Positions 1 through 38,617 of a stretch of 38,617 nucleotides of DNA are shown here, piece by piece. This stretch comes from an uncultured Bacteroidota bacterium (GTDB taxonomy: Bacteria > Bacteroidota > Bacteroidia > Chitinophagales > Chitinophagaceae). The stretch lies in assembly GCA_903924075.1 (NCBI GenBank), contig CAIYAG010000119.1, positions 1 to 38,617 on the forward strand, in the 5' to 3' direction. Within the stretch, counting starts at the first letter, position 1; the number at the start of each line of letters is the position of its first letter. A program made the position numbers and the translations under genes. The notes under the pieces are model-generated. The model was given only the letters and a program-made list of their open reading frames with translations. It had not been told where the DNA came from and searched no databases.

Positions 1-2527
1 AATTCAATGCAGATGCTTTACCTCCATTTGGTTTGGTATACACCTTAATTTTTGGATGGTTTGCAAAAGCGTTGTGTACTTTTTCGTAGGTACTATCCTT
101 ACTACCATCGTCCACAAAAACGATATTGAAATTGGGATAGTCGCAACGCAATAAATTTTCTATGGAACTAACTGCATTTACTTCTTCATTGTATGCAGGT
201 ACGATAATGGATACCAATGGATTTCCTGTGAATGGAATTTGTGCTAATTGTTTTTCCTTCCTTCTTTGTAAAACAGAAAGACTCAACATCATAATTAATC
301 GAATCGATCCCAGGATTAAAAACAGAATGAATAGCGCGAATAAAATCTGACTTAAATAGTAGCCAAATTCTGCAATGAAGTTGTTGAACTGAATTAAATT
401 ATAACCACTTCCTGGAGGAACTGGCGGCATCATGTCATCTCGTTTCTTATTCAATAATTCGGCAACAGTAATAAATGTATAACCTTGTTTTTGAAGGTCC
501 TCAATTAATCTTGGTAACGCTTTTACGGTTGCACTTCTGTCACCACCTGCATCGTGCAATAGAATAATATTACCTCGATCTTTTAATGCCATTACCCGAT
601 TGTATACAGTGTCTGCATTGAAGTTTGGCACTTCACCTGCTTCCCAATCTTCGGGATCAATATTTTCTCCAATGGTTAAATAATTCCTTGTTCTGCTCAA
701 TGCAACTGGTACCAGCTCTTCCATTTTTTCTGGTTGTGCATCTGCATTATAGGGTGCGCGGAACATAATGGTACTATGCCCTGTAATACATTCCAGTAAT
801 AAACGCGTGGCATCCATTTCAAGGAAAGCCCTTTGTTTACTCACTTTAGCCATATTAGGGTGGGTAAATGTATGGTTACCCAATTCGTGGCCTTCGTTAT
901 AAATTCTTTTGATTAAAGGGATATTATTTTCTGCTTCAATACCTACTACAAAAAAGCTTGCAGGTACATGATATTTAGAAAGGATGTCTAAGATCTGTCG
1001 TGTATAAACCGGATCGGGACCATCATCAAATGTGAGTACTAATTTCTTTTGAGAGGCATCAACACGGCCCATTTGTTTTACTACGAACATGCTAGGCAAT
1101 GAATCATATCTTTCTTCACTGATTAGCATCAAAGAAGAATCAATTTCTGGAGTGATGTGTCCTTCTCTTGGAGTTGATAATACATCCAATACTTCACCAT
1201 CGCCCATAAAGTCAACATCATCTGTTGCTTCCACTTTATTGAATTCTGTAAAATTAAATTTCGCCAATTGCTTACGCGTCATGGGTTGATTATAAAAATC
1301 CCATAACCTACTATCCTCACTTCCAAGCCGCCACAATGCGGTTCCTGCTAATGGATATTCTGTTGCAAATCTTACTGTATTAAAATTGGTGGCTGCATCA
1401 GTAAAATGAACCTCGTGTTCTTTATCATTATCATCCCAATATTGATAACTCAAATTATAAGTATCATTATTGTACTTTACTTTTCCTTCACTTTCTCTTG
1501 CGATAACCAATGCTTGCTGATAGGTAACGTCTGTACCCTGTCCACCTTTTACCCAGTCATATCCATATGCCGCTAAGCACAAAACAATTTTGCTAGGAGG
1601 AACTTTTTTTGCGATTTGATCAACAGCCGCTTCGATCCATTTCTGACTACTAATAGGCCCAGGTTTGGTATCGCTAGAATGCTCATCATAGGCCATTAAA
1701 AAAAGATAGTCGTTATACTTCGCTAAAGATTTATAATCGTAGTCTTCGTTGAATGGCATCACGTCTTGTGAAACAAGCAATCCTTCTTTATGAAAACGGT
1801 TGTATAATTCTTTTTGAAAATTAGTGAGTACTTCATTTTTGGTTTCGATCAGTTCTTCAAAATCGATATTGATCCCAACGAAGCCATATTTTTTAATCAG
1901 CTTTACTAGGTCGTTGATCAATTTATTTTTCTTAACAGGGTCGTTGATGATACGATGCACCACGTCGCCCCTGAAAACAGATTTCACGTTGTTTGTCATC
2001 ATTGGCATCACTCGAACACCAGAAGCTTTAATGACGTCAAAACCTCGTTCATCAATTTTAGTATAAACCGAATCTCCATTTGGATCCAGGAAAAACCACT
2101 CGGGCATCACCAGATTCATTTTAGCAATATTCCTCTTTAAAGAGAAAAAAGATTGTGCATCCCAGGCCACATAGAATGCCGCGCGGATTCCGAGGCTATC
2201 GCTGAAAAGTGCAGAATTGGAAAGATTCAGAACACTATCTTCTTGTCCGCAGCCCTTGCCCTTTGCCCACCTATTATCAATAAATTTTCGAAAGCCCTGG
2301 TATTTTTTGGCGAGTTTACTGGTTGATTTTTCGGCTTGTAATACTTCTTTCATCGCCTGACCCTGCATCATCGGCAGATTGGGCAGGTACATATTTTTGA
2401 TCGCGATGGTGATGATTGCAATCACCAAGATCAAAATAAAAAGCAATAATCTACCACCCCATTTAAATCTTTGCCATCGGCTGGGGTTATTTGTTTGAAA
2501 TACTTGTTCTGAATGTTTCTTCTCCAT
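1..2527 (-). CDS. GH18-like / NodB deacetylase / GT2 fusion protein, partial
   Basis: This gene is absent from the ORF track because its 3' end lies beyond base 1; I translated it from ATG at 2527, giving about 842 codons. Residues 27-43 form a membrane anchor. A GH18-like domain follows, with the motif GINIDFEE near residues 218-225, resembling YaaH-type GH18 proteins. Next is a NodB polysaccharide deacetylase domain with TFDDGPD, a GNHTFTH metal site, FRAPYN and LLHDAGGD. A second hydrophobic segment (YYLSQILFALFILFLIL) leads into a family 2 glycosyltransferase with SIIVPAYNEE and FVDDGS, which the window truncates. Expected topology is GH18 and NodB outside the inner membrane and GT2 in the cytoplasm, so one chain could make, deacetylate and trim an exported N-acetylhexosamine polymer. 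The domains are clear; the polymer and the activity of the GH18 part are inferred. A weak -7-like TTTACTTTG lies upstream. Confidence 0.9.
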   Translation of the reverse strand, partial: MEKKHSEQVFQTNNPSRWQRFKWGGRLLLFILILVIAIITIAIKNMYLPNLPMMQGQAMKEVLQAEKSTSKLAKKYQGFRKFIDNRWAKGKGCGQEDSVLNLSNSALFSDSLGIRAAFYVAWDAQSFFSLKRNIAKMNLVMPEWFFLDPNGDSVYTKIDERGFDVIKASGVRVMPMMTNNVKSVFRGDVVHRIINDPVKKNKLINDLVKLIKKYGFVGINIDFEELIETKNEVLTNFQKELYNRFHKEGLLVSQDVMPFNEDYDYKSLAKYNDYLFLMAYDEHSSDTKPGPISSQKWIEAAVDQIAKKVPPSKIVLCLAAYGYDWVKGGQGTDVTYQQALVIARESEGKVKYNNDTYNLSYQYWDDNDKEHEVHFTDAATNFNTVRFATEYPLAGTALWRLGSEDSRLWDFYNQPMTRKQLAKFNFTEFNKVEATDDVDFMGDGEVLDVLSTPREGHITPEIDSSLMLISEERYDSLPSMFVVKQMGRVDASQKKLVLTFDDGPDPVYTRQILDILSKYHVPASFFVVGIEAENNIPLIKRIYNEGHELGNHTFTHPNMAKVSKQRAFLEMDATRLLLECITGHSTIMFRAPYNADAQPEKMEELVPVALSRTRNYLTIGENIDPEDWEAGEVPNFNADTVYNRVMALKDRGNIILLHDAGGDRSATVKALPRLIEDLQKQGYTFITVAELLNKKRDDMMPPVPPGSGYNLIQFNNFIAEFGYYLSQILFALFILFLILGSIRLIMMLSLSVLQRRKEKQLAQIPFTGNPLVSIIVPAYNEEVNAVSSIENLLRCDYPNFNIVFVDDGSKDSTYEKVHNAFANHPKIKVYTKPNGGKASALN

Positions 2528-2575
2528 GGGACAATACTACTTAGCAAAAAGGATGCTAGACTTGCAAAGTAAATA

Positions 2576-2604
2576 CAAAGGCCGCCTTTAACAAGCGGCC
2601 TTTG
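2576..2604 (-). terminator. Hairpin terminator after carB
   Basis: CAAAGGCCGC and GCGGCCTTTG form a perfect 10-bp stem with a 9-nt loop, 33 bp past the carB stop. On the minus strand it is followed by a modest T-rich run (TATTTAC). It separates carB from the downstream fusion gene and shows the short carB is a properly ended transcription unit. Confidence 0.65.
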
Positions 2605-2637
2605 ACTAAAAAGCAATTTTTAATATTTATTAAAAGG

Positions 2638-4284
2638 CTAACCTTCGAAGCTGCTATAGAAATAGGGTGTTTTAGCTTCGAATTCAGCGCTACAAGTATC
2701 TACCATCTTGTAAACACGGGTAATGCCAAGGGCTTTTCTTTTTTCATATACCTCATCTTCTGTACAAGTATTGTTCATGATCCGAACAATTTGCAGGTCG
2801 CTAAACCCATTCTTCTTGGCTTCTTTTAATAGCGCCGTAGGAATTGTATCTAAAGTATATTGAGCAATTTCTTTCTCGATATGGCAGATCTGTTGGATCT
2901 GATAAAGGAACCAACGGTCAATACCAGTAGCATGAGCGATTGATTTTACGGTAGAACCCTGCATCAGCGCATCTTTGATCCGGAAGATCCGATCCCATTT
3001 CGGGGTCTTGATATATTCCACGATCTCATCGCTCTTCATCAGGCTTTTGCCGTAATAACCCAAACCAAGGGCTTCGTTTTCTAAGCTCTGACAAGCTTTT
3101 TGGATGGCTTCAGTAAAGCTTCTGCCGATGGCCATAACCTCTCCCACACTCTTCATTTGTAAGCCCAAAGTATCGTTCGCGCCTTTGAATTTATCGAAGT
3201 TCCAGCGCGGAACTTTAACGATCACATAGTCTAAAGCAGGCTCAAAATAAGCTGAGGTAGTTTTAGTGATCTGATTTTTTAATTCATCCAAAGAGTATCC
3301 AATAGCCAGTTTGGCAGCAATTTTTGCAATAGGGTATCCAGTTGCTTTTGAAGCCAGAGCGGAAGATCGACTCACACGAGGATTAATTTCCACAGCGATC
3401 AACTCCTCATTTTCAGGATTCTGAGCAAACTGTACGTTACAACCTCCAGTAAAGTTTCCAAGAGAGCGCATCATCAGAATAGCTTTGTTTCGCATTTCCT
3501 GAAAAGCGGTATCGCTAAGGGTCATGGCAGGAGCCACGGTAATGGAATCTCCTGTGTGCACACCCATTGGGTCTAAATTTTCTACGGTACAGATAATTAC
3601 TACGTTATCGTTACAATCGCGTAATAATTCTAATTCGTATTCTTTCCAACCTAGTACGGCTTTTTCAACCAATACTTCGTGGATCGGGGATGCTTTCAAT
3701 CCTTTTTCAAGGGCTGCATCTAAGTCGTCTTTGGTATGAACAAACCCACCACCAGTACCACCAAGGGTAAATGAAGGACGTATAACTAACGGAAAACCAA
3801 TCTCTTGTGCAAATTCCTTTCCTTCTAAGAAGCTGTTGGCAACCCTACTTGGGGCCACAGCCATCCCGATTTTCACCATCAACTGGCGGAATTTTTCACG
3901 GTCTTCGGCAGTATCAATTGCGGCAATATCTACTCCAATAAGGCGACAATTGTACTTATTCCAAACCCCTAATTCGTCAGCTTCTTTACAAAGATTTAAG
4001 GCAGTTTGTCCGCCCATTGTAGGCAGTACAGCATCAATCTGGTTCTCATCTAATATTTTTTCGATACTTTCAACCGTCAAAGGGAGCAGATAAACCTTGT
4101 CGGCCATCATCGGATCGGTCATGATAGTGGCAGGGTTACTGTTAATAAGGATCACTTTGATCCCTTCTTCACGTAGGCTTCGGGCGGCCTGTGTGCCTGA
4201 ATAATCAAATTCACAGGCTTGGCCAATTATAATAGGTCCGGAACCGATAATTAAAACCGAGTGTATCGAGCTGTCTTTAGGCAT
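2638..4284 (-). CDS. carB: Carbamoyl-phosphate synthase large subunit, N-terminal half only
   Basis: This encodes the bicarbonate-phosphorylating half of carbamoyl-phosphate synthase, which feeds pyrimidine and arginine synthesis. I start at MPKDSSIHS (ATG 4284); the 25 extra residues in the ORF track are not family-like. The N-terminus [19 protein letters not shown], the ATP-grasp segment [13 protein letters not shown] and [20 protein letters not shown] are classic CarB. The 548-aa product covers the carboxyphosphate domain and the oligomerisation domain, then stops right after [10 protein letters not shown], where full-length CarB (about 1,070 aa) would continue into the carbamoyl-phosphate ATP-grasp domain. 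Nothing like that second half follows; a hairpin terminator comes instead. So this appears to be a split carB whose partner gene must lie elsewhere, as in some archaea and Aquifex. A recent truncation is the alternative, less likely because the break falls exactly on a domain border. Confidence 0.9.
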
Positions 4285-4306
4285 AATTGCAAAAAAATAA
4301 ATTGTG

Positions 4307-4314
4307 CAAATGTA
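4307..4314 (-). promoter_or_regulatory. Putative -7 box for carB
   Basis: Minus-strand TACATTTG matches the Bacteroidota -7 consensus TAnnTTTG, 22 nt before the carB ATG. No clear -33 TTG partner was found. Confidence 0.45.
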
Positions 4315-4423
4315 AGGTCCATGCGCGAAAAAGGGGATTAATTTTTTGAAACTTGGCACGATAATGGAACAAAAAGTGAATTATCGGGTTTATATAAATA
4401 GATTGTACACTAAATAAAATAAA

Positions 4424-4888
4424 ATGGCAGTATTAAAAGAGGGAAGTAAAGCACCCATTTTCAAAGCGGTTGACCAAAATGGCAAGACGATTTCATTGGC
4501 TGATTTTAAAGGGAAGAAAGTCATATTATATTTTTATCCAAAGGATGATACACCAGGATGTACAGCGCAAGCTTGCAACCTGAAGGATAATTATGCATTA
4601 TTAATAAAGAAAGGTTTTCAAGTGGTTGGTGTTAGCACAGATAGCGTGGCTAGCCACAAAAAATTCGAAGAAAAATTTGAATTGCCTTTCCCATTGGTTT
4701 CTGATGAGGACAAGAAAATTGTAGACAAATACAATCTTTGGGGCGAGAAAAAATTCATGGGGCGCACGTATATGGGCACCACAAGAACTACTTTCTTGAT
4801 CGACGAGACTGGTAAGATCGTGAAGATCATCGCGAAACCAGATACTAAAAATCATACAGCGGAAATTTTAGAAGCTTGGGGTTCATAG
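4424..4888 (+). CDS. bcp: Thioredoxin-dependent peroxiredoxin (Bcp/PrxQ type)
   Basis: This is a 154-aa cytoplasmic thiol peroxidase that reduces hydrogen peroxide and organic hydroperoxides using thioredoxin. FYPKDDTPGCTAQAC holds the peroxidatic Cys46 and, five residues on, resolving Cys51, the hallmark of the atypical 2-Cys PrxQ/Bcp class. ISLADFKGKKVILYFYP and GTTRTTFLIDETGKI are family-typical, and the length is normal. The ATG at 4424 is clear. It is divergent from carB, with a 139-bp shared upstream region, and is followed by its own strong terminator inside a 202-bp inverted-repeat element. Confidence 0.96.
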   Translation: MAVLKEGSKAPIFKAVDQNGKTISLADFKGKKVILYFYPKDDTPGCTAQACNLKDNYALLIKKGFQVVGVSTDSVASHKKFEEKFELPFPLVSDEDKKIVDKYNLWGEKKFMGRTYMGTTRTTFLIDETGKIVKIIAKPDTKNHTAEILEAWGS

Positions 4889-4961
4889 GGAGTTTTTAGT
4901 GAAGAGATAAGAGTGAAGAGTGAAGAATGAACGGGCAATCGCCTTTTAACAATGTTTTTTT

Positions 4962-4988
4962 AATCCCCGGCAGGCCGGGGATTTTTCT
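4962..4988 (+). terminator. Strong intrinsic terminator after bcp
   Basis: AATCCCCGGC and GCCGGGGATT form a perfect 10-bp GC-rich stem around a very short loop, followed by TTTTC. It lies 74 bp past the bcp stop and inside the 34-bp inverted repeat. Confidence 0.85.
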
Positions 4989-5007
4989 TTAGGAAGAAGT
5001 CTATCGT

Positions 5008-5046
5008 TAAACGCAACCCTTGGCAGCGCCAAGGGTTAATCGTTTA
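5008..5046. repeat. Second nested hairpin between bcp and the kinase
   Basis: TAAACG pairs with CGTTTA on the outside and AACCCTTGGC with GCCAAGGGTT on the inside, with a 3-nt loop and a small internal bulge. It has no T-run, so it is not an obvious terminator. It sits inside the 34-bp inverted repeat. Confidence 0.75.
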
Positions 5047-5169
5047 GACAATCTCTGTCCGTTCTTCACTCTTCACTCTTATCTCTTCACTAAAACACCT
5101 CAGAATGGCATACCTGTCTATAATAAAATCATTATTTTAACGTTCTTTACTTACCCAACAGGGATAACC

Positions 5170-6438
5170 ATGCAAAAAAGAAAAGAGCCCCTAGCTCAGA
5201 TATCTCTTTTTACTGCTACGCCTCAAATACCTTCAAACGACCAACAGCGATTAAAGGAGTTGTATAGTTATGAGATCTTGGATACCGAATCTGAGGACGA
5301 GTTCAATGATATTGTGATTTTGGCAGCAAGTATTGCAAAAACACCGATCGCTACCATTTCTTTTATTGATCAGGAGAGAGAATGGTTTAAGGCTAAAATT
5401 GGATTAGAACAAAATAGCTTCCCCAGAGAATTTTCGATCGCTTCATATTTTTTAGCATCAAAAGATATTTTTTTTGAGGTCACTGATACCATTGCTGAGG
5501 ATCGGTTTTCAGACAATCCCCTGGTTTCTGGTAAACCCAATATTCGTTTTATTGCTGGCATTCGATTATTAAATAAGCATGGGTACGCTGTTGGAGCGCT
5601 TTCGATCATGGATACTGAATCGCATGAGTTGAATGAGGAACAAATTTTTTTTCTACAAACATTAGCTCGGCAGATTATCAAATTACTAGAGCAGAAACAA
5701 TTGAATAAACAGTTGCACCAGCAGCGCGAAAAGTTGGAGCAACAAATGGAATTGCAAAATAGAATTCTCTCCATCATTGCACACGATGTAAGAAATCCGG
5801 TTGGTGCTGTAAAATCGATCATCGAATTAAGCGGTAAAAAATTGCTGAGTAAACAAGACTCTGCTGCCTTAATGCAGATGGCTGCAAAGCAGATCGATGG
5901 TACTGTGGAGTTGTTGAATAACCTGGTAGATTGGGGTTCGATGCAAATGAAGGGTAAGGGTTTTGAGTCAGAGAAGATCCATTTGTATACGCTGATCAGC
6001 AATATGTACAAAAGTTTTGAGGTGATGGCTTCTTTAAAATCAAATATCCTTGCAAACCTTGTAGATGACGATCTTTTTATCAATTCAGACATCAACGCAC
6101 TTCGTTTTATTTTGCGCAACCTAATCAGTAATGCAAATAAATTCACGAAAGACGGCGTCATTACTGTTTGTGCATCTCTTGAAACAGATGCTATATTATT
6201 ATCCGTTAGCGATAATGGAGTAGGGATGGACCCAGAAACAACCAATCACATTTTTGATGGCGAACAGAACGAAAGTGTAGCGGGCACACTCAATGAAAAA
6301 GGAAGTGGCCTGGGGTTGATACTTACGCGTGATTATATTGAAATGCTAGGAGGAACTATTTCTGTTGAAAGTGAGATGGGCAAAGGAACTTCGGTATACA
6401 TGCGCTTCCCGAATAAGATCCCGGCAAAATCAAAATAA
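5170..6438 (+). CDS. GAF-domain sensor histidine kinase (orphan)
   Basis: This is a cytoplasmic signalling kinase without transmembrane segments. The ORF track begins at TTG 5020 inside the inverted-repeat element; I prefer ATG 5170 (MQKRKEPLAQ), giving 422 aa. A GAF domain spans roughly residues 45-180 (TPIATISFIDQEREWFKAKIGL, then IRFIAGIRL...GALSIMD). A short coiled coil (about 175-200) leads to the H-box SIIAHDVRNP with phospho-acceptor His205. The ATPase domain shows the N box NLISNANKF, G1 DNGVGMD and G2 GSGLGL. There is no response regulator, receiver domain or DNA-binding domain next to it, so the partner is unknown. The Cys often present in the SFCAHAI stretch of related GAF domains is replaced here (SIASYFL). 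It converges on feoB with 18 bp between stops. Confidence 0.9.
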   Translation: MQKRKEPLAQISLFTATPQIPSNDQQRLKELYSYEILDTESEDEFNDIVILAASIAKTPIATISFIDQEREWFKAKIGLEQNSFPREFSIASYFLASKDIFFEVTDTIAEDRFSDNPLVSGKPNIRFIAGIRLLNKHGYAVGALSIMDTESHELNEEQIFFLQTLARQIIKLLEQKQLNKQLHQQREKLEQQMELQNRILSIIAHDVRNPVGAVKSIIELSGKKLLSKQDSAALMQMAAKQIDGTVELLNNLVDWGSMQMKGKGFESEKIHLYTLISNMYKSFEVMASLKSNILANLVDDDLFINSDINALRFILRNLISNANKFTKDGVITVCASLETDAILLSVSDNGVGMDPETTNHIFDGEQNESVAGTLNEKGSGLGLILTRDYIEMLGGTISVESEMGKGTSVYMRFPNKIPAKSK

Positions 6439-6456
6439 AGCTTAGTTGATTCCATT

Positions 6457-8571
6457 TTATTTGAAGATCTGATACACCAATAAACTCATCAGATAAGCGA
6501 GGCCCGTCATATAACAGAATTGAAATATCGGCCATTTCCAAGATCTTGTTTCTCTTTTTACAACTGCCAGTGTACTCATGCATTGCATTGCAAGTACATA
6601 AAATATCATCAGAGAAACAGCAGCGGGTAAAGTGTAAACGATGGTGCCGTCTTCGTGTTTTGCTGCCTGCAATTTTTCACGTAGCGAAGTATCATCATTT
6701 TCTTCAACACTATATAATGTGGCCATTGTTCCAACAAATACTTCTCTTGCAGCAATGGAGCTAATAATGGCGATACCAATTTTCCAATCATAGCCAAGTG
6801 GACGAATCGCTGGCTCAATAGCTTTTCCCAAGATCCCTGCATAAGAATTTTGCAATTTCTCTGAAGAAAGTTGTTTGTTCAATAATTTAGAATCAGTTGG
6901 ATGTTGTTGGATCAACAACGCATATTTTGATTCCACATCAGCGATTCTTTTACCAGGGCCGTGCGATGACAAAAACCATAATAGCACGCTGATGATCATA
7001 ATGATCTTTCCCGCATCTGTAATAAAAATCTTTGCTTTTTCTATCATGGTGATGCCCACATTGGCCCATCTTGGCGCACGATAAATGGGTAACTCTAAAA
7101 TAAAAAAACTTTTCTCTTGAATTTTGATCAGCCACTTCATTACATAACTCACGATCAATGCCATTACCACACCTAATATATAGAGGGCCATCATTACCAG
7201 ACCTTGTAAGCTTAGAAAACCAAAATAATATTTATTACTAATCACCAAAGAAATCAAGATCGTATAAACCGGAAGTCTTGCACTGCAACTCATCAGAGGT
7301 GTTACCAAAATAGTTAGTAGTCGTTCTTTTTTATTTTCAATATTCCTTGCAGACATGATCGCAGGCACGGCACATGCAAAGCCACTGATCATGGGCATGA
7401 CGCTCTTGCCGTTGAGTCCTACTTTACGCATCAATCGATCACTCAAAAAACTGATACGCGCCATATAGCCCGTATCTTCTAAAATTGTGATGATGCCAAA
7501 GAGGATCATGATCTGAGGGATGAACACAAAAATGCCACTCATCCCTGCAACTATGCCATTTACAATTAGATCTTCCAACCATCCTGGTGCCAAATTCGCT
7601 GCAAGCCAACCTGCAAATTGTTTGAAAACAATTTCAATGGCATTCATTGGAAACTGTGCTAACCAGAAAACACTTTGAAAGAGAAGAAATAATACCGCGA
7701 GCAAGATCAAATAACCCCAGGTACGATGCAATAACAGATCATCGAGTTTATCTGAAAAATGTTTTTGTTCAAGCGGATCAGGTTCGGTCACGTTTTTTTT
7801 CATGATCTTCCTGATATGTCCAAAGCGCTGCATGATCTCATCTGCCTGAGTTTTGGTAGGATTGAAATGGTTGTCAATTTCAATCTGTTCTACCGTTTCC
7901 TGCATTTGCAGAGTCAACGGAAAATTTTCGTGATTGATCAAGTAGTGCACTGCAGCATAATCGCTGAGCTCAGGAAATAATTGTTGAACTGCTTCAATGG
8001 CTGCCGGAGCCATTTGTTTATTTTCAATAAAATCTGTTTTGCTAAAAGCAGCTGGATTTTTTACAAATTGTGTAAGCGCCGATTTTAATTCGGTAAGACC
8101 TTTATTTTTTCTTGGATTGATTAATATTACCGGAACACCTAATTCAGCTTCCAATCCTTTTACGTCAATGATGATTCCCTTCTTCGCAGCAAGATCGTTC
8201 ATAGTTAAAGCAACCACTACCGGAATTTTTAGATCAATGATCTGACTGCAAAAAAGCAAATTGCGTTTGAGGTTACTTGCATCAGCCACTAATAAAACCA
8301 TATCGGCTTTAATATCCTGATCTGCATTCATGAGTACTTTGTAAGCCACCCATTCGTCTGCTCTGCGAGGATATAAACTATAAGTTCCAGGTAAATCAAT
8401 GATGCGTGTATGGATCCCATTCCCGAGATCTAGGACCCCCGTTTTTTTATCAACTGTAACTCCAGGAAAGTTCCCCACTTTTTGATTGAGGCCAGTTAAT
8501 GCATTAAATAGCGAAGTTTTTCCGCTATTGGGGTTCCCCACTAATGCAATATTTAATTCCTGTTTCAACAA
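6457..8571 (-). CDS. feoB: Ferrous iron transporter FeoB
   Basis: This is a 704-aa inner-membrane Fe(II) importer with an N-terminal G-protein domain. G1 is GNPNSGKT (12-19), the G2 region is FPGVTVD, G3 is DLPG (59-62) and G4 is TMND (123-126), a variant of NxxD. The membrane domain has the two gate regions, including GFACAVPAIMSARN with the conserved Cys and TPLMSCSARLPVY, and the second gate near AAREVFVGTMATLY. The start must be TTG (8571 or the next codon), because G1 begins only 11 residues later and no ATG precedes it. No feoA or feoC lies beside it; the 152-bp gap upstream is too short for feoA. A TACTTTTG -7 box lies 17 nt upstream. Confidence 0.96.
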   Translation of the reverse strand: MLKQELNIALVGNPNSGKTSLFNALTGLNQKVGNFPGVTVDKKTGVLDLGNGIHTRIIDLPGTYSLYPRRADEWVAYKVLMNADQDIKADMVLLVADASNLKRNLLFCSQIIDLKIPVVVALTMNDLAAKKGIIIDVKGLEAELGVPVILINPRKNKGLTELKSALTQFVKNPAAFSKTDFIENKQMAPAAIEAVQQLFPELSDYAAVHYLINHENFPLTLQMQETVEQIEIDNHFNPTKTQADEIMQRFGHIRKIMKKNVTEPDPLEQKHFSDKLDDLLLHRTWGYLILLAVLFLLFQSVFWLAQFPMNAIEIVFKQFAGWLAANLAPGWLEDLIVNGIVAGMSGIFVFIPQIMILFGIITILEDTGYMARISFLSDRLMRKVGLNGKSVMPMISGFACAVPAIMSARNIENKKERLLTILVTPLMSCSARLPVYTILISLVISNKYYFGFLSLQGLVMMALYILGVVMALIVSYVMKWLIKIQEKSFFILELPIYRAPRWANVGITMIEKAKIFITDAGKIIMIISVLLWFLSSHGPGKRIADVESKYALLIQQHPTDSKLLNKQLSSEKLQNSYAGILGKAIEPAIRPLGYDWKIGIAIISSIAAREVFVGTMATLYSVEENDDTSLREKLQAAKHEDGTIVYTLPAAVSLMIFYVLAMQCMSTLAVVKRETRSWKWPIFQFCYMTGLAYLMSLLVYQIFK

Positions 8572-8588
8572 ATTTTAAAATTGAATTG

Positions 8589-8596
8589 CAAAAGTA
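8589..8596 (-). promoter_or_regulatory. Putative -7 box for feoB
   Basis: Minus-strand TACTTTTG matches TAnnTTTG, 17 nt before the TTG start. I saw no convincing Fur-box palindrome in the 152-bp divergent region. Confidence 0.5.
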
Positions 8597-8694
8597 ACCG
8601 CTTATCAGAGCGCTTTGTTACGAGATTGGGAACAGAATCTTATCAAAACCTTGTAAACGCAATGGGAATCATTATAATGGATGCCTAAAACGGT

Positions 8695-8702
8695 TATTTT
8701 TG
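8695..8702 (+). promoter_or_regulatory. Putative -7 box for the M28 peptidase
   Basis: TATTTTTG matches TAnnTTTG, 21 nt before the ATG. It shares the feoB/peptidase divergent region. Confidence 0.5.
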
Positions 8703-8723
8703 CAAACATAAATAAGCACATAT

Positions 8724-10370
8724 ATGAAAAAGCTACTACTGGTAGTATTACTCTTTACAACTGTTGCGAATGCGCAAAGTAAAAGGAAAAAAAGAATCGC
8801 TGAAGAAAAAGCTAATCAAGAACTAGTAGCAAATCTACAATCGCATGTCAAGTATTTAGCTGATGATAAATTGGAAGGAAGACGTACCGGCACCAAGGGT
8901 GAGCAATTAGCTTTAGCATATATCGTTCAGCAATACCAACAAATTGGATTACAACCAAAGGGCAAAGATGGATATGTGCAAACATTTGAAATCAATGAAG
9001 GAAAGCAATATACCAGTGCTACCAGTTTAGTGATCAATGGTCATGTTTTGGAACAAAAAACAGAATATTTTCCATTAACCTATAGCGCACAAAAATCTGT
9101 AAAAGGCAACCCTGCCATGGCTTTGAACGAAAACGGACAGCCTTGGTTCAAGGACTTAAAAGAGGTTCTTGAAGAAAATAAAACCAACCCGCATTTTGAT
9201 ATCGACGAAACCATTCGTAAAGAAGCCAATGCCATTTCTGCCAAAGGTGCAACTGCTTTATTCTTATACAATAGTTCTTCAATCACTGATAATGTACAGT
9301 TCAATAAAAATGACACTTCTAAACAAGCAGTGATTCCAGTAATCTATATTACTAAAGCAGGTTACAAACATTATTTCTTTGATAATGCTGCAAGCCTAGA
9401 CCTTGCAGTAAACGTTCAGATCGCTGAGCAGAAAAGATCTGCCAGCAATATCATTGGCTATATCGATAACCATGCAGCAAATACCGTAATCCTTGGTGCG
9501 CATTATGATCACTTAGGTTATGGTGAAGACATGAATGCATTAGACACAGGCCATATCATTCACAATGGTGCTGATGATAATGCAAGTGGAACGGCTGCAT
9601 TAATCGAACTTGCAAAGATCTTAGTGAAGTCATCTCCAAAAAATAACAATTATCTGATCATACATTTTTCTGGTGAAGAGCTAGGACTCTTTGGTAGCAA
9701 GCATTGGCTTGATGACCCTACTATTGCAATCACACCTAACTATATGTTGAATATGGATATGGTAGGGCGTTACGACACTTCTCACAAATTAACAATTGGC
9801 GGATATGGCACTTCACCCGCCTGGGGAGAATATTTTGCATCAGTCAATAATCCTCAAATTTTAATAAAGTTTGATAGTTCAGGTAGTGGCCCAAGTGATC
9901 ATGCAAGTTTCTATAGAAAAGACATGCCTGTTTTATTTTTCTTCACTGGTAGTCACCCTGATTATCATAAAGCAACAGACGATTGGGACAAGATCAATTA
10001 CGATGGCGAGAAAAATATTGTGCAAATGATTCACCAACTCATCATTGCAAATGATGCAAAAGGAAAACTCGTATTTACAAAAACCAGGGAAGCAGCAGCA
10101 GGCCGTAATAATAAATTAAAAGTGACGCTGGGTGTGATTCCTGATTATGGATACAGTGGAACAGGAATGCGAATTGATGGTGTTAGTCCAGGCAAACTCG
10201 CTGAAAAAATTGGTTTGCAAGCAGGCGATGTTTTATTGCAATTAGGTGATGTGAAATTTGTAGATGTACATAGTTATATGGATGCTCTTGGAAAATTTGA
10301 TAAGGGCGATAAAACTAAATTGCGCATTTTAAGGGGCAAAGAAGAAAAAACTTTTGATATAGAACTTTAA
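8724..10370 (+). CDS. Secreted M28-family metallopeptidase with PDZ domain
   Basis: This is a 548-aa exported zinc aminopeptidase-like protein. The signal peptide is MKKLLLVVLLFTTVANAQ. The catalytic domain shows the M28 ligand series: GAHYDH, HNGADDNASGT, FSGEELGLFGS (general base Glu), NMDMVGRY and SGPSDHASF with the last His ligand nearby. An inserted PA-like region lies between about residues 100 and 230 (KGATALFLYN...AVIPVIYI). A C-terminal PDZ domain (VIPDYGYSGTGMRIDGVSPGKLAEKIGLQAGDVLLQLGD) probably recognises peptide tails. It likely trims peptides in the periplasm or outside the cell. The IPExxxVDY gene follows after 10 bp, suggesting co-transcription. Confidence 0.93.
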   Translation: MKKLLLVVLLFTTVANAQSKRKKRIAEEKANQELVANLQSHVKYLADDKLEGRRTGTKGEQLALAYIVQQYQQIGLQPKGKDGYVQTFEINEGKQYTSATSLVINGHVLEQKTEYFPLTYSAQKSVKGNPAMALNENGQPWFKDLKEVLEENKTNPHFDIDETIRKEANAISAKGATALFLYNSSSITDNVQFNKNDTSKQAVIPVIYITKAGYKHYFFDNAASLDLAVNVQIAEQKRSASNIIGYIDNHAANTVILGAHYDHLGYGEDMNALDTGHIIHNGADDNASGTAALIELAKILVKSSPKNNNYLIIHFSGEELGLFGSKHWLDDPTIAITPNYMLNMDMVGRYDTSHKLTIGGYGTSPAWGEYFASVNNPQILIKFDSSGSGPSDHASFYRKDMPVLFFFTGSHPDYHKATDDWDKINYDGEKNIVQMIHQLIIANDAKGKLVFTKTREAAAGRNNKLKVTLGVIPDYGYSGTGMRIDGVSPGKLAEKIGLQAGDVLLQLGDVKFVDVHSYMDALGKFDKGDKTKLRILRGKEEKTFDIEL

Positions 10371-10380
10371 TCTGCCAACT

Positions 10381-10818
10381 ATGTCGAAGCTTCGTTTGAA
10401 TGTGGATGAATTGAATGAAGATTTCTTCGAAGATACCCGTCTGTTGGGCATTACAGCGCCCATCAAGAGTTATCAGTTTTGCTGGCACTTAAATAATTTA
10501 TTGGGCTATCAGTTCAGGCTTAACAACGATATTGAGATTCATTTAAGAAAAAAAGATCGGAGTTATTATTTTTCTGTGTACGAATCCATTGAGCCCAATA
10601 GTTTTTTGAGTCACTATGTTTACCACAATCAATTCGATGGCGAATATCTCTTGCCCGAATTCAGACATATGGATTTTCTATGGCTGATGAAGGGCGATTT
10701 TGTAGACGATGAAAAATGCACTTGGATCAAGCAAACCATCAATACAATTGCTGGTGTGCAATTGGTAGTTGAACTCACCAACGAGCAGATCAAGAATAAA
10801 GGAAATATGGTTTTTTAG
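10381..10818 (+). CDS. IPExxxVDY family protein
   Basis: This is a 145-aa small cytoplasmic protein of unknown function. The stretch LLPEFRHMDFLWLMKGDF corresponds to the IPExxxVDY signature that names this Bacteroidota family, with Leu-Pro-Glu and Met-Asp-Phe as conservative variants. It has no signal peptide or membrane segment. It lies 10 bp after the M28 peptidase gene, probably in one operon, and converges on selD with only 3 bp between the stops. Family assignment is from the motif and length; nothing in the sequence shows the molecular role. Confidence 0.7.
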   Translation: MSKLRLNVDELNEDFFEDTRLLGITAPIKSYQFCWHLNNLLGYQFRLNNDIEIHLRKKDRSYYFSVYESIEPNSFLSHYVYHNQFDGEYLLPEFRHMDFLWLMKGDFVDDEKCTWIKQTINTIAGVQLVVELTNEQIKNKGNMVF

Positions 10819-10821
10819 AAA

Positions 10822-11871
10822 TTATAAAACTCGAATGACCTTATCTCCTTGCACCACCATTTTCCCAATTGGTTTTGCATAAGCAGCTAAACCAAATGAT
10901 TCAAAAACAGCAATCACTTCTGGTACAGATGCAGGTGCCACTGATATGAGTAAGCCACCATTGGTTTGTGGATCTGGCAATAATTGTAAGGCTTCTGTTT
11001 GATCAATTCCTTCTGCAATGCTCACTTTAGCAGCATAGCTATTCCAGTTGCGGGCTGTTGCACCGGGTCCGATCTTTTGTTTCTGGTATTCAATGGCAGC
11101 TTCTAAAATAGGAAGATCTGCATAGTTGATTTCTGCGCTGAGTCCGCTTCCCTCGGCCATTTCTGTCAGGTGACCAATCAGACCAAAACCAGTTACATCA
11201 GTCATTGCATGAACCCCTGCAATTTTTCCTAATGCTTCTCCAGCCTTATTTAAAGTGCTTAGTTGTTTGAGTAATTGTTGAAGATGTACTTCTGAAATTT
11301 TTTCCCTTTTTTGTGCTGTTGCCATGATACCCACACCAATTGGTTTGGTAATAAATAGCAAATCGTTTTCTTGAGCAGTATTGTTTCTTTTGAGATTTGT
11401 TATATCTACTAATCCACTAACTGCTAAACCAAAAATGGGTTCCGGACTATCAATACTATGTCCGCCTGCCAATGGAATTCCCGCCTCCAAACAGATGCTG
11501 CGAGCGCCCTCCAGCACTTTCTGAGCAACTTCAGCAGGAATTTTTTCGATAGGCCATCCAAGTATGGCGATGGCCATAATGGGTTTACCTCCCATGGCAT
11601 AAACATCGCTGATCGAATTGGCAGATGCGATTTTTCCAAAAGAAAAAGCATCGTCTACAATTGGCATAAAAAAGTCTGTAGTGCTGATCAGTGCAGTTCC
11701 ATTTCCAAGATCATATGCAGCAGCGTCATCATTACTCGCATTTCCTACCAACAAATTTTTATTCTCCGGTGCAGGAAAACTGGAATGTAAAATAGTACTC
11801 AATACAGATGGTGCAATTTTGCAACCACAACCACCACCGTGCGAAAATTGGGTTAAACGGAACTCAGTCAT
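10822..11871 (-). CDS. selD: Selenide, water dikinase (selenophosphate synthetase)
   Basis: This 349-aa enzyme makes selenophosphate from selenide and ATP, the selenium donor for selenocysteine, selenouridine in tRNA or selenium cofactors. The N-terminus RLTQFSHGGGCGCKIAPSVL carries Cys15 and Lys18, equivalent to E. coli Cys17 and Lys20; this is the Cys form, not a selenoprotein. NDDAAAYDLGNGTALISTTDFFMPIVDDAFSFG and the later GGHSIDSPEP, DVTGFGLIGHL and DPQTNGGLLISV are typical. The length is normal. No selA, selB or selU is nearby, so the use of selenophosphate here is unknown. Confidence 0.96.
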   Translation of the reverse strand: MTEFRLTQFSHGGGCGCKIAPSVLSTILHSSFPAPENKNLLVGNASNDDAAAYDLGNGTALISTTDFFMPIVDDAFSFGKIASANSISDVYAMGGKPIMAIAILGWPIEKIPAEVAQKVLEGARSICLEAGIPLAGGHSIDSPEPIFGLAVSGLVDITNLKRNNTAQENDLLFITKPIGVGIMATAQKREKISEVHLQQLLKQLSTLNKAGEALGKIAGVHAMTDVTGFGLIGHLTEMAEGSGLSAEINYADLPILEAAIEYQKQKIGPGATARNWNSYAAKVSIAEGIDQTEALQLLPDPQTNGGLLISVAPASVPEVIAVFESFGLAAYAKPIGKMVVQGDKVIRVL

Positions 11872-11925
11872 TAGATAGTTTATTTATTCTTTGCAAATTA
11901 AGTTCAATTGATCGGCATTTCATTT

Positions 11926-12726
11926 TCAATGGATCCAGGCAATTTCTCCAAATTGAAAACTTTCTTGTAATCCATCTTTCAATAAAATTTCTCCGTGATG
12001 ATTCACCAATTTTACTTGTGCTTTAAAAACGATCGCATCTTTTTTGAACCTTACAGTTTCGCCTTTTTTATACAAATGAGTGTTGTATTCTTCCAGTTGT
12101 TCATTCAATTGACCCGCTTTTAATTCCCGATATCTTTTTTCAAGGCAGGTACAAAATTCTTTAGCCAATACTACTGGCTGGTACGTTTTACCTGTAATTT
12201 GTTTTAAGGAAACAGCTTGTTTGATGAGGGGTGAAAATTGAGTCTGGTTAATATTGATTCCAACTCCCAGTATCGAATACTGCCATTTATTACCCTGAAG
12301 ATGGTTTTCGATGAGGATTCCTGCTGCCTTTCTGTCACGCCAAAATAAATCATTTGGCCACTTTATTTTGGTTTCTTCACCGGCATATGCCGAAAAAAAA
12401 TCAAAAACAGCCAGTGCTGCCATCACGCTCAGTGCAAATTGCTGGTTAATCAAAAGAAACGAAGGGTCGATAACTACCGATAAAATGATATTTGAACCGT
12501 TCTCGGAAATCCAGTCCTTACCCCGCTGCCCTTTTCCGGCAAATTGCCGGTTTGCAAAGAAAGCCGTTCCATGAGCAGCCAAATTAGCCTGAACCTTGTC
12601 AATGGCATAGATGTTGGTGCTATCAACTTCATGTAATTCGAAAAATGGTTCTCCAATAGGAGTTTTAGCATTTATTGGTAACAAAGAATTACTATTTTTG
12701 ACGAAGGTAGCAACGATGCTGCTCAA
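11926..12726 (-). CDS. birA: Biotin--[acetyl-CoA-carboxylase] ligase
   Basis: This enzyme attaches biotin, via biotinyl-AMP, to carrier lysines such as that of acetyl-CoA carboxylase. The product is 266 aa from TTG 12726. EVDSTN, the biotin/AMP loop GKGQRGKDW, KIKWPNDLFW, AGILIE and GVGININQ are hallmark motifs, and a small C-terminal beta domain ends the protein. There is no N-terminal winged-helix domain, so it is the catalytic, non-repressor type. A stop codon lies directly upstream of TTG 12726 and no ATG occurs before the conserved core, so a non-ATG start is required (TTG at residue 1 or 15). It is head-to-head with rsfS, only 27 bp apart. Confidence 0.93.
   Translation of the reverse strand: MSSIVATFVKNSNSLLPINAKTPIGEPFFELHEVDSTNIYAIDKVQANLAAHGTAFFANRQFAGKGQRGKDWISENGSNIILSVVIDPSFLLINQQFALSVMAALAVFDFFSAYAGEETKIKWPNDLFWRDRKAAGILIENHLQGNKWQYSILGVGININQTQFSPLIKQAVSLKQITGKTYQPVVLAKEFCTCLEKRYRELKAGQLNEQLEEYNTHLYKKGETVRFKKDAIVFKAQVKLVNHHGEILLKDGLQESFQFGEIAWIH
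12693..12700 (+). promoter_or_regulatory. Putative -7 box for rsfS inside birA
   Basis: TATTTTTG matches TAnnTTTG and lies within the first codons of birA on the opposite strand, about 53 nt before the rsfS TTG. A TTG lies 15 nt further upstream, shorter than the usual spacing. Confidence 0.4.
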
Positions 12727-12753
12727 TCAATCACACTTAAACAACATAATTTA

Positions 12754-13176
12754 TTGGCAACGCTCTCCGTACAAAACAAAAGCACCGCAACAACCGGTAC
12801 TAGAATTACTCGTATTAACCGGAATTCCAAAATTTTTAAGACCATTATTAAAGCCATTCTGGATAAGAAGGGAGAGAATATTGTTAGTCTGGATCTTAGA
12901 AGTATTCCTGAAGCAGCGGCCGACTTTTTTGTAGTTTGCGAAGCTACGTCAACAACACAGGTGCGTGCCATCTGCGATTTTGTGGAAGAGCAGGTTCAGA
13001 AAGCTTGTTTGGAAAACCCTTATAAACATGAAGGCAGACCAACTGGCCAATGGGCATTGATCGATTATGTGACCGTTGTTGTTCATGTGATGCAGCCAGA
13101 TGCGAGAAAATTTTATAAGCTCGAGGAAATGTGGAGCGACGCAGGTTCGGTGATGCACGATGAAGTTGAAAAGTAG
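12754..13176 (+). CDS. rsfS: Ribosomal silencing factor RsfS
   Basis: This is a 140-aa protein that binds ribosomal protein uL14 (L14) and blocks subunit joining when nutrients are scarce. The RsfS core is clear: KKGENIVSLDLRSIPEAAADFFVVCEATSTTQVRAICD, then GQWALIDYVTVVVHVM and ARKFYKLEEMWSDA. A roughly 25-residue basic, Thr/Asn-rich N-terminal extension precedes it. The only upstream start in frame is TTG 12754; no ATG is available. It is divergent from birA and 55 bp upstream of ftsH, with which it may be transcribed. Confidence 0.94.
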   Translation: MATLSVQNKSTATTGTRITRINRNSKIFKTIIKAILDKKGENIVSLDLRSIPEAAADFFVVCEATSTTQVRAICDFVEEQVQKACLENPYKHEGRPTGQWALIDYVTVVVHVMQPDARKFYKLEEMWSDAGSVMHDEVEK

Positions 13177-13231
13177 AATTAGTTATTGTAGATCATAGTT
13201 TGAAACATTATATATAATAGAGGAAACAGAT

Positions 13232-15286
13232 ATGTCACAGGAAAATAAAGCTCCAAAATTTAACATTCAGAACGATAAAGGTGATGCTCCACGGAAAGGC
13301 CCCAAATTCAGTATTTACTGGATCTATGGGATCATTGGTATGGTATTATTATCTGCCAATTTCTGGAAAATGTCTCCAGATTTAAGTACAGTAAGTGAAC
13401 AGGAATTCAAACAAGAGATGTTGGCGAAAGGCGATGTGGAGAGTTTGGATCTGGTAAGAAATAAAGAAGTAGTTAGGATTTATATCAAAGCCGATAGCCT
13501 TGAAAAAGAATACTATACCGTAAAGTTCAAAACCAAACTGTCTAAAGAAAAGTATAAAGGTGTTCCTTTATTTGAATTCAAAGTAACAGATTGGAAGAGC
13601 TTCAACGATGGTTTAAATGAGTTTTATACTACGAATCATATTCAAGAAGTTAGAACTAAGATCATTGAGGAAGGCGATTGGTTTGGACCAGTTGCCAATA
13701 CCATCCTTTCATTATTAATTATCATTGCAGCTTGGGTATTGTTAATGCGCAAAATGGGTGGCGGTGGCCCAGGTGGCGGTGGTCCGGGAGGAATCTTCAA
13801 CATTGGAAAATCTAAAGCAACCCTATTTGATAAGGGTGCTAAAGTAAATATTACGTTCTCTGATGTGGCTGGTTTGGATGAGGCCAAAGTGGAAGTGATG
13901 GAGATTGTTGACTTCTTAAAGAATCCGAAAAAATATACTTCACTGGGTGGTAAGATTCCAAAGGGTGCGTTGTTGATCGGACCTCCAGGTACCGGTAAAA
14001 CCTTATTGGCAAAAGCCATGGCGGGAGAAGCACAAGTGCCTTTCTTTAGCTTGAGTGGTAGTGATTTCGTTGAAATGTTTGTGGGTGTTGGTGCAAGCCG
14101 CGTACGTGATTTGTTTAAGCAAGCTCGTGAAAAAGCACCTTGTATTATATTTATTGATGAGATCGATGCAATTGGTCGTGCTCGTGGCAGAAATGCGATG
14201 ATGAGTAATGATGAGCGTGAAAATACTTTGAACCAATTGTTGGTGGAGATGGATGGATTTGGTGGAGACACTGGTATCATCATCTTAGCAGCAACTAACC
14301 GCCCTGATGTATTGGATTCAGCTTTACTTCGTCCAGGTAGATTTGATCGTCAGATCTCAATTGATCGTCCGGATGTAGTGGGTAGAGAAGCGATCTTTAA
14401 AGTGCATTTAGGTGCTATCAAAGTTTCAGAAACTTTAGATATACATAAACTAGCTGAACAAACTCCTGGATTTGCCGGAGCCGATATTGCGAATGTTTGT
14501 AACGAAGCAGCATTGATCGCAGCAAGAAAAGATAAGTTAGCAGTTGATATGAGCGATTTCCAAGATGCGATCGATCGTGTGATCGGCGGATTGGAGAAAA
14601 AGAACAAAATCATTTCTCCGGATGAGAAAGAAGTGATCGCCTATCACGAAGCTGGTCATGCTATTTGTGGCTGGTTCTTAGAACACGCTTATCCACTATT
14701 AAAAGTTACCATCGTTCCAAGAGGTACGGCTGCATTGGGTTACGCGCAGTATACGCCTAAAGAACAATATCTATATACCACTGAACAATTGATCGATCAA
14801 TTGTGTATGACATTGGGTGGAAGGGCTGCCGAAGAAATTTTCTTTGGTAGAATTTCTACTGGTGCTGCAAACGATTTGCAACAGATCACCAAGATGGCAT
14901 ATTCAATGGTTACTACTTATGGTATGAACGATAAGATCGGAAATATCAGTTTCTATGATCCATCACAGGAAAACACTTTCACTAAACCATTTAGTGAAGA
15001 AACTGGAAAAATGATCGATGATGAAGTTCGTAAGCTGGTAGCAGAAGCTTATGTAAGAACCATTGCGTTACTTACTGAGAAAAGAGCACAGGTAGAATTG
15101 TTAGCTAAAGAATTATTAGATAAAGAAGTATTGCATAAATCAGATGTGGAAGAATTGATCGGCAAACGTCCGTTCGAGGAGAAAAAAATTCTCGAAGTTC
15201 CAATCCCTCCGGTTCCAACTGATCTGCCTATTCTTCCAATTGTATCGAATGATCCGGAAGAACCAACTACCACTATTGTTCCATAA
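13232..15286 (+). CDS. ftsH: ATP-dependent zinc metalloprotease FtsH
   Basis: This 684-aa inner-membrane AAA+ protease degrades damaged membrane proteins and regulatory substrates. TM1 spans about residues 28-45, a periplasmic domain follows to about 150, and TM2 spans about 154-172. A flexible [12 protein letters not shown] linker (177-187) comes next. Walker A is GPPGTGKT (250-257), Walker [12 protein letters not shown], and the second region of homology is [21 protein letters not shown]. The zinc site HEAGH is at 472-476. The C-terminal tail is Pro-rich ([15 protein letters not shown]), as in many Bacteroidota. A GAGG-like ribosome site (agaggaaacag) precedes the ATG. lutC starts 15 bp later. 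Confidence 0.98.
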
Positions 15287-15301
15287 CTTAATCAGTAGAA
15301 C

Positions 15302-15937
15302 ATGTCTAACAGTTCTAGAGATAATATTTTAACAAGGATCAAACAGGCACTGAAAAAAACAGTGCCTGTTCCCTTTCCTGAAAGTGAATCCAATAGTTTT
15401 CCTTTTCAGCCTTTATCACAAGAATTGGAAGTAGAGTTCGCGGAGAATTTTACCAAACTTCAGGGCCGTTTTTCATTTTGTGCAAATGAAGCAGAGTTAG
15501 CAGTGCAGTTAAACCTACTTGCTGCTCAAAGAAAATGGTCTAAGATCTTATGTGTGGAAGAAGATCTTAAAACCACTTTGATCGAAAAAGGGTTTACCAA
15601 TATCAGTTCTACTGACCTGGCCGACTGTGAAGCAAGTATCACTTACTGCGAACAACTCATTGCCCGCACGGGAAGCCTGTTATTAAGTAGCGGTCAGCCA
15701 AGTGGAAGAACCGTTAGCGTCTACGCACCAGTGCATATTTGTGTGGCATATACCAATCAATTGGTCTACGATATTTCGGATGGGGTGAACGAATTATTAG
15801 ATAAGTACCGTTTAGAACTTCCTTCATTAATTACCCTTGCATCTGGCCCTAGTAGAACCGCCGATATTGAGAAAACTTTGGTAGTGGGTGTACACGGTCC
15901 CAAAGAAGTTTTTTGTTTTTTGATTGATAGGCAATAA
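15302..15937 (+). CDS. LUD-domain protein (LutC/YkgG-like)
   Basis: This is a 211-aa LUD-domain protein related to LutC of the lactate-oxidising LutABC complex. Supporting segments are IARTGSLLLSSGQPSGRTVSVYAPVHICVA and LITLASGPSRTADIEKTLVVGVHGPKEVFCFLID, the characteristic C-terminal half (usually GPSRTADIE...GVHGP). No lutA or lutB is in the window; its place behind ftsH suggests co-transcription rather than a lactate operon, so its real substrate is uncertain. A perfect 11-bp hairpin with an A7 loop lies about 40 bp into the coding region. Confidence 0.88.
   Translation: MSNSSRDNILTRIKQALKKTVPVPFPESESNSFPFQPLSQELEVEFAENFTKLQGRFSFCANEAELAVQLNLLAAQRKWSKILCVEEDLKTTLIEKGFTNISSTDLADCEASITYCEQLIARTGSLLLSSGQPSGRTVSVYAPVHICVAYTNQLVYDISDGVNELLDKYRLELPSLITLASGPSRTADIEKTLVVGVHGPKEVFCFLIDRQ
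15342..15370 (+). other. Perfect hairpin inside the 5' end of the LUD gene
   Basis: AACAGGCACTG and CAGTGCCTGTT form a perfect 11-bp stem with a loop of seven A residues, within codons 14-23. It could affect early translation or cause attenuation. It has no terminal U-run long enough to call a terminator. Confidence 0.6.
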
Positions 15938-15962
15938 AAGATAGCTTGTACCTTTATACTAT

Positions 15963-16400
15963 ATGCAAGAGCCTGTATTCCAAATATTTGTTTATGGTTC
16001 ACTTCGAAGTGGTTTTCAAGCCCCTGCGTTTGAATATATCAGTCGTTATTTTACCTTGGTAAGCGAGGCAAAAGCGAAGGGCTATTTATATGATCTTGGC
16101 GAATACCCTGCGGCATTACCTACCCATGATGAGGCTTATCTGATCGGCGAATTATACCGTATCAAAAACGAAGAAGAATTTTACTGGGCGATGGAACAAT
16201 TGGATGCTTATGAAGGCATACATGCAGATCCTGAGGATGGTGCATTACCTTATCGAAGAGACCTTGCAACTGTTTATATCACAAATGAAATCACAACTAC
16301 GGCATGGATTTATTGGTTTAACGAACCAATTTTAAATCATCCCATTATTCCATCGGGAGACGTGTTGGAATATATGCAACAAAAGAAAAATCAAGGCTAG
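15963..16400 (+). CDS. Gamma-glutamylcyclotransferase-like (AIG2/GGCT fold) protein
   Basis: This is a 145-aa cytoplasmic protein with the GGCT fold. IFVYGSLRSGFQAPAFEY is the substrate-binding YGSLR loop, and LDAYEGI carries the acidic residue at the expected catalytic position. Related proteins cyclise gamma-glutamyl amines or amino acids to 5-oxoproline, but substrates differ widely, so the exact reaction is open. The ATG at 15963 follows a TACCTTTA sequence that resembles a -7 box with one mismatch. The LpxH-like gene begins 1 bp after the stop, indicating an operon. Confidence 0.82.
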   Translation: MQEPVFQIFVYGSLRSGFQAPAFEYISRYFTLVSEAKAKGYLYDLGEYPAALPTHDEAYLIGELYRIKNEEEFYWAMEQLDAYEGIHADPEDGALPYRRDLATVYITNEITTTAWIYWFNEPILNHPIIPSGDVLEYMQQKKNQG

Positions 16401-16401
16401 C

Positions 16402-17175
16402 ATGGAGCTCGAGGCAGGTAAAAAAATATATTTTTTGTCAGATTTTCATTTGGGCGCTCCAGATCAGGCAAATAGTTTGGTCAGAGAAAAAAAAGTAGTT
16501 GCCTTTCTAGAATCGATAAAAAAGGATGCAGCAGAAATTTTTATAGTTGGAGATATTTTTGATTTCTGGTTCGAATATAAAACAGTGGTGCCGCGAGGCT
16601 ATACCAGATTATTTGGAAAACTTGCAGAACTTTCTGATGCGGGTATCAAACTACATGTATTTGTTGGCAACCACGATATGTGGATGAACAATTATTTTCA
16701 GCAAGAATTAAATATCCCTGTATACTTCGAGCCGCAAACTTTTACTTGGAATGGCAAACAATTTTTTATTGGACATGGAGATGGTCTTGGTCCGGGCGAT
16801 CATGGATTCAAGTTCATCAAAAAAATATTTCGCAATCCTGTTTGTCAGCTTTTATTTGGTATGATCCATCCCAATTGGGGAATTGGATTGGCGAATTATT
16901 TCAGCAGAAAGAGCAGAGAAAAAACAGGCAATTCAGACGAATTATTTCTTGGAGCAGATAAAGAATGGCTGATTGTGTTTTCAAAAGAATATCTGGCAAA
17001 GCAACATATTGACTATTTTGTTTTTGGTCACCGACATTATCCTATTGACTTTACTTTGAATAGCGAGAGTAGGTATATAAATCTGGGCGATTGGATTCGC
17101 AATTTCACTTATGCCTGTTTTGATGGCAAGGAAATGGAATTGAAAAACTGGGTGGACGTTAAGGAAAAGTTCTAA
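16402..17175 (+). CDS. UDP-2,3-diacylglucosamine diphosphatase-like metallophosphoesterase
   Basis: This is a 257-aa calcineurin-like phosphoesterase of the LpxH family. Metal-site motifs run in order: SDFHLG, GDIFDFWFEY, GNHD, GHGDGLGPGDHG and FGHRH. LpxH cleaves UDP-2,3-diacylglucosamine to lipid X at the inner face of the inner membrane in lipid A synthesis. FWFEY and GDGLGPGDHGFK are typical of Bacteroidota LpxH-like proteins. It is packed between the GGCT gene (1 bp) and the mscS gene (9 bp), suggesting one transcript. Confidence 0.87.
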   Translation: MELEAGKKIYFLSDFHLGAPDQANSLVREKKVVAFLESIKKDAAEIFIVGDIFDFWFEYKTVVPRGYTRLFGKLAELSDAGIKLHVFVGNHDMWMNNYFQQELNIPVYFEPQTFTWNGKQFFIGHGDGLGPGDHGFKFIKKIFRNPVCQLLFGMIHPNWGIGLANYFSRKSREKTGNSDELFLGADKEWLIVFSKEYLAKQHIDYFVFGHRHYPIDFTLNSESRYINLGDWIRNFTYACFDGKEMELKNWVDVKEKF

Positions 17176-17184
17176 TTGAGTTTC

Positions 17185-18276
17185 ATGGAAAAGATTTTAC
17201 AACAAGATTTTTTGGGTAATACCATTGGCAGTTATTTAGCAGTACTTGCTTCTATCTTATTAGCATTGTTTTGCAAGCGCTTGGTATCTAAATATTTTGC
17301 CACACTATTATACAAACTAGTTGGGAAAAAGACGGATGCTATTCGCAGAAAATCGTTCCTTGAATTAGTAGTGCAACCCCTAGATGTTTTTCTTGTTTTA
17401 TTGGTTTCATTGATCGCAGTTGATAAATTAACCTTTCCTAAGTCGCTCGACTTTAGTATCTATCATATCACGTTCAAACAATTATTAGATTCTATTGCAA
17501 ATGGCACATTGATTGCAGTTTTTATTTGGTTATGCATTCGGGTCATAGATTTTGTTGCAATCATTTTGGAAGAAAAAGCAAATCATACCATTGACCCATC
17601 AGACAATCAGTTGATTGTATTCTTCAAAGATTTTTTTAAAGTGATCTTAGTGATCATTGGCATTCTTATGATCTTCCGTTTTTCATTTAATAAAGATGTG
17701 AGTAATCTTTTAACGGGATTAAGCATTGTGGGTGCTGCCATTGCATTGGCAACAAGAGAGAGCATGGAGAACCTGATCGCATCATTCATCATATTTTTCG
17801 ATAAACCCTTTATGACTGGAGATCTAGTGAAAGGGAATACATTTACAGGTAATGTGGAGAAGATCGGTTTGAGAAGTACGCGAATCCGCACTTTAGAGAA
17901 AACATATATTTCAGTTCCCAATAAGCAAATGGTAGATACCATTATCGACAATGTTAGTCTGCGTACGCAAAGAAAGGCAGAAGTAAGATTAGAAATAAGT
18001 GTACAGGCAAAAAGTGATCAGCTACTTTCTTTTTTAGAATCTATCAGGCAAATGTTGAAGGAAAATCAAACAATCGAAGTGTCAAGTGTTTTTCTTTCTG
18101 ATACTGGAAAGAATGCACATCTCATTGCTATTGATTATTTCGCCGGCATGCAAATGACAATTGAGGAATTCAATAGTTTAAGAGAAAGGATCAATTTATC
18201 GATCATTAAAAAGATGGAAGAATCAGGTCTGGAATTAGCTTCTGCCAATATGGATGTTGTTATAAGCCAGCAATAA
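17185..18276 (+). CDS. MscS-family mechanosensitive ion channel
   Basis: This is a 363-aa inner-membrane channel that opens on membrane tension during osmotic downshock. The ORF track starts at TTG 17176; I prefer ATG 17185 (MEKILQQDF), 9 bp after the lpxH-like stop. Four or so hydrophobic segments precede the pore helix region LLTGLSIVGAAIALATRESMENLIASFIIFFDKPF. The MscS beta domain follows (GDLVKGNTFTGNVEKIGLRSTRIRTLEKTYISVPNKQMVD). Its last 17 bp overlap the 3' end of the opposite thioredoxin-fold lipoprotein gene. Confidence 0.92.
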   Translation: MEKILQQDFLGNTIGSYLAVLASILLALFCKRLVSKYFATLLYKLVGKKTDAIRRKSFLELVVQPLDVFLVLLVSLIAVDKLTFPKSLDFSIYHITFKQLLDSIANGTLIAVFIWLCIRVIDFVAIILEEKANHTIDPSDNQLIVFFKDFFKVILVIIGILMIFRFSFNKDVSNLLTGLSIVGAAIALATRESMENLIASFIIFFDKPFMTGDLVKGNTFTGNVEKIGLRSTRIRTLEKTYISVPNKQMVDTIIDNVSLRTQRKAEVRLEISVQAKSDQLLSFLESIRQMLKENQTIEVSSVFLSDTGKNAHLIAIDYFAGMQMTIEEFNSLRERINLSIIKKMEESGLELASANMDVVISQQ

Positions 18277-18784
18277 TTTCTCCAAGCTCTTTTTCGAAAT
18301 CACCTGTCTTGCCATACTCTGTTACACGGCCCACTTCTTTACCATGTTGTATCACAATAAATGTAGGGGTATTGGTGATGCTATATTTCTTTTCGTATTG
18401 TTTGTAGGCGTGTTTGGTTCTATCTACAGCGATCAATAAAACTTTTGATTCAGGGTAGCCTGCTTTGTCTAATAATCGATAAAATTTGGGCAAGAGATTA
18501 TTGCTATCATGACACCAGGTTCCACAAACAACAACCAGCGAAAATTTTGACGCATTTTTTTTGAAAGCTGCAATTGCAGATACATCAGCTTCCCCCCATT
18601 TCATGTTTTCTTTGAACCATGCGAATGCCGTATCGTTTTCTAAGACCGAGCGATTAATGATGCCACTCACTATCTTAGCGCGATCATCTGGTACAAGCAC
18701 GTAGTCATTTTTTGCTGAGATCTTGCTACTAGAGCAGGAAACAAATAGTGTAGTGCTTACAAAAGCAAGGAGCAGTAAACGCAT
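18260..18784 (-). CDS. Thioredoxin-fold lipoprotein with a CHDS active site
   Basis: This is a 174-aa exported lipoprotein. The N-terminus MRLLLLAFVSTTLFVSC is a lipoprotein signal with lipidated Cys17. A thioredoxin-like domain follows: FSLVVVCGTWCHDSNNLLPKF, then VLLIAVDRT and a TNTPTFIVI stretch with the usual cis-Pro. The active site is WCHDS rather than WCxxC, so the second Cys is Ser; another Cys (87) lies four residues before Cys91. It may therefore act as a monothiol reductase/isomerase or a stress-related binding protein rather than a dithiol oxidoreductase. The gene converges on mscS with a 17-bp overlap and follows the MerR gene by 23 bp. Confidence 0.85.
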   Translation of the reverse strand: MRLLLLAFVSTTLFVSCSSSKISAKNDYVLVPDDRAKIVSGIINRSVLENDTAFAWFKENMKWGEADVSAIAAFKKNASKFSLVVVCGTWCHDSNNLLPKFYRLLDKAGYPESKVLLIAVDRTKHAYKQYEKKYSITNTPTFIVIQHGKEVGRVTEYGKTGDFEKELGEIIAGL

Positions 18785-18807
18785 AAAATAATGTAATTCT
18801 TTGAAGA

Positions 18808-19428
18808 TTATTGTACCCCTAAATTCGCTTTCAATTCCAGAAGAAAAGATTTGAATTTAGTTAAAGATTGAACCAATTGCGAATGCATATCGGCTTGTGC
18901 CTTATTATTTTTTAAATAATTCTTGGCACCTTCAATCGAGAATTTCCGCTGTCGCAATAAAAAATAAATGAGCTGTAGATTCTTAATGTCTTCCACACGG
19001 AAAAGACGGTCTCCCTTTCTGGTTTTTCTTGGTTGCAAAACATCAAACTCATTTTCCCAGTAACGAAGCAAAGAAGTATTTACTTTAAACCAACCGGCTA
19101 CTTCGCTAATGCTATAATATAATTTCTTATTTAAAATTTCATCTTCAGGAACATCGATCAGATCAACCTCGGTATCCATATCCCGAAAACTTTTCCTGCC
19201 TCTTTTGTTTGGCTTTTTAGTTTCAACAAGGGTAGTGGTTGCTTTTGGCGCTTCTACTTTTTGTTTGATCCTAACTGAGATCGTTTTATCGGTATATACA
19301 ACAGCAGGTTCAGCCACAGGAATGGGTACTTCTTTGGGCTCTTTAACCTGCTTCTCCTTTTTTACTTTTGGAGTAATAGGTTCTATAGGGAATCCGAATA
19401 AGTCTAATTGTTGCAATGGACCTGACAT
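18808..19428 (-). CDS. MerR-family transcriptional regulator with long N-terminal linker
   Basis: This is a 206-aa DNA-binding protein. I start at ATG 19428 (MSGPLQQLDLFG); the ORF track begins at TTG 19446. Residues 20-80 are Lys/Pro/Val-rich and likely disordered, ending in a basic KKPNKRGRK patch. The MerR winged-helix domain spans about 104-170: YYSISEVAGWFKVNTSLLRYWENEFDVLQPRKTRKGDRLFRVEDIKNLQLIYFLL. A short helical tail follows, with no known effector domain. Unlike classical MerR, the HTH is near the C-terminus. Its targets are not evident; the divergent hydroxyacyl-CoA dehydrogenase is one candidate. A TACTTTTA sequence near the start resembles a -7 box. Confidence 0.87.
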   Translation of the reverse strand: MSGPLQQLDLFGFPIEPITPKVKKEKQVKEPKEVPIPVAEPAVVYTDKTISVRIKQKVEAPKATTTLVETKKPNKRGRKSFRDMDTEVDLIDVPEDEILNKKLYYSISEVAGWFKVNTSLLRYWENEFDVLQPRKTRKGDRLFRVEDIKNLQLIYFLLRQRKFSIEGAKNYLKNNKAQADMHSQLVQSLTKFKSFLLELKANLGVQ

Positions 19429-19513
19429 ACCATAAAAGTAACACAAGAATCGCAGCGTTTAGACAGGCAAACGTTTTGGTGGAAAAGATGGCTATATATG
19501 GGGATAGACTAAC

Positions 19514-19521
19514 TACATTTG
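19514..19521 (+). promoter_or_regulatory. -7 box abutting the hydroxyacyl-CoA dehydrogenase start
   Basis: TACATTTG matches TAnnTTTG and ends 4 nt before the ATG, so transcription would begin at or next to the start codon (leaderless mRNA). Confidence 0.5.
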
Positions 19522-19525
19522 TTCT

Positions 19526-20383
19526 ATGCATCAGATCAAAACAGTTTGTGTTTGTGGCGCGGGTACCATGGGTACAGGTATTGCACAGTTATGTGCAGCA
19601 TCGGGCTACGACACTTTGTTGTTTGATTTGAATCATGCGATTGTACAAAATAGCGAAAACACGATCCACGAGCGTTGGCAGGGATTGGAAATCAAAAAAA
19701 AGATCAGTCAGAATGATCTGATTACATTTAAAAAGAACTTGCGCGTTAGCAGCAATATCAATGATTGTAGGGCCGATCTGGTGATAGAAGCGATCATTGA
19801 AAAAGCTTCGGCTAAGATCGATCTGTTTCAACAACTAGCAGAGATCAATCCGATCAATACTTTATTTGTAAGTAACACATCCTCGATCTCCATCCATTCG
19901 ATTGCTGCAAAATTGGACGATCCCTTCCGTTTTGCGGGCATGCATTTTTTTAATCCTGCTACGCAAATGCAATTAGTAGAATTGATAAAAGCCGATCAAA
20001 CAAGTGAGGGGATGGTCAAAATTCTTCAAGACTTTGTGTTGAAGTTGGGTAAGACCTCTGTGATCTGTAAAGATTCGCCAGGATTTATTGTGAACCGTGT
20101 GGCTCGTCCCTATTATCTCGAGTCTTTATTAATGATCGAGCAAGGAAATGCCGATATAGAAACGATCGATACCGTGCTGGAAGCAACCGGTTTTAAAATG
20201 GGGCCGTTTAAACTGATGGACCTGATCGGTATTGATATCAATTTCAGCGTAAGCAATATAGTCTGGGATGCACTAGGAAAACCGCCACGATTAAAGCCAT
20301 CACCCATACAGGAACAAAAGATAACGCAGCATGAATTGGGAAGAAAAACCGAGAAAGGATTTTATGACTATCCCAAAAAATAA
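19526..20383 (+). CDS. 3-hydroxyacyl-CoA (3-hydroxybutyryl-CoA) dehydrogenase
   Basis: This is a 285-aa NAD(P)-dependent enzyme that oxidises 3-hydroxyacyl-CoA to 3-oxoacyl-CoA (or the reverse) in beta-oxidation or butyrate-type metabolism. The Rossmann motif is CGAGTMGTGIAQ (10-21). VIEAIIEK, the NTSSISI serine and the catalytic His in FAGMHFFNPA follow. The C-terminal helical domain has KDSPGFIVNRVARPYYLE and GPFKLMDLIGID. It ends with the typical GRKTEKGFYDY. The size matches single-domain Hbd/PaaH-like proteins rather than FadB. It starts within a few bases of a TACATTTG -7 box and has no other fatty-acid genes around it. Confidence 0.93.
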   Translation: MHQIKTVCVCGAGTMGTGIAQLCAASGYDTLLFDLNHAIVQNSENTIHERWQGLEIKKKISQNDLITFKKNLRVSSNINDCRADLVIEAIIEKASAKIDLFQQLAEINPINTLFVSNTSSISIHSIAAKLDDPFRFAGMHFFNPATQMQLVELIKADQTSEGMVKILQDFVLKLGKTSVICKDSPGFIVNRVARPYYLESLLMIEQGNADIETIDTVLEATGFKMGPFKLMDLIGIDINFSVSNIVWDALGKPPRLKPSPIQEQKITQHELGRKTEKGFYDYPKK

Positions 20384-20415
20384 GTGAAAAGCGTTTTTCA
20401 AACCTCAAGACAAAT

Positions 20416-20423
20416 TACTTTTG
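20416..20423 (+). promoter_or_regulatory. -7 box abutting the glycosyltransferase start
   Basis: TACTTTTG matches TAnnTTTG and ends 4 nt before ATG 20428. The spacing predicts a leaderless transcript. Confidence 0.5.
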
Positions 20424-20427
20424 CCAG

Positions 20428-21552
20428 ATGCGGATAGCCGTGAATGCCATATTTCTACAAAAAGATAAGCTGGAGGGCTATGGCTGGTTTGTGCAGGAAG
20501 TATTTAGCAGATTGGCAAAAAGGTTTCCAGAACACGAATTCATTTTTTTATTTGATCGGCCCTTTGATCCTTCCTTTGTGTTTGAGAAAAATTGCACAGC
20601 CATTGTGATCAAGCCTGCTGCGAGGCATGTGGTGGCTTTTAAATATTGGTACGATTTTTCTGCTTCTGCAGTTGTTGGTAAACTCAAAATTGATTGCTGG
20701 GTTCAGCCATATGGCTTTTGCAGTTTAACATCAAGGATACCTCAGTTATTGATGGTCCATGATATTTCATTTAAACATTTCCCGAAGCAAGTTGCCTGGC
20801 ACCAACAATTGTATTATCAATGGGGCACACCAAAATTTTTACAAAAAGCAAAACGGATCTTAACAGTTTCAGAATTTTCCAAGAAAGATATACTGGCTCA
20901 TTATGCTATCAAGGAAGACAAGATTGATGTTGTGTATGGTGCAGCCAGAGAAAACTTTGCACCCATGAAGTGGTCAGATAAAGTGGCAACTAAAATTGCC
21001 CATAGTGGAGGTGTTGAATATTTTCTTTTCATAGGTGGTATTCATCCACGTAAAAATCTGATGCAGTTGCTCAAAGCTTTTTCGTTATTTAAAAAATGGC
21101 AGAAAAGTAATATGAAACTGGTGGTTGCTGGCAGATTGGCCTGGCATTATGAAGATCTGATCGAAAAACTGAAGACTTATAAATATCGTGATGATGTGGT
21201 GATGATGAACTATGTTTCAGATGAACAATTAGCAAAGATCACTGCCTCAGCGTATGCATTGGTATACCCTTCTCTGTATGAAGGTTTTGGCTTACCTATC
21301 CTGGAAGCCATGCAATCTGGTGTGCCCGTGATCTGTTCAAATGTGAGTAGCATGCCCGAAACCGCTGGTGATGCAGCGCTATTAACCGACCCGAACAATA
21401 CAGATTCGATCGCCAAGCAAATGCTTGCCCTCTATAAAGACGAATACTTACGCAATCAACTCATTGAATCTGGTCTGCAAAGAGCAGCTGCATTTAGTTG
21501 GGAAAAAACAGCAGATCAGGTCTGGAATGCCATCCTCAAAACGGTCAAATAA
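20428..21552 (+). CDS. Family 4 (GT-B) glycosyltransferase
   Basis: This is a 374-aa cytoplasmic or membrane-associated retaining glycosyltransferase. The N-terminal Rossmann half includes GYGWFVQEVFSRLAKRFPEHEF. RILTVSEFSKKDILAHY and FIGGIHPRKNLMQLLKAF mark the hinge and donor half. The nucleotide-sugar site is YPSLYEGFGLPILEAMQSGVPVICSNVSSMPETAGDAALL, containing the E-x7-E motif. It may build surface polysaccharide or glycolipid; acceptor and donor cannot be told. No other polysaccharide genes are adjacent, so it looks like a stand-alone transferase. Confidence 0.92.
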   Translation: MRIAVNAIFLQKDKLEGYGWFVQEVFSRLAKRFPEHEFIFLFDRPFDPSFVFEKNCTAIVIKPAARHVVAFKYWYDFSASAVVGKLKIDCWVQPYGFCSLTSRIPQLLMVHDISFKHFPKQVAWHQQLYYQWGTPKFLQKAKRILTVSEFSKKDILAHYAIKEDKIDVVYGAARENFAPMKWSDKVATKIAHSGGVEYFLFIGGIHPRKNLMQLLKAFSLFKKWQKSNMKLVVAGRLAWHYEDLIEKLKTYKYRDDVVMMNYVSDEQLAKITASAYALVYPSLYEGFGLPILEAMQSGVPVICSNVSSMPETAGDAALLTDPNNTDSIAKQMLALYKDEYLRNQLIESGLQRAAAFSWEKTADQVWNAILKTVK

Positions 21553-21573
21553 CCATCATCGGCTAATAAATCG

Positions 21574-21581
21574 TAGTTTTG
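21574..21581 (+). promoter_or_regulatory. Putative -7 box for gldC
   Basis: TAGTTTTG matches TAnnTTTG, 24 nt before the gldC ATG and just past the glycosyltransferase stop. Confidence 0.5.
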
Positions 21582-21605
21582 TACCCATTTTACAATTAAA
21601 GAACT

Positions 21606-21950
21606 ATGAGCAAATCGACTATTACGATTGATATTCACTTGGATGAACAAAAAGTACCTGATCAGATCAACTGGTCGGCCACAGATAGTACCGCAGAAAT
21701 GATGCAACCGGCAAAAGCAATGATGGTGGCTTTCTGGGATGCACAGGAAAAAGCTGCCTTGAGGATCGATCTTTGGACCAAGGACATGATGATTGATGAG
21801 ATGGCAGACTTTTATTATCAGACTTTTATGGGGATGGCCGATACCTTTTTAAGGGCTACCCAGAACCAGGAACTGGTAAACGAAATGAAACAAAATGCTA
21901 AGGATTTCTACAAGAAATTCAGAGAATCACAATTGAAAGAGAATAAATAA
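21606..21950 (+). CDS. gldC: Gliding motility protein GldC
   Basis: This 114-aa protein matches GldC: ITIDIHLDEQKVPDQINWSATDS, LRIDLWTKDMMIDEMADFYYQTFMGMADTFLRAT and a charged helical tail. GldC is a Bacteroidota-specific cytoplasmic protein linked to gliding and the type IX system; its biochemical role is unknown. No other gld or spr genes are in the window, so it is not itself evidence that the cell glides. yqeY follows after 10 bp, implying an operon with yqeY and cvpA. Confidence 0.95.
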   Translation: MSKSTITIDIHLDEQKVPDQINWSATDSTAEMMQPAKAMMVAFWDAQEKAALRIDLWTKDMMIDEMADFYYQTFMGMADTFLRATQNQELVNEMKQNAKDFYKKFRESQLKENK

Positions 21951-21960
21951 AATAGCAATT

Positions 21961-22410
21961 ATGAGTTTAGAAGAACAAGTAATGAGTCAGATGAAAGACG
22001 CCATGAAGGCAAAAGACGAAGCAGTTTTGAGGGGATTGCGTGCGATCAAAGCCGAGATCATTAAGGCAAAAACAGACCCAGGTGCAGGCGGTGTTGTTAC
22101 TGCTGATGGAGAAATTAAAATTCTTCAAAAATTGGTTAAGTCACGCAAAGATTCTTTAGAAATATATCAGACACAAAACCGTGCTGACCTGGCTCAGAAG
22201 GAGTTGGAGGAAATTGCTGTGATCGAAAAATTCTTACCACAACAAATGTCTGCAGCTGAACTGGAAGAAGCATTAAAAGCAATTATTGCTACGGTAGGTG
22301 CTACTGGTCCTCAAGACATGGGAAAAGTAATGGGTGTGGCTTCTAAACAATTGGCTGGAAAGGCCGAGGGTAAAGCCATTTCATCCACAGTCAAAGCTTT
22401 ATTGGGTTAA
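21961..22410 (+). CDS. GatB/YqeY domain protein
   Basis: This is a 149-aa cytoplasmic protein with the YqeY fold, related to the tRNA-binding tail of GatB. MSLEEQVMSQMKDAMKAKDEAVLRGLRAIKAEI, KLVKSRKDSLEIYQTQNRADLAQKELEEIAVIEKFLPQQMS and MGKVMGVASKQLAGKAEGKAISSTVKALL are highly typical. It probably binds tRNA, but the role of stand-alone YqeY is not settled. It sits 10 bp after gldC and 15 bp before cvpA. Confidence 0.95.
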   Translation: MSLEEQVMSQMKDAMKAKDEAVLRGLRAIKAEIIKAKTDPGAGGVVTADGEIKILQKLVKSRKDSLEIYQTQNRADLAQKELEEIAVIEKFLPQQMSAAELEEALKAIIATVGATGPQDMGKVMGVASKQLAGKAEGKAISSTVKALLG

Positions 22411-22425
22411 TTCTAAAGCCGATAT

Positions 22426-22953
22426 ATGCTAATCGATATCGTATTACTGATATTGTTATTGCTTGCGCTAATAAAGGGATACCGCAAAGGTCTGGTGCTT
22501 GCTGCATTTTCATTTGTCGGAATTTTTCTAGGATTAGCAGCTGCAGTAAAGTTCTCTGCAATGGTTGCTGGCTGGTTAAAAGAGTATACACACACTGCAG
22601 TTGGTTGGCTTCCATTTATTGCCTTTATTATTATTTTAATAGGGGTCTGGATCTTGGTTAGGATTGTATCCAAACTCATTGAAACAAGTTTAGATCTAGT
22701 ACTACTTGGATGGCTGAATAGGGTGGCTGGTATATTGTTGTATGCTTTAATATATGCCACTGTTTATAGTATCGTTTTATTCTATGCAGATAAGCTGCAT
22801 TTGTTGAAATCATACATGATCAGCGATTCTTTGAGTTACGATTTCATAAAGCCATTGGGACCCAAATTCATGGAATTATTTGGCCGAATATTGCCTGTTT
22901 TTAAAGAAGCATTTAATGAATTAACTGCTTTTTTTGAGGGATTGAATAAATAA
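22426..22953 (+). CDS. CvpA family membrane protein
   Basis: This is a 175-aa inner-membrane protein with four predicted membrane segments. It begins MLIDIVLLILLLLALIKGYRKGLVLAAFSFVGIFLGL, the standard CvpA opening with a conserved Gly-x-Arg-(x)-Gly turn. CvpA was named for colicin V production; in most bacteria its role is in envelope homeostasis. It is the third gene of the gldC-yqeY-cvpA run. Confidence 0.9.
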   Translation: MLIDIVLLILLLLALIKGYRKGLVLAAFSFVGIFLGLAAAVKFSAMVAGWLKEYTHTAVGWLPFIAFIIILIGVWILVRIVSKLIETSLDLVLLGWLNRVAGILLYALIYATVYSIVLFYADKLHLLKSYMISDSLSYDFIKPLGPKFMELFGRILPVFKEAFNELTAFFEGLNK

Positions 22954-22986
22954 TAAACAAAAGGTAAAAGATTGGTAAAGAGGTTA

Positions 22987-23018
22987 TTGATTATAGTACC
23001 TTAAAAATCTGTATTTTG
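22987..23018 (+). promoter_or_regulatory. Putative promoter for the alpha/beta hydrolase
   Basis: TTG (22987-22989) and TATTTTG (23012-23018) are 22 nt apart, near the Bacteroidota -33/-7 layout. The 5' leader would be about 80 nt; I see no clear structure in it. Confidence 0.4.
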
Positions 23019-23105
23019 CATTAACCCAACCGTTTAAAACTTACATATTAGTAAATTAGAATGGTTATTTTTTGAAAGTCGACTGCTTGCTTAAGAAATA
23101 TAAAC

Positions 23106-23864
23106 ATGGATTACGAAATTAAACATCAGGATAAGTTTAAGTTTATTGAAGAAGGAGAGGGTGAGCCGCTATTGCTGCTTCACGGACTTTTTGGTGCACT
23201 GAGCAATTTCGCCGATCTGGTTGAATATTTCAGAAAATCCTATAAAGTAATTGTACCCCTATTGCCTTTATTTGAATTGGATATATTCCATACAACTGTT
23301 GGCGGTTTGGAAAAACATGTTCAAAAATTTATCGAAATAAGAGGCTATGACAAGATCAATTTATTAGGCAATTCACTTGGCGGGCATGTGGCATTGGTTC
23401 ATATTTTGAAACATCCAGAAAGAATTAAATCGCTCATCCTTACAGGAAGTAGTGGCTTATTCGAAAATGGTATGGGCGATAGTTATCCTAAAAGAGGCGA
23501 TCGCGAGTATATTAAAAAGAAAACACAGGTTACTTTTTATGATCCCGCAATGGCAACTACAGAGTTGGTTGATGAAGTATTTGAGATCACCAATAATAGA
23601 ATTAAAGTCATTAAAATTATTTCTTTAGCGAAGAGTGCGATCAGAAATAATCTTGGTGAAGAGTTGAATCAAATAAAACAACCTACCCTTTTAATTTGGG
23701 GTAATAACGATATTATCACGCCTCCTTTTGTTGGTCAGGAATTTCAAAAATTAATTCCTAATAGCGAATTGCATTTTATCGACAAATGTGGTCACGCCCC
23801 AATGATGGAAGTGCCTGATGAATTTAATAGGATATTGGATGGGTTCTTGCAAAAATTGCCATAG
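23106..23864 (+). CDS. Alpha/beta hydrolase
   Basis: This is a 252-aa cytoplasmic alpha/beta-hydrolase. The oxyanion region is LLLLHGLFGALSNF, the nucleophile elbow GNSLGGH, the acid in WGNNDIITPP and the catalytic His in DKCGHAPMMEVPDEF. The cap domain is short. Substrate is unknown; this gene commonly heads the conserved Bacteroidota block ending in nadK and bamA. The CBS-domain gene follows after 47 bp. Confidence 0.92.
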   Translation: MDYEIKHQDKFKFIEEGEGEPLLLLHGLFGALSNFADLVEYFRKSYKVIVPLLPLFELDIFHTTVGGLEKHVQKFIEIRGYDKINLLGNSLGGHVALVHILKHPERIKSLILTGSSGLFENGMGDSYPKRGDREYIKKKTQVTFYDPAMATTELVDEVFEITNNRIKVIKIISLAKSAIRNNLGEELNQIKQPTLLIWGNNDIITPPFVGQEFQKLIPNSELHFIDKCGHAPMMEVPDEFNRILDGFLQKLP

Positions 23865-23911
23865 CCTCTGGCCTCTGGCATTATTTTTTGTGAACAATTA
23901 AGAAGATCAGT

Positions 23912-24571
23912 ATGCTAGTAGCCCAATTAATTAATTCCGGATTTCCTACTGTACATCTCAATGATAGTGCATCCCTTGCATTGCAGTTAATGGATGATTA
24001 TGATGTACAACACCTTCCGGTAATTGCAGAAGATAAATATTTGGGATTGGTTGCAAAGTAAGACCTGCTAGACCTTTCAGAAGAACAAACACTTGCTTCT
24101 GAAACCACACTCATTCACCCTTATTCAGTTAAAGGCGAAGAACATTTCTTAGCTGCATTGAAACTGGCTTCAGATAAAGAGATCTCTTTGATCCCTGTGA
24201 TCAATGAACAGTTTGAATTGTTGGGAGTAATTCCCATTGCAGAACTTGTGCAACATCTTTCCATTTTCTTAGGCAATAATGAGCCTGGTGGGATCATTGT
24301 TCTGGAGATCTCAAAACGTAATTTCTCATTTGGCGAGATCAGCAGGTTGGTTGAAACCAATGATGCGTTGATCACGCAGTGTAATACATTTACAGAACCT
24401 GAAACCGGCCTGGTGATCATTACTTTAAAGATCAATAAGATCGAAGTATCTGCAATCGTGGCCACATTTCAGCGCTACGAATATATCGTTCGGTATTATT
24501 TTGGTGAAGAGAATTACGCCAATGAGCTAAAAGATAATTACAATCATTTATTGGCCTATCTGAATGTATAA
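23912..24571 (+). pseudogene. CBS-domain protein interrupted by one in-frame TAA
   Basis: One continuous reading frame runs from ATG 23912 to the stop at 24571, with a single TAA at 24059-24061. The first part reads MLVAQLINSGFPTVHLNDSASLALQLMDDYDVQHLPVIAEDKYLGLVAK, an N-terminal CBS motif. The frame then resumes DLLDLSEEQTLAS and continues through a second CBS-like half and a C-terminal ACT-like segment (GGIIVLEISKRNFSFGEISRLVE). Family members usually read GLVxxxDLLD here, so GAA to TAA (Glu to stop) is the simplest change. The 219-residue frame is otherwise intact. It may be a recent inactivation, a read error, or a case of readthrough. The ORF track shows only the part from 24158. The neighbours on both sides look intact. 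Confidence 0.85.
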
Positions 24572-24610
24572 TTGCAAAACCTATTTTTATCTAATCAAAA
24601 AGGTTCTGTA

Positions 24611-26047
24611 ATGAAGCATTGGCATATCCTTATTTTAATCACACTCATTTGTTCTGGCAATTTGCTGGCTCAAAGGATTTCAGTAAAGGATACTGTTTTT
24701 CAGAAAAATGAAATTGCCTCAAATAATAGCACATTCGATTCTCTGACCATTTCTAAAGTATCCGTGAATGGAAATAAAAGAACAAAGGGACAGGTGATAC
24801 TTCGTGAATTATCTTTTTTTAATGGCGATTATTTATCAAAAAAAGATTTGCACGAAAAGCTGAAATTGTCGAAACAGCAGTTGATGAATACTGCTTTATT
24901 TGTAGATGTTGATTTAGTTCCTATTATAAAAGATAGCACAGTTGAGATCCAGGTGAATGTAAAAGAGAGATGGTATTTGTTCCCGCTTTTATATTTCAAA
25001 TTAGTGGATCGAAACTTTAACCAGTGGTGGGTAGAGCAACACAGAAGTCTTGATCGTGTAAACTATGGGATCAAATTTATTCAGAACAATGTAACAGGAA
25101 GAAACGATAATCTGGATGTTTGGCTAATTACTGGATACACGCAGCAAATCACATTAAGATATGACCTGCCATTTGTAGATCGAAAGCTGAAACATGGATT
25201 CAACGTGGGTTTTGTGTATGCCAGTCAGAAAGAATTGAATTATGCAACTGGCGATAACAAACAATTGTTTTATAAGCAAGACGATATTTTTGTAAAGAAA
25301 GCAACACGTTACGATATCACTTATTCTTATCGACCAGATATCAAACAACGCCATAGTTTCAAAGTTTCCTATAATCAGGAACAAATTGCTGATACAGTTA
25401 ATAAGATCAATCCGAATTATTTCACCAATAACGGAACCCATTTCAACTATATTGATTTCAATTATGGATATCGATATTACAATGCCGATAATAATGCCTA
25501 TCCCAAAGATGGATTTTTGTTTCAGGGCAACATTTATAAAAGAGGACTTGATAAAGCATCGAATTTATGGATGATGAATGCAAGAGCTGTTTATGCAGTT
25601 CCAGTTTCAAAAAAAGCATTCTTGCATTTCGAAGCGATGGCGCAAGTAAAGTCGCCACCCAGCAATGGCTATATCGATCAAAAAATGTTCGGTTATGGAA
25701 GTTTTCAAATGCGGGGATTAGAATATAATGTAGTTGATGGCATGTCTGGGATCATGCTGAAAAGTACGATCCATCGGGAATTGGTGCATTTTACTGTTAA
25801 GAATCCTTTTAAAAGTAAAACCCACGACCTAATACCATTCAGGTTTTACATGAAGGCCTATGCTGATTTTGGATATGCGCAGCTCCCCAATTCAATCGCT
25901 TCTAATACCCTAAACAATACGGTATTGCATACCTGGGGTTTTGGAATGGACATTGTTTCGATCTACGATTTTGTATTTAAAATTGAGTACAGCTTTAACC
26001 AACTGGGCAAGGAAGGCTTATATTTACAGAGTAGAAACGACTTCTAA
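24611..26047 (+). CDS. POTRA-containing BamA/TamA-type outer-membrane protein
   Basis: This is a 478-aa protein from ATG 24611 (MKHWHILILITLICSGNLLAQ signal peptide); the ORF track begins at TTG 24572. One POTRA domain lies near residues 40-130 (SKVSVNGNKRTKGQVILRELSFFNGD). The remainder is a beta-barrel with alternating aromatic strands, ending with an FVFKIEYSFNQLGKEGLYL-type strand. It is Omp85-related but much shorter than BamA and without its multiple POTRAs. It may help insert or transport outer-membrane components. The nadK start follows after 10 bp, so they are probably co-transcribed. Confidence 0.87.
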   Translation: MKHWHILILITLICSGNLLAQRISVKDTVFQKNEIASNNSTFDSLTISKVSVNGNKRTKGQVILRELSFFNGDYLSKKDLHEKLKLSKQQLMNTALFVDVDLVPIIKDSTVEIQVNVKERWYLFPLLYFKLVDRNFNQWWVEQHRSLDRVNYGIKFIQNNVTGRNDNLDVWLITGYTQQITLRYDLPFVDRKLKHGFNVGFVYASQKELNYATGDNKQLFYKQDDIFVKKATRYDITYSYRPDIKQRHSFKVSYNQEQIADTVNKINPNYFTNNGTHFNYIDFNYGYRYYNADNNAYPKDGFLFQGNIYKRGLDKASNLWMMNARAVYAVPVSKKAFLHFEAMAQVKSPPSNGYIDQKMFGYGSFQMRGLEYNVVDGMSGIMLKSTIHRELVHFTVKNPFKSKTHDLIPFRFYMKAYADFGYAQLPNSIASNTLNNTVLHTWGFGMDIVSIYDFVFKIEYSFNQLGKEGLYLQSRNDF

Positions 26048-26057
26048 TAATAAAAAT

Positions 26058-26936
26058 ATGAAAGTAGCAATATATAGTCGGGGTCTCGATTTTGAACAAG
26101 AAAACCCAATCCAACTTTTGTTGGAAGAGTTAATGCGCTATGACACTACGATTTTTATCTATCGCCAATTATTAGAACAATTTTCTTTTACTGCGAATAT
26201 TTACGAAAAACTCATTCCGTTTACAACATCAGAAGAACTTACAAAAGATATAGATATACTCATCAGTCTTGGTGGAGATGGAACGATGTTGGACGCAGTA
26301 ACATTGGTAAAACAAAAGAATATTCCCATACTTGGGATCAATTTTGGCCGACTTGGATTCTTGGCCAGCATTAGTAGAGATGAACTTTCTATAGCGGTGG
26401 ATGCATTGATCAACAGATCGTTTCATATCGAAAAAAGAACCTTGATTCATTTGGATTCAAATGAATCATTGTTTGGTGATGCACCATTTGCTTTGAATGA
26501 ATTTGCGATCCATAAAAGAGATATTTCGCCGATGGTAAAAATTCATACCTACTTGAATGGCGAATTTCTAAACACTTACTGGGCCGATGGTTTGATCGTT
26601 GCAACCCCTACAGGTTCTACAGGCTATAATATGAGTTGTAATGGCCCCATTGTTTTCCCGGAATCTTCCAGTTTTGTAATTACACCTGTAGCGCCACACA
26701 ACCTAAATGTGCGATCCATTGTAGTACCTGATTCAAATGTGATCTCATTTGAAGTGGAAGGACGGGCAGATCAGTTCATTTGTGCTTTAGATGCCAGAAG
26801 AGAAATTGTAACAAAAACCATCCAGCTGGCGGTTCGGAAAGAAAACTTTTATATCAATTTGGCCAGGTTGAATGAAAATAATTTCCTTTCTACACTTAGA
26901 ACGAAGCTTACTTGGGGCCTAGATAAAAGAAATTAA
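26058..26936 (+). CDS. nadK: NAD kinase
   Basis: This 292-aa cytoplasmic enzyme phosphorylates NAD to NADP. I start at ATG 26058 (MKVAIYSRGLDF); the ORF track adds 39 residues read from the overlapping barrel gene. ISLGGDGTMLDA (GGDGT at 72-76), GINFGRLGFLA, the ADGLIVATPTGSTGYNMSCNGPI region and the C-terminal beta-rich domain are diagnostic. Its place between a POTRA protein and DUF6089 is a conserved Bacteroidota arrangement. Confidence 0.97.
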   Translation: MKVAIYSRGLDFEQENPIQLLLEELMRYDTTIFIYRQLLEQFSFTANIYEKLIPFTTSEELTKDIDILISLGGDGTMLDAVTLVKQKNIPILGINFGRLGFLASISRDELSIAVDALINRSFHIEKRTLIHLDSNESLFGDAPFALNEFAIHKRDISPMVKIHTYLNGEFLNTYWADGLIVATPTGSTGYNMSCNGPIVFPESSSFVITPVAPHNLNVRSIVVPDSNVISFEVEGRADQFICALDARREIVTKTIQLAVRKENFYINLARLNENNFLSTLRTKLTWGLDKRN

Positions 26937-26990
26937 CTTTTACCTTAGAGAAAATTGATGCTATTTTACAATAGTTAGATGTAAAAACTC

Positions 26991-27839
26991 ATGCTACAGA
27001 AAGTTGGACTATTTATTTTATTGAGTATTTCTTTGGTTTCAACCAAAGCACAAACACTTGAGGCTTACTCGCATCAGGCTGAGTATGGTTTTTCTGTAGG
27101 CTTGGGTCATTATTTTGGAGATCTGAATACCAGTACTCAGATCAACCGACCAAAATTTGCAGGAGGAATTTTTTTTAGAAAGCAGGTCAATAATTATGTA
27201 GGTGTCAGGATTTCAGGTAATTATACTTTTTTAGGCTATTCTGATGTGTATAGCTCAAATCCTGTTGAGCAGCAACGAAACCTTAGTTTTAATACCAATG
27301 TTTGGGAAATGAGTGTTTCTGGAGATTTTAATTTTTTCAAATTTGTACCAGGTTTCGAGGAATATAGGTTCACACCTTATGTTAGTCTTGGTATTGGCGT
27401 GTTTTCATTTGATCCTTATGCCTATTTAGGAGGGCAAAAATACCTACTCCGCCCATTAGGCACAGAAGGCCAGGGTAGTGCCCTATATCCAGATCGAAAA
27501 CCCTACAGCCCAATTGCGATGTGCATTCCCTTTGGAGTAGGCATGAAATACGCGCTCAATGAGCGCATGAATGTATTTGGTGAGGTCTCCTACCGGTTTA
27601 CGAATACAGATTATTTGGATGATGTGAGTACTAGCTATGCACCAGACGCTTTTCCGCCATTGCCCGATGGATCTGCATCGCCAGCTTTTTTGTTACAGGA
27701 CAGAAGCTATGAAACAGGTACCACTATTGGAATAAAGGGCCGCCAGAGAGGCAATAGCCTTAAAAAGGATTCATTTGTAACCTTACAAGTTGGCCTTTCA
27801 TTCAATATCCAATCCTATCACTGCCCAACTTCTAAGTGA
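26991..27839 (+). CDS. DUF6089 family outer-membrane beta-barrel protein
   Basis: This is a 282-aa exported protein with signal peptide MLQKVGLFILLSISLVSTKAQ. The rest is an eight-strand-like barrel: AEYGFSVGLGHYFGDLNT, VGVRISGNYTFLGYSD, RFTPYVSLGIGVFSFDPY and a final VTLQVGLSFNIQ strand. DUF6089 proteins sit between nadK and uppS in many Bacteroidota, which supports the assignment. Its function is unknown; it is probably a structural or assembly factor of the outer membrane. Confidence 0.85.
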   Translation: MLQKVGLFILLSISLVSTKAQTLEAYSHQAEYGFSVGLGHYFGDLNTSTQINRPKFAGGIFFRKQVNNYVGVRISGNYTFLGYSDVYSSNPVEQQRNLSFNTNVWEMSVSGDFNFFKFVPGFEEYRFTPYVSLGIGVFSFDPYAYLGGQKYLLRPLGTEGQGSALYPDRKPYSPIAMCIPFGVGMKYALNERMNVFGEVSYRFTNTDYLDDVSTSYAPDAFPPLPDGSASPAFLLQDRSYETGTTIGIKGRQRGNSLKKDSFVTLQVGLSFNIQSYHCPTSK

Positions 27840-27920
27840 TTTTTTTAAAATTTATCTGATTTTAACCCTTTATAGGCAGTTTTTCTTTTAATTAAATCCT
27901 TCCAACCCCGCCCTTTTTGT

Positions 27921-27928
27921 TAATTTCG
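27921..27928 (+). promoter_or_regulatory. Putative -7 box for uppS
   Basis: TAATTTCG resembles TAnnTTTG with one mismatch; rpmH in this window has a similar TAnnTTCG box. It lies 21 nt before the uppS ATG. Confidence 0.35.
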
Positions 27929-27949
27929 CAGCCTAAATGCAGGTATACC

Positions 27950-28747
27950 ATGGAGGAAAGCCTCATTGGCAAAATTGATAAGGATCGTTTGCCAAGACAT
28001 ATCGCAATCATAATGGATGGTAATGGACGCTGGGCTGAAGAAAAAGGCCAGGAGCGTTTATATGGACATTTTCATGGTGTTGAAAGTGTTCGAATTATTG
28101 TGGAAGGTTGTGCAGAATTAGGTATTGAATACCTGACTTTGTATGCATTTAGTACCGAAAACTGGGATAGACCGCAGAAAGAAGTGGAAGGACTCATGTC
28201 GCTTTTTGTAGAAACCATTCGCAAAGAAGTGCCTACTTTGAACAAGAACAACATTCGGTTACACGTGATCGGTGATTTGAGCCTTTTACCCAAAGATGCG
28301 CATGAAGAATTGCACGAGGCACTGGCATTAACCAGCCATAATACGGGCCTCAATGTAGTGCTGGCATTGAGTTATAGTAGTCGTTGGGAATTAGTAAATG
28401 CTGTAAAACAAATTGGATTGGACGTGGAAGCTGGCAAAATTACAGCTGCATCGATCAATCAAAGCGTTTTAGAACACTATCTAGCTACTAGCGAATTCCC
28501 TGATCCGGAATTGATGATCAGAACCAGTGGAGAGTACAGGATCAGTAACTTTTTATTATACCAATTGGCTTATGCTGAATTATATTTTACAAATACCCGT
28601 TGGCCTGATTTCCGCAAGGAAAATTTGGTGGAGGCCATTTTAGATTTTCAGGGTAGAAACAGGCGGTTTGGAAAAACCGACAAACAAATTCAGGAGGAAA
28701 CCCACGGCTTAATCACAACTATTTATGACGGAATGCCAATTAAATAG
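27950..28747 (+). CDS. uppS: Isoprenyl transferase (undecaprenyl diphosphate synthase)
   Basis: This 265-aa cis-prenyltransferase extends farnesyl diphosphate to the C55 carrier used for peptidoglycan and surface polysaccharide. I start at ATG 27950 (MEESLIGKIDKDRLP) rather than the TTG in the ORF track. HIAIIMDGNGRWAEEKG holds catalytic Asp23. LYAFSTENWDRPQKEVEGLM and PELMIRTSGEYRISNFLLYQLAYAELYFTNTRWPDF are the other signature blocks. The bamA gene follows in the same direction. Confidence 0.97.
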   Translation: MEESLIGKIDKDRLPRHIAIIMDGNGRWAEEKGQERLYGHFHGVESVRIIVEGCAELGIEYLTLYAFSTENWDRPQKEVEGLMSLFVETIRKEVPTLNKNNIRLHVIGDLSLLPKDAHEELHEALALTSHNTGLNVVLALSYSSRWELVNAVKQIGLDVEAGKITAASINQSVLEHYLATSEFPDPELMIRTSGEYRISNFLLYQLAYAELYFTNTRWPDFRKENLVEAILDFQGRNRRFGKTDKQIQEETHGLITTIYDGMPIK

Positions 28748-28779
28748 GTGATTTAACAAACACTTTTAATTATTCCCAT

Positions 28780-28787
28780 TAATTTGC
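28780..28787 (+). promoter_or_regulatory. Possible -7 element for bamA
   Basis: TAATTTGC is a near-match to TAnnTTTG, one base short. selD has the same TTAATTTGC word upstream. It would give a leader of about 70 nt before ATG 28864. Confidence 0.3.
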
Positions 28788-28863
28788 CCAACTTAAAACC
28801 AATAGAATCGCTGAAAGTATTATGGAATTGACTTTCAGACTGGAATTTAACAAAACGAACCGG

Positions 28864-31602
28864 ATGCAGAAATTGTACAAATATTTAGTGTTGGCTTCTC
28901 TTATTTTGTTGGTGAGTTTTTCGGCTCAATCGCAATCTTCAAAAGATACTACTATCACTTCTATCGATGCTGATTTGATGAATATCTTCAATCAGAAAGC
29001 CGCCAAAACTTATAAAGTTGCCAGTGTAAAAGTGGTGGGTAATCGTTTCTTTGATGAAAACCTTTTAATATCGATCGCCAATATCAATATCGGAGATGAT
29101 ATCAAAATTCCGGGTGGAGATAATTTCTCAAAAGCCATTACTAAATTGTGGTCTCAGAATTATTTTAGCAACGTGGAGATTTATCTGACCAACCTGGAAG
29201 GAAAAAATGTAAGCGTTGAAATTCAAGTAACAGAGCGCCCTCGTTTATCTAAATTTTATTTTAGAGATGTCAGTAAAAGTCAGAGTGAAGACCTTTCAGG
29301 TAAAACCGGGTTGGTTCCTAATCGCGTAGTTACAGAGAACATGAAGATCACTGCGGTAGAAGCCATCAAAAAATATTATGCTGAGAAGGGTTTCCAGGAT
29401 GCAAAAGTTAAGATCGTTGAAAGAAAAGATAGCTCTTCAAATAATACCTTAACGCTGAACTTCTTTATCGACAAAGGAACCAAAGTGCATATCAATAATA
29501 TCAATTTCGGTGGAAATAATACAGTTGAAGAATCGAAATTGAAAAAGCAATTAAAAGATACGCATGAACAATCTCGATTAACTTTATTTCCTACCTATGA
29601 TAAAGGAATGATCGTTGATGCGAAACATTATACATTCGATGATTATTTGAAAGAGAAAGGGTATTTAACTTTTAGCAGAACAAAAAAAGTATTAGATCCC
29701 TATGTTCGAATTAAATTCAGTTCTGCAAAATATAATGATAAAAAATTCACTTCCGATCTTGATAATATTCTAGAATACTATAACACATTGGGTTATCGTG
29801 ATGCAACCATTTTAAAAGATACCATATATCATACTAAAAAAGGTGACCTGAATATTGATATCAAATTATCGGAAGGACGCAAATATTATTTCGGAAATAT
29901 CACATGGCGTGGTAATACCAAATTTGGTGATTCTGTACTTACTACAATCCTTGGAATTAGAAAAGGAGATATCTATAACATGGATATCCTCAATAAGAAA
30001 TTGGGTAAGAATGCAGGGCCTGAAGGTGGCGATATCAGCGGATTGTACCAAGATGATGGTTATTTGTTCTTCCGTACAGATCCTGTTGAAACTGCAGTTT
30101 ATAACGACACGATCGATTACGAGATCAGAATTGTGGAAGGGCCACAGGCAACCATCAAAAACGTACGTATCTCAGGAAATGATCGAACTAAGGAATATGT
30201 AATTAGAAGAGAATTGCGTACCATTCCGGGTGAGAAATTCAGTCGCACCGATCTTGTACGTTCTAATCGTGAGATTGCCCAGTTGAATTATTTCAACCAA
30301 GAAAAAATCGGGATCAATCCTATTCCAAATCCGGAAGATGGTACTGTTGATATTAATTATACCGTGGAAGAAAAATCCAGTGATCAGTTGGAGTTGAGTG
30401 CTGGTTGGGGTGGTGTGATCGGATTAACAGGAACACTTGGTGTTTCGTTCAACAACTTCTCGATCCGTAATATTTGGAAGAAATCTGCATGGGATCCTTT
30501 ACCAATGGGAGATGGACAAAAATTGAGCATCCGTGTACAAAGTAATGGTAAGGCATTCCGTTCTTATAACTTCTCATTCACCGAACCATGGTTGGGTGGA
30601 AAGAAAAGAAATGCACTAACATTCAGTATTTATAATACGAAGTATGGTCAGACCTATAACCCTACCACTGGATTATATGATCCGAATTACTCTGATCAAA
30701 GTTCGATCACAACAACTGGTGCAACTGTTGCATTGGCAAGGCAGTTGAAATGGCCGGATGACTATTTCTCATTAACAACAGCGTTGAGTTTTACGCGATA
30801 TAATTTGAATAACTATGCCATTGACCCGGTTAACTTACCTGGATTTACAAATGGATATGCGCATAATGTCAATGTTAAATTTACTATTCAACGATCATCA
30901 GTTGACCAACCTTTATTCCCAAGAACAGGGTCTACATTTATGGCGAGTGTGCAGTTAACACCTCCCTATTCTTTGATCAGTAGTAACATTGCAAATTCTG
31001 CAAACCCTTACGAGTGGATCGAATATCATAAATGGCGTTTCAATGGTGATTGGTTCATTCCTCTTGGTAAACCAGGTGGGCCAGAACATAACAAACAGTT
31101 TGTAATCAGAACCTCAGTTAAATTGGGCTATTTGGGCCGCTATAATTCCGATCTTCAAATTTCACCATTCGAAAGATTCCAAGTGGGAGATGCAGGTTTG
31201 AGTAATCAGTTTGCCTTGTTAGGATATGATATCATTGCACACAGAGGATATCCTGTTTATAGTACTTCAGATCCGAAAGTGAATCCTGATCAGCAATCAA
31301 CACGTCAATACTTTACCATTTTCAATAAATACACAATGGAATTAAGATATCCATTGAGTTTGAATCCGAGCAGTACTATTTATGCATTAGGATTCTTTGA
31401 AGCTGCTAATGGATGGTATTCTATGAAGGATTATAATCCATTCCAATTGCGTAGGTCTGTTGGATTGGGTATGCGTTTCTTCTTACCGATGTTTGGTTTA
31501 CTTGGATTTGATTATGGTATTGGATTGGATAGGTTTACACCGGGTAATAGTATGAAAGATGCTGCAAGATTTACCTTCATGCTGGGCTTCGAACCGGAAT
31601 AA
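28864..31602 (+). CDS. bamA: Outer membrane protein assembly factor BamA
   Basis: This is a 912-aa Omp85 protein that folds beta-barrels into the outer membrane. I choose ATG 28864 because MQKLYKYLVLASLILLVSFSAQSQ is then an ordinary signal peptide; the longer frame from 28822 adds a charged 14-residue lead. Five POTRA repeats occupy roughly residues 40-430 (YKVASVKVVGNRFF, KVHINNINFGGNNTV, KYYFGNITWRGN, ATIKNVRISGNDRTK and so on). The 16-strand barrel follows, with SWSF-like and VRGY-related regions (DIIAHRGYPVY) and a final RFTFMLGFEPE strand. Two skp/ompH genes follow, the partner chaperones. Confidence 0.97.
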   Translation: MQKLYKYLVLASLILLVSFSAQSQSSKDTTITSIDADLMNIFNQKAAKTYKVASVKVVGNRFFDENLLISIANINIGDDIKIPGGDNFSKAITKLWSQNYFSNVEIYLTNLEGKNVSVEIQVTERPRLSKFYFRDVSKSQSEDLSGKTGLVPNRVVTENMKITAVEAIKKYYAEKGFQDAKVKIVERKDSSSNNTLTLNFFIDKGTKVHINNINFGGNNTVEESKLKKQLKDTHEQSRLTLFPTYDKGMIVDAKHYTFDDYLKEKGYLTFSRTKKVLDPYVRIKFSSAKYNDKKFTSDLDNILEYYNTLGYRDATILKDTIYHTKKGDLNIDIKLSEGRKYYFGNITWRGNTKFGDSVLTTILGIRKGDIYNMDILNKKLGKNAGPEGGDISGLYQDDGYLFFRTDPVETAVYNDTIDYEIRIVEGPQATIKNVRISGNDRTKEYVIRRELRTIPGEKFSRTDLVRSNREIAQLNYFNQEKIGINPIPNPEDGTVDINYTVEEKSSDQLELSAGWGGVIGLTGTLGVSFNNFSIRNIWKKSAWDPLPMGDGQKLSIRVQSNGKAFRSYNFSFTEPWLGGKKRNALTFSIYNTKYGQTYNPTTGLYDPNYSDQSSITTTGATVALARQLKWPDDYFSLTTALSFTRYNLNNYAIDPVNLPGFTNGYAHNVNVKFTIQRSSVDQPLFPRTGSTFMASVQLTPPYSLISSNIANSANPYEWIEYHKWRFNGDWFIPLGKPGGPEHNKQFVIRTSVKLGYLGRYNSDLQISPFERFQVGDAGLSNQFALLGYDIIAHRGYPVYSTSDPKVNPDQQSTRQYFTIFNKYTMELRYPLSLNPSSTIYALGFFEAANGWYSMKDYNPFQLRRSVGLGMRFFLPMFGLLGFDYGIGLDRFTPGNSMKDAARFTFMLGFEPE

Positions 31603-31623
31603 ACAAAGCTTAAACAACATTGT

Positions 31624-32142
31624 ATGAAAAAGATCATTGTTCTTCTCTTAGCTGTCATTGGTTTAACTGGATTCGTTTCTGGGCAACAACGTTATGCGGT
31701 GATCGATACCAAATATGTGTTGGATAAAATTCCTGAATACAAGGAAGCTGATAAACGTTTACAAGCAATTAGCCAGCAATGGCAAAAAGAGATTGATGAC
31801 CGTCAGGTGCAGTTAGACAAAATGTATAAGAACTACGATGCTGAGCAATTTATGCTGACCGACGAACTCAAGAAAAAACGCGAAGACGAGTTGTTTCTGA
31901 AAGAAAAAGAGGTCAGAGATCTTCAGAAAAGGAGATTTGGTTATGAGGGCGATTTGTTTAAAGAACGCCAAAAATTAGTTAAACCCATACAGGACAAAGT
32001 ATACAACGCTATCCAGAAAATGGCATTAGCCAAGTCTTATGATTTTGTATTGGATAAAAGTGAAGGAATTACCATTATATTTGCCGACCCGAAACTGGAT
32101 AAGAGCGATGAATTGCTGAAGGAAATGGGTATTAAATTTTAA
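31624..32142 (+). CDS. OmpH/Skp-family periplasmic chaperone
   Basis: This is a 172-aa periplasmic protein that holds unfolded outer-membrane proteins on their way to BamA. The signal peptide is MKKIIVLLLAVIGLTGFVSGQ. RYAVIDTKYVLDKIPEYKEADKRLQAISQQWQKEIDDRQVQL opens the Skp domain, followed by a long charged coiled coil and the closing YDFVLDKSEGITIIFADPKLDKSDELLKEMGIK. It is 21 bp after bamA and 27 bp before a second copy, a common Bacteroidota pair. Confidence 0.94.
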   Translation: MKKIIVLLLAVIGLTGFVSGQQRYAVIDTKYVLDKIPEYKEADKRLQAISQQWQKEIDDRQVQLDKMYKNYDAEQFMLTDELKKKREDELFLKEKEVRDLQKRRFGYEGDLFKERQKLVKPIQDKVYNAIQKMALAKSYDFVLDKSEGITIIFADPKLDKSDELLKEMGIKF

Positions 32143-32169
32143 ACAACTATCAATTATAAATTCACTAAA

Positions 32170-32781
32170 ATGAAGAAAGTATTATTTGTGTGTGTGGCTG
32201 TTTTTGCAAGCCTTTTATTTACAAATCACACCAATGCTCAAACCAAAATCGGAACTTTTGACGAAGAGAGTGTATTGGGTTTGATGCCAGATATCGATAA
32301 AGTAACAGCAGCTTTACAAAGCTTTGCAAAAGATTCTTTGCAAGTTGATTACGAATATAAAGTAAGCGAGTTCACTCGCAGAGATAGCATCTTTAAAAAA
32401 GATTCTGCTACCATGCCTGCAAGAGCTAGAGAGCAAGCTGTGAAAGAATTAAACCAGATCAAATACCAATTAGTGAATTGGCAACAATACCAACAACAAG
32501 CTGTTCAAGCTAAACAAGAAGAGCTATTGGTGCCTTACAAACAAAAGATCTATGCTTCTTTGGAAAAGATCATTCGTGAGCAAAAATATACCCATATTTT
32601 CCGTAGCGATGCTTTGTTGAAATCTCCGATCGGTGACAACCTTTCTATTAAAGTTGCACAAGACTTAAAATTGAACCTTCCTAAAGAAGTGATCGATGAG
32701 TTAAAGAATCAGGGTGTTCCTGTTCCTGCCGGTACTGTACCAGCAGCACCAGCTACCAAGCCTGCTCCTAAAAAAGGATAA
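32170..32781 (+). CDS. OmpH/Skp-family periplasmic chaperone, second copy
   Basis: This is a 203-aa Skp-like protein with signal peptide MKKVLFVCVAVFASLLFTNHTNAQ. KIGTFDEESVLGLMPDIDKVTAALQSFAKDSL and a Gln/Lys-rich coiled coil (QYQQQAVQAKQEELLVPYKQKIYASLEKIIREQKYTHIFRSD) follow. It differs from the first copy in a C-terminal Pro/Ala tail (VPVPAGTVPAAPATKPAPKKG). It probably shares the chaperone role with a different client set. A terminator follows its stop. Confidence 0.92.
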   Translation: MKKVLFVCVAVFASLLFTNHTNAQTKIGTFDEESVLGLMPDIDKVTAALQSFAKDSLQVDYEYKVSEFTRRDSIFKKDSATMPARAREQAVKELNQIKYQLVNWQQYQQQAVQAKQEELLVPYKQKIYASLEKIIREQKYTHIFRSDALLKSPIGDNLSIKVAQDLKLNLPKEVIDELKNQGVPVPAGTVPAAPATKPAPKKG

Positions 32782-32802
32782 TTTCTACAATAAATATTTT
32801 TT

Positions 32803-32836
32803 AGAACCCCATCCATGCGATGGGGTTCTTATTTTT
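32803..32836 (+). terminator. Terminator of the bamA-skp operon
   Basis: AGAACCCCATC and GATGGGGTTCT form a perfect 11-bp stem with a 5-nt loop (32803-32829), followed by TATTTTT. The T-tract doubles as the murI -7 box. Confidence 0.88.
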
Positions 32837-32837
32837 G
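32830..32837 (+). promoter_or_regulatory. -7 box for murI fused to the upstream terminator
   Basis: TATTTTTG matches TAnnTTTG, begins one base after the terminator stem and ends 4 nt before ATG 32842. This predicts a leaderless murI mRNA. Confidence 0.5.
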
Positions 32838-32841
32838 GTAC

Positions 32842-33663
32842 ATGAAGAAGAGCCCCATCGGTGTTTTTGATAGTGGATATGGTGGATTAACCATACTCAA
32901 GGAAATTGTGAAGCAATTACCTGAATATGATTATTTGTATTTAGGCGACAATGCGCGCGCACCTTACGGACCGCGTTCATTCGAAACGGTATATCAATAT
33001 ACCCTACAATGTGTAGATTGGTTCTTTCAACAAGGATGCGAACTGGTTATTTTAGCTTGTAACACTGCATCAGCAAAAGCTTTGAGGAATATTCAACAAA
33101 AGGATCTTCCAAAAATGGGGACTCATAAAAGAGTACTGGGTGTGATCAGACCTAGTACAGAGATCATTGGGAATTATTCAAAGTCCCGAGATATTGGCAT
33201 CTTAGGCACTACTGGAACGGTATTGAGCAATAGTTATCCAATTGAGGTCAGTAAGTTTTTTCCCGATATCAATGTATTTCAACAAGCATGTCCCATGTGG
33301 GTACCCTTGATCGAAAATGCCGAATTCAATCATCCAGGAGCCGACTACTTTGTAATAAAATATCTCGAAGGGTTACTAGCACAATCAGGTAAAATAGATA
33401 CTATTTTATTGGCATGTACCCATTATCCACTTTTGATCGATAAAATAAAACAGTATTTGCCTGCTGGAATTACGGTGGTGTCTCAAGGAACTATTGTAGC
33501 AGCAAGCTTGGTGCAATACCTTGAAAATCACCCTGATATGGCAGATGCGATCAGTAAAACGGGTAGTTTGCAATTTTTCACAACCGACGCTGCTCCTGAT
33601 TTTGACAATCATGCAAGCCTGTTTTTTGGAAAGGAAGTTAAATCGCAACATATTTTTCTTTGA
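32842..33663 (+). CDS. murI: Glutamate racemase
   Basis: This 273-aa cytoplasmic enzyme converts L- to D-glutamate for peptidoglycan. I start at ATG 32842 (MKKSPIGVFDSGYGGL); the ORF-track start at 32815 lies within the terminator hairpin. The two catalytic cysteines are in LACNTASA (Cys73) and LLACTHYPLL, and GDNARAPYGPRS is the usual substrate loop. Its place after the bamA-skp-skp run is conserved, but the hairpin shows it can be transcribed on its own. Confidence 0.97.
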   Translation: MKKSPIGVFDSGYGGLTILKEIVKQLPEYDYLYLGDNARAPYGPRSFETVYQYTLQCVDWFFQQGCELVILACNTASAKALRNIQQKDLPKMGTHKRVLGVIRPSTEIIGNYSKSRDIGILGTTGTVLSNSYPIEVSKFFPDINVFQQACPMWVPLIENAEFNHPGADYFVIKYLEGLLAQSGKIDTILLACTHYPLLIDKIKQYLPAGITVVSQGTIVAASLVQYLENHPDMADAISKTGSLQFFTTDAAPDFDNHASLFFGKEVKSQHIFL

Positions 33664-33666
33664 TTC

Positions 33667-33698
33667 TTTTGCCTTTTCACTCACAATCCTTACCTTCG
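33667..33698 (+). promoter_or_regulatory. Putative rpmH promoter
   Basis: TTTTG (33667-33671) and TACCTTCG (33691-33698) are separated by 19 nt, the expected -33/-7 spacing; the -7 has one mismatch to TAnnTTTG. The leader would be about 75 nt. Confidence 0.45.
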
Positions 33699-33778
33699 CC
33701 GTCCTTTCACAAGCAGCAGTATGGTGACTGCAGGCATGAAACGAAACAATATTACCGGGTTAGTAAAAAATCGATAAC

Positions 33779-33934
33779 ATGAAACGTACATTCCAACCAC
33801 ACAAACGCCGTAGAAAAACCGTTCACGGTTTTCGTAAACGTATGGAGTCTGCAAATGGCCGCAAGGTATTAGCAAGCCGCAGAGCGAAAGGCCGCAAGAA
33901 ACTTTCTGTTTCTAGCGAGAAAGGATTAAAATAA
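33779..33934 (+). CDS. rpmH: 50S ribosomal protein L34
   Basis: This 51-aa gene is too short for the ORF track. The product starts [22 protein letters not shown] and continues [24 protein letters not shown], matching L34 along its full length. It is a basic protein of the large subunit near the 23S core. A TTA-AAA-TAA end and the terminator at 33964 mark its 3' end. It precedes rnpA and yidD as in most bacteria, but no dnaA is beside it. Confidence 0.98.
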
Positions 33935-33963
33935 TATTCGGGTCCACCGCATAAAATATTTAG

Positions 33964-33995
33964 CCTCATCCAGAGAAATCGGGATGAGGTTTTTT
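33964..33995 (+). terminator. Terminator between rpmH and rnpA
   Basis: CCTCATCC and GGATGAGG form an 8-bp stem with a 10-nt loop, followed by TTTTTT. The T-tract runs into the rnpA -7 box. Confidence 0.8.
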
Positions 33996-34002
33996 AGTTT
34001 TG
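33995..34002 (+). promoter_or_regulatory. -7 box for rnpA fused to the rpmH terminator
   Basis: TAGTTTTG matches TAnnTTTG, uses the last T of the terminator run and ends 5 nt before ATG 34008. It is the same layout as at murI. Confidence 0.5.
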
Positions 34003-34007
34003 TAGAT

Positions 34008-34403
34008 ATGACAACAAAAAGATTTACCTATTCCACCACAGAAAAACTGAAAAGCAGAAAACTGCTGAATCGGGTTTTTGCAGAGGGTAAGTCGATTAAT
34101 GTCTATCCCATAAAGATCACATTCACTCTGAAGGAAGTCGAAACAATTAGTGCTGCACAAGTAGGAGTTGGTTCCAGTTCTCGCTATTTCAAAAAAGCGG
34201 TACATCGCAATCGGATCAAGCGATTACTGCGTGAATCATACCGCTTGCAGAAACATCGTTTGTTAGAACTGATTCCTGAAAAAAAACAATTGAATGCCTT
34301 CCTTTTATTTATTGGAAAAGATATGAGCGAGACTGCATTGATCTCCGATAAAATGCCATTGATCCTCGACAAATTGGCCAACAGTATTCAAAATAAAAAT
34401 TGA
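34008..34403 (+). CDS. rnpA: Ribonuclease P protein component
   Basis: This 131-aa basic protein pairs with RNase P RNA to mature tRNA 5' ends. I start at ATG 34008 ([20 protein letters not shown]); the earlier ATG at 33984 lies in the terminator. [16 protein letters not shown] and the RNR-type motif [23 protein letters not shown] are diagnostic. yidD starts one base after the stop. Confidence 0.96.
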
Positions 34404-34404
34404 T

Positions 34405-34647
34405 ATGGAAAAATTAATGACCATCGTCAAGCAAATTTTGATCCTGCCTTTTATAATACTCATTCGATTTTATCAATGGGTGATCTCGCCTGCACTCGGA
34501 CCCAAATGCAGATTCACACCCACTTGTTCGCAGTATGCTGCAGAAGCATTGAAAAAGCATGGGCCTTTTAAAGGTTTGATATTAGCTATCAAAAGAATCA
34601 GTAAATGCAGACCAGGTGGTGGACACGGATATGATCCTGTTCCCTAG
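34405..34647 (+). CDS. yidD: Membrane protein insertion efficiency factor YidD
   Basis: This is an 80-aa small protein with a short amphipathic N-terminus that helps YidC-dependent membrane insertion. [35 protein letters not shown] and the end [15 protein letters not shown] are the full family signature with its three conserved cysteines. It is 1 bp after rnpA and its stop abuts the stop of the opposite lipoprotein gene. Confidence 0.97.
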
Positions 34648-35256
34648 TTATTTAGCTGGCTGTGCAATTGTAAAACCTTCTAATTTGGTAATGGTTTCTC
34701 TGATTTCGCGGATGCTATAAAAACGATACACTTCAGGTGCTTTACCATCAACTTTTTCTGCAGTGGTCATTTGATGAAATGGCCCTACAATGATTGCGTC
34801 TAGGTTATCAGTGATCTTTACTGCTTGATTAGGGAGGATAAAGAAATTATGATTGGCAGCACTTACATTTTTTGCAGCAACTAATTGTTGTAAAGAATCG
34901 ATCTTCACTTTCAATTCATCCTGACTCATCATATCTTTTTGTTTCTTCGTAGAAACATAATTCTGTAAGCTTCCGATGATGGTATCATTTTTAATATTCA
35001 ATAGATACAAACCATTTTCCTTCAAATTAATAGAAGCTTCACCAGTTGGTCCGTTTAGTTTTAAAGCAACTTCTGCACTTGAAATATTCAGTACTTTCTC
35101 TTCGTGTCCATTACCATCTTTTGCAGTAATGGTCTTTGCTGCTTCGTCGTACTGAGCCGGTCCTTTACTCATTACATAAATACGTTTAAGTCCTCCTGAA
35201 CAAGAAGAAAATAATACAAGAGCAAATAAAATGGCAGCAGAATTTCTCATAAACAT
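34648..35256 (-). CDS. Hypothetical lipoprotein
   Basis: This is a 202-aa exported lipoprotein of unrecognised family. The N-terminus AAILFALVLFSSCSGG is a clear lipobox. The start may be ATG 35256 (MFMRN) or ATG 35250 (MRN). The mature part has a beta-rich stretch (KRIYVMSKGPAQYDEAAKTITAKDGNGHEEKVLNISSAEVALKL), a helical Lys/Gln-rich segment near 105-130 (KQKDMMSQDELKVKIDSLQQLVAAKN) and a final YRFYSIREIRETITKLEGF. It follows the superoxide dismutase gene but is separated from it by a terminator. No function can be assigned. Confidence 0.8.
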   Translation of the reverse strand: MFMRNSAAILFALVLFSSCSGGLKRIYVMSKGPAQYDEAAKTITAKDGNGHEEKVLNISSAEVALKLNGPTGEASINLKENGLYLLNIKNDTIIGSLQNYVSTKKQKDMMSQDELKVKIDSLQQLVAAKNVSAANHNFFILPNQAVKITDNLDAIIVGPFHQMTTAEKVDGKAPEVYRFYSIREIRETITKLEGFTIAQPAK

Positions 35257-35261
35257 TATTT

Positions 35262-35300
35262 AAAAAATAAACCCGTAAAGCGAATGGGCTTTACGGGTTT
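35262..35300 (-). terminator. Terminator after superoxide dismutase
   Basis: AAACCCGTAAAG and CTTTACGGGTTT form a perfect 12-bp stem with an 8-nt loop. On the minus strand it is followed by ATTTTTT. It lies 25-60 bp past the sodA stop. Confidence 0.88.
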
Positions 35301-35324
35301 AAAACTAATTCTTTTTATCGAAGA

Positions 35325-35930
35325 TTAAACTGCTGCAGTAAAACGTTCAGCAACTTTAGTCCAGTTAACTACATTCCAGAAAGCAGCTAAATAATCTGCT
35401 CTGCGATTCTGATATTTTAAATAGTAAGCATGTTCCCAAACATCTGCACCAAGAATTGGATGACCTTTTACATCAGCCACATCCATCAAAGGATTATCTT
35501 GATTTGGTGTAGAAGAAACTTCTAATTTACCATCTTTCACGATCAACCAAGCCCAGCCGCTACCAAAGCGTGTCATACCTGCTGCGGCAAATTTTTCTTT
35601 GAATGCATCAAAAGATCCGAATGCTGCAGTGATCGCATCAGCCAATGCGCCAGTTGGAGTTCCACCAGCATGTGGTGCTAAACTTTCCCAGAAGAAAGTA
35701 TGGTTCCAATGACCACCACCATTGTTACGAACTGCAGGGCTAATTGTTCCAGCTACCGCTACCAATTCAGCAAGTGTTTTGCCTTCATTAGGTGTGCCGG
35801 CTATCGCCTTATTCAAATTGTCTACATAAGCCTGATGGTGCTTGCCATGGTGGATCTGCATGGTCAGTGTATCGATATGTGGTTCCAAAGCATCATATGC
35901 GTATGGAAGTGGTGCTAGTGTAAATGACAT
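35325..35930 (-). CDS. sodA: Superoxide dismutase, Mn/Fe family (Mn-type residues)
   Basis: This 201-aa enzyme dismutates superoxide. I start at ATG 35930 ([20 protein letters not shown]); the ORF track adds 10 residues. Metal ligands are His27 (IHHGKHH), the His in [11 protein letters not shown], and Asp and His in [19 protein letters not shown] and [10 protein letters not shown] carry the Gly-Gly and Gln features usual in Mn-type rather than Fe-type enzymes, though metal choice cannot be proven from sequence. There is no signal peptide, so it is cytoplasmic. Confidence 0.95.
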
Positions 35931-35957
35931 AGATTTTTTTTTAAAAGTTATGAGAAA

Positions 35958-35965
35958 CAAATTTA
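35958..35965 (-). promoter_or_regulatory. Putative -7 box for sodA
   Basis: Minus-strand TAAATTTG matches TAnnTTTG, 27 nt before the sodA ATG. Confidence 0.45.
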
Positions 35966-36081
35966 GTTTCTTACAGCTAAATTACGCCTTGCCTTTGTTA
36001 ATTGTTTCTGAACTCGTAAACATGTAACAATTTCTAATAGGTATTGCAAAATCTTTTCAAACCCCAGACTGAAGCCCAAGG

Positions 36082-36528
36082 CTAACGTCGTTCTCTGAAA
36101 AAACTTTGTATCAGAAATGCGCATTCTGCTTCTAGAATTCCCTTGGTGATTGCGGTTTTAGCCGGGAAGGGGCCAGGCTCTTTGGTATGATGGAGGTATC
36201 CATTTTTAACATCGGATGCCCCATAAACGATTCTGCCAATCTTTCCCCAGTACAATGCTCCAGCACACATTAAGCAGGGCTCTATGGTCACGTAAAGCGT
36301 TGCTTCGGGCAAGTATTTAGCTCCTAAGAAGTTAAAAGCAGAAGTAATGGCTAAGATCTCTGCATGAGCAGTTGCATCATTGAGTAACTCTACCTGATTG
36401 TGTCCGCGTGCAATGATCTTATTGTTCATGACAACAACAGCTCCAACAGGCACTTCGTCTGCATCATAGGCTTTCTGCGCTTCTTTTATCGCTTCCTGCA
36501 TAAAATATTCATCGTTCAATTCCTGCAT
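36082..36528 (-). CDS. tadA: Nucleoside deaminase, TadA-like
   Basis: This 148-aa zinc deaminase most likely converts A34 to inosine in tRNA-Arg(ACG). The zinc and proton-shuttle motif HAE is at 55-57 and PCLMC supplies Cys85 and Cys88. DEVPVGAVVV and EPCLMCAGALYWGKIGRIVYGASDVKNG are TadA-typical; guanine deaminase is a less likely alternative. The ATG is at 36528. A heptamer repeat array lies directly upstream, where its promoter would be expected. Confidence 0.9.
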   Translation of the reverse strand: MQELNDEYFMQEAIKEAQKAYDADEVPVGAVVVMNNKIIARGHNQVELLNDATAHAEILAITSAFNFLGAKYLPEATLYVTIEPCLMCAGALYWGKIGRIVYGASDVKNGYLHHTKEPGPFPAKTAITKGILEAECAFLIQSFFRERR

Positions 36529-36540
36529 GCGGTAAAATTA

Positions 36541-36671
36541 AGATAAAAGATAAAAGATAAGAGTGAAGGGAGGAGAATAAGTGAGAAGTGAGGAGTGAGA
36601 AGTGAGAAGTGAGAAGTGAGAAGTGAGAAGTGAGGAGTGAGGAAGAAAGGAGTGAAAAGTGAAAAGTGAAA
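36541..36671. repeat. Heptamer tandem-repeat array upstream of tadA
   Basis: The region is a run of 7-mers: AGATAAA twice, AGATAAG, AGTGAAG, a degenerate stretch, then nine AGTGAGR units (36580-36642), an 8-mer, and three AGTGAAA units (36651-36671). The 14-mer AGATAAGAGTGAAG is shared exactly with the inverted-repeat element at 4894-5095. The heptamer period rules out a triplet coding explanation, and one strand is almost all purine. The array fills most of the 237-bp tadA / LruC-protein gap. Confidence 0.92.
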
Positions 36672-36710
36672 AATGGAGAATCCCTTTATTGGGGGGCGGG
36701 AGTGGGTCAA

Positions 36711-36748
36711 AATAAAAAGAGCGCAGCCATTTTTTGACTGCGCCCTTG
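36711..36748 (-). terminator. Terminator of the LruC-domain gene
   Basis: GCGCAG and CTGCGC (36721-36743) form a stem extended past one mismatch by AAG/CTT, with an 11-nt loop. On the minus strand it is followed by TTTTTATTTT. Confidence 0.8.
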
Positions 36749-36765
36749 ATGCTATAATTAGTGAT

Positions 36766-38617
36766 TTATTTATTGTAGAGATTAGAGGTTGTTCTGTAGC
36801 CAGATTTATCGGTGTACCAGTCTGCATTTGTTGCGCCGCCACTGATTGCCCATGCTATGATATTGGTAAAGCATTTTGTGATATCGGTTTGTTCCAAAGG
36901 ATATGGAATACTATTTACCACATTTAAAGCCCATGGTAAGTTATTGGCTGTTTTAAAATAAACTGCTTTACCTGCATTACTATTATCATCTGCTGTTCCA
37001 AAATATTTGGTATTCATTTTTGAAGTAGGGATCTTATCTGCAAGGTGCACTTCGTGTCCACGATCATCCTGAGTAACAATTAGGTAAGGATTAAATACAT
37101 TGCTTCCTAAGCTGCTATAACTGATAGGGCCTGCGGCAGGTGCTTTACCATCTACCAAAAACTTTACAGAGATCAAGATTTCATCGGCAGTAAGTTTTGG
37201 TAAACTTGTTACTGTGTTTACCATATCATTACCTGATCTACCATTGAATAAAGTGAATAAATTATTCGTGATCATGATATTTGCAAAGCCTGATGCGTGG
37301 CCAGCTTCAGTGCCATTACTGTTAAGTGTGAACCCAGTTGCTTTTGAGCCTGTTACACTGCTGATATTATCAGCGCTGATGCCATCCAATTGAAAAGCAA
37401 AACCATTTTTATAAATACAACCTGCTGCTCTTGGTAAAAATGAATAGTTTATTTCTACCACATTATTAGCTGCATTTGTAACGGTGTTGAATTTATAGTC
37501 AACTACAAAATCATTGAAATCGTAATCGCCTTTTGATGGCCACATATCTTCGTACATCAATGTTGCATAACCAGACGCGGGAAAATAATTATTAAAAGCT
37601 TTGTTAGGATCGTTAGGGTAATTATCATAAATATCTGCAACGCCATCACCATCTGTATCGGCAAGTGTTGTAGTAGCGCTACTTAATGCAAGACTAGTTG
37701 CATAGGTAGTGGTAGCAACTGTTCCGTTGTATTCAATGACTGTAAAATAGTATTTGGTGTTGGGTGTTAAATTCGAAACTGTAACTGTATTTCCAGTACC
37801 ATTATATACTACGTATCCATTATCAATCGCATTGCCGTTGCCATATATAGTATTCGCTGTATAAGCTTTTGCATCAGATGGATTTGTTTTAAGAGGATCT
37901 GTTTTGCTGACAATGATGATTCTGTTTGCTCCATTACCTGCAGTAACTGTCAATTTCGCTGAATTGATCGTTACGTTACTAAATACAGCCGAAGTAGATC
38001 CAGTAGTTGGTTTAGCAATCACTGGTACAATGGTAGGAATGAAGTTTGCAAAATGAATTTCACCACCTGCTTGTTGCGTATAAGAGAGTCCAATTACTTG
38101 ACCTTCAATATTACTGTTATTATTCGCTTTGCTGATATCTGCGAAAGGCGCAAAAACAGTGCCTTCTACCGCATTTCCGCCATTGATATTTAAAGTAGTG
38201 GTGTTATAGAAATTATACAAGATATAAGCACAATTAGAAGTTCCGCCGAAAGAGCTAGTATTCCAAGGCGTCCAGTTAAAAGTTCCAGCAGCGTTTACGT
38301 TGATCACTAATACATGGCTTGCATCTGGTGAATTATTGAAACTAAATGTTTGTAAACTATTCAATTCGTCGCCAGTAACATTTAAAATATTATTACCTGA
38401 TTTAAGATTTATTTTAACCTGACCGTATGGCGCATTCGTTAAAATGGCTTTGATAGAAGTATTGTGATAATCTCCATTTGGATTAGTAAGGTCTGCATTT
38501 GCAACCGAACCAGACATGCTTGTGGAACTGGTTTGCATCGTTGTAAAAGCGGAAGCAAAATCAATTAAGTTGGCTTCAAATATTGGATTCTTAGTCGCAC
38601 TTACATTTCCCAGATCA
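36766..38617 (-). CDS. Secreted choice-of-anchor A / LruC domain protein, 5' partial
   Basis: The reading frame stays open to the right edge (upstream residues include NPIFEANLIDFASAFTTM), so the ATG at 38538 in the ORF track is internal and the true start is outside the window. The visible 616 or so residues hold, in order: a choice-of-anchor A domain (ILNVTGDELNSL, GGNAVEGTVFAPFADISKANNNSNIEGQVIG), a fibronectin-like segment (TVSNLTPNTKYYFTVIEYNG), a calcium-binding TSP3-like motif DTDGDGVADIYDNYPNDP, and a LruC domain (YEDMWPSKGDYDFNDFVVDYKF). There is no type IX sorting domain at the C-terminus. It is most likely a large surface or secreted adhesin-like protein of unknown ligand. Confidence 0.88.
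   Translation of the reverse strand, partial: DLGNVSATKNPIFEANLIDFASAFTTMQTSSTSMSGSVANADLTNPNGDYHNTSIKAILTNAPYGQVKINLKSGNNILNVTGDELNSLQTFSFNNSPDASHVLVINVNAAGTFNWTPWNTSSFGGTSNCAYILYNFYNTTTLNINGGNAVEGTVFAPFADISKANNNSNIEGQVIGLSYTQQAGGEIHFANFIPTIVPVIAKPTTGSTSAVFSNVTINSAKLTVTAGNGANRIIIVSKTDPLKTNPSDAKAYTANTIYGNGNAIDNGYVVYNGTGNTVTVSNLTPNTKYYFTVIEYNGTVATTTYATSLALSSATTTLADTDGDGVADIYDNYPNDPNKAFNNYFPASGYATLMYEDMWPSKGDYDFNDFVVDYKFNTVTNAANNVVEINYSFLPRAAGCIYKNGFAFQLDGISADNISSVTGSKATGFTLNSNGTEAGHASGFANIMITNNLFTLFNGRSGNDMVNTVTSLPKLTADEILISVKFLVDGKAPAAGPISYSSLGSNVFNPYLIVTQDDRGHEVHLADKIPTSKMNTKYFGTADDNSNAGKAVYFKTANNLPWALNVVNSIPYPLEQTDITKCFTNIIAWAISGGATNADWYTDKSGYRTTSNLYNK

Follow-up and report, generated by a model that had tools for sequence, protein, structure and literature searches.

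The gap between bcp (4424-4888, plus strand), an open reading frame for a thiol peroxidase of the AhpC/TSA family (Pfam AhpC-TSA, 7.8e-42), and the GAF-histidine kinase gene identified by domain search that follows in the same direction (ORF 5170-6438, plus strand) contains a perfect inverted repeat of heptamers that encloses further hairpins, which raises the question whether this is ordinary transcription termination or the trace of a mobile element. All positions refer to the window, that is, the whole 38.6-kb stretch of DNA analyzed here, which belongs to the draft genome of an uncultured Bacteroidota bacterium (3.44 Mb, 471 contigs, 94% complete). The answer at which we arrive is that the bcp element probably belongs to a class of heptad-armed insertions, as a MITE-like member without coding capacity, and that it is probably kept as a bidirectional terminator.

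Structure of the bcp element

The exact 34-nt arms noticed in the original prediction are confirmed by an inverted-repeat scan of the 38.6-kb window at 4894-4927 and 5062-5095, and lengthen to 39 nt at 95% match. No other exact inverted repeat of the window whose arms lie within 600 bp comes near this length, the next one measuring 14 nt. Both arms are arrays of 7-mers with a period of 7 (AGTGAAG and TCTTCAC, respectively). The left arm (plus strand) consists of TTTT, the heptamers AGTGAAG, AGATAAG, AGTGAAG and AGTGAAG, and a final AA, and starts 5 bp past the TAG stop codon of bcp, whereas the right arm (minus strand) carries the same heptamers inverted, such that the outermost ends of the element read TTTT-AGTGAAG...CTTCACT-AAAA. 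The element is located upstream of the kinase ATG, between protein-coding genes and outside 23S rRNA, and contains no IVP/S23p gene.

The terminator and the separate long palindrome that had been predicted between the arms are both present. The left half-unit continues into an inner core (GAACGGGCAATCG...AACAATGTTTTTTTA; 4928-4961, plus strand), which the copy alignment reveals as common to the copies described below, and then into hairpin H2 (AATCCCCGGC-AGGCCGGGGATT; 4962-4983, plus strand), which was detected by the terminator scan, shows compensatory stem changes between copies and is followed by the T-rich tail TTTCTTT. This arrangement resembles an intrinsic terminator facing the transcripts that arrive from bcp. 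Hairpin H1 (AACCCTTGGC-(AGC)-GCCAAGGGTT; 5015-5037, minus strand), a palindrome nested in a longer imperfect one at about 5000-5050, is predicted to be the terminator hairpin of the right half-unit for minus-strand transcripts. Its stem comes in two classes, CCTAAGC and CCTTGGC, that interchange among copies through paired changes, and the T-run that follows it on the minus strand in many copies is absent from the bcp copy (TTGCGTT). In the right half-unit, the inner core (TTGTCTAAACGATT, minus strand; 5038-5051), delineated by copy alignments, is the best conserved motif outside the hairpins and is retained in the copies of the relatives G120 and G035.

Folded as RNA, the two strands of the element reach -106 kcal/mol (z -14) and -108 kcal/mol (z -16) compared with shuffled sequences, and the complementary ends pair as a long stem; no promoter-like site was found at the element in a scan of the locus. 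The element consists of two inverted half-units, each comprising a heptamer array, a GAACGGA core and a predicted terminator hairpin, with H2 expected to end the bcp mRNA.

The dispersed family and its genomic placement

Similarity searches of the genome with a 221-bp stretch, from which the copy numbers are derived, identified about 25 further near-complete places (E 1e-13 or better, mostly 73-84% identity) along with many partial copies, so that the search for other copies envisaged in the original prediction yielded about two dozen dispersed ones. The oriented copies share a plan in which TTTTAGTGAAG... heptamers, GAACGGAC, the core (TTGTCTAAACGATT), H1 and a spacer are followed by AAAGAAAAA, H2, TTAAAAAA, a second core (ATTGTCGCAAGACGATTGA), CCGTTC and inverted heptamers, the two halves being alike in inverted order. 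The stem sequences of H1 and H2 vary among the copies with pairing kept: changes on both sides of a stem occupy 68 cells of the copy alignment versus 26.5 +/- 3.9 in shuffles, the covariation score is 0.301 versus 0.132 (slid controls at or below 0.085), and 12 of the 15 pairs with both-side changes fall in H1 and H2. Additional helices in the core were considered and rejected as poorly supported, the candidate short hairpins being only 74-80% paired.

The heptamer variants AGTGAAG, AGATAAG, AACGAAG and AGTTAAG are shared more within the two arms of a copy than across copies, with 2.9 mismatches in 28 within a copy versus 3.9 between copies (permutation p = 0.006), which lends modest support to the active copy correction suspected from the exact match of the arms. 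Target-site duplication was not detected in 20 copies, where the mean flanking direct match is 2.25 versus 2.05 for random sequence. An exact search with the core pattern, tried as a measure of the range of the family, was abandoned after producing two matches that are probably due to chance. Many contigs of this draft genome (G000), including C8, C17, C37, C433 and C436, start or stop within AGTGAAG arrays, and the true number of elements is therefore probably underestimated.

Among the 24 copies for which both neighbors are known (long ORFs), 21 are located between convergent genes, usually spanning the whole gap from stop codon to stop codon, compared with a background of 4 convergent pairs among 35 in the window and 11 among 170 in other loci; the bcp copy is one of the three between co-oriented genes. 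Convergent placement, together with the two hairpins, speaks for a bidirectional terminator, or else for elements that survive only where a terminator does no harm. The former function in transcripts is predicted and appears likely, and the copies would then survive between convergent stop codons because their hairpins terminate transcription in both directions. For the bcp copy, the co-oriented neighbors and the H1 hairpin without a T-run count against this reading. The earlier doubt that ordinary termination could account for the structure is only half justified, the inside being a pair of convergent terminators. The non-coding members would exemplify a repeat that came to supply convergent genes with a ready double terminator, its stems changing while pairing is preserved.

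Insertion sites in relatives and 23S-IVP genes

The bcp-kinase gene order is kept in the congeners G035, G120, G108, G119 and G021. In G120, the site holds an orthologous element with a different H2 stem (CCCTAGGC versus CCCCGGC) and other arm heptamers, and in G035, a different insert that consists of one hairpin flanked by heptamer arrays. The empty site to be looked for in close relatives is represented by G108, G119 and G021, where a plain terminator stands free of heptamers. A second locus, between convergent dksA and ABC transporter genes, has a two-hairpin element with differing arms and stems in G000 and G035, an insert with TTCAAAA-type arms in G109, and a terminator with a one-sided array in G108, G119 and G123; G033 and G021 are empty. 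The differing inserts and empty sites at these two loci imply insertion and exchange of content since the species split. At both loci, the orientation of the inner segment is identical among orthologues and no inversion was seen, so that the suspected inversion finds no support; the possibility of a sequence that has no other copies and is identical in distant relatives, which would have pointed to a fixed local structure, fails on both counts. At the level of sequence comparison, we regard the dispersal, the compensatory structure, the empty sites and the near-exclusive convergent placement as established.

One copy of the family, on contig C34 (21524-22114), at first matches the other copies, through arm, core and H1 (89% over 80 bp, E 4e-23); in place of the second half, it contains a gene and closes with about thirteen inverted heptamers. 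The product belongs to PF05635, the 23S rRNA-intervening sequence protein (IVP) family of four-helix bundles, and is similar to PDB 2rld. The genome has only one other PF05635 gene, which sits between nuoF and nuoG within inverted arms of the heptamer TTCAAAA. Across 75 IVP genes from the genus, the flanking DNA is periodic only at lags 7 and 14, and the inverted-arm score is 21.5 for a gene's own pair of arms versus 11.4 for mispaired arms (58 of the 75 are above the 95th percentile). Among 74 IVP genes, 51% have lag 7 on both sides, compared with 2% among 57 control genes. The same inverted, 7-periodic arms are found at 30 IVP loci across the phylum, in which the unit has a few fixed and a few free letters per 7 nt, and the letters vary by element. 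PF05635 genes are present above the cut-off in 222 of the 297 sampled genomes of the phylum, reaching at least 15 per genome among the matches listed. To our knowledge, IVP genes have no known function, and we do not know of PF05635 as a transposase.

Some IVP genes are armless. Armless loci of the phylum sample were considered as candidate 23S intervening sequences and dismissed, as none of the 8 stretches tested matched Rfam. In several congeners, a distinct and conserved line of IVP genes (L127-L131) adjoins a dapF-like gene; it lacks heptad arms and looks as though it had been domesticated. We also observe a long CTTCACT/AGTGAAG array (L062, contig C10 of G052) in a species of another family that has three IVP genes.

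The nuoF-nuoG site is occupied by an IVP gene with arms in G000, G066 and G070 and is empty (8 nt) in G021. In G035, the IVP gene is deleted and its last codons and right arm remain, G027 and G107 have a solo right arm, and G108, G120 and G123 have shorter remnants. A non-coding insert with inverted copies of a different heptamer is present in G033 and, judging from its make-up, is the counterpart of the bcp element, that is, arms without a gene. Differently armed IVP elements are also found upstream of one gene that looks like rplS in three species (L108, L113 and L115 in G083, G103 and G117), suggesting a hot spot that resembles nuoF-nuoG.

Given that the C34 copy has the make-up described above and that IVP genes of the phylum have similar arms, it is moderately likely that the bcp element is the non-coding representative of a class of heptad-armed insertions in which the coding members contain a gene for 23S-IVP (PF05635). 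Either the IVP protein or host repair at the arms would copy the cassettes between sites and keep the arms alike; this step, which implies no classical transposase, is the least certain one, and a role of IVP as the driver of the spread is plausible but unproven. As a tentative extension, IVP proteins of the phylum might be the proteins of widespread small mobile elements whose arms are recognized through the spacing of 7 nt and not as one particular sequence, and whose cassettes, comprising either their own gene or double terminators, are copied between intergenic sites with both arms kept alike, the 23S rRNA intervening sequences being the rRNA-inserted branch. If so, the bcp element would belong to a mobile system driven by IVP, as its non-coding branch. 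The inverted 7-nt-periodic arms, empty sites, solo-arm scars and non-coding derivatives tie IVP genes to insertion and make the heptad-armed IVP loci a concrete experimental system for how 23S intervening sequences move.

Known systems and alternative explanations

The larger 23S intervening sequences have complementary terminal stems and an IVP/S23p gene, and have long been suspected to be mobile (PMC4990558). Like these sequences, for example the one with a 28-bp stem in Coxiella burnetii (PMC4990558), the elements analyzed here are short and have complementary, stem-forming ends; many 23S intervening sequences contain an IVP/S23p gene, as the C34 copy does, and they are sporadic and proposed to be mobile (PMC4990558). 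In contrast, the bcp-type elements are intergenic and their arms are 7-nt-periodic with changing sequence, and the bcp copy holds two terminators and no gene. The BrickBuilt MITE of Porphyromonas gingivalis (PMC4596501), also from Bacteroidota, combines tandem repeats and inverted ends without an internal transposase, but its 23-nt repeats are central and its ends resemble those of other MITEs and IS, whereas here the 7-nt arrays are themselves the ends. The TAACTGA heptamers of Beggiatoaceae, cyanobacteria and some Bacteroidetes (PMC4679880) are likewise intergenic 7-nt direct repeats near genes, present at several sites per genome, with unexplained spread; they differ in being one fixed heptamer, mostly upstream of start codons and nearly always without an inverted partner, and in the text consulted they are not described as enclosing hairpins or an IVP gene. 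The Avd protein of diversity-generating retroelements is a relative of PF05635 (PMC10053308). No compared system unites inverted arms with a heptad period and changing sequence, contents that can be exchanged and IVP genes at intergenic positions, and no description of heptad-armed IVP elements was found in the literature searched, with most subscription journals outside its reach.

There is a structural parallel with REPINs, which are non-coding inverted hairpin pairs (PMC3116915): the element has two inverted hairpin units, a correspondence in structure only, and shares with REPINs and BIMEs associated with RAYT (PMC3116915, PMC2817692) a conserved flanking motif, high copy number, extragenic location and mobile appearance. 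It is also short, non-coding and multicopy with terminal inverted repeats, as MITEs are, so that the original suggestion of a MITE-like relic largely holds with respect to dispersed copies, empty orthologous sites and inverted terminal arms, but neither target-site duplication nor, in a search directed at Y1 enzymes, a responsible transposase was found. Movement of a REPIN or MITE in trans by an unseen transposase of the Y1/RAYT or DDE type nevertheless seems improbable. The stems vary freely here, unlike the REP hairpin, whose sequence is conserved; the arms consist of heptamers; target duplication was not found; and the Y1 (RAYT) transposase, PF01797, was not detected in this 94%-complete draft by a search that was positive in control genomes, because of which the RAYT/REPIN identity was rejected. 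A dispersed regulatory RNA, in which the whole 200 nt form one fold with a biochemical role beyond termination, would accommodate the strong folding and the covariation and is still harder to accept: the fold is equally strong on either strand, the conserved unpaired core is short and its mini-hairpins weak, there is no promoter-like site, and Rfam gives nothing at the gathering level near the locus, where three sub-threshold matches were judged to be chance and a known RNA family was discarded. A fixed bidirectional terminator of local origin, with no repeat element involved, could explain the T-run hairpins and the convergent placement, but is scarcely conceivable, being refuted by about two dozen copies with a common non-hairpin core and by the empty sites in relatives.

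A rather doubtful, though less remote, alternative is that the heptamer arrays exist in their own right in the 3' UTRs of this clade and grow by slippage, such that a convergent pair yields an inverted repeat, the two-hairpin inside spreads by gene conversion rather than transposition, and the IVP genes are passengers. Among one-sided arrays, many of which sit past stop codons, 27 read outward from a gene 3' end and 4 in the opposite direction (gene calls are ORF-based, the genomes of relatives are drafts, and arrays are often at contig ends), which indicates that an array could grow on its own, without an element. G108 and G120 have long composite arrays that are one-sided, and these, together with similar arms around different inserts at one locus and the lack of a detectable target duplication, point the same way, as do arrays without IVP: AGTGAAG arrays are present in G108, G109, G119, G120 and G123, none of which has a PF05635 match, and G120 even has two-hairpin elements. 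IVP is thus not required for the presence of arrays or elements, and these five genomes contradict a strict dependence of arrays on IVP. Against the 3' UTR origin, the common core at about 24 unrelated sites implies that the inside was copied; inverted arms also occur between co-oriented genes and within operons (nuoF-IVP-nuoG), which two 3' UTRs cannot explain; and two-sided arms are far more common at IVP genes than at control genes. IVP may have been lost from the five array-bearing congeners, or it may be a passenger.

Within the window, a second, one-sided array at 36540-36680, between two minus-strand genes, consists of three AAGATAA units followed by AGTGAGA, AGTGAGG and AGTGAAA units; it is followed by a terminator-like hairpin and has no inverted partner nearby. 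In G108, which has no IVP and no two-hairpin elements in the loci seen, long composite one-sided arrays (L182-L185) of AGTGAAG and AGGAGGAAGAAGAAA blocks directly follow stop codons. Finally, on contig C27 of G120 (L191, 381-778), inverted heptamer arrays surround an ORF of about 82 codons whose product resembles ribbon-helix-helix proteins of the antitoxin type.
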